A program made the position numbers and the translations under genes. Positions 1 through 64,000 of a stretch of DNA of 64,000 bases are shown one piece after another (position 1 is the first letter of the stretch; every line of letters begins with the position of its first letter). The stretch lies in the NCBI GenBank assembly GCA_902586485.1, contig CACIHO010000001.1, forward strand, positions 155,774 to 219,773. The letters are read 5' to 3'. The stretch is from an uncultured Pelagibacteraceae bacterium. Lineage in GTDB: Bacteria > Pseudomonadota > Alphaproteobacteria > Pelagibacterales > Pelagibacteraceae. The notes beneath the pieces were generated by a model. It saw only the letters and a program-made list of their open reading frames with translations, ran no database searches and was not told the origin of the DNA.

Positions 1-229
1 GTCAAAAAATATTTTGAGAGCTTTAAAGGGTCGAAAAGCTTGTTTAATTTCAAATCACGGGCAGATTGCATTTGAAGAAAGTTTATCAAAAGCATTTGAA
101 CTTGCTGAAGAGGTTGAAAATATATCGCTTCAGTATATAACCAGCCTTAAATTGGGTAAGCCTAAGATTCTTTCAATTAATGAAATGAAAAAAGTTTTAT
201 CCAAAACAAAGAATTATAAAAGAGGATAG
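1..229 (+). CDS. class II aldolase/adducin family protein, C-terminal fragment (starts before window)
   Basis: Frame open from window start; LKGRKACLISNHGQIAFEESLSKAFELAEEVE resembles the class II aldolase C-terminus. Confidence 0.6.
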   Translation, partial: SKNILRALKGRKACLISNHGQIAFEESLSKAFELAEEVENISLQYITSLKLGKPKILSINEMKKVLSKTKNYKRG

Positions 230-232
230 CTT

Positions 233-1273
233 ATGACTAAAGTCGGAGAACATATAATTCTAGAAATTATTGGTACAACAAAAGAATACGATCCTATAGT
301 ATTTGAAAAAGTAATTAATGATATCGCAAAAGCTGCAAAAGTAACAATTCTTAATATATCTAAATATAAATTTGAACCTCAGGGTTTTACAATTCTTGCT
401 TTATTAGCTGAAAGTCACATAAGCTTTCATACATTTCCAGAAAAAGGAATTATTAGTTTTGATTTTTTTACTTGCGGGAAAGTAAGTCCGTCGGTTGCAA
501 TTGATATAATTAAAAAGGAATTTGAACATACAAGAATTGTTAAAAAAGAATTTAATAGAGACACAAAATCACTTTATCATGACATATATAGCTCTCCAGG
601 CTTGCAAAAATCTTATGTTGTAAATGATGTTTTAGAGGATTTTAAATCTAAAGTTGGTCAACATATTGAAATTTTGGATCTTGAGCAGTTTGGAAAATCC
701 TTATTTATAGATGGTGAAATTCAAGTTGCTGCAACTGATGAGCACTTGTATAGCTCTACATTTGTTGGTTCAGGTTTAAATCTAAACAAAGATAGTGAAA
801 GAGCAGCTATCATTGGAGGTGGAGATGGTGGAGTTGCAAGAGAATGTATTTCTAAAAATTTTAACTTCATAGATTGGTATGAACTAGATCCTGAAGTAGT
901 AGACGTTTGTAATAAACACCTCGGTGATATAGGAAAAAAAGCAACAGAAAAAAATTCTGTCAAATGTGTGTGGGGAGATGCATTTGAAAGTATTAAATCA
1001 GTAGCTGATGATACTTACGATCATATTTTTGTTGATCTTAATGATGATCAGTTTTGTATCGATCTAGCAGCAAGAAATATGGATTCATTGGTTAGAATAT
1101 TAAAACCAAAAGGAGTTATTACAGCTCAAGTAGGAAGTCAGGATAAAAAACCACAACAGGTTGAAAATTGGTTAAATGTTTTTAATCAAAATTTTGGAAA
1201 TGCAAAATTATCAAGAGTTTACATACCTAGTTTTGATTGCTCTTGGAATTTTTCTTCTTCAATAAATCATTAA
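233..1273 (+). CDS. fused S-adenosylmethionine decarboxylase (SpeD) - spermidine synthase (SpeE)-like protein
   Basis: N-terminal SpeD motifs AESHISFHTFPE and FFTCG; C-terminal aminopropyltransferase motifs GQHIEI, IGGGDGGVARE, VDLND, SWNF in one 346-aa ORF. Confidence 0.85.
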   Translation: MTKVGEHIILEIIGTTKEYDPIVFEKVINDIAKAAKVTILNISKYKFEPQGFTILALLAESHISFHTFPEKGIISFDFFTCGKVSPSVAIDIIKKEFEHTRIVKKEFNRDTKSLYHDIYSSPGLQKSYVVNDVLEDFKSKVGQHIEILDLEQFGKSLFIDGEIQVAATDEHLYSSTFVGSGLNLNKDSERAAIIGGGDGGVARECISKNFNFIDWYELDPEVVDVCNKHLGDIGKKATEKNSVKCVWGDAFESIKSVADDTYDHIFVDLNDDQFCIDLAARNMDSLVRILKPKGVITAQVGSQDKKPQQVENWLNVFNQNFGNAKLSRVYIPSFDCSWNFSSSINH

Positions 1274-1332
1274 TTTTTCTTTTTTCTTATTTAAATCTGT
1301 GAAATAATTATTTCTAATTAAAGGAGAAAATA

Positions 1333-2184
1333 ATGAATATATTTAAAAAAACTATTTTAACAGTCCTTGCTTCTTTATTTATCATTGGAAATGTTTCTGC
1401 TGAAAAAATAAAAATTGGAACTGAAGGAGCATACCCTCCATGGAATTCAAAAGATGCTTCAGGTAATCTTATCGGTTTTGAGGTTGAGCTTGCTCAAGAA
1501 CTTTGTGCAATTATGAAATATGAGTGCACTATCGTTGAACAAGACTGGGATGGAATGATTCCTGCTCTAGTAATGAGAAAGTTTGATGCAATAATGGCTG
1601 GAATGTCAATTACTGCTGAAAGACAAAAAACAATCACGTTTTCACAAGGTTATGCTGATGAAGTAGCTTCTCTTGCCGTAATGAAAGGTTCAAGCTTAGA
1701 GGGCATAGATACACCAGAAGGTATTAATTTATCATTGGGTGGATCTGATGTTAAAAAAGCTCTTAAGACATTGACAGGAGCGCTTGCTGGTAAAACTGTT
1801 TGTACTCAAACAGGTACAATTCACCAAAACTTTTTAGAGTCTGGTGATGTAGGTAGTGTAAATGTTAGAACTTATAAAACTCAAGATGAAGTTAACTTAG
1901 ATTTAACATCTGGAAGATGTGATGTTGCTTTAGCTGCAGCAGTAGCATTTACAGATTATGCAGATAAATCAGGTAAACAAGTTGTATTAGTTGGACCAAC
2001 TTTTTCAGGTGGTGCATTTGGTAATGGTGTAGGTGTTGGTATTAGACAAGCTAGCGATAGTGCGATTGGAAAAAGAGATGCCAAAATCTTAAAAGACTTT
2101 AACAAAGCAATTAATAAAGCTAGAAAACAAGGAATTATTAGTAAACTTGCTATTAAGCACTTTGGTTTCGACGCTTCTATGTAA
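1333..2184 (+). CDS. amino-acid ABC transporter substrate-binding protein (Lys/Arg/Orn/octopine-type, SBP family 3)
   Basis: Signal peptide; KIKIGTEGAYPPWNSKDASGNLIGFEVELAQELC typical of SBP_bac_3. Confidence 0.9.
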   Translation: MNIFKKTILTVLASLFIIGNVSAEKIKIGTEGAYPPWNSKDASGNLIGFEVELAQELCAIMKYECTIVEQDWDGMIPALVMRKFDAIMAGMSITAERQKTITFSQGYADEVASLAVMKGSSLEGIDTPEGINLSLGGSDVKKALKTLTGALAGKTVCTQTGTIHQNFLESGDVGSVNVRTYKTQDEVNLDLTSGRCDVALAAAVAFTDYADKSGKQVVLVGPTFSGGAFGNGVGVGIRQASDSAIGKRDAKILKDFNKAINKARKQGIISKLAIKHFGFDASM

Positions 2185-2197
2185 TTCATTTCAGATC

Positions 2198-2222
2198 TGG
2201 CGACTATAATATATAGTCGCCA
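2198..2222 (+). other. perfect 11-bp stem / 3-nt loop hairpin between SBP and permease genes
   Basis: TGGCGACTATA-ATA-TATAGTCGCCA read directly. Confidence 0.85.
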
Positions 2223-2228
2223 ATCTAT

Positions 2229-2921
2229 ATGGAACTTCTCGCATTTGGTAAAACAGGTTGGGGTGATGAGCTATTTTACGCAACCCTGATGACAATTGCT
2301 GTGTCGATTACAGCAATGTTGGTTGGTTTCTTTTTTGCATTAATTTTTACTCCTTTAAAACTTTCAAAATATAAAACTTTAAATTTAGTTGGTAATTTTT
2401 ACACCACAGTTATTCGTGGAGTACCTGAACTACTAGTAATATACCTTTTCTTTTTTGGAGGAAGTGGAGCCATTATGTACGTAGCTTCTATTTTTGGTTA
2501 TTATGAATACATAGAAATAAACGCTTTTATAACTGGTTCAATGGCTATTGGTATTATTTCTGGAGCTTATTCAACAGAAGTATTTCGAGGCGCGATTCAA
2601 TCTATAGATAAAGGCCAATTTGAAGCTGCAAAGGTTCTTGGAATAAATAAGTTTGGGCAGTTTTATAAAATAATTTTACCTCAAATGCTTAGGTTAGCTA
2701 TTCCAAATTTAAGTAATGTTTGGCAAATAACATTAAAAGACACCTCTCTTATTTCAGTAACAGGATTAGTAGAAATAATGAGACAATCTTATATTGCAGC
2801 TGGCTCAACACGAGATCCACTTTTCTTTTATTCTTTTGCAGCAGTTTTATATCTGCTGCTTACTTATGTGAGTATGAAATTAATAAACAAACTAGAAGTT
2901 AGGTATAGTAAGGGGTATTAA
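2229..2921 (+). CDS. amino-acid ABC transporter permease (HisQ/OccQ-like)
   Basis: Multi-TM; EAAKVLGINKFGQFYKIILPQMLRLAIPNLSN EAA-loop. Confidence 0.88.
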   Translation: MELLAFGKTGWGDELFYATLMTIAVSITAMLVGFFFALIFTPLKLSKYKTLNLVGNFYTTVIRGVPELLVIYLFFFGGSGAIMYVASIFGYYEYIEINAFITGSMAIGIISGAYSTEVFRGAIQSIDKGQFEAAKVLGINKFGQFYKIILPQMLRLAIPNLSNVWQITLKDTSLISVTGLVEIMRQSYIAAGSTRDPLFFYSFAAVLYLLLTYVSMKLINKLEVRYSKGY

Positions 2922-3598
2922 TGGATTTAGATTTAATGATCACTAGTTTTCCTAAGCTTTTAGGAGCAACTGTAGTTACTTTAAAATTATTATCTGCATC
3001 ATTATTTTTTGGGTTATTCATAGGTCTTTTTTTTGCAATTTTAAGATTAAATAAAAATATATTTATTAATAAATTTGCTTATGGCTATTCATATATATTT
3101 AGAGGAACACCATTATTGGTTCAGATTTTCATAATTTACTTTGGATTAGGACAGATTGAGTATTTAAGAACAACTTTCCTTTGGGTTGTTTTAAAAGAAC
3201 CTTATTGGTGTGCAATAATAGCATTTACTCTAAATACAGGTGCATATACCTCTGAAATTTTAAGATCAGCATTTCAAACAATAAAACCAGGTATAATTGA
3301 GGCTGGAAAAAGTTTAGGTATATCAAATAAGATTATCTTTTATAAAATTCAAATTCCAATTGCTATTCGACAATCACTTCCAGCATACGGAAATGAAATC
3401 ATATTGATGATGAAAGGCACTTCATTAGCAAGCACAGTAACCTTGATGGATTTAACTGGTGTTGCAAAATATATAATTTCAACTACTTTTAAACCAATTG
3501 AAGTATTTATTGTAGCTGGTGGAATTTATTTGTTCATGACTTTTATCATCCATAATGTAATTAAATATTTAGAGAAAAAGTATAGTTTTCAACAATAA
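2921..3598 (+). CDS. amino-acid ABC transporter permease (HisM/OccM-like)
   Basis: Multi-TM; EAGKSLGISNKIIFYKIQIPIAIRQSLPAYGNE; overlaps preceding stop. Confidence 0.88.
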   Translation: MDLDLMITSFPKLLGATVVTLKLLSASLFFGLFIGLFFAILRLNKNIFINKFAYGYSYIFRGTPLLVQIFIIYFGLGQIEYLRTTFLWVVLKEPYWCAIIAFTLNTGAYTSEILRSAFQTIKPGIIEAGKSLGISNKIIFYKIQIPIAIRQSLPAYGNEIILMMKGTSLASTVTLMDLTGVAKYIISTTFKPIEVFIVAGGIYLFMTFIIHNVIKYLEKKYSFQQ

Positions 3599-3600
3599 AA

Positions 3601-4389
3601 ATGTTTTTATCAGACAAACAAATTAATGAATATCAAAACGATGGTGTAATAATAATTAAGAATATATTTAAAGATTGGATTGAGCCACTTAGAAAAGGAT
3701 TCCAAAAAGTTTTAAAGAGTCCAAGTAAGCACGGAAGAGAAAATGTAACTGACGACAATGGAAGATTTTTTGAGGATTATTGTAATTGGGAGAGAATAGA
3801 GGAATTTAAGGATTGTTTATATAATTCACCTGGAGCTCAAATTGTTGCAGAAGCAACTAATTCTAAATCTACTCAAATTTTTCATGAACATATTTTTATA
3901 AAAGATCCAGGTACTAACAAAGAAACACCTTGGCACCAAGATATACCTTATTATTGTGTTGATGGTAACGATACTGGAAGTTTTTGGATCCCACTAGATG
4001 AAGTTGATCGGAAAAATAATCTTAAATTAATTTTAGGATCTCACAAATGGTCAAAATTAATCAGACCTACAAAATGGTCAAATAACCAATCTTGGTATGA
4101 TGATGATAGTTCTTTCATGGATTTACCATCATTAAAAGAATTTGAAGAAAATATTTTAATTCCAGAATTAAGTTTGGGTGATGCTGTTTTATTTAATTTT
4201 AAAATTGTACATGGTTCAACAGGAAACAATTCCTCTAAATCACGAAGAGCATTTTCGATGAGATTTATAGGAGATGATGTAAAATATATTGATAGAGGTG
4301 GTCCAACCTCACCTCCATTTGATGGAATTAATTTAAAAACGGGAGATTTGATGAGAGATGATTGGTTTCCTAAAGTTTTTAGTAGCTAG
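3601..4389 (+). CDS. phytanoyl-CoA dioxygenase (PhyH) family Fe(II)/2OG oxygenase
   Basis: WHQDIPYY (HxD) and distal His in VLFNFKIVHGS, typical PhyH layout. Confidence 0.8.
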   Translation: MFLSDKQINEYQNDGVIIIKNIFKDWIEPLRKGFQKVLKSPSKHGRENVTDDNGRFFEDYCNWERIEEFKDCLYNSPGAQIVAEATNSKSTQIFHEHIFIKDPGTNKETPWHQDIPYYCVDGNDTGSFWIPLDEVDRKNNLKLILGSHKWSKLIRPTKWSNNQSWYDDDSSFMDLPSLKEFEENILIPELSLGDAVLFNFKIVHGSTGNNSSKSRRAFSMRFIGDDVKYIDRGGPTSPPFDGINLKTGDLMRDDWFPKVFSS

Positions 4390-4768
4390 TATATTCTTTA
4401 ATTTCCTTAATGCTTGATCCGGTGTGATTATTCATTTCTAATTTAATTTTTGCTCTTTCATCATTTAAAAAATGAACATCTCTAGATAATTTTATAAATT
4501 TATCACCAAAGTCCTTATTTTTTTCACAATCTCTTTTGTCATCCTCTATAACCCAAAGTTTGGCATTAATTTCTTTTAAATCTTGGAATAGTTTATTTAG
4601 TTTGTCATCAGATTTAATATTTTTTTCTAACTGAACTTTTAGAATCAAATGTTCATTTGATATAAATTTTAGCTTTTCAGGATCTTTTATTTTTTCTTTT
4701 TTAATTTCTAAGATTGAAATTTTGTCTAAAAGCTCCCCTACAGATACTTCTACTATAATTTTATTCAT
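4379..4768 (-). CDS. DUF6165-like protein
   Basis: MNKIIVEVSVGELLDKISILEIKKEKI pattern; 129 aa. Confidence 0.55.
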   Translation of the reverse strand: MNKIIVEVSVGELLDKISILEIKKEKIKDPEKLKFISNEHLILKVQLEKNIKSDDKLNKLFQDLKEINAKLWVIEDDKRDCEKNKDFGDKFIKLSRDVHFLNDERAKIKLEMNNHTGSSIKEIKEYTSY

Positions 4769-4800
4769 AAAATTTAATACTATGTTAAATTGTTAAAAAT

Positions 4801-5742
4801 ATGTCTAATATTTTAATCGTTAAACATGGATCTTTGGGTGATATAGCTCAAGCTTGTGGTGCAATTCAAGATATTTCTGAGAATCATAAAGAAGATGAAA
4901 TTCATTTGCTCACAACCAAACCATACTTTGATTTATTTAAAAAAAATCCACATATTTCTAATGTAATTTTAGACAAGCGGCTATCAAGATTAAACCTAAT
5001 TTATTTATATTCATTAATGAAAAATATAAAAAAATATAATTTTTCTAAAGTTTATGATCTACAAAACTCAAGTAGAACAGCTTTTTATAAAAAAATTTTA
5101 TTTCCAAAAGCAACAAAAGATACTTGGTCATCTACTGATACAACATTACCTGAAGGAACTTCAAAAGAAGATTTTGATAAAGACTCTGTTCTATCTAGAT
5201 TTGATCATCAATTAAAAAGTTCTGGCATAAATACAAATCATACTTTAAATCCTGATTTTTCATGGAGTACAACAGATATATCTCAAATAAAAAATTACCA
5301 TCAATTAGATAAATATATTCTCCTTTTTCCCTTTTGTTCTCCTCATTTAACTTCAAAGAAATGGCCTTATTATAATGAGTTAATTGCTATGATTAATGAA
5401 AAGTCAGATAATAAATTTAAAGTAGTTGTTGCACCTGGACCGAGTGAAATTAAAGAAGCATCAAATATTAATGCACTTTGCGTTTTAGATAATGGTAAAG
5501 CTTTAGATATTTCTCAGTTAGCAACATTAATTAAAGATAGTTCATTTGTTATTGCAAATGATACTGGACCAGCACATATGACAGCACACTTAGGATCACA
5601 AGGAATTGCTTTATTTGGATCTCATACAACTCCTTTTAAAGTAAGTATCGAAAGAGAAAATTTCAAAGCAATACAAGCTCCTGAATTATCTAAACTCTCA
5701 GCTGAAAAAGTTTTTGAGAGACTTTCTGAAATTATTTCTTAA
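4801..5742 (+). CDS. glycosyltransferase family 9 (heptosyltransferase-like)
   Basis: ILIVKHGSLGDIAQACGA and FVIANDTGPAHMTAHLG motifs. Confidence 0.85.
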   Translation: MSNILIVKHGSLGDIAQACGAIQDISENHKEDEIHLLTTKPYFDLFKKNPHISNVILDKRLSRLNLIYLYSLMKNIKKYNFSKVYDLQNSSRTAFYKKILFPKATKDTWSSTDTTLPEGTSKEDFDKDSVLSRFDHQLKSSGINTNHTLNPDFSWSTTDISQIKNYHQLDKYILLFPFCSPHLTSKKWPYYNELIAMINEKSDNKFKVVVAPGPSEIKEASNINALCVLDNGKALDISQLATLIKDSSFVIANDTGPAHMTAHLGSQGIALFGSHTTPFKVSIERENFKAIQAPELSKLSAEKVFERLSEIIS

Positions 5743-5785
5743 TTTTTTCTAATACTCTTATTTACAAAACCTTTAAAAAGAAAAA

Positions 5786-6676
5786 TTAAGATTTTATATC
5801 TATACGCTTTCTAATAATTTCTTTATCAAGCTTCATTTCACGATATGACATGATTAAAACACCTAAAAATATAACACTAGCACCAATCCAAGTGAAGAGA
5901 TCAGGCGTTTCACTAAAAACATAATATCCAATTAAAGAAGCAAAAACTAAACTTAGAAACGAGTATGGTTGTGTCATACTAACATCTACTAATTTGTATG
6001 CGTGATTTATGCAAAGATGTAGCAATGTACCAAACAAACCTGCAAAAAATAAATAAATCAAAGTTTGAAAACTAGGTGCTTGCCAATAAAACAACGCAAT
6101 AATGAAACTAAAAATTGTCATATACGTGTATCCATAAGATAAAATTGTAATCGAGCTATCATCTTTTGCGATAGTTTTTGTAATTATAATTACTATTGAC
6201 CACATAAAAGACGATGCCAGTGCCATATAAACTCCAAGAGAGATTTCAATTATTCCTGGTCTTAATATTATTAACATTCCAATAAATCCTAAAACTAGCG
6301 CAAAACTTCTATATATGTAAATTTTTTCACCAAGAAACAAAACAGCCAAAATAGTTACTATGAAAGGAACAACAAAAGATATTGCTGTTGCTTTTTCAAT
6401 TGGCATCATTACTAAAGCTGAGAAATATAACAGCATTGAGGGTAAATTTAAAACCGCTCTAAGAAAATGTTTTTTATGATGATTTGTTTTAAAAACTGTA
6501 AATTTAGATTTTAGCATATAGGGAAAAATCATTAGGAAACCAAATAAAAATCTAAAAAACCCTGCAACATAAACATTAACTTCTTCTTGGGCTAATTTTA
6601 AAAATGTAAGCATCAATGTTCCAAATAGTACTGAAGCTATTATTAAAAAAATCGCTAATTTATTATTAGACATCAA
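5786..6676 (-). CDS. EamA/DMT-family transporter
   Basis: Ten-TM-like hydrophobic pattern with duplicated EamA motifs (FLGEKI, SLIGYYVFSETPD). Confidence 0.85.
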   Translation of the reverse strand: MMSNNKLAIFLIIASVLFGTLMLTFLKLAQEEVNVYVAGFFRFLFGFLMIFPYMLKSKFTVFKTNHHKKHFLRAVLNLPSMLLYFSALVMMPIEKATAISFVVPFIVTILAVLFLGEKIYIYRSFALVLGFIGMLIILRPGIIEISLGVYMALASSFMWSIVIIITKTIAKDDSSITILSYGYTYMTIFSFIIALFYWQAPSFQTLIYLFFAGLFGTLLHLCINHAYKLVDVSMTQPYSFLSLVFASLIGYYVFSETPDLFTWIGASVIFLGVLIMSYREMKLDKEIIRKRIDIKS

Positions 6677-6722
6677 TAGATGACTATATGTAAAACTAAA
6701 CTATAAACAATCATAGTTTAAG

Positions 6723-7586
6723 TTAATTTTTTGATGATTGGTTTAAAACAAAGATTCCAGAACAAGTAATTATTATAGCTCCAATAACTGTGAACATGTC
6801 TGGAATATCATTATAAAATATATATCCAAAAATTATTGCCCAAAAAATTAAAGTGTAATGAAATGGTTGGATTATACTTGCTCTAGCTTTACTTAAAGCA
6901 ATGATTTGAAGGTAAAGACCTAATGAAAAAAATATACCTATACCTAAAAACATTGCGTATAAAGAGTAATCTATTGGTCTCCAAAAATTAAAAGCTAATA
7001 AAGACATAACTAAGAAACCAATTATTGAGGTAAAAAACAAAGATGTTTCGTTTGTGTCATATTTTGAAACTTTTTTAGTGATGACCTGATAAAGTCCTAA
7101 CACAAATGCTGCGAATAGAGGTATTAAAGCTTTAGGATCAAAAATTGATGAGGTTGGTCTTAGAATTATCAAAACACCAAGAAATCCAATAAAAATTGCT
7201 ATCCATGTTTTAACAGATACTTTTTCTTTCAAGATTATTGCAGATAAAGCAACCACTATTACTGGTGCTAAGGAACCGATACTATGAGCATTTGCTAAAG
7301 ATAAATATTTAAATGATAAAACAAAACACCCAGACTCTAACACAGATAATAAGCTTCTAAATATCTGTAATTTAATATCTTTAGATTTATAAAATAAATT
7401 ATTTTTTTTTCTCTTAGCCTCAAAAAAAGCTAAAAATAAAACAAAAAAATACTTAATGAGAAGTAGTTGAAAAACTGAATGATGAATAATAAGAGTTTTT
7501 TGTATAGCATCTAAAATAGAAAAAGATAAATAAGCAAAAATTCCAAAAAGTATTCCAATAGACTCTTTGGATTTTAAAATAAGCAT
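6723..7586 (-). CDS. EamA/DMT-family transporter
   Basis: EamA-like hydrophobic pattern; neighbour and likely paralogue of 5786..6676. Confidence 0.85.
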   Translation of the reverse strand: MLILKSKESIGILFGIFAYLSFSILDAIQKTLIIHHSVFQLLLIKYFFVLFLAFFEAKRKKNNLFYKSKDIKLQIFRSLLSVLESGCFVLSFKYLSLANAHSIGSLAPVIVVALSAIILKEKVSVKTWIAIFIGFLGVLIILRPTSSIFDPKALIPLFAAFVLGLYQVITKKVSKYDTNETSLFFTSIIGFLVMSLLAFNFWRPIDYSLYAMFLGIGIFFSLGLYLQIIALSKARASIIQPFHYTLIFWAIIFGYIFYNDIPDMFTVIGAIIITCSGIFVLNQSSKN

Positions 7587-7589
7587 AAA

Positions 7590-8672
7590 TTAGCTTAGTA
7601 TTTTTTTATATTCTTCAATGATTTTTGACCATTGAAATTTATTAACAAATTCTTTGGAATTTTTTCCAAATTCTAAATATTTTTTATTTTCAAGCATTGA
7701 ATTAATTGAGGAATAAATATCATCAAGACTATTTCCATCACATATTAAACCAGTCTTTTCATGGTCAATTGCATCTGCAGCCCCACCGTCTTTACCACCA
7801 ATTGATGGGACACCATACTGTGCAGCCTCAACATACGCTATACCAAACCCTTCAACAGATTTTTTATGGATTATAGACGGCATCACAAAAATATTTGATT
7901 TTGCAACTAAAGCATTTTTTAGATCATTACTTATGTCTTTGAAAAACATAACCTGGGCTTCAAGATCTAGTTCTTTTACAAGTTTTTTTATATTTTCTTC
8001 TTCCTCTCCATAACCAACACAAATATATACAATATCAGAATAAATTTGTTTTAAATTTCTCAAAGCCATTATTATTTTTTCATGATTTTTACGCTTATCA
8101 AATCTTGAAACTGTAATTAGTCTTGGATTTTTAACTTTAAGTATGCTTTCAACTTTATCTAATGTTTTTTTGTTTAATTCCTCAACAGGATCCACACCTG
8201 GATTTATTACAATTACTTTATTTGCATTAACTCCAAGTTCAATCGCTAGATTTTTTGTAAACTGAGAATTTGCTATAACTTTTTCAACATTATTTAAAAC
8301 ATTAATCACTCTTTTATTTTGACTAGAACCTTTAGGATGATTTATTTCTTTACTGTGAATTAAACAGTATTTTTTCTTAATTGTTTTAATAAGCTCTAAA
8401 CTTTTCCAATGATCAGCAATAACACCATCAACTTTATTTTCTTTAATATATTCATTAACTAATTGGGCTTTTCTATATTTTCTTAGTAATTTAATTCCAC
8501 CAACCCTTTCGATTGAAAAGGAAGCTTGTTCATCAAAATTTTTGTGACCTTCTATATGATCTGCAAAAACTTTAATCATAAAGTTTTTAGATAGTTCTCT
8601 TGAAAGGCCCCAAATTAAATTTTGCATTCCACCAAGTTCAGGTGGGAATGATCTAGTTACGATTAGATACAT
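7590..8672 (-). CDS. glycosyltransferase family 4-type
   Basis: RSFPPELGGMQNLIWGLSREL and C-terminal EGFGIAYVEAAQYGVPSIGG. Confidence 0.87.
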   Translation of the reverse strand: MYLIVTRSFPPELGGMQNLIWGLSRELSKNFMIKVFADHIEGHKNFDEQASFSIERVGGIKLLRKYRKAQLVNEYIKENKVDGVIADHWKSLELIKTIKKKYCLIHSKEINHPKGSSQNKRVINVLNNVEKVIANSQFTKNLAIELGVNANKVIVINPGVDPVEELNKKTLDKVESILKVKNPRLITVSRFDKRKNHEKIIMALRNLKQIYSDIVYICVGYGEEEENIKKLVKELDLEAQVMFFKDISNDLKNALVAKSNIFVMPSIIHKKSVEGFGIAYVEAAQYGVPSIGGKDGGAADAIDHEKTGLICDGNSLDDIYSSINSMLENKKYLEFGKNSKEFVNKFQWSKIIEEYKKILS

Positions 8673-9226
8673 TAATCATACTTCCATTTAATACCACAGC
8701 CCGCACTGGGTATCTGATCTTCAGGACCTTTTCCAGTTTCAGCTATTTGTCTCATTGCTGTTAGCAGATCACTTTCTCCTTCTTTAACTGGAATAAACTT
8801 TTTAAGTTCTCTTAATCGTCCTCTGTATTGAAGTTCTAGATTTTTATTGTAGCCAAAGAAATCTGGAGTACATACAGCATCATATGCTTTAGCAATTTCT
8901 TGAGTTTCATCATGTAAGTAAGGAAAATTGAAATGATTTTCATTTGAAAACTTGATCATGTTATCAAATGAGTCGTCTGGATAATTAACAAAGTCATTTG
9001 AGCAGATCGCAACTGAGTTGATACCAATTTTGTTTAATTCGCTACAATCTTCAACTAATTCTTTTGTAATAGCTTTTACATATGGACAATGATTACAAAT
9101 AAACATTATCAAAGTTCCATTTTCACCTTTGATATCATTTAAGGACAGAATTTTATTTTCAGTAGATTTTAATTCAAATGGAATAGCTTTTTGACCAAAA
9201 TCACATATTGGAGTTTGTATAGGCAT
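8672..9226 (-). CDS. thioredoxin/AhpC-TSA family redoxin
   Basis: MFICNHCPYVKAITKELVEDC; VCTPDFFGYN. Confidence 0.8.
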   Translation of the reverse strand: MPIQTPICDFGQKAIPFELKSTENKILSLNDIKGENGTLIMFICNHCPYVKAITKELVEDCSELNKIGINSVAICSNDFVNYPDDSFDNMIKFSNENHFNFPYLHDETQEIAKAYDAVCTPDFFGYNKNLELQYRGRLRELKKFIPVKEGESDLLTAMRQIAETGKGPEDQIPSAGCGIKWKYD

Positions 9227-9245
9227 AATGTAAAATATATAGATT

Positions 9246-9758
9246 ATGTTTTATGATTTAAAAGATAAAAAACCAAAAAACTCTGGCGAAAATTGGGTAG
9301 CTCCGAATGCCACAATAATTGGAGATGTTACTTTAGAAAAAAATACAAGTATTTGGTTTAATGCAGTGCTTAGAGGAGATATTGAAAATATTCATATTGG
9401 TGAAGGATCTAATGTACAAGATGGAAGCGTATTACACACAGATCCTGGATGTCCATTAAAGGTAGGAAAAAATGTTACGGTTGGCCATCTAGTTATGCTT
9501 CATGGATGTACTATTGGAGACAACACTTTAATTGGAATTGGAGCTGTCATTTTAAACAAAGCTAAAATTGGTAAAAATTGTATAATTGGTGCAAAAGCTT
9601 TAATTACAGAAAATAAAGTCATACCTGATAACTCTTTAGTTGTTGGTTCTCCAGGCAAAATTATTAGAGAAGTTACAGAAGAAGAAAAAAAAGCAGTATT
9701 TGAAAACACAAAACATTATCAAGATAATTGGAAAAAATATTCAAAATCAATTTTTTAA
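9246..9758 (+). CDS. gamma-carbonic anhydrase family (YrdA/PaaY-like) hexapeptide protein
   Basis: WFNAVLRGDIENIHIGEGSNVQDGSVLHTDPG...GHLVMLHGCTIGDN. Confidence 0.88.
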   Translation: MFYDLKDKKPKNSGENWVAPNATIIGDVTLEKNTSIWFNAVLRGDIENIHIGEGSNVQDGSVLHTDPGCPLKVGKNVTVGHLVMLHGCTIGDNTLIGIGAVILNKAKIGKNCIIGAKALITENKVIPDNSLVVGSPGKIIREVTEEEKKAVFENTKHYQDNWKKYSKSIF

Positions 9759-9767
9759 AGGAGATAA

Positions 9768-10058
9768 ATGCCAGCAGGATATGTCATAGCACAATTGAAA
9801 ATAACTAATCTGGAAAATTATAAAGAGTATATTGAAAAAGTGAATCCAATTATAAAAAAATTTGGTGGAGAATATTTGGTAAGAGCTGGTGAGTTTCAAA
9901 TATTTGATGGGCAAACAAAATTTCCAAGAATAATTATTCTAAAATTTCCAAGCTATGAAAGAGCTCTTGAGTGGTATAATTCAGAGGAATATAAACCAAT
10001 AAAACAAATAAGATTGGATAATGCTGAGGGAACAAATATAATAATCAAAGGTCTATGA
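9768..10058 (+). CDS. DUF1330 family protein
   Basis: MPAGYVIAQLKITNLENYKEYIEKVNPII...RALEWYNSEEYKPIKQIR. Confidence 0.85.
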   Translation: MPAGYVIAQLKITNLENYKEYIEKVNPIIKKFGGEYLVRAGEFQIFDGQTKFPRIIILKFPSYERALEWYNSEEYKPIKQIRLDNAEGTNIIIKGL

Positions 10059-10639
10059 GAAAAATATTTATAGTTTTAATAATTTCTTTAATTTCTCAAT
10101 TATCTCAAGCAAACGAAAGATTTATACCACTTGAATTATTTACAGGTGGGGAAATTCGTGACGATACTGAAATTAAATTTACAAAAGCCAATTTGGTCTT
10201 TGGAGACAAGAAAAGAAAAAAAATAGTAGGACCTGAAGATTGGAAAAATCCAAATACAGGTGAGATCATTAAAGTCTATAAAAGAACAAGAAAAAGCCAA
10301 AGTGGCGTTAAAACACAATTATTTGCCGTTACTAATGATGGACAATGTATTGGAAGAGTATGGGATAGTAGGAGGAGTGGAAGAATAATTGTAAATGGAT
10401 GTAAATTTCCTTTAGGAGTGTGGAATGAAGGTGAAAAAAGAACATTTAAAGGATCTTCTGGAGGAAAGACTAGAAAAATTGAATTGACTATTTTAAAACT
10501 AGGAAAAAAACAAAAAGATAAAGTAACATTTAATTGGAAACTTTACGATGGAGCTGGAAAATTAATGGATGACAATGATTATACATTTTCTGCTGGCAAA
10601 GCAATGACAAAGCTTAATGATAAAAAAATATCAAAATGA
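10055..10639 (+). CDS. predicted secreted protein of unknown function
   Basis: Signal peptide MRKIFIVLIISLISQLSQA; ATGA overlaps on both sides. Confidence 0.75.
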   Translation: MRKIFIVLIISLISQLSQANERFIPLELFTGGEIRDDTEIKFTKANLVFGDKKRKKIVGPEDWKNPNTGEIIKVYKRTRKSQSGVKTQLFAVTNDGQCIGRVWDSRRSGRIIVNGCKFPLGVWNEGEKRTFKGSSGGKTRKIELTILKLGKKQKDKVTFNWKLYDGAGKLMDDNDYTFSAGKAMTKLNDKKISK

Positions 10640-11832
10640 AAAAAATATTTATATTTTTATTTGCTATAGTTTTTTATTCTATATCATTTTTAACAAATAA
10701 TATTTTTGCGGAGATTAAAGTTCCAGGCTCTGGAGGGATTAATTATTGGAATGATTTTGAAAAATTTTACAAAAAACAACTTAAGAAATCTCAAAAAAAG
10801 AAACAAAATTTAATTTTTTATGGGTCAACTAGTGGAGGAGGATGGGCCACAGGATTTAAAATTGTAAAAGAGATAAATGATGAAGTACATGAACAAGTCT
10901 ATAAACAGTGCATGAAGAGAGCAAAAAAGTACACTCAAAATGAATGTTTTTTGTTTGCAATTAATGACAAAATTGTTTGGACAAATATTGATGAACCTGT
11001 TGCAACTGTAAAGATGAATTTGGAAATTGATGAAAATGATAAAAAACCTGGAAGATTTTTTAGAGATCAACCTGATGTTACAGATGAACCTCAAGTTCAT
11101 TTTATTTATATATTAAATAAAGACAGTGAGGATAATGAGTGGGATATTAATGGTAAAATGGAAAAAGAGCTATTAGCTGCAAATGAAAAAGTTTTTGAAA
11201 TGACAAAAGGTAAACAAAAATTTAGATATGATATGAGAGAAGATGGAAAATTAGATATTTCATTTGTTAGATTTAATAAGCAATATAAAGGTAATTATGG
11301 GATGAATTATCCTGACGCTTATTTAACACAAAAAGGATTTAATGATCCTAACAAATTATATTTTGCCTGGGCTGATGTTAAACATAGTGATGGTGGACAG
11401 GGAAGTGTTCATCATGGATATATTTTTTTACAAAGTAAATACATAACAAATGCAAATAAAAGAATGATGATGACATTACATGAAATATTGCATGTAAATG
11501 GTTTTGCTTGGCCTTGCACCAAAGGTAATTCTAAAGGACACACATCAAGTTCAACCGTCATTGGTGGACCAGTTGGTGACGATTCGTATAGACTTGGAGT
11601 TTTGTATGATCACGGTGATGATACTTGTCCAGATTTTAAAGACTCTGCTTTTCTAGACCCAACATCTAATAATCCTTTTAATCCTGTTGAGCTAAAATGT
11701 GCAATGGCAGCTGAAGTTGGACGAGGAAAAGCTCCAAATGAAAATTATGATTGGAGAAAAAGATATTCACATAAAAAACTTCAAAAAATAAAAGCTAAAA
11801 GAACCTGGTGCACTTACAATGTTGGAAATTAA
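10636..11832 (+). CDS. predicted secreted HExxH metallopeptidase-like protein
   Basis: Signal-like N-terminus; MMTLHEILHVNGFAWPC (HExxHxxGF). Confidence 0.7.
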   Translation: MKKIFIFLFAIVFYSISFLTNNIFAEIKVPGSGGINYWNDFEKFYKKQLKKSQKKKQNLIFYGSTSGGGWATGFKIVKEINDEVHEQVYKQCMKRAKKYTQNECFLFAINDKIVWTNIDEPVATVKMNLEIDENDKKPGRFFRDQPDVTDEPQVHFIYILNKDSEDNEWDINGKMEKELLAANEKVFEMTKGKQKFRYDMREDGKLDISFVRFNKQYKGNYGMNYPDAYLTQKGFNDPNKLYFAWADVKHSDGGQGSVHHGYIFLQSKYITNANKRMMMTLHEILHVNGFAWPCTKGNSKGHTSSSTVIGGPVGDDSYRLGVLYDHGDDTCPDFKDSAFLDPTSNNPFNPVELKCAMAAEVGRGKAPNENYDWRKRYSHKKLQKIKAKRTWCTYNVGN

Positions 11833-12032
11833 CTAAAAAGCAAACCATTAATTGAATAAACAATTAATCCAATAATTATTATTAATAAAATCAAAAAAGA
11901 TAATTGTCCACTTAACTTAGATTTAATTTTGGTTTTACCCTCTTTAAATTTTTTAAAGTGAATGCTCCCAAATCTCATTACAGCCAATCCTAAAATTATA
12001 AGAAATGCTGTAAAAATATATCCAGTAACCAT
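11829..12032 (-). CDS. small two-TM membrane protein
   Basis: 67 aa with two hydrophobic segments separated by a basic loop. Confidence 0.55.
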   Translation of the reverse strand: MVTGYIFTAFLIILGLAVMRFGSIHFKKFKEGKTKIKSKLSGQLSFLILLIIIIGLIVYSINGLLFS

Positions 12033-12638
12033 CTATGGAACTAACCAGGTGTCTTTATTGTTTTCCAAATTAAACTTTGCTCTTCGGTGACCTTTAGCTG
12101 CTAAGTAAAGCCATTCTATAGATTTAATCTTACACTGAATGACAGTAAAGTTTTTATAACCTTCTTCACTTTGTTCTTTAGTATAATCAAAATTGTCTAA
12201 TTCTGGTTTTAGTCCAGAGGTTGGTAAATCTGACTCAGTTCCAGGTCCATTATCAACTAAATAACATTTTCTACTAATATGTTGAGTTTTAGACCAAGAT
12301 TCTTTTGTTACATCATTATTGTGATTAATAATACATTCTACTTTTAATCTGACCTGTATCTTTTCATCTTTATCATAAAATAACATTGCAGCATTTTTAT
12401 TTACTTTTAGCTTTTCTATTTTATCTGATCGAATGTCACTATGACATTGAACTATATTATTTAATTGGTCTGATTTTCTTAAAACCACAATTCTTCCATC
12501 TAAGTCAGATTGATCGCCACAAATAAATACAGGTATTCTAAAAGGTGAACTTCTATCTTTAACAGCATTATCTAACATTGACCAAATTTTCTTTTTGATC
12601 TCCGTAAAGTCCTCGTAATAAGGAACTGTATCCGTCAC
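12033..12638 (-). CDS. pyridoxamine 5'-phosphate oxidase family protein
   Basis: SPFRIPVFICGDQSDLDGRIVVLRK...AAMLFYDKDEKIQVRLK...GHRRAKF. Confidence 0.75.
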   Translation of the reverse strand: MTDTVPYYEDFTEIKKKIWSMLDNAVKDRSSPFRIPVFICGDQSDLDGRIVVLRKSDQLNNIVQCHSDIRSDKIEKLKVNKNAAMLFYDKDEKIQVRLKVECIINHNNDVTKESWSKTQHISRKCYLVDNGPGTESDLPTSGLKPELDNFDYTKEQSEEGYKNFTVIQCKIKSIEWLYLAAKGHRRAKFNLENNKDTWLVP

Positions 12639-12643
12639 AAATA

Positions 12644-13519
12644 TTATTTTTTCTTTTTTAATCGAGCAATCAAACCTGAGCTATCCCAACGATTTCCACC
12701 CATTTCTTGAACCTCAGCATAATAGCCATCAATAATTTCTGTTATAGGAACAGGTGAACCATTTTTTTTTGCTTCCTCGATTGCAATTTTTAAATCTTTT
12801 CTCATCCAATCAATAGCAAAACCATAATCAAATTTGTCATCAGTCATAGTTCGGTATCTATTTTCCATTTGCCAAGATTGTGCCGCACCTTTAGATATTG
12901 TTTCCATAACTTTATCCATATCCAAACCAGCGTTTATTCCAAAATTTATTGCTTCAGATAAACCTTGGACTGTTCCAGCAATACACATTTGGTTCATCAT
13001 CTTTGTTAACTGGCCACTTCCACAAGGACCAATTAATTTTACTTTTTTACTATAACAATCAATTACAGGCTCAGCCTTCTTAAATACTTCTTCATCACCA
13101 CCAACCATTACTGTTAGTATTCCACCTTCAGCGCCAGCTTGACCTCCTGAAATAGGAGCATCTAAAAAACTAAACCCTTTATCATTTGCTTTTTTATTTA
13201 ATTCTCTTGATACTTCTGCAGATACAGTTGAGTTATCAATAAAAATGGACCCAGCTTTTGCTGTATTAAATAATCCATTTTCTCCAGTTGCTACTTCTCT
13301 TAAATCATCGTCATTACCAACACATGTAAAAATGAAATCAGCACCATCTGCAGCTTCTGCAGGTGTATTGGCCATTTTACCTTTATATTCACCAATCCAT
13401 TTTTCAGCTTTAGATTTAGTTCTATTAAAAACAGTTACATTGTGTCCGGCTTTTGATATATATCCAGCCATTGGGTAGCCCATAACCCCAAGACCTATGA
13501 AAGCAACATTACAAGTCAT
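12644..13519 (-). CDS. 3-hydroxyisobutyrate dehydrogenase family NAD(P)-dependent oxidoreductase
   Basis: VAFIGLGVMGYPMAGYISKAGHNVTVFNRT; SFLDAPISGGQAGAEGG. Confidence 0.88.
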   Translation of the reverse strand: MTCNVAFIGLGVMGYPMAGYISKAGHNVTVFNRTKSKAEKWIGEYKGKMANTPAEAADGADFIFTCVGNDDDLREVATGENGLFNTAKAGSIFIDNSTVSAEVSRELNKKANDKGFSFLDAPISGGQAGAEGGILTVMVGGDEEVFKKAEPVIDCYSKKVKLIGPCGSGQLTKMMNQMCIAGTVQGLSEAINFGINAGLDMDKVMETISKGAAQSWQMENRYRTMTDDKFDYGFAIDWMRKDLKIAIEEAKKNGSPVPITEIIDGYYAEVQEMGGNRWDSSGLIARLKKKK

Positions 13520-13530
13520 AATTTTTTTCT

Positions 13531-14736
13531 ATGTTTAAAAGTTTAAGTTTAAAAGTAATTGTATTTGGTTTTATTTTTACATTTTTTTCAAGTTTTGGAC
13601 AGAGTTTTTTTCTTGGTTTATTTAATTCTAGTATTAGAGACGCTTTATCAATTACACACGGACAATTTGGCTCAATTTATGCCTCAGCCACTTTATTGAG
13701 CAGTATTGTTTTAGTTTGGATTGGAAAAAAAATTGATGATGTAAATATCTTAAAGTTTGCATCTTATGTAATAATTTTTTTATCAGCTTCTTGCTTTATA
13801 TTTTCAAAAATTTCATCTGTTATTTTTTTATTTGTAGGAATTTTTTTAATGCGATTAGCTGGACAAGGATTATCAAGTCATACAGCAACAACAACCATAT
13901 CCCGTTTTTTTGAGAAAAATAGAGGTAGAGCTTTAAGTACAGGCTGGTTAGGCTTATCTTTAGCTGAATTCATAATGCCAGTTTTAATTGTTTTTTTATT
14001 AACTTTTCTAGAATGGAGAGATATTTGGGTTTCAATTTCTATTTTAGTTATATTTGTTTTGCCTGTTGCAACTTTTCTTTTAGTTAAAGATGTTAAGCTT
14101 GATACTAGAGAAGAATCTAAAATAGAAGAGAATAACAAAGAAATTAAACAATGGAAAAGAATAGAAGTTTTAAAAGATTATCGATTTTATATTATTTGTA
14201 TGACAATGTTAGCGATGCCATGGATTGCAACGGGGTCTTTTGTTTATCAGTCTTTTATATCTTCATCTAAAGAATGGGGACCTTATGTGATTGCGCAATC
14301 ATTTATGGCATATTCAATTTTATCAGTGATTACTCTTTTTATATCTGGTTTTTTAATTGATAAATTTTCGAGTAGAAAATTATTAATCTATATGAATATC
14401 CCACTTCTTTTTGGTACTATAGTTCTCTACTATTTTAACGCACCGATTTCATCTTTTGTTTTTTTTGCTTTAGTAGGGGTTACCAATGGTTTGGCAAACG
14501 TACTTGGTTCTTCAACTTGGGCCGAAATTTATGGTGTTAAATATATTGGCTCTATAAAAGCCTTAACAACTGCTTTAATGGTATTTTCAACAGCCTTTGG
14601 TACAGCTTTATTTGGATTTTTGATTGATATTGGTTTTTCAATTGAACAGATAGCGGTTGTTTCAGGTGCCTACATCTTTAGCTCAATTGTCCTTCTTTAT
14701 TTGGTTAAAAATAAGTTAAATCCACATTATTTATAA
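13531..14736 (+). CDS. MFS transporter
   Basis: About 12 hydrophobic segments, 401 aa. Confidence 0.85.
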   Translation: MFKSLSLKVIVFGFIFTFFSSFGQSFFLGLFNSSIRDALSITHGQFGSIYASATLLSSIVLVWIGKKIDDVNILKFASYVIIFLSASCFIFSKISSVIFLFVGIFLMRLAGQGLSSHTATTTISRFFEKNRGRALSTGWLGLSLAEFIMPVLIVFLLTFLEWRDIWVSISILVIFVLPVATFLLVKDVKLDTREESKIEENNKEIKQWKRIEVLKDYRFYIICMTMLAMPWIATGSFVYQSFISSSKEWGPYVIAQSFMAYSILSVITLFISGFLIDKFSSRKLLIYMNIPLLFGTIVLYYFNAPISSFVFFALVGVTNGLANVLGSSTWAEIYGVKYIGSIKALTTALMVFSTAFGTALFGFLIDIGFSIEQIAVVSGAYIFSSIVLLYLVKNKLNPHYL

Positions 14737-14780
14737 AAATAGCCCTTGATTTTTAAAGACTCACTGTGTAGATACTGCGC

Positions 14781-15317
14781 ATGGCCAGAGTTACCGTAGA
14801 AGACTGTATAGATAAAGTAGAGAGTCCTTACGAATTAGTACTTGTTGCTAAAGAGAGAGCCACTCAACTTAATGCAGGAATAGAACCAACAATTGATAGA
14901 GATAACGATAAAAACACTGTTATTTCATTAAGAGAAATTGCTGAAGAAAAAATTAAAGTTTCAGATTTAACCGATAGTGCAATTTACAAACTTAGAAAAC
15001 ATGTTGAACAAGTTGATGACACTGCTGAGGATGATGAAGAAATAGGCGATGATTTTGAAAATTTATATAAAGGTGAAATCTCAAAAAGTGGAACCCCAAT
15101 TTTACCATCTAAAAGAGCAAGAAAAACGCCTGAAAAAATTCAAGTTACAAAAGAAGATTTGGCTGAGCTATCTGAAACAGCTACAGTAGAAGTTGATAAT
15201 TCAGTAGGTGAAGAAACTATGAATGAGCAAGGAGAAGTTTCTTTAGATGAAGTATCAGAATCAGAAAATCAAGAAGCAGACGTATCTTCAGACGACACTG
15301 AAGCTTCAAACTCTTAA
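14781..15317 (+). CDS. rpoZ: RNA polymerase omega subunit with long acidic C-terminal extension
   Basis: MARVTVEDCIDKVESPYELVLVAKERATQLNAG is the omega N-terminus; acidic tail. Confidence 0.9.
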   Translation: MARVTVEDCIDKVESPYELVLVAKERATQLNAGIEPTIDRDNDKNTVISLREIAEEKIKVSDLTDSAIYKLRKHVEQVDDTAEDDEEIGDDFENLYKGEISKSGTPILPSKRARKTPEKIQVTKEDLAELSETATVEVDNSVGEETMNEQGEVSLDEVSESENQEADVSSDDTEASNS

Positions 15318-15339
15318 AAAAATAATATAAAGTTATATC

Positions 15340-16332
15340 ATGAATAGGAAAGTATCAGTTGCTCCTATGATGGATTGCACAGATCGTCATGAACGATTTT
15401 TTCTAAGATTAATATCCAAAAATACTCTTCTTTACACTGAGATGGTAGTAGATGAAGCTATAAATAGAGGAGATAAAAAAAAGTTATTAGAGTTTAATAT
15501 TAACGAAAAACCTGTAGCACTTCAATTAGGAGGTTCGTCTCCAAAACTTTTAGCTGAAGCCACTAAAGTGGGTGAAGATTTCGGTTATGATGAAATTAAT
15601 CTAAACTTAGGTTGTCCTAGTAAAAAAGTTGAAAAAAATAGATTTGGCGCTTGTTTAATGAAAGAGCCAAATTTAGTGGCAGATTGTTTAAGTAAAATGC
15701 AATCAGTTACAAAACTACCAGTAACTATAAAAACAAGAATTGGTTACGATGATGTGGAAGATTATGAAAATTTACATAATTTTATTTCTACCTTAAAAGC
15801 GACTGGTGTTAAAACTTTTATTATTCACGCAAGAAAAGCAATGTTGGGTAAATTTACACCAAAGCAAAATTTAAATATTCCACCTTTAAAATATGAGTAT
15901 GTATACAAATTAAAAGAAGATTTTCCTAAAGAAGAGATCATTATTAATGGAGGAATAACTTCTGTGGATGAAATAAAACCTTTTTTAGAGAAAACTGATG
16001 GTGTAATGATTGGAAGAGCCGCTTATCATACCCCTTATTTGTTAGCAGATATTGAAAGAGAAATATTTAATAATGAAGATGTACCAAGTAGACAAGATGT
16101 GATTGAACAACTTATTCCTTATGTGAAAGAAGAATTAAAAAAAGGAACAAGGTTAAATCAAATCATGAGACACACTCTTGGTTTATTTCATGGTCAAACA
16201 GGCGCAAGTTATTGGAAAAGGTATTTAAGCGAAAACATGTGTGTAAGAGACGCTGATGTTAAAAAGATTGATCACATCATGGATAAAATTAAATACAACA
16301 ATGTAGATACTAGAGTAGGGCAGTCTGCTTAA
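15340..16332 (+). CDS. dusA: tRNA-dihydrouridine synthase A
   Basis: VSVAPMMDCTDRHERFFLRLI; NLGCPSKKVEKNRFGACLM. Confidence 0.9.
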   Translation: MNRKVSVAPMMDCTDRHERFFLRLISKNTLLYTEMVVDEAINRGDKKKLLEFNINEKPVALQLGGSSPKLLAEATKVGEDFGYDEINLNLGCPSKKVEKNRFGACLMKEPNLVADCLSKMQSVTKLPVTIKTRIGYDDVEDYENLHNFISTLKATGVKTFIIHARKAMLGKFTPKQNLNIPPLKYEYVYKLKEDFPKEEIIINGGITSVDEIKPFLEKTDGVMIGRAAYHTPYLLADIEREIFNNEDVPSRQDVIEQLIPYVKEELKKGTRLNQIMRHTLGLFHGQTGASYWKRYLSENMCVRDADVKKIDHIMDKIKYNNVDTRVGQSA

Positions 16333-16372
16333 TTCAATTTTAACAAACGAATACGGTTATATTATTCTATTA

Positions 16373-17158
16373 ATGGTTTTAACAGCGATACCAGTTGGTT
16401 TTGTGGCTGGATTATTTGGTATTGGTGGAGGGTTGATAACTGTTCCATTTTTATATTTTATTTTTGGTTCTTTAGAAATTGATCCTCAATATGTTATGCA
16501 CCTTGCAGTAGGAACTTCCTTTGCAATTATAATACCAACATCTACTGTTTCAGTTTTAACACATCATAAATTTAAAGCCGTTGATTTTGATATAGTTAAG
16601 AATTACGGTCTCTTTGTTGTACTGGGAGTTATTGTTGGAACAGTTTTTGCAGCTTCTTTAAAAACTAAATCCTTAGTTTTATTTTTTTCAATAATGATCT
16701 TATTTTTAGGTATTTACTTACTCTTAATAAAAGAAAAGGAACAAAACATAATTGTTAAAATGAAATTACATCTAAAAGTTATTCTTGGTTTTCTTGTTGG
16801 GTTTATATCTGCTCCTATGGGTATAGGAGGGGCTGTAATGAATGTCCCTATTCTTAAGTTTTTTGGTTATTCAATAAATAAAGCAATAGGAAGTGCAGCA
16901 GCTATAGGTTTTTTAATTGCTCTATTTGGAGCAATTGGTTTTTTAATTTCAGGAAATTATTTAAATTCAAGTCTTCCACTAAGTATTGGTTTTATAAATA
17001 TTCCTGCTTTTTTAATTTTCATACCGATTACAACATTTATGGCTAGAATAGGAGCTAAAACAGTTCATAGTATTGATAAGAATAAAATTAGTAAGTTTTT
17101 TGGAATTTTTCTCTTAGTGGTTTCGATTAAATTTTTTTACGAATACTTAAAATTATAA
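16373..17158 (+). CDS. sulfite exporter TauE/SafE family protein
   Basis: GFVAGLFGIGGGLITVPF and GFISAPMGIGGAVMNVP repeated motifs. Confidence 0.87.
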   Translation: MVLTAIPVGFVAGLFGIGGGLITVPFLYFIFGSLEIDPQYVMHLAVGTSFAIIIPTSTVSVLTHHKFKAVDFDIVKNYGLFVVLGVIVGTVFAASLKTKSLVLFFSIMILFLGIYLLLIKEKEQNIIVKMKLHLKVILGFLVGFISAPMGIGGAVMNVPILKFFGYSINKAIGSAAAIGFLIALFGAIGFLISGNYLNSSLPLSIGFINIPAFLIFIPITTFMARIGAKTVHSIDKNKISKFFGIFLLVVSIKFFYEYLKL

Positions 17159-17163
17159 CAAGC

Positions 17164-17201
17164 AAAAAAAAGAGGTGACTTCAGTCTCCCTCCATCACCT
17201 C
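17164..17201 (-). terminator. intrinsic terminator on minus strand
   Basis: Minus strand: GAGGTGA-(16 nt)-TCACCTC followed by eight T (plus-strand A 17164-17171). Confidence 0.65.
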
Positions 17202-17290
17202 ACAAATTCAATCTAGGTGATTCTATTCATTTTTATGAACACTTCTTAGTTGAAAATGAACTTTATCAACTAATTTTAAATTAACAATTA
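17164..17290 (-). ncRNA. candidate structured small RNA (sRNA or orphan attenuator)
   Basis: Three hairpins in an intergenic region, ending in a terminator on the minus strand; see findings. Confidence 0.4.
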
Positions 17291-17359
17291 TAAGTTGTAT
17301 TAATTTCATTTAAAAAAACTCAATTTAGCCATACATAATATTTAGTATTATTGTTGTAA

Positions 17360-18478
17360 TTGATACTTTTGAATATGGTTTCAATAAAAGACATTAATAA
17401 AAAAATTAAAAAAAATTTATTTGATCCAATCGATAAATCAAAGAATAAGTTTTCCTCATTTTTAGAAAATATAAAAAAAAACAAAGTTAAAAAAGATTTA
17501 GCATTACAAAAACAATTAGAAAAAGAAAAAAAAAGAGAATTAATTTTAGAAAAAAAATTAGCAAAAAAAGCTAAACAGGATGAGCTAAAAGAAGAAAGAA
17601 AAAAACTTCTTTTTCAAAAAAAATTAATTATTGAAAATGAAAAGCAGGAAAAAAAGAACGAAGAAAAAAGACAAAAAATAGAAGCTCAAAGAATTAAAAT
17701 AGAACAGAAAAAAATTAAAGATGAAGAAACTAAAAAACTTAGAGAAGAAGCTAGAAAGCTTAAGCAAGAAGATTTAAGGCTCAAAATGTTAGAGAGACAA
17801 AGAATTAGAGAAGAAAATATTAAAATTAAAGAAGAACAACTAAAAAATAAAGAAATTGAAGCTCAAAGGAAAAGAGACGAAAAAGAAAAGGAAAGACAAG
17901 AAAAATTAAGATTAAAAGAAATTGAAAGGAAAAATAGACTTGAGGAAGAACAAAGATTAAGAGAAGCAGCTAGAAAGTTAAAATATGAGCAAGAAAAACT
18001 TAAAGAAATGGAAGAAAGATTAAGAGATCTAGAAACCGAAAGACAACAGGAAATTCAAAGACAAATTTTAAAAGAAGAGGCTGAGCAAAGAGCTAAGGAA
18101 GAGGAATTAAGAAATAAAGAAAAAGAACTTAAAGAGGCTGAACGTGAGAGAATAAATAAAGAAAATGAAAGACGTCAAAGAGAAAGAGAATTGAAAATAG
18201 AGGAGGAAAGACAAAAAAGAATTGATGAAGAAAACGAGAGAATTAGATTAGCTGATATTGCTCAAAAAGAGAGAGAAGATGAGGAAAATAGGCGAATGAA
18301 AGAATGGGAGAAAAAATTTGATGAAGAACAACGACTTAAAGAGGAGGAATTAGTTAGAAAGTTTTATAGCGATGAAACTCCTGAACAAGAAAATAATCAG
18401 GATGGCGCTAATTTAGAAACTAAAACTGAAGAAGATAGTTTAGAAACTAAAACTGATGAGGATAATTTAAAAAATTAA
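17360..18478 (+). CDS. Lys/Glu/Arg-rich long coiled-coil protein of unknown function
   Basis: 372 aa, charged heptad-like composition; start could be the second Met (MVSIKDINKK). Confidence 0.75.
   Translation: MILLNMVSIKDINKKIKKNLFDPIDKSKNKFSSFLENIKKNKVKKDLALQKQLEKEKKRELILEKKLAKKAKQDELKEERKKLLFQKKLIIENEKQEKKNEEKRQKIEAQRIKIEQKKIKDEETKKLREEARKLKQEDLRLKMLERQRIREENIKIKEEQLKNKEIEAQRKRDEKEKERQEKLRLKEIERKNRLEEEQRLREAARKLKYEQEKLKEMEERLRDLETERQQEIQRQILKEEAEQRAKEEELRNKEKELKEAERERINKENERRQRERELKIEEERQKRIDEENERIRLADIAQKEREDEENRRMKEWEKKFDEEQRLKEEELVRKFYSDETPEQENNQDGANLETKTEEDSLETKTDEDNLKN
18410..18463 (+). repeat. 27-bp tandem duplication at 3' end of coiled-coil gene
   Basis: aatttagaaactaaaactgaagaagat / agtttagaaactaaaactgatgaggat; encodes NLETKTEED/SLETKTDED. 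Confidence 0.8.
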
Positions 18479-19929
18479 ATTTTCTGATCATATTCACCAA
18501 CTTTACCTGTTTTTTTTAACAAATCGTCAATAAAATTGAAGATTTTTTTCTTTCTTTCATCTGATGTTGGACTTTCAGTCACAATAACTAAAGATGGTTT
18601 GTTTGAAGAAGCTCTTATAAGCCCCCAAGAACCATCTTCCAATGAGAACCTAACTCCATTAACAGTTAAAACATCATTAATAACTTGGCCATCTATTTCA
18701 GTTTTGTTTTCTTTTAAATTTTTAATTTGCTTGACTAGCTTCTCAACAACTAAATATTTTTCTTCATCTTTGCAAAAAGGTGCCATGGTTGGTGTTTGAA
18801 ATGTATTGGGTAATTCACTAATAATTTCACTCATTTTTTTATTTTGATTATCTAATAAGTGACATACTTGAATTGCTGAATTAATACCATCATCATATCC
18901 AAAACCTAATGGTTGATTAAAGAAAAAATGACCACTTTTTTCAAAGCCTGCTAATGCTTTTTCAGTGTTTACTTTTCTTTTAATGTGAGAATGACCTGTT
19001 TTCCAATAAATTGTTTCACAATTGTTTTCAATTAATATTACATCTTTTGAATACAAACCTGTTGATTTTACATCTACAACAAATTTAGAATTTTTATGTT
19101 TATTTGATAGATTTCTAGCTATCAGAAGACCTATCTTATCTGAAAATATTTCATTACCCTTATCGTCAATAACTCCAACTCTATCTCCATCACCATCAAA
19201 TCCAAAACCTATATCAGCATTGTTTTCTTTGACTGTTCTAGCTATTTCATGAAGCATTTTTAGATCTTCAGGGTTTGGGTTGTATTTAGGAAAATTCCAA
19301 TCTAGTTTACAATCTAATTCTACTACTTCACATCCAATACCTCTTAGAATATCTGGAGCAAAAATACCTGCAGTTCCATTCCCACAAGCCACCACAGCTT
19401 TTATTTTTTTATTAATTTTATTTTTACTAATTAAGTCACTTTTATAAATTTTATCAAAATCTTTTATTTGTTTTTCATTACCTTCACCTTTTGTAAATTT
19501 TTCATTTAAGGTAATTTCTTTTAATTCCTTCATTTCTTCAGGTGCATGAGTTAGCCCTTTTTTGATTCCCATTTTCACGCCAGTCCACCCATTTTCATTA
19601 TGACTTGCAGTAACCATAGCAACTGCATCTGCATCTAAATTGAATTGTGCAAAATAAACCATGGGAGACAACGAAAGACCAATATCCTCTATGCTGCATC
19701 CCGTAGACATTAATCCTTTTTTGAGAGCAGTTTTTATTTCTTCACTATAGGAACGGTAATCATGACCTATTATGATTCTGGGATTGTCTTTTTTGGTATG
19801 TATTTTTATCTGTGATCCTAAACCCTTACCAAGATTCTTTATACCTGCTAAATTTATGTCTTTCTCATACAACCATCGGGCGTCATATTCTCTAAAACCG
19901 TAGGGATCTATTTTTATATTTTGGCTCAC
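18475..19929 (-). CDS. phosphomannomutase/phosphoglucomutase
   Basis: VTASHNENGWTG active-site Ser motif; GFDGDGDRVGVID metal-binding motif. Confidence 0.9.
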   Translation of the reverse strand: MSQNIKIDPYGFREYDARWLYEKDINLAGIKNLGKGLGSQIKIHTKKDNPRIIIGHDYRSYSEEIKTALKKGLMSTGCSIEDIGLSLSPMVYFAQFNLDADAVAMVTASHNENGWTGVKMGIKKGLTHAPEEMKELKEITLNEKFTKGEGNEKQIKDFDKIYKSDLISKNKINKKIKAVVACGNGTAGIFAPDILRGIGCEVVELDCKLDWNFPKYNPNPEDLKMLHEIARTVKENNADIGFGFDGDGDRVGVIDDKGNEIFSDKIGLLIARNLSNKHKNSKFVVDVKSTGLYSKDVILIENNCETIYWKTGHSHIKRKVNTEKALAGFEKSGHFFFNQPLGFGYDDGINSAIQVCHLLDNQNKKMSEIISELPNTFQTPTMAPFCKDEEKYLVVEKLVKQIKNLKENKTEIDGQVINDVLTVNGVRFSLEDGSWGLIRASSNKPSLVIVTESPTSDERKKKIFNFIDDLLKKTGKVGEYDQKI

Positions 19930-20005
19930 TGGTTATTTACATACTGTTTATTATGTTAATTTCTTGAAAAATTTTTTATTTTTTTATTGATTATCATATT
20001 GTCGC

Positions 20006-20020
20006 GTTCTATAAATGTTC
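20006..20020. promoter_or_regulatory. LexA (SOS) box-like GTTC-N7-GTTC upstream of nrdA
   Basis: GTTCTATAAATGTTC exactly matches the alphaproteobacterial LexA consensus layout. Confidence 0.6.
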
Positions 20021-20062
20021 TATTGTACAAAAGTTTATATTGTATATTTACGATAAACGCCT

Positions 20063-20077
20063 ACAACATATAGTTGT
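20063..20077. promoter_or_regulatory. NrdR-like palindrome upstream of nrdA
   Basis: ACAAC-ATATA-GTTGT inverted repeat 34 bp before nrdA start. Confidence 0.35.
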
Positions 20078-20110
20078 TTTCGTACTAATAACAAAATATA
20101 ATTAAAATTT

Positions 20111-22051
20111 ATGAATAAGATTCTTTCTCAAGCCCTCAAAAAAGCTGTCTCTGAATATAGCCCAGCAGTTAAAGAGGTCTCAAAAGGCAATAGACCAGAT
20201 CTTTTTTCGTTAAACAATGAAACAGAACTTTTTCAAAACGATAAAGGCATCATAATTAAAATTGATAGATCAAAAGACACAAACTTAACTGATTTTGGAA
20301 AAGCGACTTTAAAAGATAGATATCTTGGTCCAAACGAGTCCTATCAAGACTTGTTTGCAAGAGTAGCTAGCACATACTCTGATGATAACTTACATGCTCA
20401 AAGAATTTACAATTATATTAGCAACCTTTGGTTTATGCCTGCTACTCCAGTTTTGTCAAATGGTGGAACTAAAAGAGGTTTACCAATTTCATGTTTTTTA
20501 AATGAAGCTTCAGACAGCTTGGGTGGAATTTTAGATCTTTGGAGTGAGAATGTTTGGCTTGCTGCTAAGGGTGGTGGTATCGGAAGTTATTGGGGTAACT
20601 TAAGATCTATTGGAGAGAAAATTGGAAAAGTTGGAAAGACTTCAGGAATAATTCCTTTCATAAAAGTTATGGACTCATTGACGATGGCAATTAGTCAAGG
20701 TTCATTAAGAAGAGGGTCAGCAGCTTGTTATCTTCCAATTGATCATCCTGAGATTGAGGAATTTATAGAGATGAGAAGACCTACAGGTGGAGACCCAAAT
20801 AGAAAAGCTTTAAATTTACATCATGGCGTTTTAGTTTCAGATGCTTTTATGAGAGCAGTTGAAACTGATGAACAATGGGCATTGAAAAGTCCTGCTGATG
20901 GAAGTATTCAGCAAACTATTTCTGCAAGAAATTTATGGATTAGATTATTAACAGCAAGAATAGAAACTGGTGAACCTTATATAATTTACATTGATACTGT
21001 TAACAGACAAATTCCGCAACATCATAAGTTAGCAAATCTTACAGTTAAAACCTCTAATCTTTGTAGTGAAATAACCTTACCAACAGGTATTGATAAAGAT
21101 GGAAGAGATAGAACAGCTGTGTGTTGCCTATCTTCTTTAAATTTAGAAAAATACGATGAATGGAAAGATGATCCAGATATGATTAATGATGTGATGAGAT
21201 TTTTAGATAACGTCTTGTCAGATTTTATTAATAAAGCACCAGATCAATTCAAAGATGCAAAATATTCAGCTGAAAGAGAAAGAAGCGTTGGATTAGGTGT
21301 GATGGGATTTCATTCATTTTTACAGAAAAATAGAATTCCACTTGAGTCTGTAATGGCAAAATCATGGAATAAAAAAATATTTAAAAATATTCATGAGAAA
21401 GTAAATCAAGCATCGAAAGATTTGGCTGAAGAGAGAGGAGCTTGTCCAGATGCAGCTGAATATGGTTTCAAGGAAAGATTTTCAAATAAAACAGCAATAG
21501 CCCCAACAGCTTCGATTTCAATTATTTGTGGTGGAGCATCTCCAGGTGTAGAGCCTATTGCAGCAAATAGCTATACACACAAGACTCTTTCAGGATCTTT
21601 TAATGTTAGAAATAGATATTTAGAGGAAATTCTTCAGGGGCATGGTAAAAATGATGATGAAACATGGTCTACAATTACCACTAATCAAGGCTCAGTTAAT
21701 CATCTAGATTTCCTTACAGATCTTGAAAAAGACGTATTTAAAACTGCATTTGAGCTTAACCAAAATTGGATAATTGAATTAAGTGGTGACAGAACGCCAT
21801 TTATTTCACAAGCTCAATCAGTTAATTTATTTTTACCAGCAGATGTTCATAAAAAAGAATTACATAAAATTCATTTTGATGCTTGGAAGAAAGGTTTAAA
21901 GAGCCTTTATTACTGTAGATCAAAATCAATTCAAAGGGCTGAAAATATTAATGATGCTAGATCAACAGATATTACAGCTAACGTTTATAAATCTAAAAAT
22001 CAACCATCTAACAAAGAGCCAGAGTACGAGGAGTGTTTATCATGTCAGTAG
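20111..22051 (+). CDS. nrdA: ribonucleoside-diphosphate reductase alpha subunit (class I)
   Basis: FMPATPVLSNGG, NLCSEITLP, APTASISIICGGASPGVEP; C-terminal ECLSCQ. Confidence 0.92.
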   Translation: MNKILSQALKKAVSEYSPAVKEVSKGNRPDLFSLNNETELFQNDKGIIIKIDRSKDTNLTDFGKATLKDRYLGPNESYQDLFARVASTYSDDNLHAQRIYNYISNLWFMPATPVLSNGGTKRGLPISCFLNEASDSLGGILDLWSENVWLAAKGGGIGSYWGNLRSIGEKIGKVGKTSGIIPFIKVMDSLTMAISQGSLRRGSAACYLPIDHPEIEEFIEMRRPTGGDPNRKALNLHHGVLVSDAFMRAVETDEQWALKSPADGSIQQTISARNLWIRLLTARIETGEPYIIYIDTVNRQIPQHHKLANLTVKTSNLCSEITLPTGIDKDGRDRTAVCCLSSLNLEKYDEWKDDPDMINDVMRFLDNVLSDFINKAPDQFKDAKYSAERERSVGLGVMGFHSFLQKNRIPLESVMAKSWNKKIFKNIHEKVNQASKDLAEERGACPDAAEYGFKERFSNKTAIAPTASISIICGGASPGVEPIAANSYTHKTLSGSFNVRNRYLEEILQGHGKNDDETWSTITTNQGSVNHLDFLTDLEKDVFKTAFELNQNWIIELSGDRTPFISQAQSVNLFLPADVHKKELHKIHFDAWKKGLKSLYYCRSKSIQRAENINDARSTDITANVYKSKNQPSNKEPEYEECLSCQ

Positions 22052-23049
22052 CAGAAAAGATTAATAAAGAAATTATTCAACCAAAAAAAATGGGATTGTT
22101 AGTCGAAAATCCTGTTTACAAACCTTTTAGATATCCATGGTGCTATGATGCTTGGTTAACTCAACAAAGAATTCATTGGTTGCCAGAAGAAGTCCCTCTT
22201 GGAGACGATGTTAGAGATTGGCAAAAAAATCTTTCGCAACCAGAAAAAAATTTATTAACTCAAATTTTCAGATTTTTTACTCAAGCAGATGTAGAAGTTA
22301 ATAATTGTTATTTAAGACATTACACTACTGTATTTAAACCTACAGAAGTGTTAATGATGATGACAGCTTTTGCAGCTATGGAAACAGTTCATGTAGCTGC
22401 CTATTCACATTTGTTAGATACAATTGGTATGCCAGAGTCAGAATATTCAGCTTTCATGAAATATAAAGAAATGAAAGACAAGTACGATTATATGCAAGGT
22501 TTTAATGTAAATTCAAAAGAGGACATTGCAAAAACTGTTGCCGTTTTTAGTGCTTTCACCGAAGGATTACAATTGTTTGCAAGTTTTGCTATTTTATTAA
22601 ATTTTCCAAGACATAATAAAATGAAAGGAATGGGACAGATAGTTACTTGGTCTGTAAGAGATGAAACACTTCATTGTAATTCTATGATCAGAATTTTTAA
22701 GGAGTTTATAAAAGAAAATCCTGAAATCTGGACACCAAAATTAAAAAAAGAACTTTATGAAGCTTGTAGAATAATTGTTGAGCATGAAGATGCTTTTATT
22801 GATTTAGCTTTTGAAATGGGTCCAATGGAAGGTTTAACTGCTCAAGAAGTTAAAGATTATATTAGGTTCATTGCAAATAGACGACTTATTCAATTAGGAT
22901 TAGAACCAATTTATGATGTCCAAAAAAATCCACTAACTTGGTTGGATACAATGCTCAATGCTGTTGAGCATATGAATTTCTTTGAAGGAAGGGCTACGGA
23001 ATATTCTAAAGCATCAACACAAGGGACTTGGGCAGAAGCTTTTAGTTAA
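22042..23049 (+). CDS. nrdB: ribonucleoside-diphosphate reductase beta subunit (class I)
   Basis: Ferritin-like; D-(x30)-ETVHVAAY ligand/tyrosine pattern. Start MSVAEK at 22042 preferred over 22033. Confidence 0.9.
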   Translation: MSVAEKINKEIIQPKKMGLLVENPVYKPFRYPWCYDAWLTQQRIHWLPEEVPLGDDVRDWQKNLSQPEKNLLTQIFRFFTQADVEVNNCYLRHYTTVFKPTEVLMMMTAFAAMETVHVAAYSHLLDTIGMPESEYSAFMKYKEMKDKYDYMQGFNVNSKEDIAKTVAVFSAFTEGLQLFASFAILLNFPRHNKMKGMGQIVTWSVRDETLHCNSMIRIFKEFIKENPEIWTPKLKKELYEACRIIVEHEDAFIDLAFEMGPMEGLTAQEVKDYIRFIANRRLIQLGLEPIYDVQKNPLTWLDTMLNAVEHMNFFEGRATEYSKASTQGTWAEAFS

Positions 23050-23057
23050 GATACTAA

Positions 23058-23231
23058 ATGTTTAAAAAATATATATATATATTTTTTTTTGTACTTACTA
23101 CATCCTGCAATACAGTGACAGGAACTATTGAAGGAACAGCTCTTGGTGTTGTAAAAGATGTTAAAAGCACTTATCACTATTCTACATGTGTTTTTACTAA
23201 AGTTACCTGTGGTGATCTTGATTTAGATTGA
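23058..23231 (+). CDS. small lipoprotein (57 aa), absent from supplied ORF track
   Basis: MFKKYIYIFFFVLTTSCNTVTGTIEGTALGVVKDVKSTYHYSTCVFTKVTCGDLDLD; lipobox LTTSC. Confidence 0.65.
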   Translation: MFKKYIYIFFFVLTTSCNTVTGTIEGTALGVVKDVKSTYHYSTCVFTKVTCGDLDLD

Positions 23232-23238
23232 AAATCCT

Positions 23239-23868
23239 TTGAAATATAAAAAATATTTTAGAAAGACTAGCTTAAAACAAAATGGGGTTGGTGATTTATT
23301 TTTAAAAGAAGTTCAAACAAAAAAACCAAAAATTTTTCTTGAGGTTGGTGTTTTTCATGGAGTAACAGCACGTAATATTTGTGAATTGTTAAATAAAATT
23401 CACGGTAAAAATTTTAAATATATAGGTTTAGATTTATTTGAGGAAAATAAAGAAAGTAAAGATGAGATAATACCAAATACACAATTTTCTAATCCTATAA
23501 AAAATATATATTTCAAATATATAAAAAAACAAAATCCATACAGTTTAGTAGCTGTTAAGGATCTTCTTAAAAAATTTACAGATAATATTTCTTTACTTAA
23601 AGGAAACTCAAATAAAATTTTAAAAAAAATTAATATGTCCAAAATTGATTATGTTTTTCTTGATGGGGGACATGATTATCAAACTGTAAAAAATGATTTA
23701 AATTCTTGTAAAGAAGTTATAGTAAACAATGGAACAGTGCTTTGTGACGATTATGATTTATCTTATGCTCCTGGAGTTAAACAAGCTATAGATGAGTTTA
23801 CTTTTGAGAATGATTTTAAGTGTACTAAAATATGCAATGATAGATTCGCTAAAATAGAAAAAAAATAA
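23239..23868 (+). CDS. class I SAM-dependent methyltransferase
   Basis: KIFLEVGVFHGVTARNI; IDYVFLDGGHDYQTVKNDL. Confidence 0.75.
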   Translation: MKYKKYFRKTSLKQNGVGDLFLKEVQTKKPKIFLEVGVFHGVTARNICELLNKIHGKNFKYIGLDLFEENKESKDEIIPNTQFSNPIKNIYFKYIKKQNPYSLVAVKDLLKKFTDNISLLKGNSNKILKKINMSKIDYVFLDGGHDYQTVKNDLNSCKEVIVNNGTVLCDDYDLSYAPGVKQAIDEFTFENDFKCTKICNDRFAKIEKK

Positions 23869-23869
23869 T

Positions 23870-24994
23870 TTATCTTTGATTTAATTCTAATACTTTTCGA
23901 TGTTTACTTCCCTTATAACTTGCCAATGGTCTAATAAGTTTATTTGCAGCATGTTGTTCCATTATATGGGCAGACCATCCTGTAATTCTTGAAATAACAA
24001 AAATAGGTGTAAAGAAATCAGTATCAAAACCCATCAAATGATAAGTTGGACCCGTAGGGTAGTCTACATTAGGGTAGATATTTTTTTCTTTAATCATTAC
24101 TTTTTCCACAATGTCATAAATTTTTTCAAATTTTTTATCTTTTTTCACCTTAGCAACTTTACTAAAATATTCTCTCATAGTTGGAACTCTAGAGTCGCCT
24201 GACTTATAAACTCTGTGACCAAATCCCATCACAACTTCTTTATTTTTAAGTGCATTATTTATCCACCTAAGAGCATTTTCAGGTTTTTTTATTTTATTCA
24301 TCATGTGCATAACTTCTTCATTAGCACCACCATGTAGAGGCCCTTTTAAACTTGCTATTGCTCCAGTAATTGCACCGTGAATGTCCGATAAACTACTTGT
24401 AATTGTTCTTGCAGTAAAAGTTGAAACATTAAAACTATGTTCTGCATATAGAATTAAAGAAACATCAAAAGCTTTTACAATTTCTTTTTGAGGAACTTTA
24501 CCAAAACACATATAGAAAAAATTTTCAGCAAAAGTTAAAGTTTTTTTTGGTTTTATAATTTTTTTTCCTTTTCTGATTCTATAAAAGGCTGCTAAAGCAG
24601 TAGGAGTTTTAGCAAATATTCTTAATGCCTTCCTCATGTTTGCCTCAGGTGAAGAATCTGCAGTTTCTTTATCTTCTAAACCCATGACACTAACAGCAGT
24701 TCTTGCTACATCCATTGGGTGAGATTTCTTTGGCATATGTTTTATTATTTCATATAAATTTTTTGTTAATTCCCTATTGTTTTTTTCTTCTTTTTCAAAT
24801 TTTCTAAGCTGAATAGTATTTGGAAGATCTTTATTTAAAATTAAATATGCAACCTCCTCAAATCTACAATATTCACACAAATCTTGAGCAGCGTATCCTC
24901 TATAAGTAAGAGAATTAATTTCAGGCATTACTTTTGAAACCTCAGTTTCATCCACAACTATTCCAAGCAACCCCTTTTTTATATCATCACTCAT
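23870..24994 (-). CDS. prpC: 2-methylcitrate synthase / citrate synthase family
   Basis: GPLHGGANEEVMHMM, MGFGHRVYKSGDSR; adjacent to prpB and prpD. Confidence 0.85.
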   Translation of the reverse strand: MSDDIKKGLLGIVVDETEVSKVMPEINSLTYRGYAAQDLCEYCRFEEVAYLILNKDLPNTIQLRKFEKEEKNNRELTKNLYEIIKHMPKKSHPMDVARTAVSVMGLEDKETADSSPEANMRKALRIFAKTPTALAAFYRIRKGKKIIKPKKTLTFAENFFYMCFGKVPQKEIVKAFDVSLILYAEHSFNVSTFTARTITSSLSDIHGAITGAIASLKGPLHGGANEEVMHMMNKIKKPENALRWINNALKNKEVVMGFGHRVYKSGDSRVPTMREYFSKVAKVKKDKKFEKIYDIVEKVMIKEKNIYPNVDYPTGPTYHLMGFDTDFFTPIFVISRITGWSAHIMEQHAANKLIRPLASYKGSKHRKVLELNQR

Positions 24995-25890
24995 TATTCA
25001 TGTCCTTCAGTACTAAAATTATAAATTTTTTCATCTAGTGATTTGTATTTTTCATAATCAACTAATTCATAAAGTCTTTTTCTAGTTTGCATTTTATCTA
25101 TTATATTGTTCTGATGTCCATTTGCATAAATGTCTCTTAATCCATCTTCTACATTTTTCATTGCTAATCTTTGTGTTGTTACAGGATAAATTACAATATT
25201 ATATCCAAAGTTTTCTAAATCTTTGTAGCTAAACAATTTAGACTTACCAAATTCAGTCATATTAGCTAACAAGTATCCAGACAATTTTTTTCGAACTTTT
25301 TCAAAATCTTTTTCATCTTGAAGTGCTTCTGGAAATATTATTTCAGCACCAGCATCAATGTAGGCTTTACACCTGTCAATCATTTTATCAATACCTTCAA
25401 CGCTCTTAGCATCTGAACGTGCTATAATTTTAAAATTTTGATCTTTTTTTGCAGCAAGACATTCTTTAATTTTTTTAACCATATCATCAGTTGATATAAG
25501 CTCTTTATTATCAAGATGACCACATCTTTTTCTCTCTATTTGATCCTCTAAGTGAACACCAGTTATTCCAAATTTTTCAAATGTTTCTATAGTTTCTTTA
25601 CAAGATTTAAATCCTGTATCTATATCAACTATTGTTGGAAGATTAGTAACTCTAGAAATTAAATAAGATCTTGTACTAACATCTTGTAAAGTTGTTAAGC
25701 CAATATCAGGAAAACCAAGGTCATTAGCCATTACTCCACCAGATACATAAACAGCATCATATCCAATTTCTTCTATTAATTTCGCTGTCAAAGGATTGTA
25801 TGCACCTGGAACTCTTAATATTTTATTTGATTTTAATTTTTGATCAAAATCCAATCTTTTTTGACTTGGTTCTTTCTCCACAAAGTGCAT
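24994..25890 (-). CDS. prpB: 2-methylisocitrate lyase
   Basis: LRVPGAYNPLTAKLIEEIGYDAVYVSGG; LEDQIERKRCGHL. Confidence 0.88.
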   Translation of the reverse strand: MHFVEKEPSQKRLDFDQKLKSNKILRVPGAYNPLTAKLIEEIGYDAVYVSGGVMANDLGFPDIGLTTLQDVSTRSYLISRVTNLPTIVDIDTGFKSCKETIETFEKFGITGVHLEDQIERKRCGHLDNKELISTDDMVKKIKECLAAKKDQNFKIIARSDAKSVEGIDKMIDRCKAYIDAGAEIIFPEALQDEKDFEKVRKKLSGYLLANMTEFGKSKLFSYKDLENFGYNIVIYPVTTQRLAMKNVEDGLRDIYANGHQNNIIDKMQTRKRLYELVDYEKYKSLDEKIYNFSTEGHE

Positions 25891-27392
25891 TAAAAAATCC
25901 CCCTTTTATTATTTTTTTTTAATTTATTTTTTTTTACTTCAATATTTAATTTATGAAGTTGACCAGGTTTTAAATTTTTTAAATTTTGTACTGTTTTTAA
26001 AAAACGATCACTCTCTTTTCTATCTAAAATACCATCAGTTAAAGTTAAAAATTTATTTATATAATTTTCTCTCTTAAACGGTCTAGCACCATATGTATGT
26101 GCGTCCGCTCTATCTAGTTCCTCTGTTATTTTTTTTCCGTTATTAAGTGTCACAACTACTTTAGCTCCAAATGCTTTATTCTTTGGATTGGGATCGTGAT
26201 ATTTCTTTGTCCATTTTTTATCTTCATATGTTTTTATTGATTTCCAAATCTTAATGGTACTTTTCCTGTTTGCTCTAGATTTAGTATAAGATTTAACATG
26301 ATGCCAATCTCCATCTTCCAAGGCTACAGCAAAAATATACATTATAGAATGATCCAATGTTTCTCTACTAGCATTAGGATCCATTTTTTGAGGGTCATTT
26401 GCGCCCGTACCTATTACGTAATGAGTATGATGACTTGTAAAAATATCAATTTTTTTAATAAGTTTTAAACTTGAAATTTTTGTTTTTAGTTTTTTAGCTA
26501 AATCTATTAATGCTTGTGATTGATATTCTGCAGAATATTCTTTTGTATATGTCTCTAAAATAGCTTTTTTACTTTCACCTTTTTTTGGCAATGGGACTTT
26601 GTAGTTAGCTTTTATACCATCCAATATTCTTGCAATTACACTATCCTCACCTTCGTATATCGGACTTGGAGCATCTTCACCTCTCATAGCTCTATCTACA
26701 GCTTCGATAGCAAGCTTGCCTGCATGTGCTGGAGCATAAGCTTTCCAACTTGAAATTTCTCCTTTTCTAGATTGTCTAGTAGATATTGTTGTATGTAGTG
26801 CCTGTTGAACAGCCTGATAAATAGTTTCAGTATTTAATTTTAACATAGTTCCTAATCCAGCAGCCACACTCGGCCCTAAATGAGCAATATGATCGACTTT
26901 ATGCTTATGTAAACAAATTCCTTTAACTAAATTTACTTGTACTTCGTATGCAGTAATTATTCCTTTTAGTAAATCCAATCCACTTTTTTTATTTTGTTGT
27001 GCAACACTTATAAGTGGAGGTATGTTATCACCGGGATGACTATAATCTGCTGCTAAAAAAGTGTCATGAAAATCTAATTCTCTAACTGCGGTTCCATTAG
27101 ACCAAGCTGCCCATTCGCAATCAAATTTTAATTTTGAGTTTACACCAAATATAGTAGCACCATTTTTTCTAGAATGTTTTAACGCCATCTCTCTAGATGA
27201 GATTACTGGCCTTCTATTTAACGAAGCAATTGCAACAGAAGCATTATCAATTATTCTATTAATAACCATTTCGATAGCGTCTTTATTTAATTTAGAATTA
27301 TCACTTGCTATCTCTGCTATTTTCCAAGCAAGCTGTTTCCTCTTTGGAAGATTTATTTTTGATGGATATACTTTAACATTATGTAATAACAA
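25890..27392 (-). CDS. prpD: 2-methylcitrate dehydratase
   Basis: MmgE/PrpD family: [28 protein letters not shown]. Confidence 0.88.
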
Positions 27393-27445
27393 AATAACTC
27401 CTACTTTGTGATTTTGTTTTAATAGTTAAAATAAATTAATCAATA

Positions 27446-28126
27446 TTAAAGATATTGAGTTACAATTTTTTCAATACCTACAAAGTCTTTTATTAAGTGA
27501 TTATGATAAATTTCATCAACATTTTTTTCGGTATATCCGTCTTCTAATAAAATCATTGGAATTTGTGCCGCTTTTGCAGCATTTGCATCCGACTCACTAT
27601 CGCCAATCATAATTGACTTATTTTTACTACCATCTAAAATTTCTATGATTGTTGTTATGTGTCTTGGATCAGGTTTGCAATAATCAAAAGTATTATAACC
27701 AGCAACATACTCAAAGTAATCATATATCCCAATTTTTTTTAGAAGATCTACCGCAAGATGTTCAGTTTTATTAGTACATACAGCCATTGATATATTTTCT
27801 TTTTTACACCAATTTAAAAAATCTTTTACACCAACCATTAGAGTACTTTCATTTAAAATATTGTTTCCATAAAAAGAAATAAACTCATCTGTCATTTCGT
27901 TTTTAATTTTCTCATTAATCGAAATTAATTCTTTTTTAGCCTGGCTCCATATGGATCTACCAATCATTACTCCAGCTCCTTGACCGACAGCACTTTTAAG
28001 TTCGTCAAGAGATTTTGTAGGGTATCCAAATTTCCTCATCACATGGTTATGAGCAAGCATTAGATCAGGTGCTGTGTCCACCAACGTACCATCTAAATCG
28101 AATAAAACTGTAAATTTTTGTTTCAT
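27446..28126 (-). CDS. gph: HAD-family phosphatase, phosphoglycolate phosphatase-like
   Basis: VLFDLDGTLVDTAPDL; IMIGDSESDANAAKAA; divergent to glmU/glmS. Confidence 0.8.
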   Translation of the reverse strand: MKQKFTVLFDLDGTLVDTAPDLMLAHNHVMRKFGYPTKSLDELKSAVGQGAGVMIGRSIWSQAKKELISINEKIKNEMTDEFISFYGNNILNESTLMVGVKDFLNWCKKENISMAVCTNKTEHLAVDLLKKIGIYDYFEYVAGYNTFDYCKPDPRHITTIIEILDGSKNKSIMIGDSESDANAAKAAQIPMILLEDGYTEKNVDEIYHNHLIKDFVGIEKIVTQYL

Positions 28127-28195
28127 TTTAAAAGTATTTTAAAGAAATAAATTGTGAATTAATCAATGTATATACTTAATGTAAATCAAATTTAA

Positions 28196-28807
28196 ATGGA
28201 AGTTTTAAATCAAAAAAAACTTAGAGCTAAATTTATAAAGTCAGGAGTAAAGATGGTCGGTCCTGAAACTGTTTTTTTTTCAAAGGATACAAAGATTGGA
28301 AATAATGTAACTATAGAACCATATGTTGTTATTGGCCCTAAGGTCAAAATTGGGAATAATGTAATAATAAAATCTTTTTCACATTTAGAATCTTGTAAAA
28401 TTGAAAATAAGGTTGAGATTGGTCCCTACGCTAGAATAAGACCTAATACAATTTTAAAAGAAGGATCTAAAATAGGTAATTTTGTAGAGATTAAAAAAAG
28501 TACTTTAGGAAATAAATCTAAAATTAACCATTTGTCTTATGTTGGAGATGCACAAATTGGAAACTCAGTAAATATTGGAGCTGGTACAATTACTTGTAAT
28601 TATGATGGAGTAAATAAGAATAAGACAAGAATTAAAGATAAAGTATTTATAGGGTCAAATACCTCTTTAGTTGCTCCAATTACAATAAACAAAGATAGTA
28701 TTGTTGGAGCTGGATCAGTAATAACAAAAAATGTTAAAAAAAAATCTTTAGCATTAACAAGATCGCCACAATTAGAAGTTAACAATTACAAAAGAAAGAA
28801 AAAATAA
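28196..28807 (+). CDS. GlmU-like acetyltransferase, C-terminal left-handed beta-helix domain only
   Basis: [26 protein letters not shown]...[17 protein letters not shown]; no N-terminal NTP-transferase domain. Confidence 0.82.
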
Positions 28808-28810
28808 TTT

Positions 28811-30631
28811 ATGTGCGGAATTATTGGAATATCTAGCAACAAACCTGTTTCGGCAAATATAATTAATTCATTAAAAAAATTAGAATACAGAGGATATGAT
28901 TCTGCAGGTATAGCTACACTTTCAAATGGTGAAATAAATGAAGTAAAATCAGAGGGAAGAGTTGATAATTTAGAAAATAATTTTGATTTAAAAAACTTAA
29001 CAGGAAATATTGGTATAGGACATGTAAGATGGGCAACACATGGAATTCCAAATAGTTTAAATGCACATCCTCATTCTTCTCATAACGTATCTGTAGTTCA
29101 TAATGGCATTATTGAAAACTCTACAATATTAAAAAAACATTTAATTAATAAAGGTCACACTTTCAAATCTCAGACAGATACAGAGGTAATTGTTCATTTA
29201 ATAACAGAACATTTAAAGACTTCAGAATTAGAACAAGCTATTACAAAAACTTTAAAACAACTTCATGGTAGTTTTGCTCTTGGAATTGTTTTTAAAGATA
29301 TGCCAGACTTAATAGTTGGTGCTAGAAGAGGATCACCCTTAGCTGTTGGTTACGGTCCAAATGAAAATTATTTAGGATCAGATTCTTATGCTTTAAAATC
29401 TATGACAAATAAAATTACATATCTTGATGATGGTGAATTTTGCATTGTTAAAAAAGATCAAGTTCTTTATTTCAATGAAGAAGGAAAAAAAGTTAATAAA
29501 AAAATATTAGAACTATCATCAAATGAAGCAAATTATGATAAAGGTGATTTTAAACATTTCATGGCAAAAGAAATTGAAGAACAACCAACAACAATTAAAG
29601 CTGGAATAAAAGAATATTTAGATAATTTTAATAAAGATATAAATATTTTTAATTTTCCTTGGAAAATGGAGGAAATTAATTCAATTACTTTAATAGGTTG
29701 TGGTACAGCATATCATTCTTGTTTAATGGCAAAATATTGGTTTGAAGAGCTTACAAATTTAGACGTTAATATAGACATAGCATCAGAATTTAGATACAGA
29801 AAAAATAGATTTAAAAAAGACGCTTTATATATATTTGTTTCACAATCTGGAGAAACTGCTGATACCTATGCTGCTTTAGATTTATGTAACAAAAATAGAA
29901 TGAAGACATGCTCAGTTGTTAATGTAATTGAGAGTTCAATTGCGAGAGACTCTAAATTTGTATTACCAATTCATTGTGGTCCTGAAATTGGAGTAGCTTC
30001 TACAAAAGCATTTTTAGGACAAATACTTGTCTTATATATTTTAGCATTAAAATTTGGATTTTTGAGACAAGAAATAGAAAAAAAGGAATATCAAATAAAA
30101 ATTAAAGACTTAAAAAGTTTACCTAACTTAATTGAAAAAACATTATTACACGACAATGATATCCAAACAATATCCTCAACTTTTAATGAAGCTAAGGGAT
30201 CAATGTTTTTAGGCAGAGGTTTTTCTTACCCAATAGCTTTAGAGGGTGCGTTAAAATTAAAAGAACTATCATATATTCATGCAGAAGGATATCCAGCTGG
30301 AGAAATGAAACACGGACCATTAGCTCTAATAGAAGAGGGTATACCAGTAGTAGTTTTAGCTCCAAGAGATAATTATTACAAAAAAACTATTTCAAATATG
30401 CAAGAAGTTATTGCCAGAGGTGCGAAAGTATTATTAATAACAAATAAAAGCAAAGATGAAGTTGTCTCTGAAAATATTTGGGAAACAATTGAAGTTGAAA
30501 ATACCAATGATGACTTACTTCCTTTTTTGTTAACTATACCCATTCAAAAATTAGCTTATTATTCAGCTCTAAAAAAAGGTTACGATATTGATAAGCCTAG
30601 AAATTTGGCTAAATCTGTCACTGTTGAATAA
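28811..30631 (+). CDS. glmS: glutamine--fructose-6-phosphate aminotransferase (isomerizing)
   Basis: MCGIIGISSNKP, LEYRGYDSAGIA, AEGYPAGEMKHGP, DKPRNLAKSVTVE. Confidence 0.95.
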   Translation: MCGIIGISSNKPVSANIINSLKKLEYRGYDSAGIATLSNGEINEVKSEGRVDNLENNFDLKNLTGNIGIGHVRWATHGIPNSLNAHPHSSHNVSVVHNGIIENSTILKKHLINKGHTFKSQTDTEVIVHLITEHLKTSELEQAITKTLKQLHGSFALGIVFKDMPDLIVGARRGSPLAVGYGPNENYLGSDSYALKSMTNKITYLDDGEFCIVKKDQVLYFNEEGKKVNKKILELSSNEANYDKGDFKHFMAKEIEEQPTTIKAGIKEYLDNFNKDINIFNFPWKMEEINSITLIGCGTAYHSCLMAKYWFEELTNLDVNIDIASEFRYRKNRFKKDALYIFVSQSGETADTYAALDLCNKNRMKTCSVVNVIESSIARDSKFVLPIHCGPEIGVASTKAFLGQILVLYILALKFGFLRQEIEKKEYQIKIKDLKSLPNLIEKTLLHDNDIQTISSTFNEAKGSMFLGRGFSYPIALEGALKLKELSYIHAEGYPAGEMKHGPLALIEEGIPVVVLAPRDNYYKKTISNMQEVIARGAKVLLITNKSKDEVVSENIWETIEVENTNDDLLPFLLTIPIQKLAYYSALKKGYDIDKPRNLAKSVTVE

Positions 30632-30660
30632 ACTTAAAACTCTGTTAAAACACTTTCTAG

Positions 30661-32046
30661 TTGAATATGAAAAGTTGGAAAAAAAATAGTTGGAGAAAAT
30701 ATCCTGTTAAACATATTCCAGAATATCCAGATAAAAAAGAACTGGATAAAGTTTTGGATAAGATAGGAACATTTCCACCGTTAGTATTTGCTGGAGAAAC
30801 AAGACATCTTAAAAGTCAATTAGCTGAAGTTGTAGACGGAAAAGCATTTTTACTTCAGGGTGGGGATTGTGCTGAAAGTTTTGCAGAATTTAATCCAGAC
30901 AATATTAGAGATACGTTTAAACTAATGTTGCAGATGTCGTTAGTTTTAACTTACTCAGCTTCATTACCAGTCGTGAAAGTTGGGAGAATAGCTGGACAGT
31001 TTTCAAAACCAAGAAGTGCGCCTACAGAAGTGAAAGATGGTGTAGAACTGCCAAGTTACTTAGGTGACAACATAAATGCAATGGAATTTACTAAAAAAGC
31101 AAGGGTTCCAGATCCCAAAAGATTGTTTAAAGCTTATTCTCAATCAGCTGCAACTCTTAATCTTATTAGAGCTTTCTCAAAAGGAGGTTTTGCAGATTTA
31201 AATAAAGTTCATTTATGGAATTTAGATTATATTAAAAAAAGTTCTCAAGCTAAAAAATTTAAAGATCTCGAAGATAAAATTGCTGATGCTATAGCTTTTA
31301 TGAGAGCTTGTGGAATTACCTCAGATTTTAATAATAGATTGTATACAGTGAATTTTTGGACATCACATGAAGCTTTATTACTACCTTTTGAAGAGTCTAT
31401 GACAAGAACAGACTCTACTACAGGAGAGAATCATGATACATCAGCTCATTTTGTTTGGATAGGAGATAGAACTAGACAGTTAGATGGTGGTCATGTTGAG
31501 TTTTGCAGAGGAATAGAAAATCCAGTAGGTATAAAATGTGGACCAACTTTAAAAGCTGATGATTTAATTAATCTTTGTAATCGTATTAATCCGAAGAATG
31601 AAAAAGGCAAAATCACTTTAATTTCTAGATTTGGTGCTGATAATGTTTCAAAATTTTTACCAAAATTAATTAGAGCTATAAAAAAAGAAGGATTGAACGT
31701 GATCTGGTCGTGTGATCCATGTCATGGAAATACCATTAAAGCTGCAACAGGATTTAAAACAAGACCATTCAATAGTGTTTTAAAGGAAGTTAAAGAAGTC
31801 TTTGCATGCCATCAAAGTGAAGGAAGTTATGCAGGAGGTTTACATATTGAGTTGACTGGTCAAGATGTAACTGAGTGTATAGGAGGTGCTCAAAAAATAT
31901 CTGAAAAAGATTTATCTTCCAGATACCACACTCACTGTGATCCAAGACTTAATGGAAATCAAGCTTTAGAATTAGCATTTTTAATATCAGATGAGATTAA
32001 AAAGAATAGCTCGTATTCAAAAAATGCAGACAGAGCGGCATCTTAA
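30661..32046 (+). CDS. class II 3-deoxy-7-phosphoheptulonate synthase
   Basis: SWRKYPVKHIPEYPD, FLLQGGDCAESFAEF, GIENPVGIKCGPT; start may be the second Met (30667). Confidence 0.92.
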   Translation: MNMKSWKKNSWRKYPVKHIPEYPDKKELDKVLDKIGTFPPLVFAGETRHLKSQLAEVVDGKAFLLQGGDCAESFAEFNPDNIRDTFKLMLQMSLVLTYSASLPVVKVGRIAGQFSKPRSAPTEVKDGVELPSYLGDNINAMEFTKKARVPDPKRLFKAYSQSAATLNLIRAFSKGGFADLNKVHLWNLDYIKKSSQAKKFKDLEDKIADAIAFMRACGITSDFNNRLYTVNFWTSHEALLLPFEESMTRTDSTTGENHDTSAHFVWIGDRTRQLDGGHVEFCRGIENPVGIKCGPTLKADDLINLCNRINPKNEKGKITLISRFGADNVSKFLPKLIRAIKKEGLNVIWSCDPCHGNTIKAATGFKTRPFNSVLKEVKEVFACHQSEGSYAGGLHIELTGQDVTECIGGAQKISEKDLSSRYHTHCDPRLNGNQALELAFLISDEIKKNSSYSKNADRAAS

Positions 32047-32084
32047 TACATTGTAAAATTATTAATAATAAATAACTTCTAATT

Positions 32085-32822
32085 ATGACACCTAAAGAAA
32101 AAGTTAAATTTATCTCCAATTGGATCAAAAACTATGCAGAAAATATGCCAACAAAAGCGGAGTCGTTAGTAATCGGTATATCTGGAGGAATTGACTCATC
32201 AGTATCGAGTACACTTAGTGCCATGACTGGAATAAAAACTATTGTTTTATCTATGCCAATCAAACAAAAATCACATCAACATGATTTAAGTATAAAGCAT
32301 CAAGAATGGTTAGTAAAAAATTTCAAAAATGTTGAAGCGCATACAATTAATTTAGACGAGTTATTTTTAGCATTTAATGCAAGCTTATCAAAATTTGATA
32401 ATGAACATGGTATGGCTAATTCAAGAGCCAGACTAAGAATGACCACTCTTTATCAGGTAGCTGCAGCTAATAAAGGAATTGTTGTAGGAACGGGAAACAA
32501 AGTTGAAGATTTTGGTGTTGGATTTTATACTAAGTATGGTGATGGTGGAGTTGATATTTCACCAATAGCTGATTGTAATAAAACACAAGTCTGGGAATTA
32601 GGAAAAGAACTAGGGATTTTGCAGGAGATTATAGATGCACCTCCAACTGATGGATTGTGGGACGATGGTAGAACTGACGAAGGTCAACTTGGTTTAAAAT
32701 ATGATGAATTAGAAGAAGCTATGGAGAATCCAAATTCACCGAATCGTGTAAAATACGAAAACATTAGAAAACAAAATATGCATAAAATGGAGCCCATTCC
32801 TGTGTGCATAATTCCAAATTAA
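32085..32822 (+). CDS. nadE: NAD synthase
   Basis: VIGISGGIDSSVSSTLSAMTG; GTGNKVEDFGVGFYTKYGDGGVDISPIAD. Confidence 0.92.
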   Translation: MTPKEKVKFISNWIKNYAENMPTKAESLVIGISGGIDSSVSSTLSAMTGIKTIVLSMPIKQKSHQHDLSIKHQEWLVKNFKNVEAHTINLDELFLAFNASLSKFDNEHGMANSRARLRMTTLYQVAAANKGIVVGTGNKVEDFGVGFYTKYGDGGVDISPIADCNKTQVWELGKELGILQEIIDAPPTDGLWDDGRTDEGQLGLKYDELEEAMENPNSPNRVKYENIRKQNMHKMEPIPVCIIPN

Positions 32823-32826
32823 TCAA

Positions 32827-32844
32827 ATAGATTCACAAATCTAT
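32827..32844 (+). other. 7-bp hairpin between nadE and cysS
   Basis: ATAGATT-CACA-AATCTAT. Confidence 0.5.
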
Positions 32845-32867
32845 AATTTAAGTATATTTCTTCAACT

Positions 32868-34223
32868 ATGAGTTTAGATATTTTTTTAACAAATAATCTT
32901 ACTAATAAAAAAGAAAAATTTATTCCTCAAGATAAAAACAATGTAAGAATGTATGTTTGTGGCCCAACTGTTTATGATGATCCACACATTGGTAATGCTA
33001 GACCAGTTGTTGTGTTTGATATCCTTTTTAAAATTTTAAAAAATGAATATCCAAAAGTAACCTATGTCAGAAATATTACAGATGTTGATGATAAAATAAT
33101 AAAATCATCAAAGGAAAATAATATCTCTATTTTGGACCTTACAAAACAAATTACTCAAAGCTTTAACAATGATTGTGTTTATCTAAATTGTGAAAAACCA
33201 AATCATGAACCTAAAGCTACTGAGCATATTTCTGAGATGATAGAAATGATTTCTGAATTAATTAAAAAAGGATTTGCATACGAAAATAAGAAGCATGTTT
33301 ATTTCGAGGTAAAAAAATTTGAAGATTATGGTCAACTATCAAATAAAAATTTAGATGAATTGCTTGCAGGATCAAGAATTGAAGTAAGTGATAATAAAAA
33401 AAATCCTGAAGATTTTGTTCTATGGAAACCATCAGAATCAGATGAGCCATCATGGGACTCTCCCTGGGGAAAAGGAAGACCTGGTTGGCATTTAGAATGT
33501 TCAGCAATGTCTAAAAAATATTTAGGAAAAGAATTTGATATTCATGGAGGAGGTGTTGATTTGTTATTTCCTCATCATGAAAATGAAATTGCTCAATCAA
33601 GATGCGCAAATGGTAGTAAGGTATTTGCTAATTATTGGTTGCATAACGCTTTTATAACAATGTCCAATGAAAAAATGGCAAAATCTCAAGGTAATATTTT
33701 AAAAATTAAAGATTTTAGAAATAATAAAAGCGGTCAAATTTTAAGATTGGCTTTAATGAGTGCACATTATCGACAGGCACTTGATTGGAATGATAAACTT
33801 TTAGAAGATTGTGAAAACACAATTAGTAAATGGTATAATGTTTATTTAAACATTGAGACAAAACTTGAAATTTCAAACGAAATTCTAAAACCTCTTTTCG
33901 ATGATTTAAACACACCAGGCTATATCGCTAATTTACATAAATTATATGAGAAAGCTTCAAAAGGTTCTGATGAAGATAAAAGACTGTTTGTTACCGCATG
34001 TAATTTTATCGGATTATTGAATGAAACCAAAGAGGATTGGCTGAAATTTAAGAAAAGCAAGCTATCAATTTCTGAAAATGAAATTTTGATTAAAATAAAC
34101 CAGAGAAATGAAGCAAGAGTTAACAAAAATTATAATGAAGCTGATAAAATAAGAGATGAGCTTTTAGACAAAGGTGTTTTAATAGAAGATAAAGATGGTA
34201 AAACCGTCTGGAAATTTAAATGA
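32868..34223 (+). CDS. cysS: cysteinyl-tRNA synthetase
   Basis: MYVCGPTVYDDPHIGNARPVVVFD; NEKMAKSQGN. Confidence 0.95.
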   Translation: MSLDIFLTNNLTNKKEKFIPQDKNNVRMYVCGPTVYDDPHIGNARPVVVFDILFKILKNEYPKVTYVRNITDVDDKIIKSSKENNISILDLTKQITQSFNNDCVYLNCEKPNHEPKATEHISEMIEMISELIKKGFAYENKKHVYFEVKKFEDYGQLSNKNLDELLAGSRIEVSDNKKNPEDFVLWKPSESDEPSWDSPWGKGRPGWHLECSAMSKKYLGKEFDIHGGGVDLLFPHHENEIAQSRCANGSKVFANYWLHNAFITMSNEKMAKSQGNILKIKDFRNNKSGQILRLALMSAHYRQALDWNDKLLEDCENTISKWYNVYLNIETKLEISNEILKPLFDDLNTPGYIANLHKLYEKASKGSDEDKRLFVTACNFIGLLNETKEDWLKFKKSKLSISENEILIKINQRNEARVNKNYNEADKIRDELLDKGVLIEDKDGKTVWKFK

Positions 34224-35821
34224 ATAAAGATCGGTTATATATTTTTGATACAACATTACGTGATGGTGCACAGACTCAAGGTGTAGATTTTTCAATAGAT
34301 GATAAAGAAAAGATATCATCCTCTCTAGATACTTTAGGAGTTGATTATATAGAGGGAGGATGGCCTGGGGCAAATCCTACAGATACTGAATTTTTTAATA
34401 AGGATCATAACTTTAAATCAGCAAAATTAACCGCATTTGGTATGACAAAAAAAAAAGAACATAGCGCTGAGAATGATCCAATGTTATCTTCATTATTAAA
34501 TTCAAAAAGTTCATCGGTATGTTTATTTGGTAAATCATGGGATTTTCAAGTAGATATTGCTCTTGGTATCTCAAATGATGAAAATCTTTTAAATATTAGC
34601 GAAAGTGCAAAACATATAGTTAAATCTGGTAAAGAATTCATGTTTGATGCAGAACATTTCTTTGATGGGTACAAATCGAATCCTGAATATGCAATTTCTT
34701 GTTTAAAAGCTGCCTATGACAATGGTGCTAGATGGGTTGTTTTATGTGATACGAATGGTGGAACTCTTCCTCATGAAGTAGCTAAAATTGTTAAAGATGT
34801 TGTTAAACATATTCCTGGTAAAAATTTAGGAATTCATGCACATAACGATACTGAAAATGCAGTAGCTAATAGTCTAGTTGCTGTTCAAGCAGGAGTTAGA
34901 CAAGTTCAGGGCACATTAAATGGATTAGGAGAAAGATGTGGAAATGCTAATTTAGTATCACTAATTCCAACGTTTTTTTTAAAAAAAGATTTTTATGAAA
35001 ATTATGAATTAAATATTAAACGTGAAAATTTAAAAAATTTAACTCAATGTTCGAGATTATTAGATGAATTATTAAATAGAAAACCAAATAAACATCTACC
35101 TTATGTTGGTGCTTCAGCTTTTTCACACAAAGGTGGCATGCATGTTTCTGCTGTTCAAAAAGATCCAAAAACTTATGAACATGTTAATCCTGAAGAAGTT
35201 GGAAATTCACGAAATATAGTTGTCTCTGATCAATCTGGACAATCAAATATTATGTCTAGATTAAACCTTATCGGAATAAACGTTGAAAAAAGTGATCCAA
35301 AAATTAAAAAACTTTTGGAAGAGGTCAAAGATAGAGAGTTTATTGGTTACAGTTATGATGGTGCTGATGCATCCTTTGAGTTATTAGCTCGAAGATTAAT
35401 GGGTGAGATACCAAGATATATTTCTATTAATGAATATGATGTTTCGGTAAAGAAAGATAATGCAGGAGAAATAGTTTCATATGCAAAAGCTCAATTAGAA
35501 GTAGATGGAGATAAAATTGTGTGTGAAGGACAAGGAAATGGACCTGTTAATGCTCTAGATAATGCAATTAGAAAGAATGTTAACAAGCTTGCTAAATATT
35601 CAGAGTATTTAAAAGATTTAAGACTTGTAGATTACAAAGTTAGAATTTTAAACACTGGTACTGAAGCTGTAACAAGGGTTAGTATTGAAAGTACAGATTC
35701 TAAGGGTGTTAATTGGTTTACTATTGGAGTATCACCAAATATCATTGATGCATCTTTCAAAGCTCTTGTTGATAGTTTAGATTATAAGTTATTTAAGGAT
35801 AAAGCTCCTGGAAGTTCGTAA
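34220..35821 (+). CDS. cimA: (R)-citramalate synthase
   Basis: YIFDTTLRDGAQTQGVDFSIDDK; LGIHAHNDTENAVANSL; HKGGMHVSAV. Confidence 0.87.
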   Translation: MNKDRLYIFDTTLRDGAQTQGVDFSIDDKEKISSSLDTLGVDYIEGGWPGANPTDTEFFNKDHNFKSAKLTAFGMTKKKEHSAENDPMLSSLLNSKSSSVCLFGKSWDFQVDIALGISNDENLLNISESAKHIVKSGKEFMFDAEHFFDGYKSNPEYAISCLKAAYDNGARWVVLCDTNGGTLPHEVAKIVKDVVKHIPGKNLGIHAHNDTENAVANSLVAVQAGVRQVQGTLNGLGERCGNANLVSLIPTFFLKKDFYENYELNIKRENLKNLTQCSRLLDELLNRKPNKHLPYVGASAFSHKGGMHVSAVQKDPKTYEHVNPEEVGNSRNIVVSDQSGQSNIMSRLNLIGINVEKSDPKIKKLLEEVKDREFIGYSYDGADASFELLARRLMGEIPRYISINEYDVSVKKDNAGEIVSYAKAQLEVDGDKIVCEGQGNGPVNALDNAIRKNVNKLAKYSEYLKDLRLVDYKVRILNTGTEAVTRVSIESTDSKGVNWFTIGVSPNIIDASFKALVDSLDYKLFKDKAPGSS

Positions 35822-35823
35822 GG

Positions 35824-36687
35824 ATGAAAATTAAAAAATTTTCAGAAAAACCATCTGATCTAAAAGATAGAATAGGAGCTAAACCAATAGTTTGTTACCC
35901 AAATACTAATATTGAAGAAAAAAATTTAAGTATTTTACATACCGCTCGGGAACACTTGGTTAAAAAAGAGGAAGTTATAATACCTCCAAGAGATGCAAAA
36001 ACGTTTGAAGTTAAATTTGGTGAGTTTTTTAGAATTGAAAGTGTAGAGGGACCTCAAGTAGGTGATTTAAATTTATTTAATTTAAATAATTTAGAGGAAA
36101 AATTCTACTCAGGAAAAACAAGAGCACTCTATGGAACTCATCTTTCAGTTGGAGATAAAATGTTTAGTAGTTTTCCATATCTTAGATCTTTAGCTACTAT
36201 AACTTGGGACACTTTAGATTGGTATGATTATGATAAAGATGGAGGGTCGGTTCATGATGTCATTGGTACAAGATGTGATCCTTATACATCAAAACTTTTG
36301 AGTGATAATGATTATCATTATTGTTGCCATTCAAATTTAACAAGAGCTTTGATTAAAGAAAAAAATATTCAATTAGATCATGCAGAAAAAATAGTTCATG
36401 ATGTATTAAATGTATTTATGTTAACTGGATTTACCAATGATACTAAACAATACTTTATGAAAGCAAGCCCTGTTAGACCTGGTGATTATTTAGAGTTTTT
36501 TGCCGAAACAGATTTATTAGGTGCTCTTTCTGCTTGCCCAGGTGGTGATTGTGGTTCAGAACATTCATCCGATGCAGCAAAATGTTATCCATTAAAAGTT
36601 TCTACTTGGACAGTAGATCCAAAATATTTAAATGACATTAAACCATCAGCTATTTCCAATTATAACAGAAATCATGGCATAGATTAA
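35824..36687 (+). CDS. DUF1989 / urea carboxylase-associated family protein
   Basis: IPPRDAKTFEVKFGEFFRIESVEGPQVGDLNLFN; DVIGTRCDPY. Confidence 0.8.
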   Translation: MKIKKFSEKPSDLKDRIGAKPIVCYPNTNIEEKNLSILHTAREHLVKKEEVIIPPRDAKTFEVKFGEFFRIESVEGPQVGDLNLFNLNNLEEKFYSGKTRALYGTHLSVGDKMFSSFPYLRSLATITWDTLDWYDYDKDGGSVHDVIGTRCDPYTSKLLSDNDYHYCCHSNLTRALIKEKNIQLDHAEKIVHDVLNVFMLTGFTNDTKQYFMKASPVRPGDYLEFFAETDLLGALSACPGGDCGSEHSSDAAKCYPLKVSTWTVDPKYLNDIKPSAISNYNRNHGID

Positions 36688-37400
36688 TGTCTGTTAATAA
36701 TATTTCTTTCATTTTAAACAAACCTCAACTCTCAGAAAATATAGGAGCATGTGCAAGAGGAATGAAAAATTTTAATTTTAATAAACTTATTGTTATTGAT
36801 CCTAAACCAATATTTCCAAATGATAAAATTTTAGCAACCTCAGTAGGAGCAAAAAATATAATTAATAAGGCAAAAAATTTTGAAAATTTAGAAGAACCTT
36901 TAAAAAATATTGATATTGTAATTGCAACATCAGCACGATTTAGAAATAAAAATATTAAACATATCCAATTAGAAGATTTAAAAAAAATAAATTATAAAAA
37001 GAAAATAGCTTTTTTATTTGGTTCAGAAGCATCTGGTCTATCAAATAATGAAATAAGCTATGCTAACTATACTCTTCAAATTCCAACTAATCCTGATTTT
37101 AAATCATTAAATCTATCTCACAGTTTAATAATAATTGCTCAATATCTATCAAGCATAATTAATTCAAAAAAATCCTCTTTTAATAAATCAAACAAAGTTA
37201 AGTCAGCATCTAAAAAAGAGATAGTTGCTATGGCAAATCTTTGTATACAAAATCTTGATGAAATTAACTTCTTTAAGTCAAAAGATAAGAAACCAATAAT
37301 GCTTGAAAACCTGAGGAATATTTTTTACAGGATGGAATTATCAACCAAGGAAACACGTATTTTATCAGGGGTATTTGCTAGTTTAGGTAAAAAACGTTGA
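36687..37400 (+). CDS. TrmH/SpoU-family RNA methyltransferase (TrmJ-like)
   Basis: SFILNKPQLSENIGACARGMKNFNF; FLFGSEASGLSNNEI. Confidence 0.85.
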   Translation: MSVNNISFILNKPQLSENIGACARGMKNFNFNKLIVIDPKPIFPNDKILATSVGAKNIINKAKNFENLEEPLKNIDIVIATSARFRNKNIKHIQLEDLKKINYKKKIAFLFGSEASGLSNNEISYANYTLQIPTNPDFKSLNLSHSLIIIAQYLSSIINSKKSSFNKSNKVKSASKKEIVAMANLCIQNLDEINFFKSKDKKPIMLENLRNIFYRMELSTKETRILSGVFASLGKKR

Positions 37401-37428
37401 TTGACAAAATTAAGAGTAAGTTTATAAA
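37401..37428 (+). promoter_or_regulatory. sigma70-type promoter for rpsD
   Basis: TTGACA (37401-37406), 16-nt spacer, TATAAA (37423-37428). Confidence 0.6.
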
Positions 37429-37440
37429 GCCCACTATCAA

Positions 37441-38058
37441 ATGACAAAAAGATTAAACTCTAAACACAAAGTAGATAGAAGATTAAAAGTCAACCTTTGG
37501 GGCAGACCCAAAAGCCCTTTTAATACTAGAGCTTATGGACCAGGACAACATGGTCAAACAAAAATATCAAAACCATCCGATTATGGAATTCAGCTTCAGG
37601 CTAAACAAAAGTTAAAAGCCTATTATGGTAACATTAACGAAAGACAATTTAGAAATATATATAAAAAAGCAGTAATGCTCAAAGGTGATACTGGAGAAAA
37701 TTTAATTGGCCTTCTTGAAAGAAGATTGGATGCCGTTATCTACAGAGCAAAATTTGCAACAACAATTTTTTCAGCTAGACAATTAATCAATCACGGCCAT
37801 GTAAAAGTAAATGGTAAAAAAGTAAATATTGGAAGTTATTTAGTTAGAGAAGAAGATTCAATTGAGATAAGAGATAAATCTAAACAGCTTGCAATAATCG
37901 ATATTGCTCTTGCTAATAAAGAAAGAGAAACTCCAGAATATATTCAGATGGATGAAAAAAATAAAAAATTAAAGTTTGTTAGAGTTCCAAAGTTTGAAGA
38001 AGTTCCATATCCAATTGTAATGGAGCCTAATCTGGTGATTGAATATTATTCTAGATAA
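37441..38058 (+). CDS. rpsD: 30S ribosomal protein S4
   Basis: S4 family: [22 protein letters not shown]4 domain [33 protein letters not shown]. Confidence 0.95.
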
Positions 38059-38397
38059 TTAACTTTTAGCCTCAAAATTTATATTTTTGCTTTCAAAAAG
38101 TTTTGCCAATTCACCACTTTCATACATTTCTTTAACAATATCGCATCCACCAATAAATTCATTTTTAACATAAAGTTGTGGGATGGTTGGCCAATCACTA
38201 AAAACTTTAATACCCTCTCTTAAATTTTGATTTTCTAAAACATTTACTCCTTTAAAATTTACTTTTAGGATTTTTAAAATATTTGAAGTAGCCATTGAAA
38301 ACCCACATTGTGGAGCGTCAGGTGTGCCTTTCATAAACAAACATACTTCGTTGTTTTCAATTTCATTTTTTATTAAATCATTTGTTTGTTGATCCAT
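38059..38397 (-). CDS. grxD: monothiol glutaredoxin (Grx4-type)
   Basis: VCLFMKGTPDAPQCGFS; WPTIPQLYVKNEFIGGCDIV. Confidence 0.93.
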   Translation of the reverse strand: MDQQTNDLIKNEIENNEVCLFMKGTPDAPQCGFSMATSNILKILKVNFKGVNVLENQNLREGIKVFSDWPTIPQLYVKNEFIGGCDIVKEMYESGELAKLFESKNINFEAKS

Positions 38398-38628
38398 TTA
38401 ACTCTCCTTTGTTTTAATTGCTAATGCATGTAGTTCATTACCCATTCTACCTTTTAATGAATTGTAAACCATTTTATGTTGCTCAATTTTACTTTTTCCA
38501 GAAAATTGAGACGAGGTAATTGTAGCTGAATAATGATTTCCATCACCTGCTAAATCTTGTATTTCAACAATTGCATCTGGCATTGCCTCTTTTATAAAAT
38601 TCTCAATTTCTTTTAAATCCATCGCCAT
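38398..38628 (-). CDS. BolA family protein
   Basis: AIVEIQDLAGDGNHYSATITSSQFSGKSKIEQHKMVYNSLKGRMGNELHALAIKT. Confidence 0.92.
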   Translation of the reverse strand: MAMDLKEIENFIKEAMPDAIVEIQDLAGDGNHYSATITSSQFSGKSKIEQHKMVYNSLKGRMGNELHALAIKTKES

Positions 38629-40820
38629 TATTTACTCATATAGTTTATAAGCCAACTTTTATTAGAAGTTGATAATTCGTCAATTGTAACTTTTGTCTTA
38701 TCATTAATATATAGTTCATTTTCATTAATTGTACCAAGTTCATCGAAATGGACTGCATTTTTATTCAATATATCAGCTACTTTTTTAAAATCTTTTTTGT
38801 TTATTTCTATAATATATCTGCCTTGATCTTCAGCAAAAAAGTATTCTATTTCATTAATTAGATATTTGGGTTTTTTAATATTTATTCCTTTTTTTCCTTT
38901 AATACACATTTTTGATACCGAAGTAATTATGCCTCCTAAAGAAACATCATGAGCACTTTTTATTAAATTATTTTCAATTAATTTGAGTAAAGTTTCTCCA
39001 TTATTTTTTTCATTAAATAGATTTACTTCAGGTGGAGGTCCATTTTTTTCATCTAAAATATTTCTTGCAAATAAACTTTGATCAATATGTCCTTCGGTTT
39101 TTCCAATCACTAAAACTAAATTATCAACCTCTTTAAAATCCATAGTGATCATATTCTGGTAATTCTTGATTAACCCAACCCCACCAATTACAGGCGTAGG
39201 TTTTATACCTTCCTCTTTTGTTTGGTTGTAGAAAGATACATTTCCAGAAACTACTGGGAATTTTAAATATTCGCTCGCTTCACCAATACCTTGAACACAT
39301 TCAACAAACTCACCCATGTTTTCTTCATTTTCAGGACTACCAAAATTTAAACAATTCGTAATAGCAATAGGCTTTGCTCCAACAGATATAAGATTTCTAA
39401 AACTTTCACAAACTACTTGCTTTCCACCAGTTAAAGGGTGGGCCCAACAATAAATCGCAGAGGAGTCTACAGAAGCAGCAACAGCTTTATCTGTACCATG
39501 AACTCTTACAACACCAGCATCCCCACCAGGTTTTTGTATTGTATCTCCCATAACAGTGTGATCGTATTGTTGCCAAATCCATTCTTTGCTGCATACATTT
39601 GGATTTGCTAAAATTTTTTTTAAAACATCAATAATTTTTAAATGCTTAAGATCTTCTTTTTTAATTTTATTTTTTTTAGGTAACTTTGCTTTTTTCCATT
39701 TTCGATCATACATAGGAGAGTTTTCAACCAAAGTATTTACAGGTATGTCTGCAACTTTTTCTTCATCAAAATAAAGTTCTATTTTTTTTGACTTAGTCGT
39801 TTTTCCAATTACCGCAAAATCTAAATTCCATTTATCAAATATTTTTTTTGCTTGTTCTTCTTTTCCGTTTTCTAAAACAATCAACATTCTTTCTTGGCTC
39901 TCAGAGAGCATAATTTCGTATGGTGTCATTTTGGTTTCTCTGCACGGCACTTTATTTAAATTGATTTCAATTCCGAGGTTTCCTTTTGAAGCCATTTCAA
40001 TACTTGAAGAGGTTAATCCTGCAGCACCCATATCTTGAATAGCTATAATTGAGTCTCCTGCCATTAACTCTAGACAAGCTTCTAGTAAAAGTTTTTCAGT
40101 AAATGGATCTCCAACTTGAACTGTTGGTTTTTTTTCCTCAATTTTTTCATCAAAACTAGCTGATGCCATACTTGCACCATGTATTCCGTCTCTTCCAGTT
40201 TTAGAACCAACATAAATAACTGGCTTATTTAACCCAGCAGCTTTAGAGTAAAAAATCTTATCTTTTTTGACCAATCCTAATGTCATAGCATTAACCAAAA
40301 TGTTTCCATTATAGGAGCTATCAAAACTTGTTTGGCCAGCAATTGTAGGAACGCCCATACAGTTTCCATAACCACCTATGCCATGAACAACACCTCTTAA
40401 TAAATTTTTTGTTTTTTTATGTTGTGGTGATCCAAAATGTATTGAGTTCAAGTTAGCTATTGGTCTTGCACCCATTGTAAACACATCTCTCATTATTCCC
40501 CCAACACCAGTTGCAGCACCTTGATAAGGCTCAATAAATGAAGGGTGATTGTGACTTTCTATTTTAAAAACTATTGCATCATTATCCTCAATATCTATAA
40601 CACCAGCATTTTCTCCAGGACCTTGAATAACTTTTTTTCCTTTAGTAGGTAGTTTTTTTAAATGTAGTCTCGATGATTTATAAGAACAGTGTTCATTCCA
40701 CATTGCAGAAAAAATACCAAGTTCTGTAATATTTGGAGTTCTCTTTAATAGTTCGCAAATTTTAGCGTATTCATCTTTCTTTAAACCATGATCAACAGCT
40801 ACTTGTTCATTTACAATCAT
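38628..40820 (-). CDS. purL: phosphoribosylformylglycinamidine synthase large subunit
   Basis: MWNEHCSYKSSRLHLKKLP; GPGENAGVIDIEDN; IESHNHPSFIEPYQGAATGVGGI. Confidence 0.96.
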   Translation of the reverse strand: MIVNEQVAVDHGLKKDEYAKICELLKRTPNITELGIFSAMWNEHCSYKSSRLHLKKLPTKGKKVIQGPGENAGVIDIEDNDAIVFKIESHNHPSFIEPYQGAATGVGGIMRDVFTMGARPIANLNSIHFGSPQHKKTKNLLRGVVHGIGGYGNCMGVPTIAGQTSFDSSYNGNILVNAMTLGLVKKDKIFYSKAAGLNKPVIYVGSKTGRDGIHGASMASASFDEKIEEKKPTVQVGDPFTEKLLLEACLELMAGDSIIAIQDMGAAGLTSSSIEMASKGNLGIEINLNKVPCRETKMTPYEIMLSESQERMLIVLENGKEEQAKKIFDKWNLDFAVIGKTTKSKKIELYFDEEKVADIPVNTLVENSPMYDRKWKKAKLPKKNKIKKEDLKHLKIIDVLKKILANPNVCSKEWIWQQYDHTVMGDTIQKPGGDAGVVRVHGTDKAVAASVDSSAIYCWAHPLTGGKQVVCESFRNLISVGAKPIAITNCLNFGSPENEENMGEFVECVQGIGEASEYLKFPVVSGNVSFYNQTKEEGIKPTPVIGGVGLIKNYQNMITMDFKEVDNLVLVIGKTEGHIDQSLFARNILDEKNGPPPEVNLFNEKNNGETLLKLIENNLIKSAHDVSLGGIITSVSKMCIKGKKGINIKKPKYLINEIEYFFAEDQGRYIIEINKKDFKKVADILNKNAVHFDELGTINENELYINDKTKVTIDELSTSNKSWLINYMSK

Positions 40821-41500
40821 TTTAAGTTGTTTATTAAGTTTTTAAAAAATAATGACCCATCCTCTCCAGATAGAGATGTATCAATCATTCTTTCAGGGTG
40901 AGGCATCATTCCTAGAACATTTTTTTTTTTATTAAATATACCAGCAATATTTTTTATGGATCCATTAGGATTAAATTCATCTTCTATTTTTCCATTTTCA
41001 TCACAATAGTTTATAGCTATTTGATTATTATCCTCAATTTCTTTTAATTGATCGTTGGTACAAAAATAATTTCCCTCATTATGAGCTATATGAAACTTTA
41101 AAACTTTGTTATCAACATTTTTAAAAAATTTATTTTTTTTATCATTAATTTTTACAAAAACGTTTTTACAAATAAATTCTAAATATTTGTTTCTAAGCAA
41201 AACACCTGGAACTAAACCAGTTTCTACCAATATTTGAAATCCATTACAGATACCCATAACCATACCCCCTGAATTTGCAAAATTAATTACAGACTGCATT
41301 ATTTTTGATTTAGATGCCATACTCCCACATCTCAAATAATCACCGTATGAAAATCCACCTGGTAATACAACTAGATCACTTTTTGGTAATTCAGCATCAG
41401 CATGCCAAACCATTTTGTTTTTAAACCCAAACTTTTTCAAAGCGACATCCATGTCTCTGTCGCAATTTGAACCTGGAAAAGTAATAACTGATGATTTCAT
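40817..41500 (-). CDS. purQ: phosphoribosylformylglycinamidine synthase glutaminase subunit
   Basis: ITFPGSNCDRDM; GGFSYGDYLRCGSMA; GICNGFQILVE. Confidence 0.95.
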   Translation of the reverse strand: MKSSVITFPGSNCDRDMDVALKKFGFKNKMVWHADAELPKSDLVVLPGGFSYGDYLRCGSMASKSKIMQSVINFANSGGMVMGICNGFQILVETGLVPGVLLRNKYLEFICKNVFVKINDKKNKFFKNVDNKVLKFHIAHNEGNYFCTNDQLKEIEDNNQIAINYCDENGKIEDEFNPNGSIKNIAGIFNKKKNVLGMMPHPERMIDTSLSGEDGSLFFKNLINNLK

Positions 41501-41503
41501 TAA

Positions 41504-41746
41504 TTACTTTGGATCAATAATTTTATAATTTTCAATTACTAGATTTGCCAAAAGTTTTTTACACATTTCTTCAACTTTTGCTTTTGCTTTGTCGTTATCA
41601 GTTTCTTTAGTGTCTATTTCAAAATATTTTCCTTGTCTTACTTCATTAACATTATCAAAACCCATTCCATCTAATGTTTGATGGATAACTTTTCCTTGTG
41701 GATCAAGTACATCTTTTTTTAGAGTGATGATTACAGAAATTTTCAT
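41504..41746 (-). CDS. purS: phosphoribosylformylglycinamidine synthase PurS subunit
   Basis: 80 aa; [40 protein letters not shown]. Confidence 0.93.
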
Positions 41747-42528
41747 TTTTTCTTTCTTTTAACTGAAGATAATTTAGTTACATTTACTGCTGAAACATTA
41801 GATTGTTCATGGAGTATACCTAATCTTTTAGCAACCTCAGTATAAGCAGGGATTAAATCACCCAAATCTTTTCTAAATCGATCTTTATCTAATTTTTTTT
41901 CTGTAATACTGTCCCACAATCTACATGTATCAGGACTAATTTCATCTGCTAAAATAACTTCATTTTTTCCATCAATTTTTATTCTTCCAAATTCTAATTT
42001 AAAATCGATAAGTTTAATTCCAACACCTCTAAACATCCCGATCATAAAATCATTAATTCTTAAAATCATTTTTTTAACTTTATCTATTTCAGTTTTTAAT
42101 GCCCAATCAAATGCTAAAATATGTTCTTCAGATATTAATGGATCTCCAAGCTTGTCATCTTTTAAGCAGTATTCAATAAGAGGTTCTTTTAAAACGGTAC
42201 CATCTTCAATACCCAATCTTTTTGTAATTGAACCTGTTGCAACATTTCTTACAATAAATTCGATCGGAATTATTTCTACAAGCTTTATAATTTGCTCACG
42301 CATATTTAATCTTTTAACTAAATGATTTTTAATTCCTATTTGAGATAGGTTAGAGAGTATATGTTCTGATATTCTATTGTTTAGAACTCCTTTACCTTCA
42401 ATAGTAGTTTTTTTTTGATTATTGAATGCAGTAGCATCATCTTTAAAATATTGAATAACTAGGTTTTTATCATTTGTTGCATAAATGATTTTAGCTTTGC
42501 CTTCGTATAATTTTTTACCTTTTTTCAT
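41743..42528 (-). CDS. purC: SAICAR synthetase
   Basis: [35 protein letters not shown]. Confidence 0.95.
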
Positions 42529-43820
42529 TATTTAAAAACTCTTCTAAAGATAAAATTTATATTTTTAAAGTGTTTAGAATAATTAAATATAGACTTTAGT
42601 TTTTTTGGGGAAATTTTACTCATTATAAATTTATCAGATGAAATGACGTCATTTAGATCTAAATTTTCTACAAAACATTTTTTTGCATAAGATTGTACCA
42701 TCTTGTATGATTTTTCTCTGCTTAAACCTGATTTAGTTAACTCCAGCATAATTTCTTGAGAAAAAATTAAACCTTTTGTTAAATTTAAGTTTTCAAGCAT
42801 TTTTTTAGGATAAACAATCATGTTATTTAAAATATTTGTAAGTCTAACCAATGCAAAATCAGTTGTTATATTAGCATCTGGTCCAATATTTCTTTCTACG
42901 CTGGAATGAGAAATGTCTCTTTCATGCCAAAGAGCAATGTTTTCAAGAGCTGGTAAAACCGCACTTCTAACCATCCTAGCTAAGCCAGTTAAATTTTCGC
43001 TTAAGATTGGATTTTTTTTATGAGGCATTGCAGATGAACCTTTTTGATTTTTAGAGAAATATTCTTGTAACTCATAAACTTCAGTTCTTTGTAGGTGTCT
43101 TATCTCGACAGCTACTCTTTCGATAGATCCTGCAATAATTCCTAAAACAGAAAAATAAAATGCATGTCTGTCTCTTGGAATAACTTGTGTAGATATTGGC
43201 TCAACTTTTAGACCTAATTTTTTGGCAACATGTTTTTCAACATTTGGTTTAATGTTAGCAAATGTACCAACAGCGCCAGAAATTGCACAAGTTGATACTT
43301 CATCTATAGCATCTTTTAGTCTTTTTCTATTTCTTTTAAATTCCTCATAAAACGAGGCCAATTTTAATCCAAAAGTAATTGGTTCTGCATGGATACCGTG
43401 GCTTCTTCCCATACACGGAGTAAATTTATATTTTTTTGCCTGCTTTTTTAAAACTTTTAAAATTTGATCAATATCTTTTAAGATAATTTTACCTGATTGG
43501 ACTAATTGAATATTAAAACTAGTATCTAAAACATCTGATGAAGTCATTCCTTGATGCAGGTATCTTGCTTTAATTCCAGCTTTTTCAGTAACAGAGGTAA
43601 GAAATGCTATTACATCATGTTTTACTTCAGATTCTATTTTATGAATTCTTCTTACATTAATTTTAGCTTTTTTTCTTACAACTGAAGAAACACCTCTTGG
43701 AATATGACCAAGTTTTTCCATAGCTTCAGCGGCTGCAACTTCAACATCTAGCCAGATTTTGTATTTATTTTCTTCTGACCAAATATCAGTTAATTCTTTT
43801 CGCGAGTATCTTTTAATCAT
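42528..43820 (-). CDS. purB: adenylosuccinate lyase
   Basis: [33 protein letters not shown]. Confidence 0.95.
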
Positions 43821-43823
43821 TAA

Positions 43824-44594
43824 TTATAAGTATGGAGGCTTTGAATAACCTTTAGCAGATTCTGTAAAGATTTCATAACCATTTTCAGTAATTCCTAATG
43901 TATGTTCAAATTGTGCAGATAAAGATTTATCTTTTGTAACAGCTGTCCATCCATCATTCAACATTTTAACATCATATTTACCTGAATTAATCATTGGTTC
44001 TATAGTAAATGTCATTCCAGGACTAAGTTCCATGCCAGAATTTTTAGTTCCATAATGTAGAATATTTGGTGGTTCATGAAAAGTTGTGCTAATTCCATGA
44101 CCACAAAAATCTCTAACAACTGAAAATCCTTTTTCTTCTACAAAAGATTGAATTTCATAACCAATATCTCCTAATTTAATTCCAGGTTTTAAAATTTTAA
44201 TTGCTCTCATCATAGATTCATAAGTAACATCTATAAGATTGTTTAACTTAACAGGAGTTTTTCCAATGCAAAACATTCTGCTTGTATCACCATAATGCTC
44301 ATCAACAATTGCTGTAACATCAACATTTACAGCATCACCTTCATGTAAAATTCTATCAGATGGTATTCCGTGACACACAACATGATTTAAAGATGTACAT
44401 AAAGATTTTGTAAATCCCCTGTAATATAGTGGAGCAGAATAACCACCATTATCTCGAATAAACTCATATCCTAACTTGTCGATGTAATCTGTAGAAACAC
44501 CTTCTTTAATATTTTTAGTTAACATATCCAAAGTTCTTGAAGCCAGTTTTCCTGCAACTCTCATTTTTTCAAATTTTTCTTTATAATCAGTCAT
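43824..44594 (-). CDS. map: methionine aminopeptidase type I
   Basis: SLNHVVCHGIPSDRILHEGDAVNVDVTAI; FCGHGISTTFHEPPNI. Confidence 0.95.
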   Translation of the reverse strand: MTDYKEKFEKMRVAGKLASRTLDMLTKNIKEGVSTDYIDKLGYEFIRDNGGYSAPLYYRGFTKSLCTSLNHVVCHGIPSDRILHEGDAVNVDVTAIVDEHYGDTSRMFCIGKTPVKLNNLIDVTYESMMRAIKILKPGIKLGDIGYEIQSFVEEKGFSVVRDFCGHGISTTFHEPPNILHYGTKNSGMELSPGMTFTIEPMINSGKYDVKMLNDGWTAVTKDKSLSAQFEHTLGITENGYEIFTESAKGYSKPPYL

Positions 44595-45285
44595 CTATAA
44601 TTTTTAATTTTTTATCTATAAATATTTTCTTAGAACTTATATCACATCTATAAGCCAAAAAATTAACACCAGCTTTTTTAGCTTTTAGATAGGCCTTGTA
44701 ATATTCTTCATCTATATCTTTAGCTATTTTAAAATACTTCATGTTTTGAATTTGAACTAAAAATATTAAGTATGTTTTATATCTTTTTTTTATGGCATCA
44801 ATAAGGGTTAATAAATGCTTAATTCCTCTAGTTGTTGGTGCATCTGGAAATTCAGCGGTATCTTTATTTCTAAATAATGTAACGTTTTTGACCTCAACAA
44901 AAGTTTTTTGATACTTTTTTTCTAATAAAAAATCAAATCTTGTCTCTTTATTAAAAAAAACTTCTGGTTTTATGATGTCATTGTTTTTAAGTTCGTTTAT
45001 TAAATTATTTTTAATTGCATGCTCAACTATTCTGTTTGCCATATGAGTGTTTACACCAACTAAATTTTTTCTAGATTTTATAATCTCAAGCCCATACTTT
45101 AGCTTTCGTTTTGGATCATTATTAGGAAGTAAATAAACCTCATTGCCTTCATCTAATAAACCTTTCATTGATCCTGTATTAGGACAGTGAGCTGTGACAA
45201 TTTCTTTACCAAGTTTAACGTCAGTAAAAAACCTTTTATAACGTTTGATTAGTTTGCCTTTTGCTAAAGACTTGGTAAATTCCAT
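44587..45285 (-). CDS. sfsA: DNA/RNA nuclease SfsA-like protein
   Basis: MEFTKSLAKGKLIKRYKRFFTDV; AHCPNTGSMKGLLDEGN; start at internal Met preferred over 45321. Confidence 0.87.
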   Translation of the reverse strand: MEFTKSLAKGKLIKRYKRFFTDVKLGKEIVTAHCPNTGSMKGLLDEGNEVYLLPNNDPKRKLKYGLEIIKSRKNLVGVNTHMANRIVEHAIKNNLINELKNNDIIKPEVFFNKETRFDFLLEKKYQKTFVEVKNVTLFRNKDTAEFPDAPTTRGIKHLLTLIDAIKKRYKTYLIFLVQIQNMKYFKIAKDIDEEYYKAYLKAKKAGVNFLAYRCDISSKKIFIDKKLKIIDD

Positions 45286-45305
45286 AAGTAAATTATATAT
45301 TTCAT

Positions 45306-46055
45306 ATGAGTAAAAAAGCAAAAGTTAATGCATCAATTTTAATTATTGGGAATGAAATATTATCTGGTCGTACCCAAGACACTAATACTTCTACTTTAGC
45401 AATTTGGCTTAATTCAATTGGAGTAAATGTATCTGAAGTAAGAGTAATACCTGATGTTGAAGATATTATTGTTGATACTTTAAATTTACTTAGATCTACA
45501 TATGATTACGTTTTTACAACTGGTGGTATTGGTCCAACACATGATGATATTACAGCTCAATCAGTATCAAAGGCTTTTGGAGTAAAATATGAAGTTCACA
45601 AAGAAGCTTTTAAAATATTAGAAGCTTATTATCAGCCAGGTGAATTTAATGATGGAAGACAAAAGATGGCATGGATGCCGGAGAATGCAAAATTAATTTT
45701 AAACCCAACAAGTGGTGCGCCAGGATTTAATGTTGAAAATGTTTTTTCTTTACCAGGGGTTCCATCAATATTAAAATCAATGTTAGGTAGTTTAACTAAT
45801 AGTATAGTTGGGGGCAAACCTATTAAAAGTCTTACAATCAGTTTAAAAACTGTTGAAAGTGAGATAGCTAACTCGTTAACAAAAGTTCAAAATGATAACA
45901 AAGATGTAGAGATAGGAAGCTATCCATTTTTTCATGCAGGAAAATTAGGTGTTTCAATAGTAATAAGGTCAGACGATCAAAGTAAAATAGATAATTGTAA
46001 TGACCAGGTTTTAAAATTTGTGAGTGATAAAAAAATAGAGATAGTGGATAGATAA
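45306..46055 (+). CDS. CinA N-terminal-like (MoaB/Mog domain) protein
   Basis: ASILIIGNEILSGRTQDTNTSTLAIWLNSIGV; FTTGGIGPTHDDITAQSV. Confidence 0.88.
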   Translation: MSKKAKVNASILIIGNEILSGRTQDTNTSTLAIWLNSIGVNVSEVRVIPDVEDIIVDTLNLLRSTYDYVFTTGGIGPTHDDITAQSVSKAFGVKYEVHKEAFKILEAYYQPGEFNDGRQKMAWMPENAKLILNPTSGAPGFNVENVFSLPGVPSILKSMLGSLTNSIVGGKPIKSLTISLKTVESEIANSLTKVQNDNKDVEIGSYPFFHAGKLGVSIVIRSDDQSKIDNCNDQVLKFVSDKKIEIVDR

Positions 46056-46456
46056 TGTTGTATTTTGCATATGGCAGTAATCTTCATCACTTTCAGATGA
46101 AGCGCAGATGTAAAGACAGTATTTTTTTAAAAAAAATTAATCTTAAGGATTTTAAATTAACCTTTAGAAGCAGATATAGGGCAGCAGATATAGAGCGTAA
46201 AAAAAATTCTATTGTTCCTGGAGCTTTATTTGAAATTTCTAAAAATGATGAAAAAAAATTAGATGTATATGAAGATTTTCCAATTCTTTATAAAAAATAT
46301 AATTTTTATTATTATGGAAAAAAAGTAATGACTTACACAATGGTAAAAAAAACACCATTTATGTATCCTACAGAAAGATATTTGAATGTAGTTAAGAGAG
46401 GATATAAAGATTGTAATCTTGATATCAAATACTTAAAAAGAGCACTGGTTTCATAA
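46055..46456 (+). CDS. gamma-glutamylcyclotransferase-like family protein
   Basis: MLYFAYGSNLHHFQMKRRC; VPGALFEISKNDEKKLDVYEDF. Confidence 0.8.
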   Translation: MLYFAYGSNLHHFQMKRRCKDSIFLKKINLKDFKLTFRSRYRAADIERKKNSIVPGALFEISKNDEKKLDVYEDFPILYKKYNFYYYGKKVMTYTMVKKTPFMYPTERYLNVVKRGYKDCNLDIKYLKRALVS

Positions 46457-46472
46457 AATTTTAGTAAAGAAA

Positions 46473-47606
46473 ATGGAATTTTTTATAAATTTAAGCAAAA
46501 GAAATAAAATAATATTTATTTTTCTATCAATTGTGGTTGTAAGTTTTTTTATACAAACAATATCTAAAGGTTTATCCAATAGTTGTGATTTAATGTGGCA
46601 ACCATCTAAATTTTTTTGGGACGGGATAAATCATTATGAATATCAGATGAGAACAGGAGATGTTTTTTTAGGATGTCAACACGGAAGATATGGCCATTTT
46701 TTATTTATTTTTTTATATCCAATAACTCTTCTAGAATGGGAGCAGGCAAAAATTTTATGGATTATACTTAATGTTTTTTTTGCTTTTTTTATACCAATCA
46801 TTCTTTGTAGATCAAATAATGTATCTATTATTTCTACATATTTGATAATAGGAATTTTTTTAACTTGCCACCCTACAAGGATGACACTTAATCTGGGTCA
46901 GAACAGTTTAATGGTGTTATTTTTTTTAATGTTGCCCTTCTTGACAGTTTCAAGTCTATATAAAAACTTTAATTTGATTGCATCAGGTATTTCATATGTA
47001 AAATATAGCACAGGTTATGTGTTATTTTTAAATTTACTTGTCGAAAAAAAAATTAAAAAATTATTATTAACTTCTTTAATAACGATATTTGGCTGGTTAT
47101 TTTATAGCTACTATACAAATAGTCATTTCATTTACAATTTTTTTGAACCACTTAGAATGAATTTTCAAGATAATTATACCAGAACAGGTGACTTGTATTC
47201 GATTATGAATATTTATTTTTTAAAGGAAAATAATGTTATAAATAAAATACTTCAATTAGGAATAGTTATACTTGGAAATATTTATTTTTTATATCAAATT
47301 AAAGATATAAAAAATAAATTAGCAAAATTATCTGTAATTTGTTTCTTACCTTTAATTTTTATGCCGCACTCAAATTATGATTATGTTTTAATGCTACCTT
47401 TGCTTATTTATACTATTAAAAATTATAAATTTCGTTTATCTAAATATGGATTATATTTAACAATTTATTATTTTTATTTTCATAGGATAATTAGACACTT
47501 AATTGATAATGATGTGTTTTATCAATCTGGTATATTTTTAATTTTTACAAGTTTTATAATTTTCTTTGTCAATCATATAAAAAAAAATAATTTAGTTTCA
47601 GAATGA
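46473..47606 (+). CDS. polytopic membrane protein, possibly GT-C/GT87-type glycosyltransferase
   Basis: 377 aa, many TM segments; DUF2029-like look. Confidence 0.5.
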   Translation: MEFFINLSKRNKIIFIFLSIVVVSFFIQTISKGLSNSCDLMWQPSKFFWDGINHYEYQMRTGDVFLGCQHGRYGHFLFIFLYPITLLEWEQAKILWIILNVFFAFFIPIILCRSNNVSIISTYLIIGIFLTCHPTRMTLNLGQNSLMVLFFLMLPFLTVSSLYKNFNLIASGISYVKYSTGYVLFLNLLVEKKIKKLLLTSLITIFGWLFYSYYTNSHFIYNFFEPLRMNFQDNYTRTGDLYSIMNIYFLKENNVINKILQLGIVILGNIYFLYQIKDIKNKLAKLSVICFLPLIFMPHSNYDYVLMLPLLIYTIKNYKFRLSKYGLYLTIYYFYFHRIIRHLIDNDVFYQSGIFLIFTSFIIFFVNHIKKNNLVSE

Positions 47607-48619
47607 AAAAAAAAATATTAATCACAGGTTCAAATGGTTTTCTAGGCAATCTTGCTAAAGAATATTTTATCCATAATTATGAATTAGTATTTGTTGATTT
47701 ATCTAGTTCAAATGATGCAAATTTTTATAAAGTAGACATAGGAAATTTTTCAGAAATAGATGATGTTATTAGCAAGGAAAAACCAAATATAATTTTTCAT
47801 TTTGCATCTGAAATATTTGATACTCATGACAAAGAGAAAATATATAAAACAAATGTAGAGGGGTCTAAAAATATAAAAAAATCAGCAATAAAAAATAATG
47901 TTGAAAATTTAATTTTTACTTCAACATTTTCACTTTATGAAAAAAATTATGATTATTTAATTAGCGAGTCCGAACCAATTTCATGTAAAAATTATTATGG
48001 AATAACAAAATTTGAAGTTGAGACATTTTTATTGGACACGGACTCTGAATTAAATATTTCAATTTTTAGATGTCCAATCATTGTTGATAAATCTAGAGCT
48101 CACCGTCTGGGAGTGCTTTTTGAATTTTTAAAAGACAATAGTACTCTTTGGATTTTAGGAGATGGTTCTAATAAACTACAATTTGTGTCTGCATCTGATC
48201 TATTTATTGCAATTGAAAAATCCATAAATTTAAAAGGAAAGCATGTCTATAATATTGGGTGTGAAAAAGTTGAGACAATGAAAGAAACTTTTCAATATCT
48301 CATAGATAAAACTGGCTCAAAATCTAAAATAAGACATTTTAATAAAAATTTAGGTCTTCTTATTTTGAAGATATTATCTTTTTTACGTCTTATAAATTTT
48401 ATAGATTATCATAATAAAATTCTTGTAAGTAATATTGTATTGGATATTTCAAAGATTAAAAAAGATTTAAACTTTATACCAACCAAAAGCACCGCTGAAC
48501 TTATGTTGGATGCTCACAATTACTATTTGAGTAATAATAGTGGTAATCAAAAAGGATCAGCTATCAAACCAAAAATGGGATTTTTTTCTGTAATCAAATT
48601 TATTTCAAAAATAATATAA
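47603..48619 (+). CDS. NAD-dependent epimerase/dehydratase
   Basis: KILITGSNGFLGNLAKEYF; SxnYYGITKFEVE (YxxxK). Confidence 0.87.
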   Translation: MKKKILITGSNGFLGNLAKEYFIHNYELVFVDLSSSNDANFYKVDIGNFSEIDDVISKEKPNIIFHFASEIFDTHDKEKIYKTNVEGSKNIKKSAIKNNVENLIFTSTFSLYEKNYDYLISESEPISCKNYYGITKFEVETFLLDTDSELNISIFRCPIIVDKSRAHRLGVLFEFLKDNSTLWILGDGSNKLQFVSASDLFIAIEKSINLKGKHVYNIGCEKVETMKETFQYLIDKTGSKSKIRHFNKNLGLLILKILSFLRLINFIDYHNKILVSNIVLDISKIKKDLNFIPTKSTAELMLDAHNYYLSNNSGNQKGSAIKPKMGFFSVIKFISKII

Positions 48620-48645
48620 TATTATAAAAAAATTTACTTATTACT

Positions 48646-48737
48646 CTTGTTCAATTATTAATATTAGCATAATTACTCATGAAATTAACAAATGCCCTCG
48701 TGGTGAAATTGGTAGACACATAGGACTCAATATCCTT
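48646..48737 (+). repeat. direct repeat copy 1 (promoter region + 5' half of tRNA-Leu)
   Basis: 86/92 identity by manual alignment to 50822..50913, no gaps. Confidence 0.9.
48694..48737 (+). pseudogene. truncated tRNA-Leu(CAA): acceptor 5' strand, D arm and anticodon arm only
   Basis: GCCCTCGTGGTGAAATTGGTAGACACATAGGACTCAATATCCTT; no variable arm, T arm or 3' acceptor follows. Confidence 0.85.
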
Positions 48738-49957
48738 TAAAGATAAAATTTATTATCTTCGTTGACTGCTTTTTCTAATCTTATTAAAAAATCTGGTATA
48801 GCACTTTTAACTCTACTCCAAGTTGGTATAAATGGAGCATCCATAGGATTTAAATAAAAATCTTCTCCTGCTTTAATTATATTTTTAGAAAATAATTCTA
48901 CAGCCTTTTCTTCAGAATGAGAGTCAAATTTCAAACCATTCATTTCAGCATCGCCTCTATAAGCGTCAATTAAATCAAGTGCTGATCTATAATAAGTTGC
49001 TTTAAGTGATCTTAATTGCTCTCTACTAAACGAGTGACCTTGTGTAGCAAGTTTTTTAATAAAAGTTTTAATTATGTCAATGGACATTCTTGAAAGACCT
49101 TTTTTTTCATTATCAATAGATAAATCCTGATGTTTATGGTCATAAGTATCGGCTAAATCAACCTGACAAATATTTTGAGGAGAAAAGTTTCTTTGCATTT
49201 CCGACAAAATTCCAATTTCTATTCCCCAGTCTGATGAAATTCTTAATTCTGGTAGAATATTTCTTCTAAAAGAAAATTCTCCAGCTAGTGGATATTTAAA
49301 TGATTTCATAAAATCTAAATATTCACTTTTACCTATGGTTTTTTCTAAAGCGTTTAATAGTGGGAACACTAATAGCCTGGCTACTCTTCCATTCATTTTG
49401 TTATCTGCTACCCTAGGATAGTAACCTTTGCAAAATTCAAAATTGAACAATGGATTAACTACTGGATAAAATAATTTTGCTAACATTCTTCGATCATATG
49501 TTTTTATATCACAATCATGTAAAGCAACAGATCTTGCACTATTTCTTGCTATAGACATTCCTATGCAGTACCAAACATTTCTGCCTTTGCCTTTTTCATT
49601 CGGTGCTAATTCTTTTTTTTGTAATTCTTTATCTAATTTTTTTAAATTTGGACCATCGTTCCAAAGTATTGTGAATGGGGTTTCTAATTTTTCAAAAAAT
49701 GTCCATGCTTTTCTGGCTTGTTTTTCGTTAGCTTGATCTAGTCCTATTATTATGTGATGTAGATAATTAGTTTGAGCAATTTCAGAAACAATTTTTGGTA
49801 ATGCATCTCCATTTAACTCGCTATAAAGACAAGGCAATATAAGTTCCATTTTTCTCTCTTTTGAAAAACTTAAAAGCTCTTTTTCTATTTGCTTTGTTGA
49901 CTTTGTTCCAAAGTCATGAAGTGTTGAAATAATACCATTTTGCGAAAAATCACTCAT
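48737..49957 (-). CDS. gpgS: glucosyl-3-phosphoglycerate synthase-like (GT81)
   Basis: ELILPCLYSELNGDALPKIV; VALHDCDIKTYDRRML; PLAGEFSFRR. Confidence 0.8.
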   Translation of the reverse strand: MSDFSQNGIISTLHDFGTKSTKQIEKELLSFSKERKMELILPCLYSELNGDALPKIVSEIAQTNYLHHIIIGLDQANEKQARKAWTFFEKLETPFTILWNDGPNLKKLDKELQKKELAPNEKGKGRNVWYCIGMSIARNSARSVALHDCDIKTYDRRMLAKLFYPVVNPLFNFEFCKGYYPRVADNKMNGRVARLLVFPLLNALEKTIGKSEYLDFMKSFKYPLAGEFSFRRNILPELRISSDWGIEIGILSEMQRNFSPQNICQVDLADTYDHKHQDLSIDNEKKGLSRMSIDIIKTFIKKLATQGHSFSREQLRSLKATYYRSALDLIDAYRGDAEMNGLKFDSHSEEKAVELFSKNIIKAGEDFYLNPMDAPFIPTWSRVKSAIPDFLIRLEKAVNEDNKFYL

Positions 49958-49968
49958 AATTCATTCTA

Positions 49969-50772
49969 TTAATTTTCGTTTATTTTAACTAGAGCCATTT
50001 TAATCACATCTGCCCAGCCTTCAGGAGATGGTTTATTTGTTATTATTAAATTATTTATAGGAATTTCATCTAAAGTGAATTTGTCATTGAATACTAAGCA
50101 TGGAAAATCACTCTTTTTTAGCATGTCTAAATCATTGTAATTATCACCAACAGCTATTGTTTTTATATTTTTATTATTTTTTTTTAAAAATCTTACAAAT
50201 ATTTGAAGAGCCTTAGCTTTACTAACTCTATCAGTTAAATTAATAACTCTTCCTCCCTCTTGTAAATAAAGATCTTCATTTTTAATTATCTTAGATAATT
50301 CATTTCTTTGGTTTTTAGTTCCCTCAAATACAAATGGAATAGTGTATTTACGATTTAAAGCCATATTTAGTTTTTTATCTTCTAAACCAAAAACTAAACT
50401 TTGTTTTTTATTATTCATTTCATAAACCCATTTGCATTTATTTTGCAGGTTTGTTGGAACTATATTTTTAAAAATATTTAAAAGATCATCCTTTTCTCTG
50501 CTAAGAATTAATTCTTTAGGTAGATCTTCATTAAACAATTCTAAGCCATTAATAGCTGCTCCATTTTCTGAAATAAAAGGTAAATTTGATCCTAACTCAT
50601 AATTAAATTGTAAAATTTCTTTCTCAGTTTTACTAGTATTGGGTATTATAAAAATACCTTTTGATATTAGTTGTTTTAAATAGTCTTTTATTTCGTCAAA
50701 TCTAAACGTATCTCTATGAAGCAGAGAACCGTCTAAGTCAGTAAATATCAAAACTTTGATCGCTTTTTCCAT
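49969..50772 (-). CDS. HAD-IIB phosphatase, mannosyl/glucosyl-3-phosphoglycerate phosphatase-like
   Basis: LIFTDLDGSLLHRDTF; IAVGDNYNDLDMLKKSD; paired with gpgS. Confidence 0.8.
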   Translation of the reverse strand: MEKAIKVLIFTDLDGSLLHRDTFRFDEIKDYLKQLISKGIFIIPNTSKTEKEILQFNYELGSNLPFISENGAAINGLELFNEDLPKELILSREKDDLLNIFKNIVPTNLQNKCKWVYEMNNKKQSLVFGLEDKKLNMALNRKYTIPFVFEGTKNQRNELSKIIKNEDLYLQEGGRVINLTDRVSKAKALQIFVRFLKKNNKNIKTIAVGDNYNDLDMLKKSDFPCLVFNDKFTLDEIPINNLIITNKPSPEGWADVIKMALVKINEN

Positions 50773-50821
50773 AATTGATATTTATAAAATATTCTAATAA
50801 ATAACAATTTTACTAATTAAA

Positions 50822-50913
50822 CTTGTTCAATTATAAATATTAGCATAAATACTCATGAAATTCACAAATGCCCTCGTGGTGAAATTGGTAGACACAAAGG
50901 ACTTAAAATCCTT
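50822..50913 (+). repeat. direct repeat copy 2 (promoter region + 5' half of intact tRNA-Leu)
   Basis: See copy 1 at 48646..48737. Confidence 0.9.
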
Positions 50914-50955
50914 GCCGCTTGCGGAGTGCCAGTTCGAGTCTGGCCGAGGGCACCA
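50870..50955 (+). tRNA. tRNA-Leu(UAA)
   Basis: Full cloverleaf GCCCTCG...CGAGGGC-A-CCA; anticodon loop CTTAAAA; long variable arm. Confidence 0.96.
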
Positions 50956-50959
50956 CTAA

Positions 50960-51730
50960 ATGAACAAACTTCAAATTATTTCTGATAAAAATAGAAAATC
51001 TTTAAGAATCAAAAATTTATTATTAAAAAAAATAAAATCTAATAAGTTTAAAAAAAAAAATCTAATAATAGTAATTGGAGGCGATGGTTTTATGCTTCAA
51101 ACGCTTAAAAAAAACAAAAATTTTAATAAACAGTTTTATGGAATTAATTCAGGAAATTACGGTTTCCTTATGAATAAATTATCATCAAAAGATATTATTA
51201 AAAATCTTCAAAAAGCAAATATGGTTTCAATTTCTCCTTTAGAAATGATTGTCAAAAATAAGAATAATCAAATCAAAAAATCTATAGCAATAAATGAAGT
51301 TTCTGTATTAAGACAAAGTAGACAAGCTGCTTCACTATCAATTAAACAGGGATCAAGAATAATAATAAAAAAATTAGTTTCAGATGGAGTATTAGTTTCA
51401 ACACCGGCCGGAAGCACAGCTTACAATATGTCGGTCCATGGACCAATCTTAAGTCTACATTCAAAAAAATTATCAATTTCTCCTATTAGTGCTTTTAGAC
51501 CAAGAAGATGGAAGGGTAAAATAGTTAATGATAAAATTAAAATTATTATAACAAATCTAAATCCTTCAAAAAGACCAATAAGTGCAGTAGCAGATAATTT
51601 AGAAGTTAGAAATGCAAAATCTATAACTGTGAAAACTAATACTAAAATCAAATTTAATCTTCTGTATGACAAAAATAGAAGCTTGCAAAAAAAGATTAAA
51701 ATTGAACAAATAAGAAGAGAGACCAGTTAG
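50960..51730 (+). CDS. nadK: NAD kinase
   Basis: IVIGGDGFMLQTL; YGINSGNYGFLMN; VSTPAGSTAYNMSVHGPI. Confidence 0.9.
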   Translation: MNKLQIISDKNRKSLRIKNLLLKKIKSNKFKKKNLIIVIGGDGFMLQTLKKNKNFNKQFYGINSGNYGFLMNKLSSKDIIKNLQKANMVSISPLEMIVKNKNNQIKKSIAINEVSVLRQSRQAASLSIKQGSRIIIKKLVSDGVLVSTPAGSTAYNMSVHGPILSLHSKKLSISPISAFRPRRWKGKIVNDKIKIIITNLNPSKRPISAVADNLEVRNAKSITVKTNTKIKFNLLYDKNRSLQKKIKIEQIRRETS

Positions 51731-51733
51731 TAA

Positions 51734-51871
51734 ATGAAAAAAATTAATCCAGTAATTCTAGTAGTCATTATTTTAGTTGGAGGTTTTTGTGCATTTAAAA
51801 TTATGTCTTTTCTGGGTTGTTATGTTCGAATTGAAGATTTTGATGAATGTCGGAAATTAACTGTTTGGTAG
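51734..51871 (+). CDS. small membrane protein (45 aa), absent from supplied ORF track
   Basis: MKKINPVILVVIILVGGFCAFKIMSFLGCYVRIEDFDECRKLTVW. Confidence 0.4.
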   Translation: MKKINPVILVVIILVGGFCAFKIMSFLGCYVRIEDFDECRKLTVW

Positions 51872-51881
51872 CAAATAATGA

Positions 51882-51957
51882 TGGTGCCCCCGCACGGATT
51901 CGAACCGCGGACCTATTGATTACAAATCAATTGCTCTACCAGCTGAGCTACAAGGGC
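51882..51957 (-). tRNA. tRNA-Thr(UGU)
   Basis: Reverse complement GCCCTTGTAGCTCAGCTGGTAGAGCAATTGATTTGTAATCAATAGGTCCGCGGTTCGAATCCGTGCGGGGGCACCA. Confidence 0.95.
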
Positions 51958-51990
51958 ATGCGCAATAATTATTAATAATTTGTTAAATAA

Positions 51991-52734
51991 TCAACTCTTT
52001 TTTTTTATATAGCTAAGGTGATGAAACACAATTGCAGCGCTATTTGAGATATTTAAACTTTCAATATCTTCATTAATATTAATTTTAACAAAAAAATCTG
52101 CATATTTACCTGTGTGCTGTCTCATTCCGTATCCCTCTGATCCAAATAAAAGAATGTTATTTCCTTCCCATTTTATATCTGTGAAATCTTTTTTACCTTT
52201 TGTATCAAAACCATAAACCCAAAAATTTTTTTCTCTTAAATTTTTTAATGTAGAATTAATGTTGGATACTTGAAATATATTCACGTGTTCCATACATCCA
52301 CTTGCTGATTTATACATCAGCTTGCTATCTTTGGGAAAATGTCTTTCTTTAACTATTAGTCCATCAATATTAAATGATGCTGCACTTCTTATTAATGAAC
52401 CAATGTTTCTTGGATCTGTAACCTCATCGAGACACACAAATGTTAAATTATTTTTACCTTTAATAAATTGTTTAAGATCTGGTTGATCTAAATGCTCAAC
52501 TTCAGCAACATAGCCATTGTGCATTAATTGTTCTTTAGAAGAATATTTGTCTAATTCTTTTTTAGATTTAAAGTAAACTTTAACATCTTCTAAAATGTTT
52601 TTATTTGGGTTTTTTCTATGAATATTTTTTTTAGATTCTTCAGTCAAAAAAACTCTTAAAACCTTTCTTTTTGGGTTTCTAAGAGCTTCAATAACAGCGT
52701 GTTGACCAACGATGAAAAATGATGATTTATTCAT
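51991..52734 (-). CDS. rlmB: 23S rRNA (guanosine-2'-O)-methyltransferase RlmB / TrmH family
   Basis: FFIVGQHAVIEALRNPKRKV; CLDEVTDPRNIGSLIRSAASF; ILLFGSEGYGMRQ. Confidence 0.9.
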   Translation of the reverse strand: MNKSSFFIVGQHAVIEALRNPKRKVLRVFLTEESKKNIHRKNPNKNILEDVKVYFKSKKELDKYSSKEQLMHNGYVAEVEHLDQPDLKQFIKGKNNLTFVCLDEVTDPRNIGSLIRSAASFNIDGLIVKERHFPKDSKLMYKSASGCMEHVNIFQVSNINSTLKNLREKNFWVYGFDTKGKKDFTDIKWEGNNILLFGSEGYGMRQHTGKYADFFVKININEDIESLNISNSAAIVFHHLSYIKKKS

Positions 52735-52863
52735 AAATTATTTACTGTTTTATACGGTTTTTTTAATATTTTCCTATTAAATCACGTGTTGCATTTGCAT
52801 AAATAAAATATATAAAACGCATGTTATTTGAAGCTTTATTGAACAAGGGGACACTTCCCCAAA

Positions 52864-52949
52864 GGAGGGGTTCCAGAGCGGTCAAATGGGGCGGGCTGTA
52901 AACCCGTTGACTTCGGTCTTCGAAAGTTCGAATCTTTCCCCCTCCACCA
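52864..52949 (+). tRNA. tRNA-Tyr(GUA)
   Basis: Cloverleaf GGAGGGG...CCCCTCC-A-CCA; anticodon loop CTGTAAA. Confidence 0.95.
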
Positions 52950-52993
52950 TTTAATAAATTTTAGATAACATGGAGTGTTACTCTTGGGGTTGT

Positions 52994-53067
52994 GCGGGTG
53001 TAGTTCAATGGTAGAACGCTAGCCTTCCAAGCTGGATGTAAGGGTTCGATTCCCTTTACCCGCTCCA
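52994..53067 (+). tRNA. tRNA-Gly(UCC)
   Basis: GCGGGTGTAGTTCAATGG...TTCCAA...ACCCGCTCCA. Confidence 0.95.
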
Positions 53068-53114
53068 AGAAATTAAAATTAGAAGAAACAAAAAAAAACT
53101 GAGGTAGAAACGTA

Positions 53115-54305
53115 ATGTCAAAAGAAAAATTTGTAAGAAATAAACCCCACTGTAACATTGGGACTATTGGTCATGTCGACCATGGTAAAACAACTCTTAC
53201 TGCCGCAATTACAAATGTATTAGCACAAGCTGGCGGCGGAACTGCAGTTGCTTATGATCAGATTGATAAAGCACCTGAAGAAAAAGAGAGAGGTATAACA
53301 ATTTCAACAGCGCACGTAGAGTATGAGACTGAAAAAAGACACTATGCTCACGTAGACTGTCCTGGTCACGCTGACTATGTTAAAAACATGATCACTGGTG
53401 CCGCACAAATGGACGGAGCAATTTTAGTTGTTAACGCAGCTGATGGTCCAATGCCACAAACAAGAGAGCACATTCTTTTAGGAAGACAAGTTGGTATTCC
53501 TGCAATTGTTGTTTACTTAAATAAGGTGGACCAAGTTGATGATAAAGAAATGATTGAACTTGTTGAAGAAGAAATTAGAGAGCTTTTAACTTCATACAAA
53601 TACCCTGGTGATAAAACACCAATCGTTAAAGGTTCGGCTTTAGCAGCAGTTGAAGGTAGAGATGATGAAATTGGAAAAAATTCAATTTTAGAATTAATGA
53701 AAGCTGTTGATGAACATATTCCACAACCAGCTAGAGAAGTTGACAAACCATTCTTGATGCCAGTTGAGGACGTATTCTCAATTTCTGGTAGAGGAACTGT
53801 TGCAACTGGTAGAGTAGAGTCAGGTGTAATTAAAACTGGTGAAGAGGTTGAAATAGTTGGAATTAGAGAAACTAAAAAATCAGTTTGTACAGGAGTAGAG
53901 ATGTTTAGAAAACTTTTAGATTCTGGTGAAGCTGGTGATAACGTTGGAATTTTATTGAGAGGTATTGAAAGAACAGATATCGAAAGAGGTCAAGTTCTTT
54001 GTAAACCTGGTTCAATTACTCCACATACTAAATTTGAAGCTCAAGCATATGTACTTAAAAAAGATGAGGGTGGAAGACACACTCCTTTCTTTACTAAGTA
54101 TAGGCCACAGTTTTATTTTAGAACAACAGACGTTACAGGTGAAGTAGAATTACCAGCTGGTACAGAAATGGTTATGCCAGGTGATGATGCTAAATTCACT
54201 GTTAAACTAATTACACCAATCGCTATGGCAGAGAAATTAAACTTTGCAATAAGAGAAGGTGGAAGAACTGTTGGAGCAGGAGTAGTAACTAAAATTATAG
54301 AGTAA
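53115..54305 (+). CDS. tuf: elongation factor Tu
   Basis: [44 protein letters not shown]. Confidence 0.98.
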
Positions 54306-54315
54306 CTCTATAAAT

Positions 54316-54391
54316 AGGAGTGTAGCTCAATTGGTAGAGCGCCGGTCTCCAAAACCGGAGGCTGAGGGTTCGAGTCCCTCCGCTCCTGCCA
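54316..54391 (+). tRNA. tRNA-Trp(CCA)
   Basis: AGGAGTGTAGCTCAATTGG...CTCCAAA...CGCTCCTGCCA. Confidence 0.95.
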
Positions 54392-54409
54392 ATTTGAGCC
54401 AAAAAAAAT

Positions 54410-54601
54410 ATGAGAAATCCGATTAAGTTTTTACAAGAAGTTAAACAAGAGGCTTTTAAGGTTACTTGGCCAACATGGAAAGAGACATTGCAAGGTGCTT
54501 TAATGGTATTTGTTATGGCGGTTGTTATGTCTTTATTTTTCCTTCTTTTAGATCAGGTTTTGAAATTTTTCTTAGAACTTTTACTTAAAGTGAGTATTTA
54601 A
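54410..54601 (+). CDS. secE: preprotein translocase subunit SecE
   Basis: FLQEVKQEAFKVTWPTWKETLQGALMVFVM. Confidence 0.93.
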   Translation: MRNPIKFLQEVKQEAFKVTWPTWKETLQGALMVFVMAVVMSLFFLLLDQVLKFFLELLLKVSI

Positions 54602-55131
54602 TGAAAAATTGGTATATAGTTCAATCTCATTCTAGTTTTGAAAATAAAGTTGCATCTTTAATCAAAGAAGAGGCCGATAAAGCAAAAATTGCTGATAAGT
54701 TTGAAGAGATCATTGTACCTACTCACGACGTTACTGAAGTTAAAAGAGGCAAAAGAATTCAAAGAAAAAAAAAGTACTTTCCTGGATATGTACTAATTAA
54801 AAGTGAGATGGATAACAATATTTATCACATGATTAAGAACATAAAGAGAGTGAGTGGTTTCTTGGGCACAAAAGGCATTCCTGTTCCAGTTTCAGATAAA
54901 GAGGTTGAGAAGATTTTAGGCCAAATTAAAGATGGTGTTGCTCAGCCAAAATCTGGCGTTGATTACAGTGTAGGTGAAAAAGTTCAGGTTGTAGACGGCC
55001 CATTTGCATCATTTACAGGAATGATTGAAGAAATTGATGAAGAAAAAGCTAGACTTAAGGTCTCAGTTTCTATATTTGGTCGTCCTACACCAGTAGATTT
55101 AGAATATAATCAGGTTGAGAAGGTAAGTTAA
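54601..55131 (+). CDS. nusG: transcription termination/antitermination protein NusG
   Basis: [42 protein letters not shown]. Confidence 0.97.
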
Positions 55132-55556
55132 TGGCAAAAGAAATTAGTGGGTTTATAAAATTACAAATTAAAGGTGGTCAAGCTAATCCAGCCCCACCAG
55201 TTGGACCTGCATTAGGTCAACGTGGTGTAAATATCATGGAGTTTTGTAAAGCCTTTAATGATAAAACTAAGTCAATGGCAGGTAAGCCTGTTCCAGTAGA
55301 AATTACAGTATATAAAGATAAAAAATTTGATTTTAAAATTAAATCACCTCCAGCGTCATTCTATATTAAAGAGGCAGTGAAACTAAAAGGTGGTTCAAAA
55401 GAACCTGGAAGAAATATTGTTGCTTCAATAACTAAAAAACAATTAGAGAGCATAGCAAAAGAAAAAATGAGTGATTTAAATGCGCACGATATTGAAGAAG
55501 CTATTAAAATTATTGCGGGATCAGCTAGATCGATGGGTATAGAGGTAAAAGAATAA
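55131..55556 (+). CDS. rplK: 50S ribosomal protein L11
   Basis: [35 protein letters not shown]. Confidence 0.98.
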
Positions 55557-56245
55557 TGGCATCTAAAAGATATAAGAAATTACCTGAAAAGACAAAAGAC
55601 TTGAACGCAGAGTCTATAGAAAAGTTATTACCTGAACTTAAGAAAAATTGTACAAGCAAATTTGATGAGTCTTTAGATTTGAGTTTTCAAATAAATCATA
55701 AGCAAAAGAAAAGTGAAGTTAATATTAGAACAGTAGTTAATTTACCTGGTGGAACAGGAAAGAAAGTAAAAGTTGCTGTGGTTTGTGAGGATAATAAAGC
55801 AAAAGACGCAAAAGATGCTGGTGCAGATATCGTAGGTAGTGATGACTTTGTAGAAAGAATTAAAGGTGGAGAATTAAATTTTGAAAAATTAATTTGTACA
55901 CCAGGAATGATGATTAAACTGTCTAAATTAGGAAAAGTTTTAGGACCAAAAGGTTTAATGCCAAATCCTAAACTTGGTTCAGTTTCTGAAAATATTAAAG
56001 AAGCTGTAACTAATGCTAAATCTGGTCAAGTAGAAATTAGAAATGATAAAGATGGAAATATTGGAGTTAGTATTGGTAAAAAATCTTTTAGTGATGATCA
56101 ATTACTAAAAAACTACAATGCAATTTTAGATGCTTTAGAGAAAGAAAAATCAAATAACACTTTAAAAGGTGACTTAATTAGGAGCGTGTTTGCTACATCA
56201 ACAATGGGTGTTTCATATAAAGTTAAATTAGGGAAATCTATATAG
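55556..56245 (+). CDS. rplA: 50S ribosomal protein L1
   Basis: GLMPNPKLGSVSENI; VEIRNDKDGNIGVSIGKKSF. Confidence 0.97.
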   Translation: MASKRYKKLPEKTKDLNAESIEKLLPELKKNCTSKFDESLDLSFQINHKQKKSEVNIRTVVNLPGGTGKKVKVAVVCEDNKAKDAKDAGADIVGSDDFVERIKGGELNFEKLICTPGMMIKLSKLGKVLGPKGLMPNPKLGSVSENIKEAVTNAKSGQVEIRNDKDGNIGVSIGKKSFSDDQLLKNYNAILDALEKEKSNNTLKGDLIRSVFATSTMGVSYKVKLGKSI

Positions 56246-56247
56246 TT

Positions 56248-56769
56248 ATGATGAACAAAGAACAAAAGAAAAATTATATTGAGGAAATGACTAGTAAGTT
56301 TGAAAACAGCAAAGCTGTTATGGTTACTCATTACCAAGGTTTAACTATGACACAATTAGACGAATTGAGAGCAAAAATGAGAGAACATGGAATAATTTTC
56401 AAAATAACAAAAAACAGAATCACAAAATTAGCTTTAGAAAAAACAAAGTGTAAAGATTTATCAAATTTATTTACTGGTCCTACAGCAGTCGCATTTGGAG
56501 AGGATGCTATAATGTCTGCAAGGATACTTTCAAAATTTGCAAAAGATAACGAAAACTTAAAATTAATTGGTGGAATAATGGATAATGAGGTCTTAGATAC
56601 GGCCGGAGTCCAAAATGTAGCAAGTTTACCTACATTAGATGAGGCAAGAGCCAATATTGTGGGTATTTTGAACGCTTCTGCATCTAAATTAATCAGTATT
56701 TTGCTTGCACATTCAGAAAAAATGAGTAGTTTGTCGGCAGAAAATTCTGAAACACAACCCAAAGAGTAA
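56248..56769 (+). CDS. rplJ: 50S ribosomal protein L10
   Basis: [27 protein letters not shown]; syntenic. Confidence 0.95.
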
Positions 56770-56774
56770 TACAT

Positions 56775-57140
56775 ATGCCTGACCTAAACAAAATTATTGA
56801 GGATTTATCAAGTTTGACTGTTGCAGAGGCAGCTGAACTTTCAAAACAATTAGAAGAAAAATGGGGTGTAACTCCAATGGCAGCAGCAGCTCCAGCAGCA
56901 GCAGGTGGTGCGGCTCCAGCAGAAGATAAAGATGATTTTACAATCATGTTAGTTTCTGCAGGTGATAAAAAAATTAATGTTATCAAAGAAGTAAGAGCAG
57001 CTACTTCATTAGGTTTAAAAGAAGCTAAAGATCTTGTAGAAGGAGCACCAAAAGAAGTGAAATCTGGTGTAAATAAAAAAGATGCTGAGGAGATCAAAGC
57101 TAAGTTAGAAGCTGCTGGTGCTAAAGTAGAACTTAAGTAA
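56775..57140 (+). CDS. rplL: 50S ribosomal protein L7/L12
   Basis: Ala-rich hinge; [31 protein letters not shown]. Confidence 0.97.
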
Positions 57141-57158
57141 ATTAAATAGAAAGAATTC

Positions 57159-57187
57159 AAATACTGATTATTTTTTGATCAGTATTT
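57159..57187 (+). other. 10-bp hairpin in rplL-rpoB intergenic region
   Basis: AAATACTGAT-TATTTTTTG-ATCAGTATTT. Confidence 0.75.
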
Positions 57188-57197
57188 ATAAATATAG

Positions 57198-60100
57198 ATG
57201 CAATTATCTTTTACTGAAAAGAAAAATATAAGAAAAAGTTTTGGTAAACTTAAAGAAGGTTTATCAATTCCTAACTTAATCGAAGTACAAAAAAATTCCT
57301 ATAAAGAATTAACAGAATTCAATGCTGAAGCAGCTGAACTTGCTAAAGGGTTCGATAGAGTATTTAAAAGTATTTTCCCAATTGAAGATTTAAATGATAA
57401 AGCAACTTTAGAGTATGTTTCATACAGATTGGAGAAGCCGAAATTTGATGTTGAAGAGTGTATAGCAAGAGGCCTTACATATTCATCAGCTCTTAAGTGC
57501 ACTTTAAGATTGGTAGTTTACGAAATAGACCAAGAAAATAACACAAAAGATATTTTATCAGCTAAAGAGCAAGAAGTTTATATGGGCGAAGTCCCCATGA
57601 TGACTAATAGTGGAACTTTTATTACTAACGGTGTTCAAAGAGTTGTGGTAAATCAGATGCATAGAAGTCCTGGTGTATTTTTTGATCATGATAAAGGAAA
57701 AACTCATGCGAGTGGTAAACTTTTATTTAACTGCAGAGTAATACCAAATAGAGGTTCTTGGTTAGATTTTGAATATGATGTAAAAGATTTTCTATATTTT
57801 AAAATCGACAGAAAAAAGAAAATTTTTTCATCTACTTTATTGTTAGCTTTAGGTTACACTAAATCAGAAATAGTAGATGAATTCTATGAGAGTGAACAAT
57901 ACACTTTTGATCCAAAAACTGAAAAATGGAAAACTAAATTTAATCCTGAAAACTATAAAGCTAAAAATTTATCAGAGGAAGTAATTGATGCAAAGACTGG
58001 CGAAGTAGTAATTAAATTAGGTGACAAGATTAATTTTTTAAATGCAAAAAAATTAGCTAACGATGGGCTTAAAGACATATTAGTTTCAAGAGAGTCTCTA
58101 TTTGGTAAATTTTTACACAGAGATGTAAAAGTTAATGAAGAAGAGGATGGCGTATACAAAATTGGAACTGAATTAAACGATACAATTATTCAGCAAATTT
58201 TAGACGCAAATATAAATACACTTCAAATTTCTGTTACAAACTCTATAAATAAAGGACCTTATCTACTCACAACAATTTTAGCTGATAAAAATAATTCTAA
58301 AGACGAAGCTATCACAGAAATTTATAAAATGTTAAGACCTGGTGAACCCCCAACCATAGAGATAGCAACTCAAATATTTAACAATCTTTTCTTTAGCTCA
58401 GACAGATATGATTTGTCAGATGTTGGAAGAGTTAAAATGAACTCAAGATTAAACCAAGAGTGCTCTGACAAAATTACAATATTAAGAACCGACGATATTA
58501 TTGCTATAATTCATAAAATGTTAGATTTAAGAGATGGTAAAGATGATGTTGATGACATAGATCACCTGGGAAATAGAAGAGTTCGTTCTGTTGGTGAGTT
58601 AGTTGAGAACCAGGCGAGAATAGGTGTTTACAGAATGGAAAGAGCTATTAAAGAAAAAATGACAACTTTAGATGTTGAGTCAGCTATGCCTCAGGATTTA
58701 ATAAATGCAAAACCGTTAACAGTTTCGTTGAAAGATTTTTTTGCAAGTTCACAATTATCCCAATTTATGGACCAAACAAATCCATTATCTGAAATTACTC
58801 ACAAAAGAAGAGTTTCAGCGTTAGGACCAGGTGGCTTGACAAGAGAAAGAGCAGGTTTTGAAGTTAGGGATGTACATCCAACACACTATGGAAGAATTTG
58901 TCCAATTGAGACACCAGAAGGCCCAAATATTGGATTGATTAATAGTTTATCCACATATGCTAAAATTAATAAGTATGGCTTTATTGAAAGCCCATACAAA
59001 AAAGTAAAAGACGGTGTTGTTCAAGATAAAGTAGAATACTTATCAGCAATGGAAGAAACAAAATTTACTATTGCTCAAGCTAATACAACACTTGATAAAA
59101 ATGGTAAAATTACTGAAGAACTGGTTTCGTGCAGACAAAATCTAAATTTTCTCTTAGCTAAACCTGAGTCTATTGATTATATTGATGTATCACCTAAACA
59201 ATTAGTTTCAGTTGCAGCTTCATTAATTCCATTTTTAGAAAATGATGATGCAAACAGAGCCTTAATGGGATCAAACATGATGAGGCAAGCAGTTCCATTG
59301 TTAAAACCAGAGTCACCACTTGTTGGAACAGGAATTGAAAGTGATGTAGCTTTAGACTCTGGTGTAACTATTGTTGCTAAACGTGATGGAATTGTTGATA
59401 AGATAGATGGTAAAAGAATTGTTATAAAAGTAACTGAGGAAACAGACTTTAGTAAATCTGGTGTAGATATCTATAACCTTCAAAAATTTAAAAGATCAAA
59501 CCAAAATACTTGCATAAACCAAAGACCACTAGTTAGAGTTGGTGACAAAGTTAAATCTGGAGACATAATTGCAGATGGTCCTTCAACAAAATTAGGTGAA
59601 CTTGCTTTAGGTAAAAATGTTACAGTAGCATTCATGCCCTGGCAAGGTTACAACTTTGAAGACTCAATCCTAATTTCAGAGAGATGTGTTACGGATGACG
59701 TATTTACATCTATTCATATTGTTGAATATGAAATAATGGCAAGAGACACAAAACTTGGTGAAGAAGAAATAACAAGAGATATCCCAAATGTAAATGAAGA
59801 AGCTTTAAAAAACCTTGATGAGTCAGGAATAGTTTATATTGGTGCAGAGGTTAACGCTGGAGATATTTTAGTTGGTAAAGTTACTCCAAAAGGAGACTCA
59901 GCATCCGGTCCTGAGGAAAAATTATTAAGATCAATATTTGGAGAAAAAGCTATTGACGTAACTGATACATCTTTAAGAATGTCAAGAGGCTCAAGTGGAA
60001 CAGTAGTTGATGTAAGGGTATTTAATAGACATGGAATTGAGAAAGATGAAAGATCAATAACTATTGAGAGAGCTGAAATTGAACAAGTTCAACAAGATAA

Positions 60101-61286
60101 AATTGTTGAAGAAGAAATATTAGAGAGAAGTATTAAACAAAGAGCTTCACAATTTCTGTCAGGATCATCTTTGACCAAAAAGGTAAAAGATATATCAGAA
60201 GGAACTAAGTTAGATTTTGATATAATTAACAAGTTATCAATAAATGATGTCTTCAAAATTACAGTAGGAAATGTAAATGACGAAACAACATTAGCTCAAT
60301 TAAAAGATCAATATAATAAAGCTAAACAAGACATAACAGAGAGATTTGAGGATAAAGTTTTAAAAATTAGAAGTGGTGATGATTTATTACCGAGTGTTAT
60401 GAAAATGGTAAAAGTATTCGTAGCTATAAAAAGAAGATTAAGACCTGGTGATAAGATGTCAGGAAGACATGGAAACAAAGGAGTTGTAAGTAAAATTGTA
60501 CCTGTTGAGGATATGCCATATAGAGAAGATGGCAGACCAGTTGATATTGTGTTAAATCCTTTGGGTGTCCCAAGTAGGATGAATGTTGGACAAATTTTAG
60601 AGACACATTTAGGTTGGGCATGTAAAGAATTTGGTGAACAAGTTAAAAATTTAGTTAACCAAAATAACAAAAAAATTGAAAGAACAGAAAAAATCGAAAA
60701 TTTTTTAAAATCTGTTTATGGAGAAGAAATTTTTAAAGATAAGGTAGATAAATTAAGCAAGAGTGAATTTAAAGATCTTTGTGAAAATTTACAAAATGGC
60801 ATAGCAATCTCAACGCCTGTTTTTGATGGTGCTAAAGAAAAAAATGTTACTGAGATGCTTGAACTAGCAAATTTACCAGGATCTGGACAAACTTATTTAT
60901 GGGATGGAAGAACAGGAGAGAAATTTGATAGACCAGTTACTGTTGGTATAATTTATATGTTAAAACTTCATCACTTAGTTGAAGATAAAATTCATGCAAG
61001 ATCTACAGGACCTTACAGTTTGGTTACACAACAACCACTTGGTGGTAAAGCGCAATTAGGTGGTCAAAGGTTTGGTGAAATGGAAGTGTGGGCACTTGAA
61101 GCATATGGTGCATCATATACGTTACAGGAAATTTTAACTGTTAAATCTGATGACGTTGCAGGAAGAGTTAAAGTTTATGAGACTATAGTTAAAGGAGAAG
61201 AAAACTTTGAGTCTGGAATACCAGAGTCATTTAACGTTTTAGTTAAAGAGATTAAATCATTAGCATTAAATGTGGAGCTTAATTAA
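57198..61286 (+). CDS. rpoB: DNA-directed RNA polymerase beta subunit
   Basis: RpoB motifs [58 protein letters not shown]. Confidence 0.98.
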
Positions 61287-64000
61287 TGAAAAAAGAATTA
61301 ACAGATCTATTTAAAGGCAGCGAAATTTCAGAAGCTCAAAATTTTAATAGTATTAAAATTTCTCTCGCCAGCCCAGAGAAAATTAAATCTTGGACATTTG
61401 GTGAAATTAAAAAACCTGAAACAATTAACTACAGAACATTTAGACCTGAAAAAGATGGTTTGTTCTGTGCAAGAATTTTTGGACCAATAAAAGACTATGA
61501 GTGTTTATGTGGAAAGTATAAACGAATGAAATTTAGAGGAATTATTTGTGAGAAGTGTGGAGTTGAGGTTACAAAATCAAATGTAAGAAGAGAAAGAATG
61601 GGCCACATTAATCTTGCTACACCAGTAGCACATATTTGGTTTTTAAAGTCTCTTCCAAGCAGAATTGCTTTAGCAGTTGATATGAAACTAAAAGAAATAG
61701 AGAGAGTTCTTTATTTTGAAAACTTTATAGTAATAGAACCAGGTTTAACTGGTTTACAAAAAAATCAACTTTTAAATGAGGAAGAATTAGCAAAATATCA
61801 AGATGAATTTGGTGAGGAAAGCTTCACAGCAGGAATTGGTGCTGAAGCCGTACTTGAGATGCTGAAAAATTTGGACTTAGAATTAGAGAGAAAAAATCTT
61901 GTTAGCTTTATTAAAGAGACTAAATCAAAGGTTAATGAGGAAAGAGCAATTAAAAGATTAAAATTAGTCGAGTCATTTATAGAAACTGGTCAAAAACCTG
62001 AGTGGATGATTATGACAGTAGTTCCGGTTATACCACCTGAATTAAGACCTTTAGTTCCTCTTGATGGTGGAAGATTTGCTACTTCAGATCTTAATGATTT
62101 GTACAGAAGAGTAATTAACAGAAATAACAGATTAAAAAGACTAATGGATCTTAAAGCTCCAGATATCATTGTAAGAAATGAAAAAAGAATGCTTCAAGAG
62201 TCAGTTGATGCTCTATTTGATAACGGTAGAAGAGGGAGAGTAATTACTGGAACAGGCAAAAGACCGCTTAAATCGCTTGCAGAAATGCTGAAAGGCAAGC
62301 AAGGTAGGTTTAGACAAAATCTTTTAGGAAAAAGAGTTGATTACTCTGGAAGATCAGTAATCGTTGTTGGTCCGGACTTAAAATTACATGAGTGTGGTTT
62401 ACCAAAAAAAATGGCTTTAGAATTATTTAAACCATTTTTATATGCAAGATTAAATAAATTAGGTTTGGCTTCAACAATTAAACAAGCTAAAAAATTAGTT
62501 GAAAAAGAAACCAACGCCGTTTGGGATGCTTTAGAATTGATAGTTAGAGAACATCCTGTGCTTTTAAATAGAGCGCCAACACTTCATAGACTTGGAGTTC
62601 AAGCATTCGAGCCAAAATTAATTGAAGGTGATGCAATTGAATTACATCCTTTAACTTGTGCAGCATTTAATGCTGATTTTGATGGTGATCAAATGGCAGT
62701 TCATGTTCCATTAAGTTTAGAAGCACAATTAGAAGCAAGAATTTTAATGTTATCTACAAATAATATTCTTTCTCCATCAAATGGCAAACCAATTATTGTT
62801 CCAAGTCAGGATATGATTTTAGGAATTTACTATCTTTCTCAAGAACCTATATCTGATAAACCAGCTGGATATTTTACAAACTCAGATCAAATTGAATTTG
62901 CATTATCATCTGGTCAAATAAATGTTCATAGCACTATTATTTCAAGATTTGAGACTGTAGATGATAATGGTAATAAAAAAATGGAAAAATATACTTCTAC
63001 AGCTGGAAGATTTTTATTAGCAAACTTATTACCTAAGAATAGCAATATTAAATTTTCTTTAGTAGATAGATTATTACCTAAGAAAGTAGTTTCAGAAATA
63101 ATTGATGTTGTATTTAGATTTTGTGGTCAAAAAACAACTGTAATTTTTTGTGATAAACTTAAAGATTTAGGTTTTAAACATGCGTTTAAAGCAGGAATTT
63201 CATTTGGAAAAGACGATCTTGTAATTCCAGCAAACAAAACTCAATTAATTGATGATACTAAGAAATTAATTGCAGATTATGAAACCCAATATGCGGAAGG
63301 TCTAATTACAAGAGGTGAAAAATATAACAAAGTTGTTGATGCTTGGTCAAAGTGTACAGATAAAGTTGCCGGTGAAATGATGAAGGGAATTTCAGCTACA
63401 GAAAAAACTGATGAAGGATTAAAAATAAATTCAGTATTTATGATGGCTGATAGTGGAGCTAGAGGATCTGCTGCACAAATGAAACAATTAGCTGGTATGA
63501 GAGGTTTAATTGCTAAACCTTCAGGTGAAATTATTGAAAGTCCAATTATTTCGAACTTTAAAGAAGGATTAACTGCTTTAGAGTATTTTAATTCAACTCA
63601 TGGAGCTAGAAAAGGATTAGCAGATACAGCCCTAAAAACAGCTAGTTCTGGATATTTAACAAGAAGATTATGCGATGTAGCTCAAGATTTAACTGTCACC
63701 AAAAAAGCTTGTGACTGTAAAAATCCAGGATTTATCGAACTCTCTGAAATTTTAGAAGGTGGTAATGTAGTAGTTAGCCTTTCTGAAAGAGCGCTTGGTA
63801 GAGTTACGTTTGATGAGGTTAAACATCCTTTAACTGGTGAAGTAATAATCAAAAAACAAACCATGATTGATGAGGCTGGATGTGATAAAATTGATGCTGC
63901 AGGGGTAAAATCAATAAAAGTTTACTCAGTAATGACTTGTGGTTCAAAAGAAGGTGTTTGTGCTACTTCTTACGGAAGAGATTTATCTAGAGGTAAAATG
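61286..64000 (+). CDS. rpoC: DNA-directed RNA polymerase beta' subunit (runs off window end)
   Basis: Start [20 protein letters not shown]; zinc-ribbon cysteines [39 protein letters not shown]; no stop before 64000. Confidence 0.97.

Follow-up and report, generated by a model that had tools for sequence, protein, structure and literature searches.

A truncated tRNA-Leu(UAA) copy in a SAR11 genomic island as the probable scar of integrating, mostly integrase-less cassettes

How does the front half of a tRNA gene, together with its leader, come to stand at the end of a gpgS gene? The window analysed here (64,000 nucleotides of an uncultured Pelagibacteraceae bacterium, contig CACIHO010000001.1, positions 155,774 to 219,773) holds an ungapped direct repeat, 48646-48737 against 50822-50913, in which 86 of 92 bases are identical and which extends leftwards to 48627 and 50803, giving 111 nt at 90%. 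ARAGORN finds a complete tRNA-Leu(UAA) at 50870-50955 (plus strand), preceded by its leader at 50803-50869 (plus), and calls no tRNA on the first repeat copy (48646-48737). As the initial annotation described and our analysis bears out, this upstream copy consists of leader and tRNA 5' half: the repeat alignment places the decayed leader, promoter-like region included, at 48627-48693 (plus), and the same alignment together with relatives places the 5' half at 48694-48737 (plus), with a mutated anticodon loop that reads CTCAATA at 48726-48732 and is directly followed by TCCTT at 48733-48737. The copy breaks off after the anticodon stem, with its final base shared by the stop codon of gpgS (48737-48739, minus; a 1-nt overlap), and what is duplicated is the 5' half and promoter of tRNA-Leu(UAA), not its 3' end. 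We term the leader promoter-like solely because of its position and conservation; a consensus promoter scan of the window gave sites no commoner than in shuffles, and none at either leader.

The truncated copy, below called the scar, lies in a variable island (46457-50869) made up of two genes, the scar, a reversed gene pair and an uninterrupted tRNA. The left border is a short conserved protein gene (46055-46456, plus) that is kept in relatives; its protein, which we take to be gamma-glutamylcyclotransferase-like (GGCT), has no match in NCBIfam. To the left of the scar lie a GT87 glycosyltransferase gene (46473-47606, plus; PF09594), which was found in none of the other fetched loci, and, directly adjoining the scar, an NAD-dependent epimerase gene (47603-48619, plus; PF01370); both point the way most cassette genes do. 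Between the repeat copies are the two minus-strand genes already noted in the initial annotation, gpgS for glucosyl-3-phosphoglycerate synthase (48737-49957), which ends at the scar and is conserved in the same island of relatives, and a HAD-IIB phosphatase gene of the mannosyl-3-phosphoglycerate phosphatase type (49969-50772); their best NCBIfam models are indeed GpgS and mannosyl-3-phosphoglycerate phosphatase, with scores below the curated cut-offs. The NAD kinase gene (50960-51730, plus) forms the right border. No integrase gene lies between the repeat copies, and a PF00589 search of the window's genome (G000) found none at the island, the sole match being on another contig.

In a search of 61 genomes, many of the same genus proved to have extra copies of leader and tRNA 5' half, which break off in the anticodon loop or stem and lie 1-20 kb upstream of the complete gene. 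A 112-nt query matched 220 of 300 genus genomes, about half of these with two matches when at most two candidates were scored per genome. Because homologous fragments occupy the same place in many relatives, this comparison excludes a chance origin of the repeat. An assembly error is likewise an unlikely source of the fragment, since homologous scars recur in many independent genomes. The backbone is conserved, with MAP-sfsA-moaB-GGCT on the left and NAD kinase on the right, and the variable island lies between GGCT and the tRNA. We fetched islands from about 60 genomes, partly picked for having two copies and many of them incomplete, and obtained 60 intervals (at least 500 nt between successive copies) from some 45 loci. 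Within the genus the tRNA has been split repeatedly, with a truncated copy left upstream each time, which substantiates the earlier suggestion that the fragment marks insertion activity at tRNA-Leu(UAA). A filled site is seen in a close relative, G022, that is 95% identical to the window across the region. There the window's intact tRNA is cut at TTAAAA, after a 97%-identical leader and 5' half, by a 4.1-kb element that has CCAGCAC pairs at both ends and is followed by a complete tRNA; its cargo encodes a HalD-like oxygenase, a dehydrogenase-like protein, a class II aldolase and an F420-dehydrogenase-like protein. The stretch between NAD kinase and trmH is also variable in four loci (L033, L035, L037, L064), by up to about 7 kb, which suggests another insertion site near tRNA-Thr.

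The elements that split tRNA-Leu(UAA) have a median length of 2.4 kb and a common anatomy. In the great majority of intervals an arm comes after the left copy, whose last bases, in the anticodon loop, are TTAAAA; in the window's intact tRNA the corresponding loop, CTTAAAA at 50902-50908, is where the identity of target and element ends. The left arms are of few types (GCCGAGGGAT..., AACATAGGGT..., TAGTTTGA...), contain three AGTC-type repeats spaced by about 11 bp, and lead into ATCCTATAAAATC and then, at about 125 nt, into a short direct-repeat pair, spaced by 11 bp, which we call the barcode. At the right end the order is inverse motif GATTTTATAGGATAAC, the element's barcode again, GAGATAAA, and then the leader and 5' half with which the tRNA is made whole. 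The crossover in the loop and a duplicated part that completes the gene are as in anticodon-loop tRNA-targeting elements, the part being here the 5' half; in tRNA-targeting elements it is usually the 3' half. Barcodes vary by element (CCAGCAC, CTAGAAAC, CTGGTAC, CTCGGAAC, CTATTAC, CTTGTAC and others), and the right-end repeat is present in 47 of the 60 intervals, nearly always with the 11-bp spacing. The two ends of one element match each other, with a mean best 20-mer of 17.9/20 as against 13.4/20 when compared with other elements; the highest mean in 10,000 permutations was 14.66, which is not a strict probability because related elements are not independent. One element of G016 (C5, L048 9464-13632) has a left barcode, CTGGTAC, that matches the right barcode two scars further on, with an old unarmed scar inside, and this compound element may hold captured chromosomal DNA. 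Many unrelated cassettes, for example L066, L119, L135 and L158, conserve the DNA sequence of a signal-peptide start (ATGAAAAAACTTTTAGGGATCGTGGTTCTGGG, MKKLLGIVVLGL) close to both their left and right ends; perhaps it is a recombination seam.

Where would the recombinase come from? Only 3 of the 60 intervals at the tRNA encode an integrase, leaving 57 without one. The three, in G144, G192 and G226, are 7.7-10 kb long and carry in addition a primase-helicase-like protein and small proteins. Their layout recurs in L068, a 7.8-kb contig that comes, like L083 and L087, from a viral-contig collection and bears the tRNA 5' half at each end, as a circle would be expected to; its proteins match integrase, DUF5906/primase and RusA-like families, and none matched the capsid families scanned. 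The element ends lie in tRNA-Leu(UAA), as in satellites that integrate at tRNA genes, and a tyrosine recombinase is present in L068, L115, L116 and L117. Among 300 genus genomes, 5 have an integrase of the L068 type, and G000 is not one of them; a scan of one genome per species of GTDB r220 gave none. The initial annotation was right that the interval holds no integrase, but its reasoning away from integrases does not hold, since the attP of SAR11 satellites and phages has precisely this 5' half as its core. The contigs L069, L072, L074, L075, L078, L080, L082, L085, L086 and L088 look like phage and carry an attP for this part of tRNA-Leu; in several of them the integrase gene ends just upstream of the core, and their attP arms differ while the target is the same.

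Integrase-bearing and integrase-less elements have much of their ends in common. The left arm of the G144 satellite is identical at 48 of 52 positions to that of an integrase-less cassette in G009, and the G192 satellite and a cassette in G163 agree at 51 of 52. The barcodes of the same two satellites, CCAGCAC (G144) and CTAGAAAC (G192), turn up again in several genomes, in integrase-less cassettes that differ in cargo, and a cassette in G084 carries CTAGGATC, the barcode of the L083 satellite. These common arms and barcodes support mobilisation in trans, short of proving it. The predicted structure of the L068 integrase is weak (mean pLDDT 52), so we use only its catalytic part and the lambda-like ranking: the best PDB fold matches are lambda integrase complexes, and a PDB sequence search with the integrase alignment gave no match. 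A three-stranded sheet and helix modelled at residues 66-121 would be in the position of the arm-binding domain of lambda-type integrases. The L068 and L089 integrases, which have a barcode in common, are 94% identical in the sheet, whereas L068 and L083, whose barcodes differ, are 69% identical there and 93-96% in the rest; in this one pair 11 of the 55 differences fall within the 36 sheet residues (p about 3e-4). The L087 and G192 integrases have similar barcodes, with N-terminal regions at 66-88% and a core-binding region at 49%, and for L068 against L087 the order is reversed (N-terminal 37-58%, core-binding region 89%). Comparison of these six integrases is thus suggestive of an N-terminal region that follows the barcode and not the rest of the protein.

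A right-arm pattern of the elements matched 45 of 151 genus genomes (reversed control, 0) and pointed to a second insertion site away from the tRNA. Several matches sit before a gene for a 75-aa protein (MNKENASKLWKMIQEAGDYL...), for which a Pfam search gave no family, and here arms come after truncated copies of the gene's 5' part, which end in GGCGATTATTT. Barcodes match at this site too (10 elements, two of them near-identical; own ends 17.0 against 15.0, exact permutation p 3e-4). We found no viral attP for it. In the window's own genome this second site is occupied, on contig C3 (L172 2781-9533): two armed cassettes, each with barcodes that match, stand before the 75-aa protein gene, and one of them encodes a type III restriction-modification system (methyltransferase and restriction enzyme). 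G000 therefore does carry armed cassettes, though not in the window.

The cargo runs mostly one way. Of the 131 ORFs with 100 aa or more in 47 armed integrase-less elements, 120 are directed away from the left scar; the first ORF is so directed in 42 of the 47 and mostly starts 160-230 nt past the crossover. Since the leader left upstream belongs to the tRNA, its retained promoter may serve to transcribe each cassette, much as Pc does for integron cassettes. Restriction cargo at tRNA-Leu includes type I (L127) and type IIG-like (L124, L141) systems, a type I/II methylase with specificity subunit (L054) and an Mrr-domain protein (L050). Four loci (L121 4042-9345, L126, L137, L139) hold runs of type IV pilin-like genes, up to nine per element, with a nearly identical N-terminus (FTLIELLVVVAIIGILAAVG.VAYNGYT). 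The G163 cassette whose left arm agrees with that of the G192 satellite (L122 10408-15572) encodes a two-domain binding-protein-dependent transporter; a link is possible with the phn genes that adjoin tRNA genes and recombinases in Pelagibacterales (PMC12416821). Another cassette, six kb long in G148 (L152 8750-14737), has a weak ZorA/MotA-like match and several membrane proteins and is possibly an uncharacterised defence or transport module.

Our analysis suggests, then, that 48627-48737 is probably the attachment-site scar of elements that integrate into tRNA-Leu(UAA) and accumulate in arrays of mostly integrase-less cassettes, the intact tRNA at 50870-50955 being the attachment site. An incoming element would cross over in the anticodon loop and enter between the two halves of the tRNA. 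Its right end would bring a spare leader, with promoter, and 5' half that complete the tRNA (in relatives the leader of the intact gene is supplied by the right end of each inserted element), and the old leader and 5' half would stay upstream as a truncated copy. Repeated insertion would build an array whose newest member adjoins the intact tRNA. Most members are 1-6 kb cassettes devoid of an integrase; a trans-acting integrase, encoded by satellite-like elements or related phages with the same target, would move them, and it would recognise the barcode pairs (11-bp spacing) at the two ends as its arm-type sites. Old members would lose their arms by deletion and remain as residents. Seen in this light, the window island would be in an old, nearly silent state, with one decayed scar and a target tRNA that is empty at present, and by array order the gpgS-HAD pair would be an early cassette that has lost its arms. 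We regard it as an old resident because about a dozen genomes have it immediately to the left of the oldest leader that can be recognised. It is also flanked by a scar on its left in G000, G022, G074, G117, G146 and G116. The initial annotation proposed to ask whether genomes with and without the cassette carry the truncated copy, and here the outcome is mixed: other cassettes in other genomes have similar scars, and G112 and G305 carry gpgS abutting GGCT with no left scar, which shows that a fragment of this type is not peculiar to gpgS. According to the gpgS tree there were either two losses or two gains.

How well do other explanations account for the same facts? The initial annotation had suggested the decay of an ancestral tandem pair, tRNA-Leu(CAA)-tRNA-Leu(UAA), on the strength of the CAA in the loop, and this we find hardly credible. 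A tRNA-Leu(CAA), whose presence elsewhere the annotation had proposed to look for, exists on another contig of G000 (an assembly about 79% complete), and when aligned to the fragment it differs throughout, leader included; the fragment follows tRNA-Leu(UAA). Moreover, the fragments in G022, G074, G117 and G146, which adjoin at the same junction gpgS genes whose proteins are 98-99% identical to the window's, all read TTAAAA and carry substitutions at other positions. Because these homologues retain TTAAAA amid other mutations, the CAA reads as drift, one of many independent mutations in dead sequence. Might the scar instead be kept for a function of its own, for example as a promoter or as a source of a tRNA half? 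The armed arrays, where the retained tRNA promoter faces cargo genes, would invite such a view, yet the window scar is directed into the end of gpgS, a gene of the other strand, and decay of the fragment is seen in every relative, which makes a retained function very unlikely.

Two further possibilities concern the elements themselves. The main rival for the gpgS-HAD interval, though not for the armed elements, is homologous or illegitimate recombination that, with no integrase involved, placed a copy of leader and 5' half on the left side of gpgS, or swapped content between existing repeats. The interval is indeed no typical cassette: its tRNA piece runs 5 nt (TCCTT) past the crossover usual in armed elements, gpgS-HAD stands in the minority orientation, opposite to the typical cargo direction, and we found no arms or barcodes around the window's own copy. 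In addition, the content left of the scar varies among G000, G022, G074, G117 and G146 while gpgS-HAD is constant. Against this, the homologous left copy in G022 is preceded by GAGATAAAATAAAAAAATTT, a right-end motif of the elements, and armed elements make the same type of scar precisely and repeatedly at the neighbouring tRNA, and so we judge recombination of this kind unlikely. That gpgS-HAD itself arrived as a cassette is, given its missing arms and reversed direction, only an inference. The other possibility is that of an ordinary prophage or satellite remnant that later lost its integrase, in which case the cassettes would be degraded copies and not mobile units. Phages and integrase-bearing satellites do use the same site, and three full elements lie within the arrays. 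However, for each integrase-bearing element there are about 15 armed ones without an integrase, and these keep intact matched arms and whole one-way cargo operons and have a host-type leader that is absent from the full satellites found; degradation is thus quite an unlikely account.

SAR11 bacteria are among the most abundant heterotrophs of the ocean, and their genomes are streamlined yet variable at hypervariable regions. Scars and armed cassettes would provide a concrete route of gene gain for them, through two fixed sites and an integrase supplied by satellites, and matched barcodes would predict from sequence alone which cassette pairs with which integrase. As restriction systems are among the cargo, the route may shape phage defence. 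Glucosylglycerate synthesis has been reported as unique to offshore SAR11 genera (PMC12636525), and the gpgS-HAD pair belongs to this island. More generally, we propose an integron-like cassette system without integrons in SAR11, in which cassettes stacked at a tRNA and at a protein gene bring the promoter and front end of their target, are addressed by barcodes to the variable N-terminal domain of a trans-acting satellite integrase, are expressed from the retained promoter, and spread restriction and metabolic genes; taken as a whole, this broader proposal seems to us evenly poised between right and wrong.

The closest known kinds are marine phage satellites and integrase-less cassette arrays. 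Tycheposons of Prochlorococcus (the elements of Hackl et al. 2023) and VEIMEs (those of Eppley et al. 2022) reportedly integrate at tRNA genes with a tyrosine recombinase, occur in satellite-like and cargo forms, and remodel islands. Like these, the integrase-bearing SAR11 elements are 7.7-10 kb long and have an integrase and a primase-helicase with no capsid match. Unlike tycheposons and VEIMEs as reported, most SAR11 units are of 1-6 kb, have no integrase and carry barcodes matched at both ends, the element supplies the 5' half and promoter, and the second target is protein-coding. Any claim of novelty for the SAR11 system is provisional.

A relative of pelagiphage HTVC019P has 46 bp identical to a SAR11 tRNA-Leu, together with an integrase (PMC3861242). 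Pelagiphages with such an attP differ from the SAR11 cassettes in being phage genomes, and the passages of PMC3861242 consulted draw no link to island scars. In the additive islands of streamlined aquatic Methylophilaceae, according to the portion of PMC10872708 consulted, 20-bp tRNA-Lys repeats lie between genes in Methylopumilus; the SAR11 island resembles these in being variable, at a tRNA and rich in recurring tRNA fragments, but there the last 20 bp of the tRNA recur and here the promoter and 5' half, and that portion of the paper reports no arms or barcodes.

VEIMEs and tycheposons have been named as marine phage satellites, and integrase-less cassette arrays have been described as CALINs (PMC11389934). 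Like CALINs and integrons, the SAR11 arrays consist of small integrase-less cassettes, probably mobilised in trans, with one-way genes behind a promoter. Unlike them, the SAR11 unit has a lambda- or L5-like attP with arm sites, and its attachment site is a host tRNA or protein gene. In SAR11 hypervariable regions attC sites were not found, and site-specific islands were noted there in 2007 (PMC2217521). Our own inspection of the element ends showed no attC-like structure and no integron integrase, the best PDB fold matches of the integrase being to lambda Int. A further parallel is with cis-mobilisable elements (CIMEs), which are flanked by attachment sites, have neither integrase nor transfer genes, and are moved by the integrase of a related element. 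The SAR11 cassettes likewise have two attachment sites, no integrase and a related integrase-bearing partner; but CIMEs derive from conjugative elements, whereas the partners of the SAR11 cassettes are satellites or phages.
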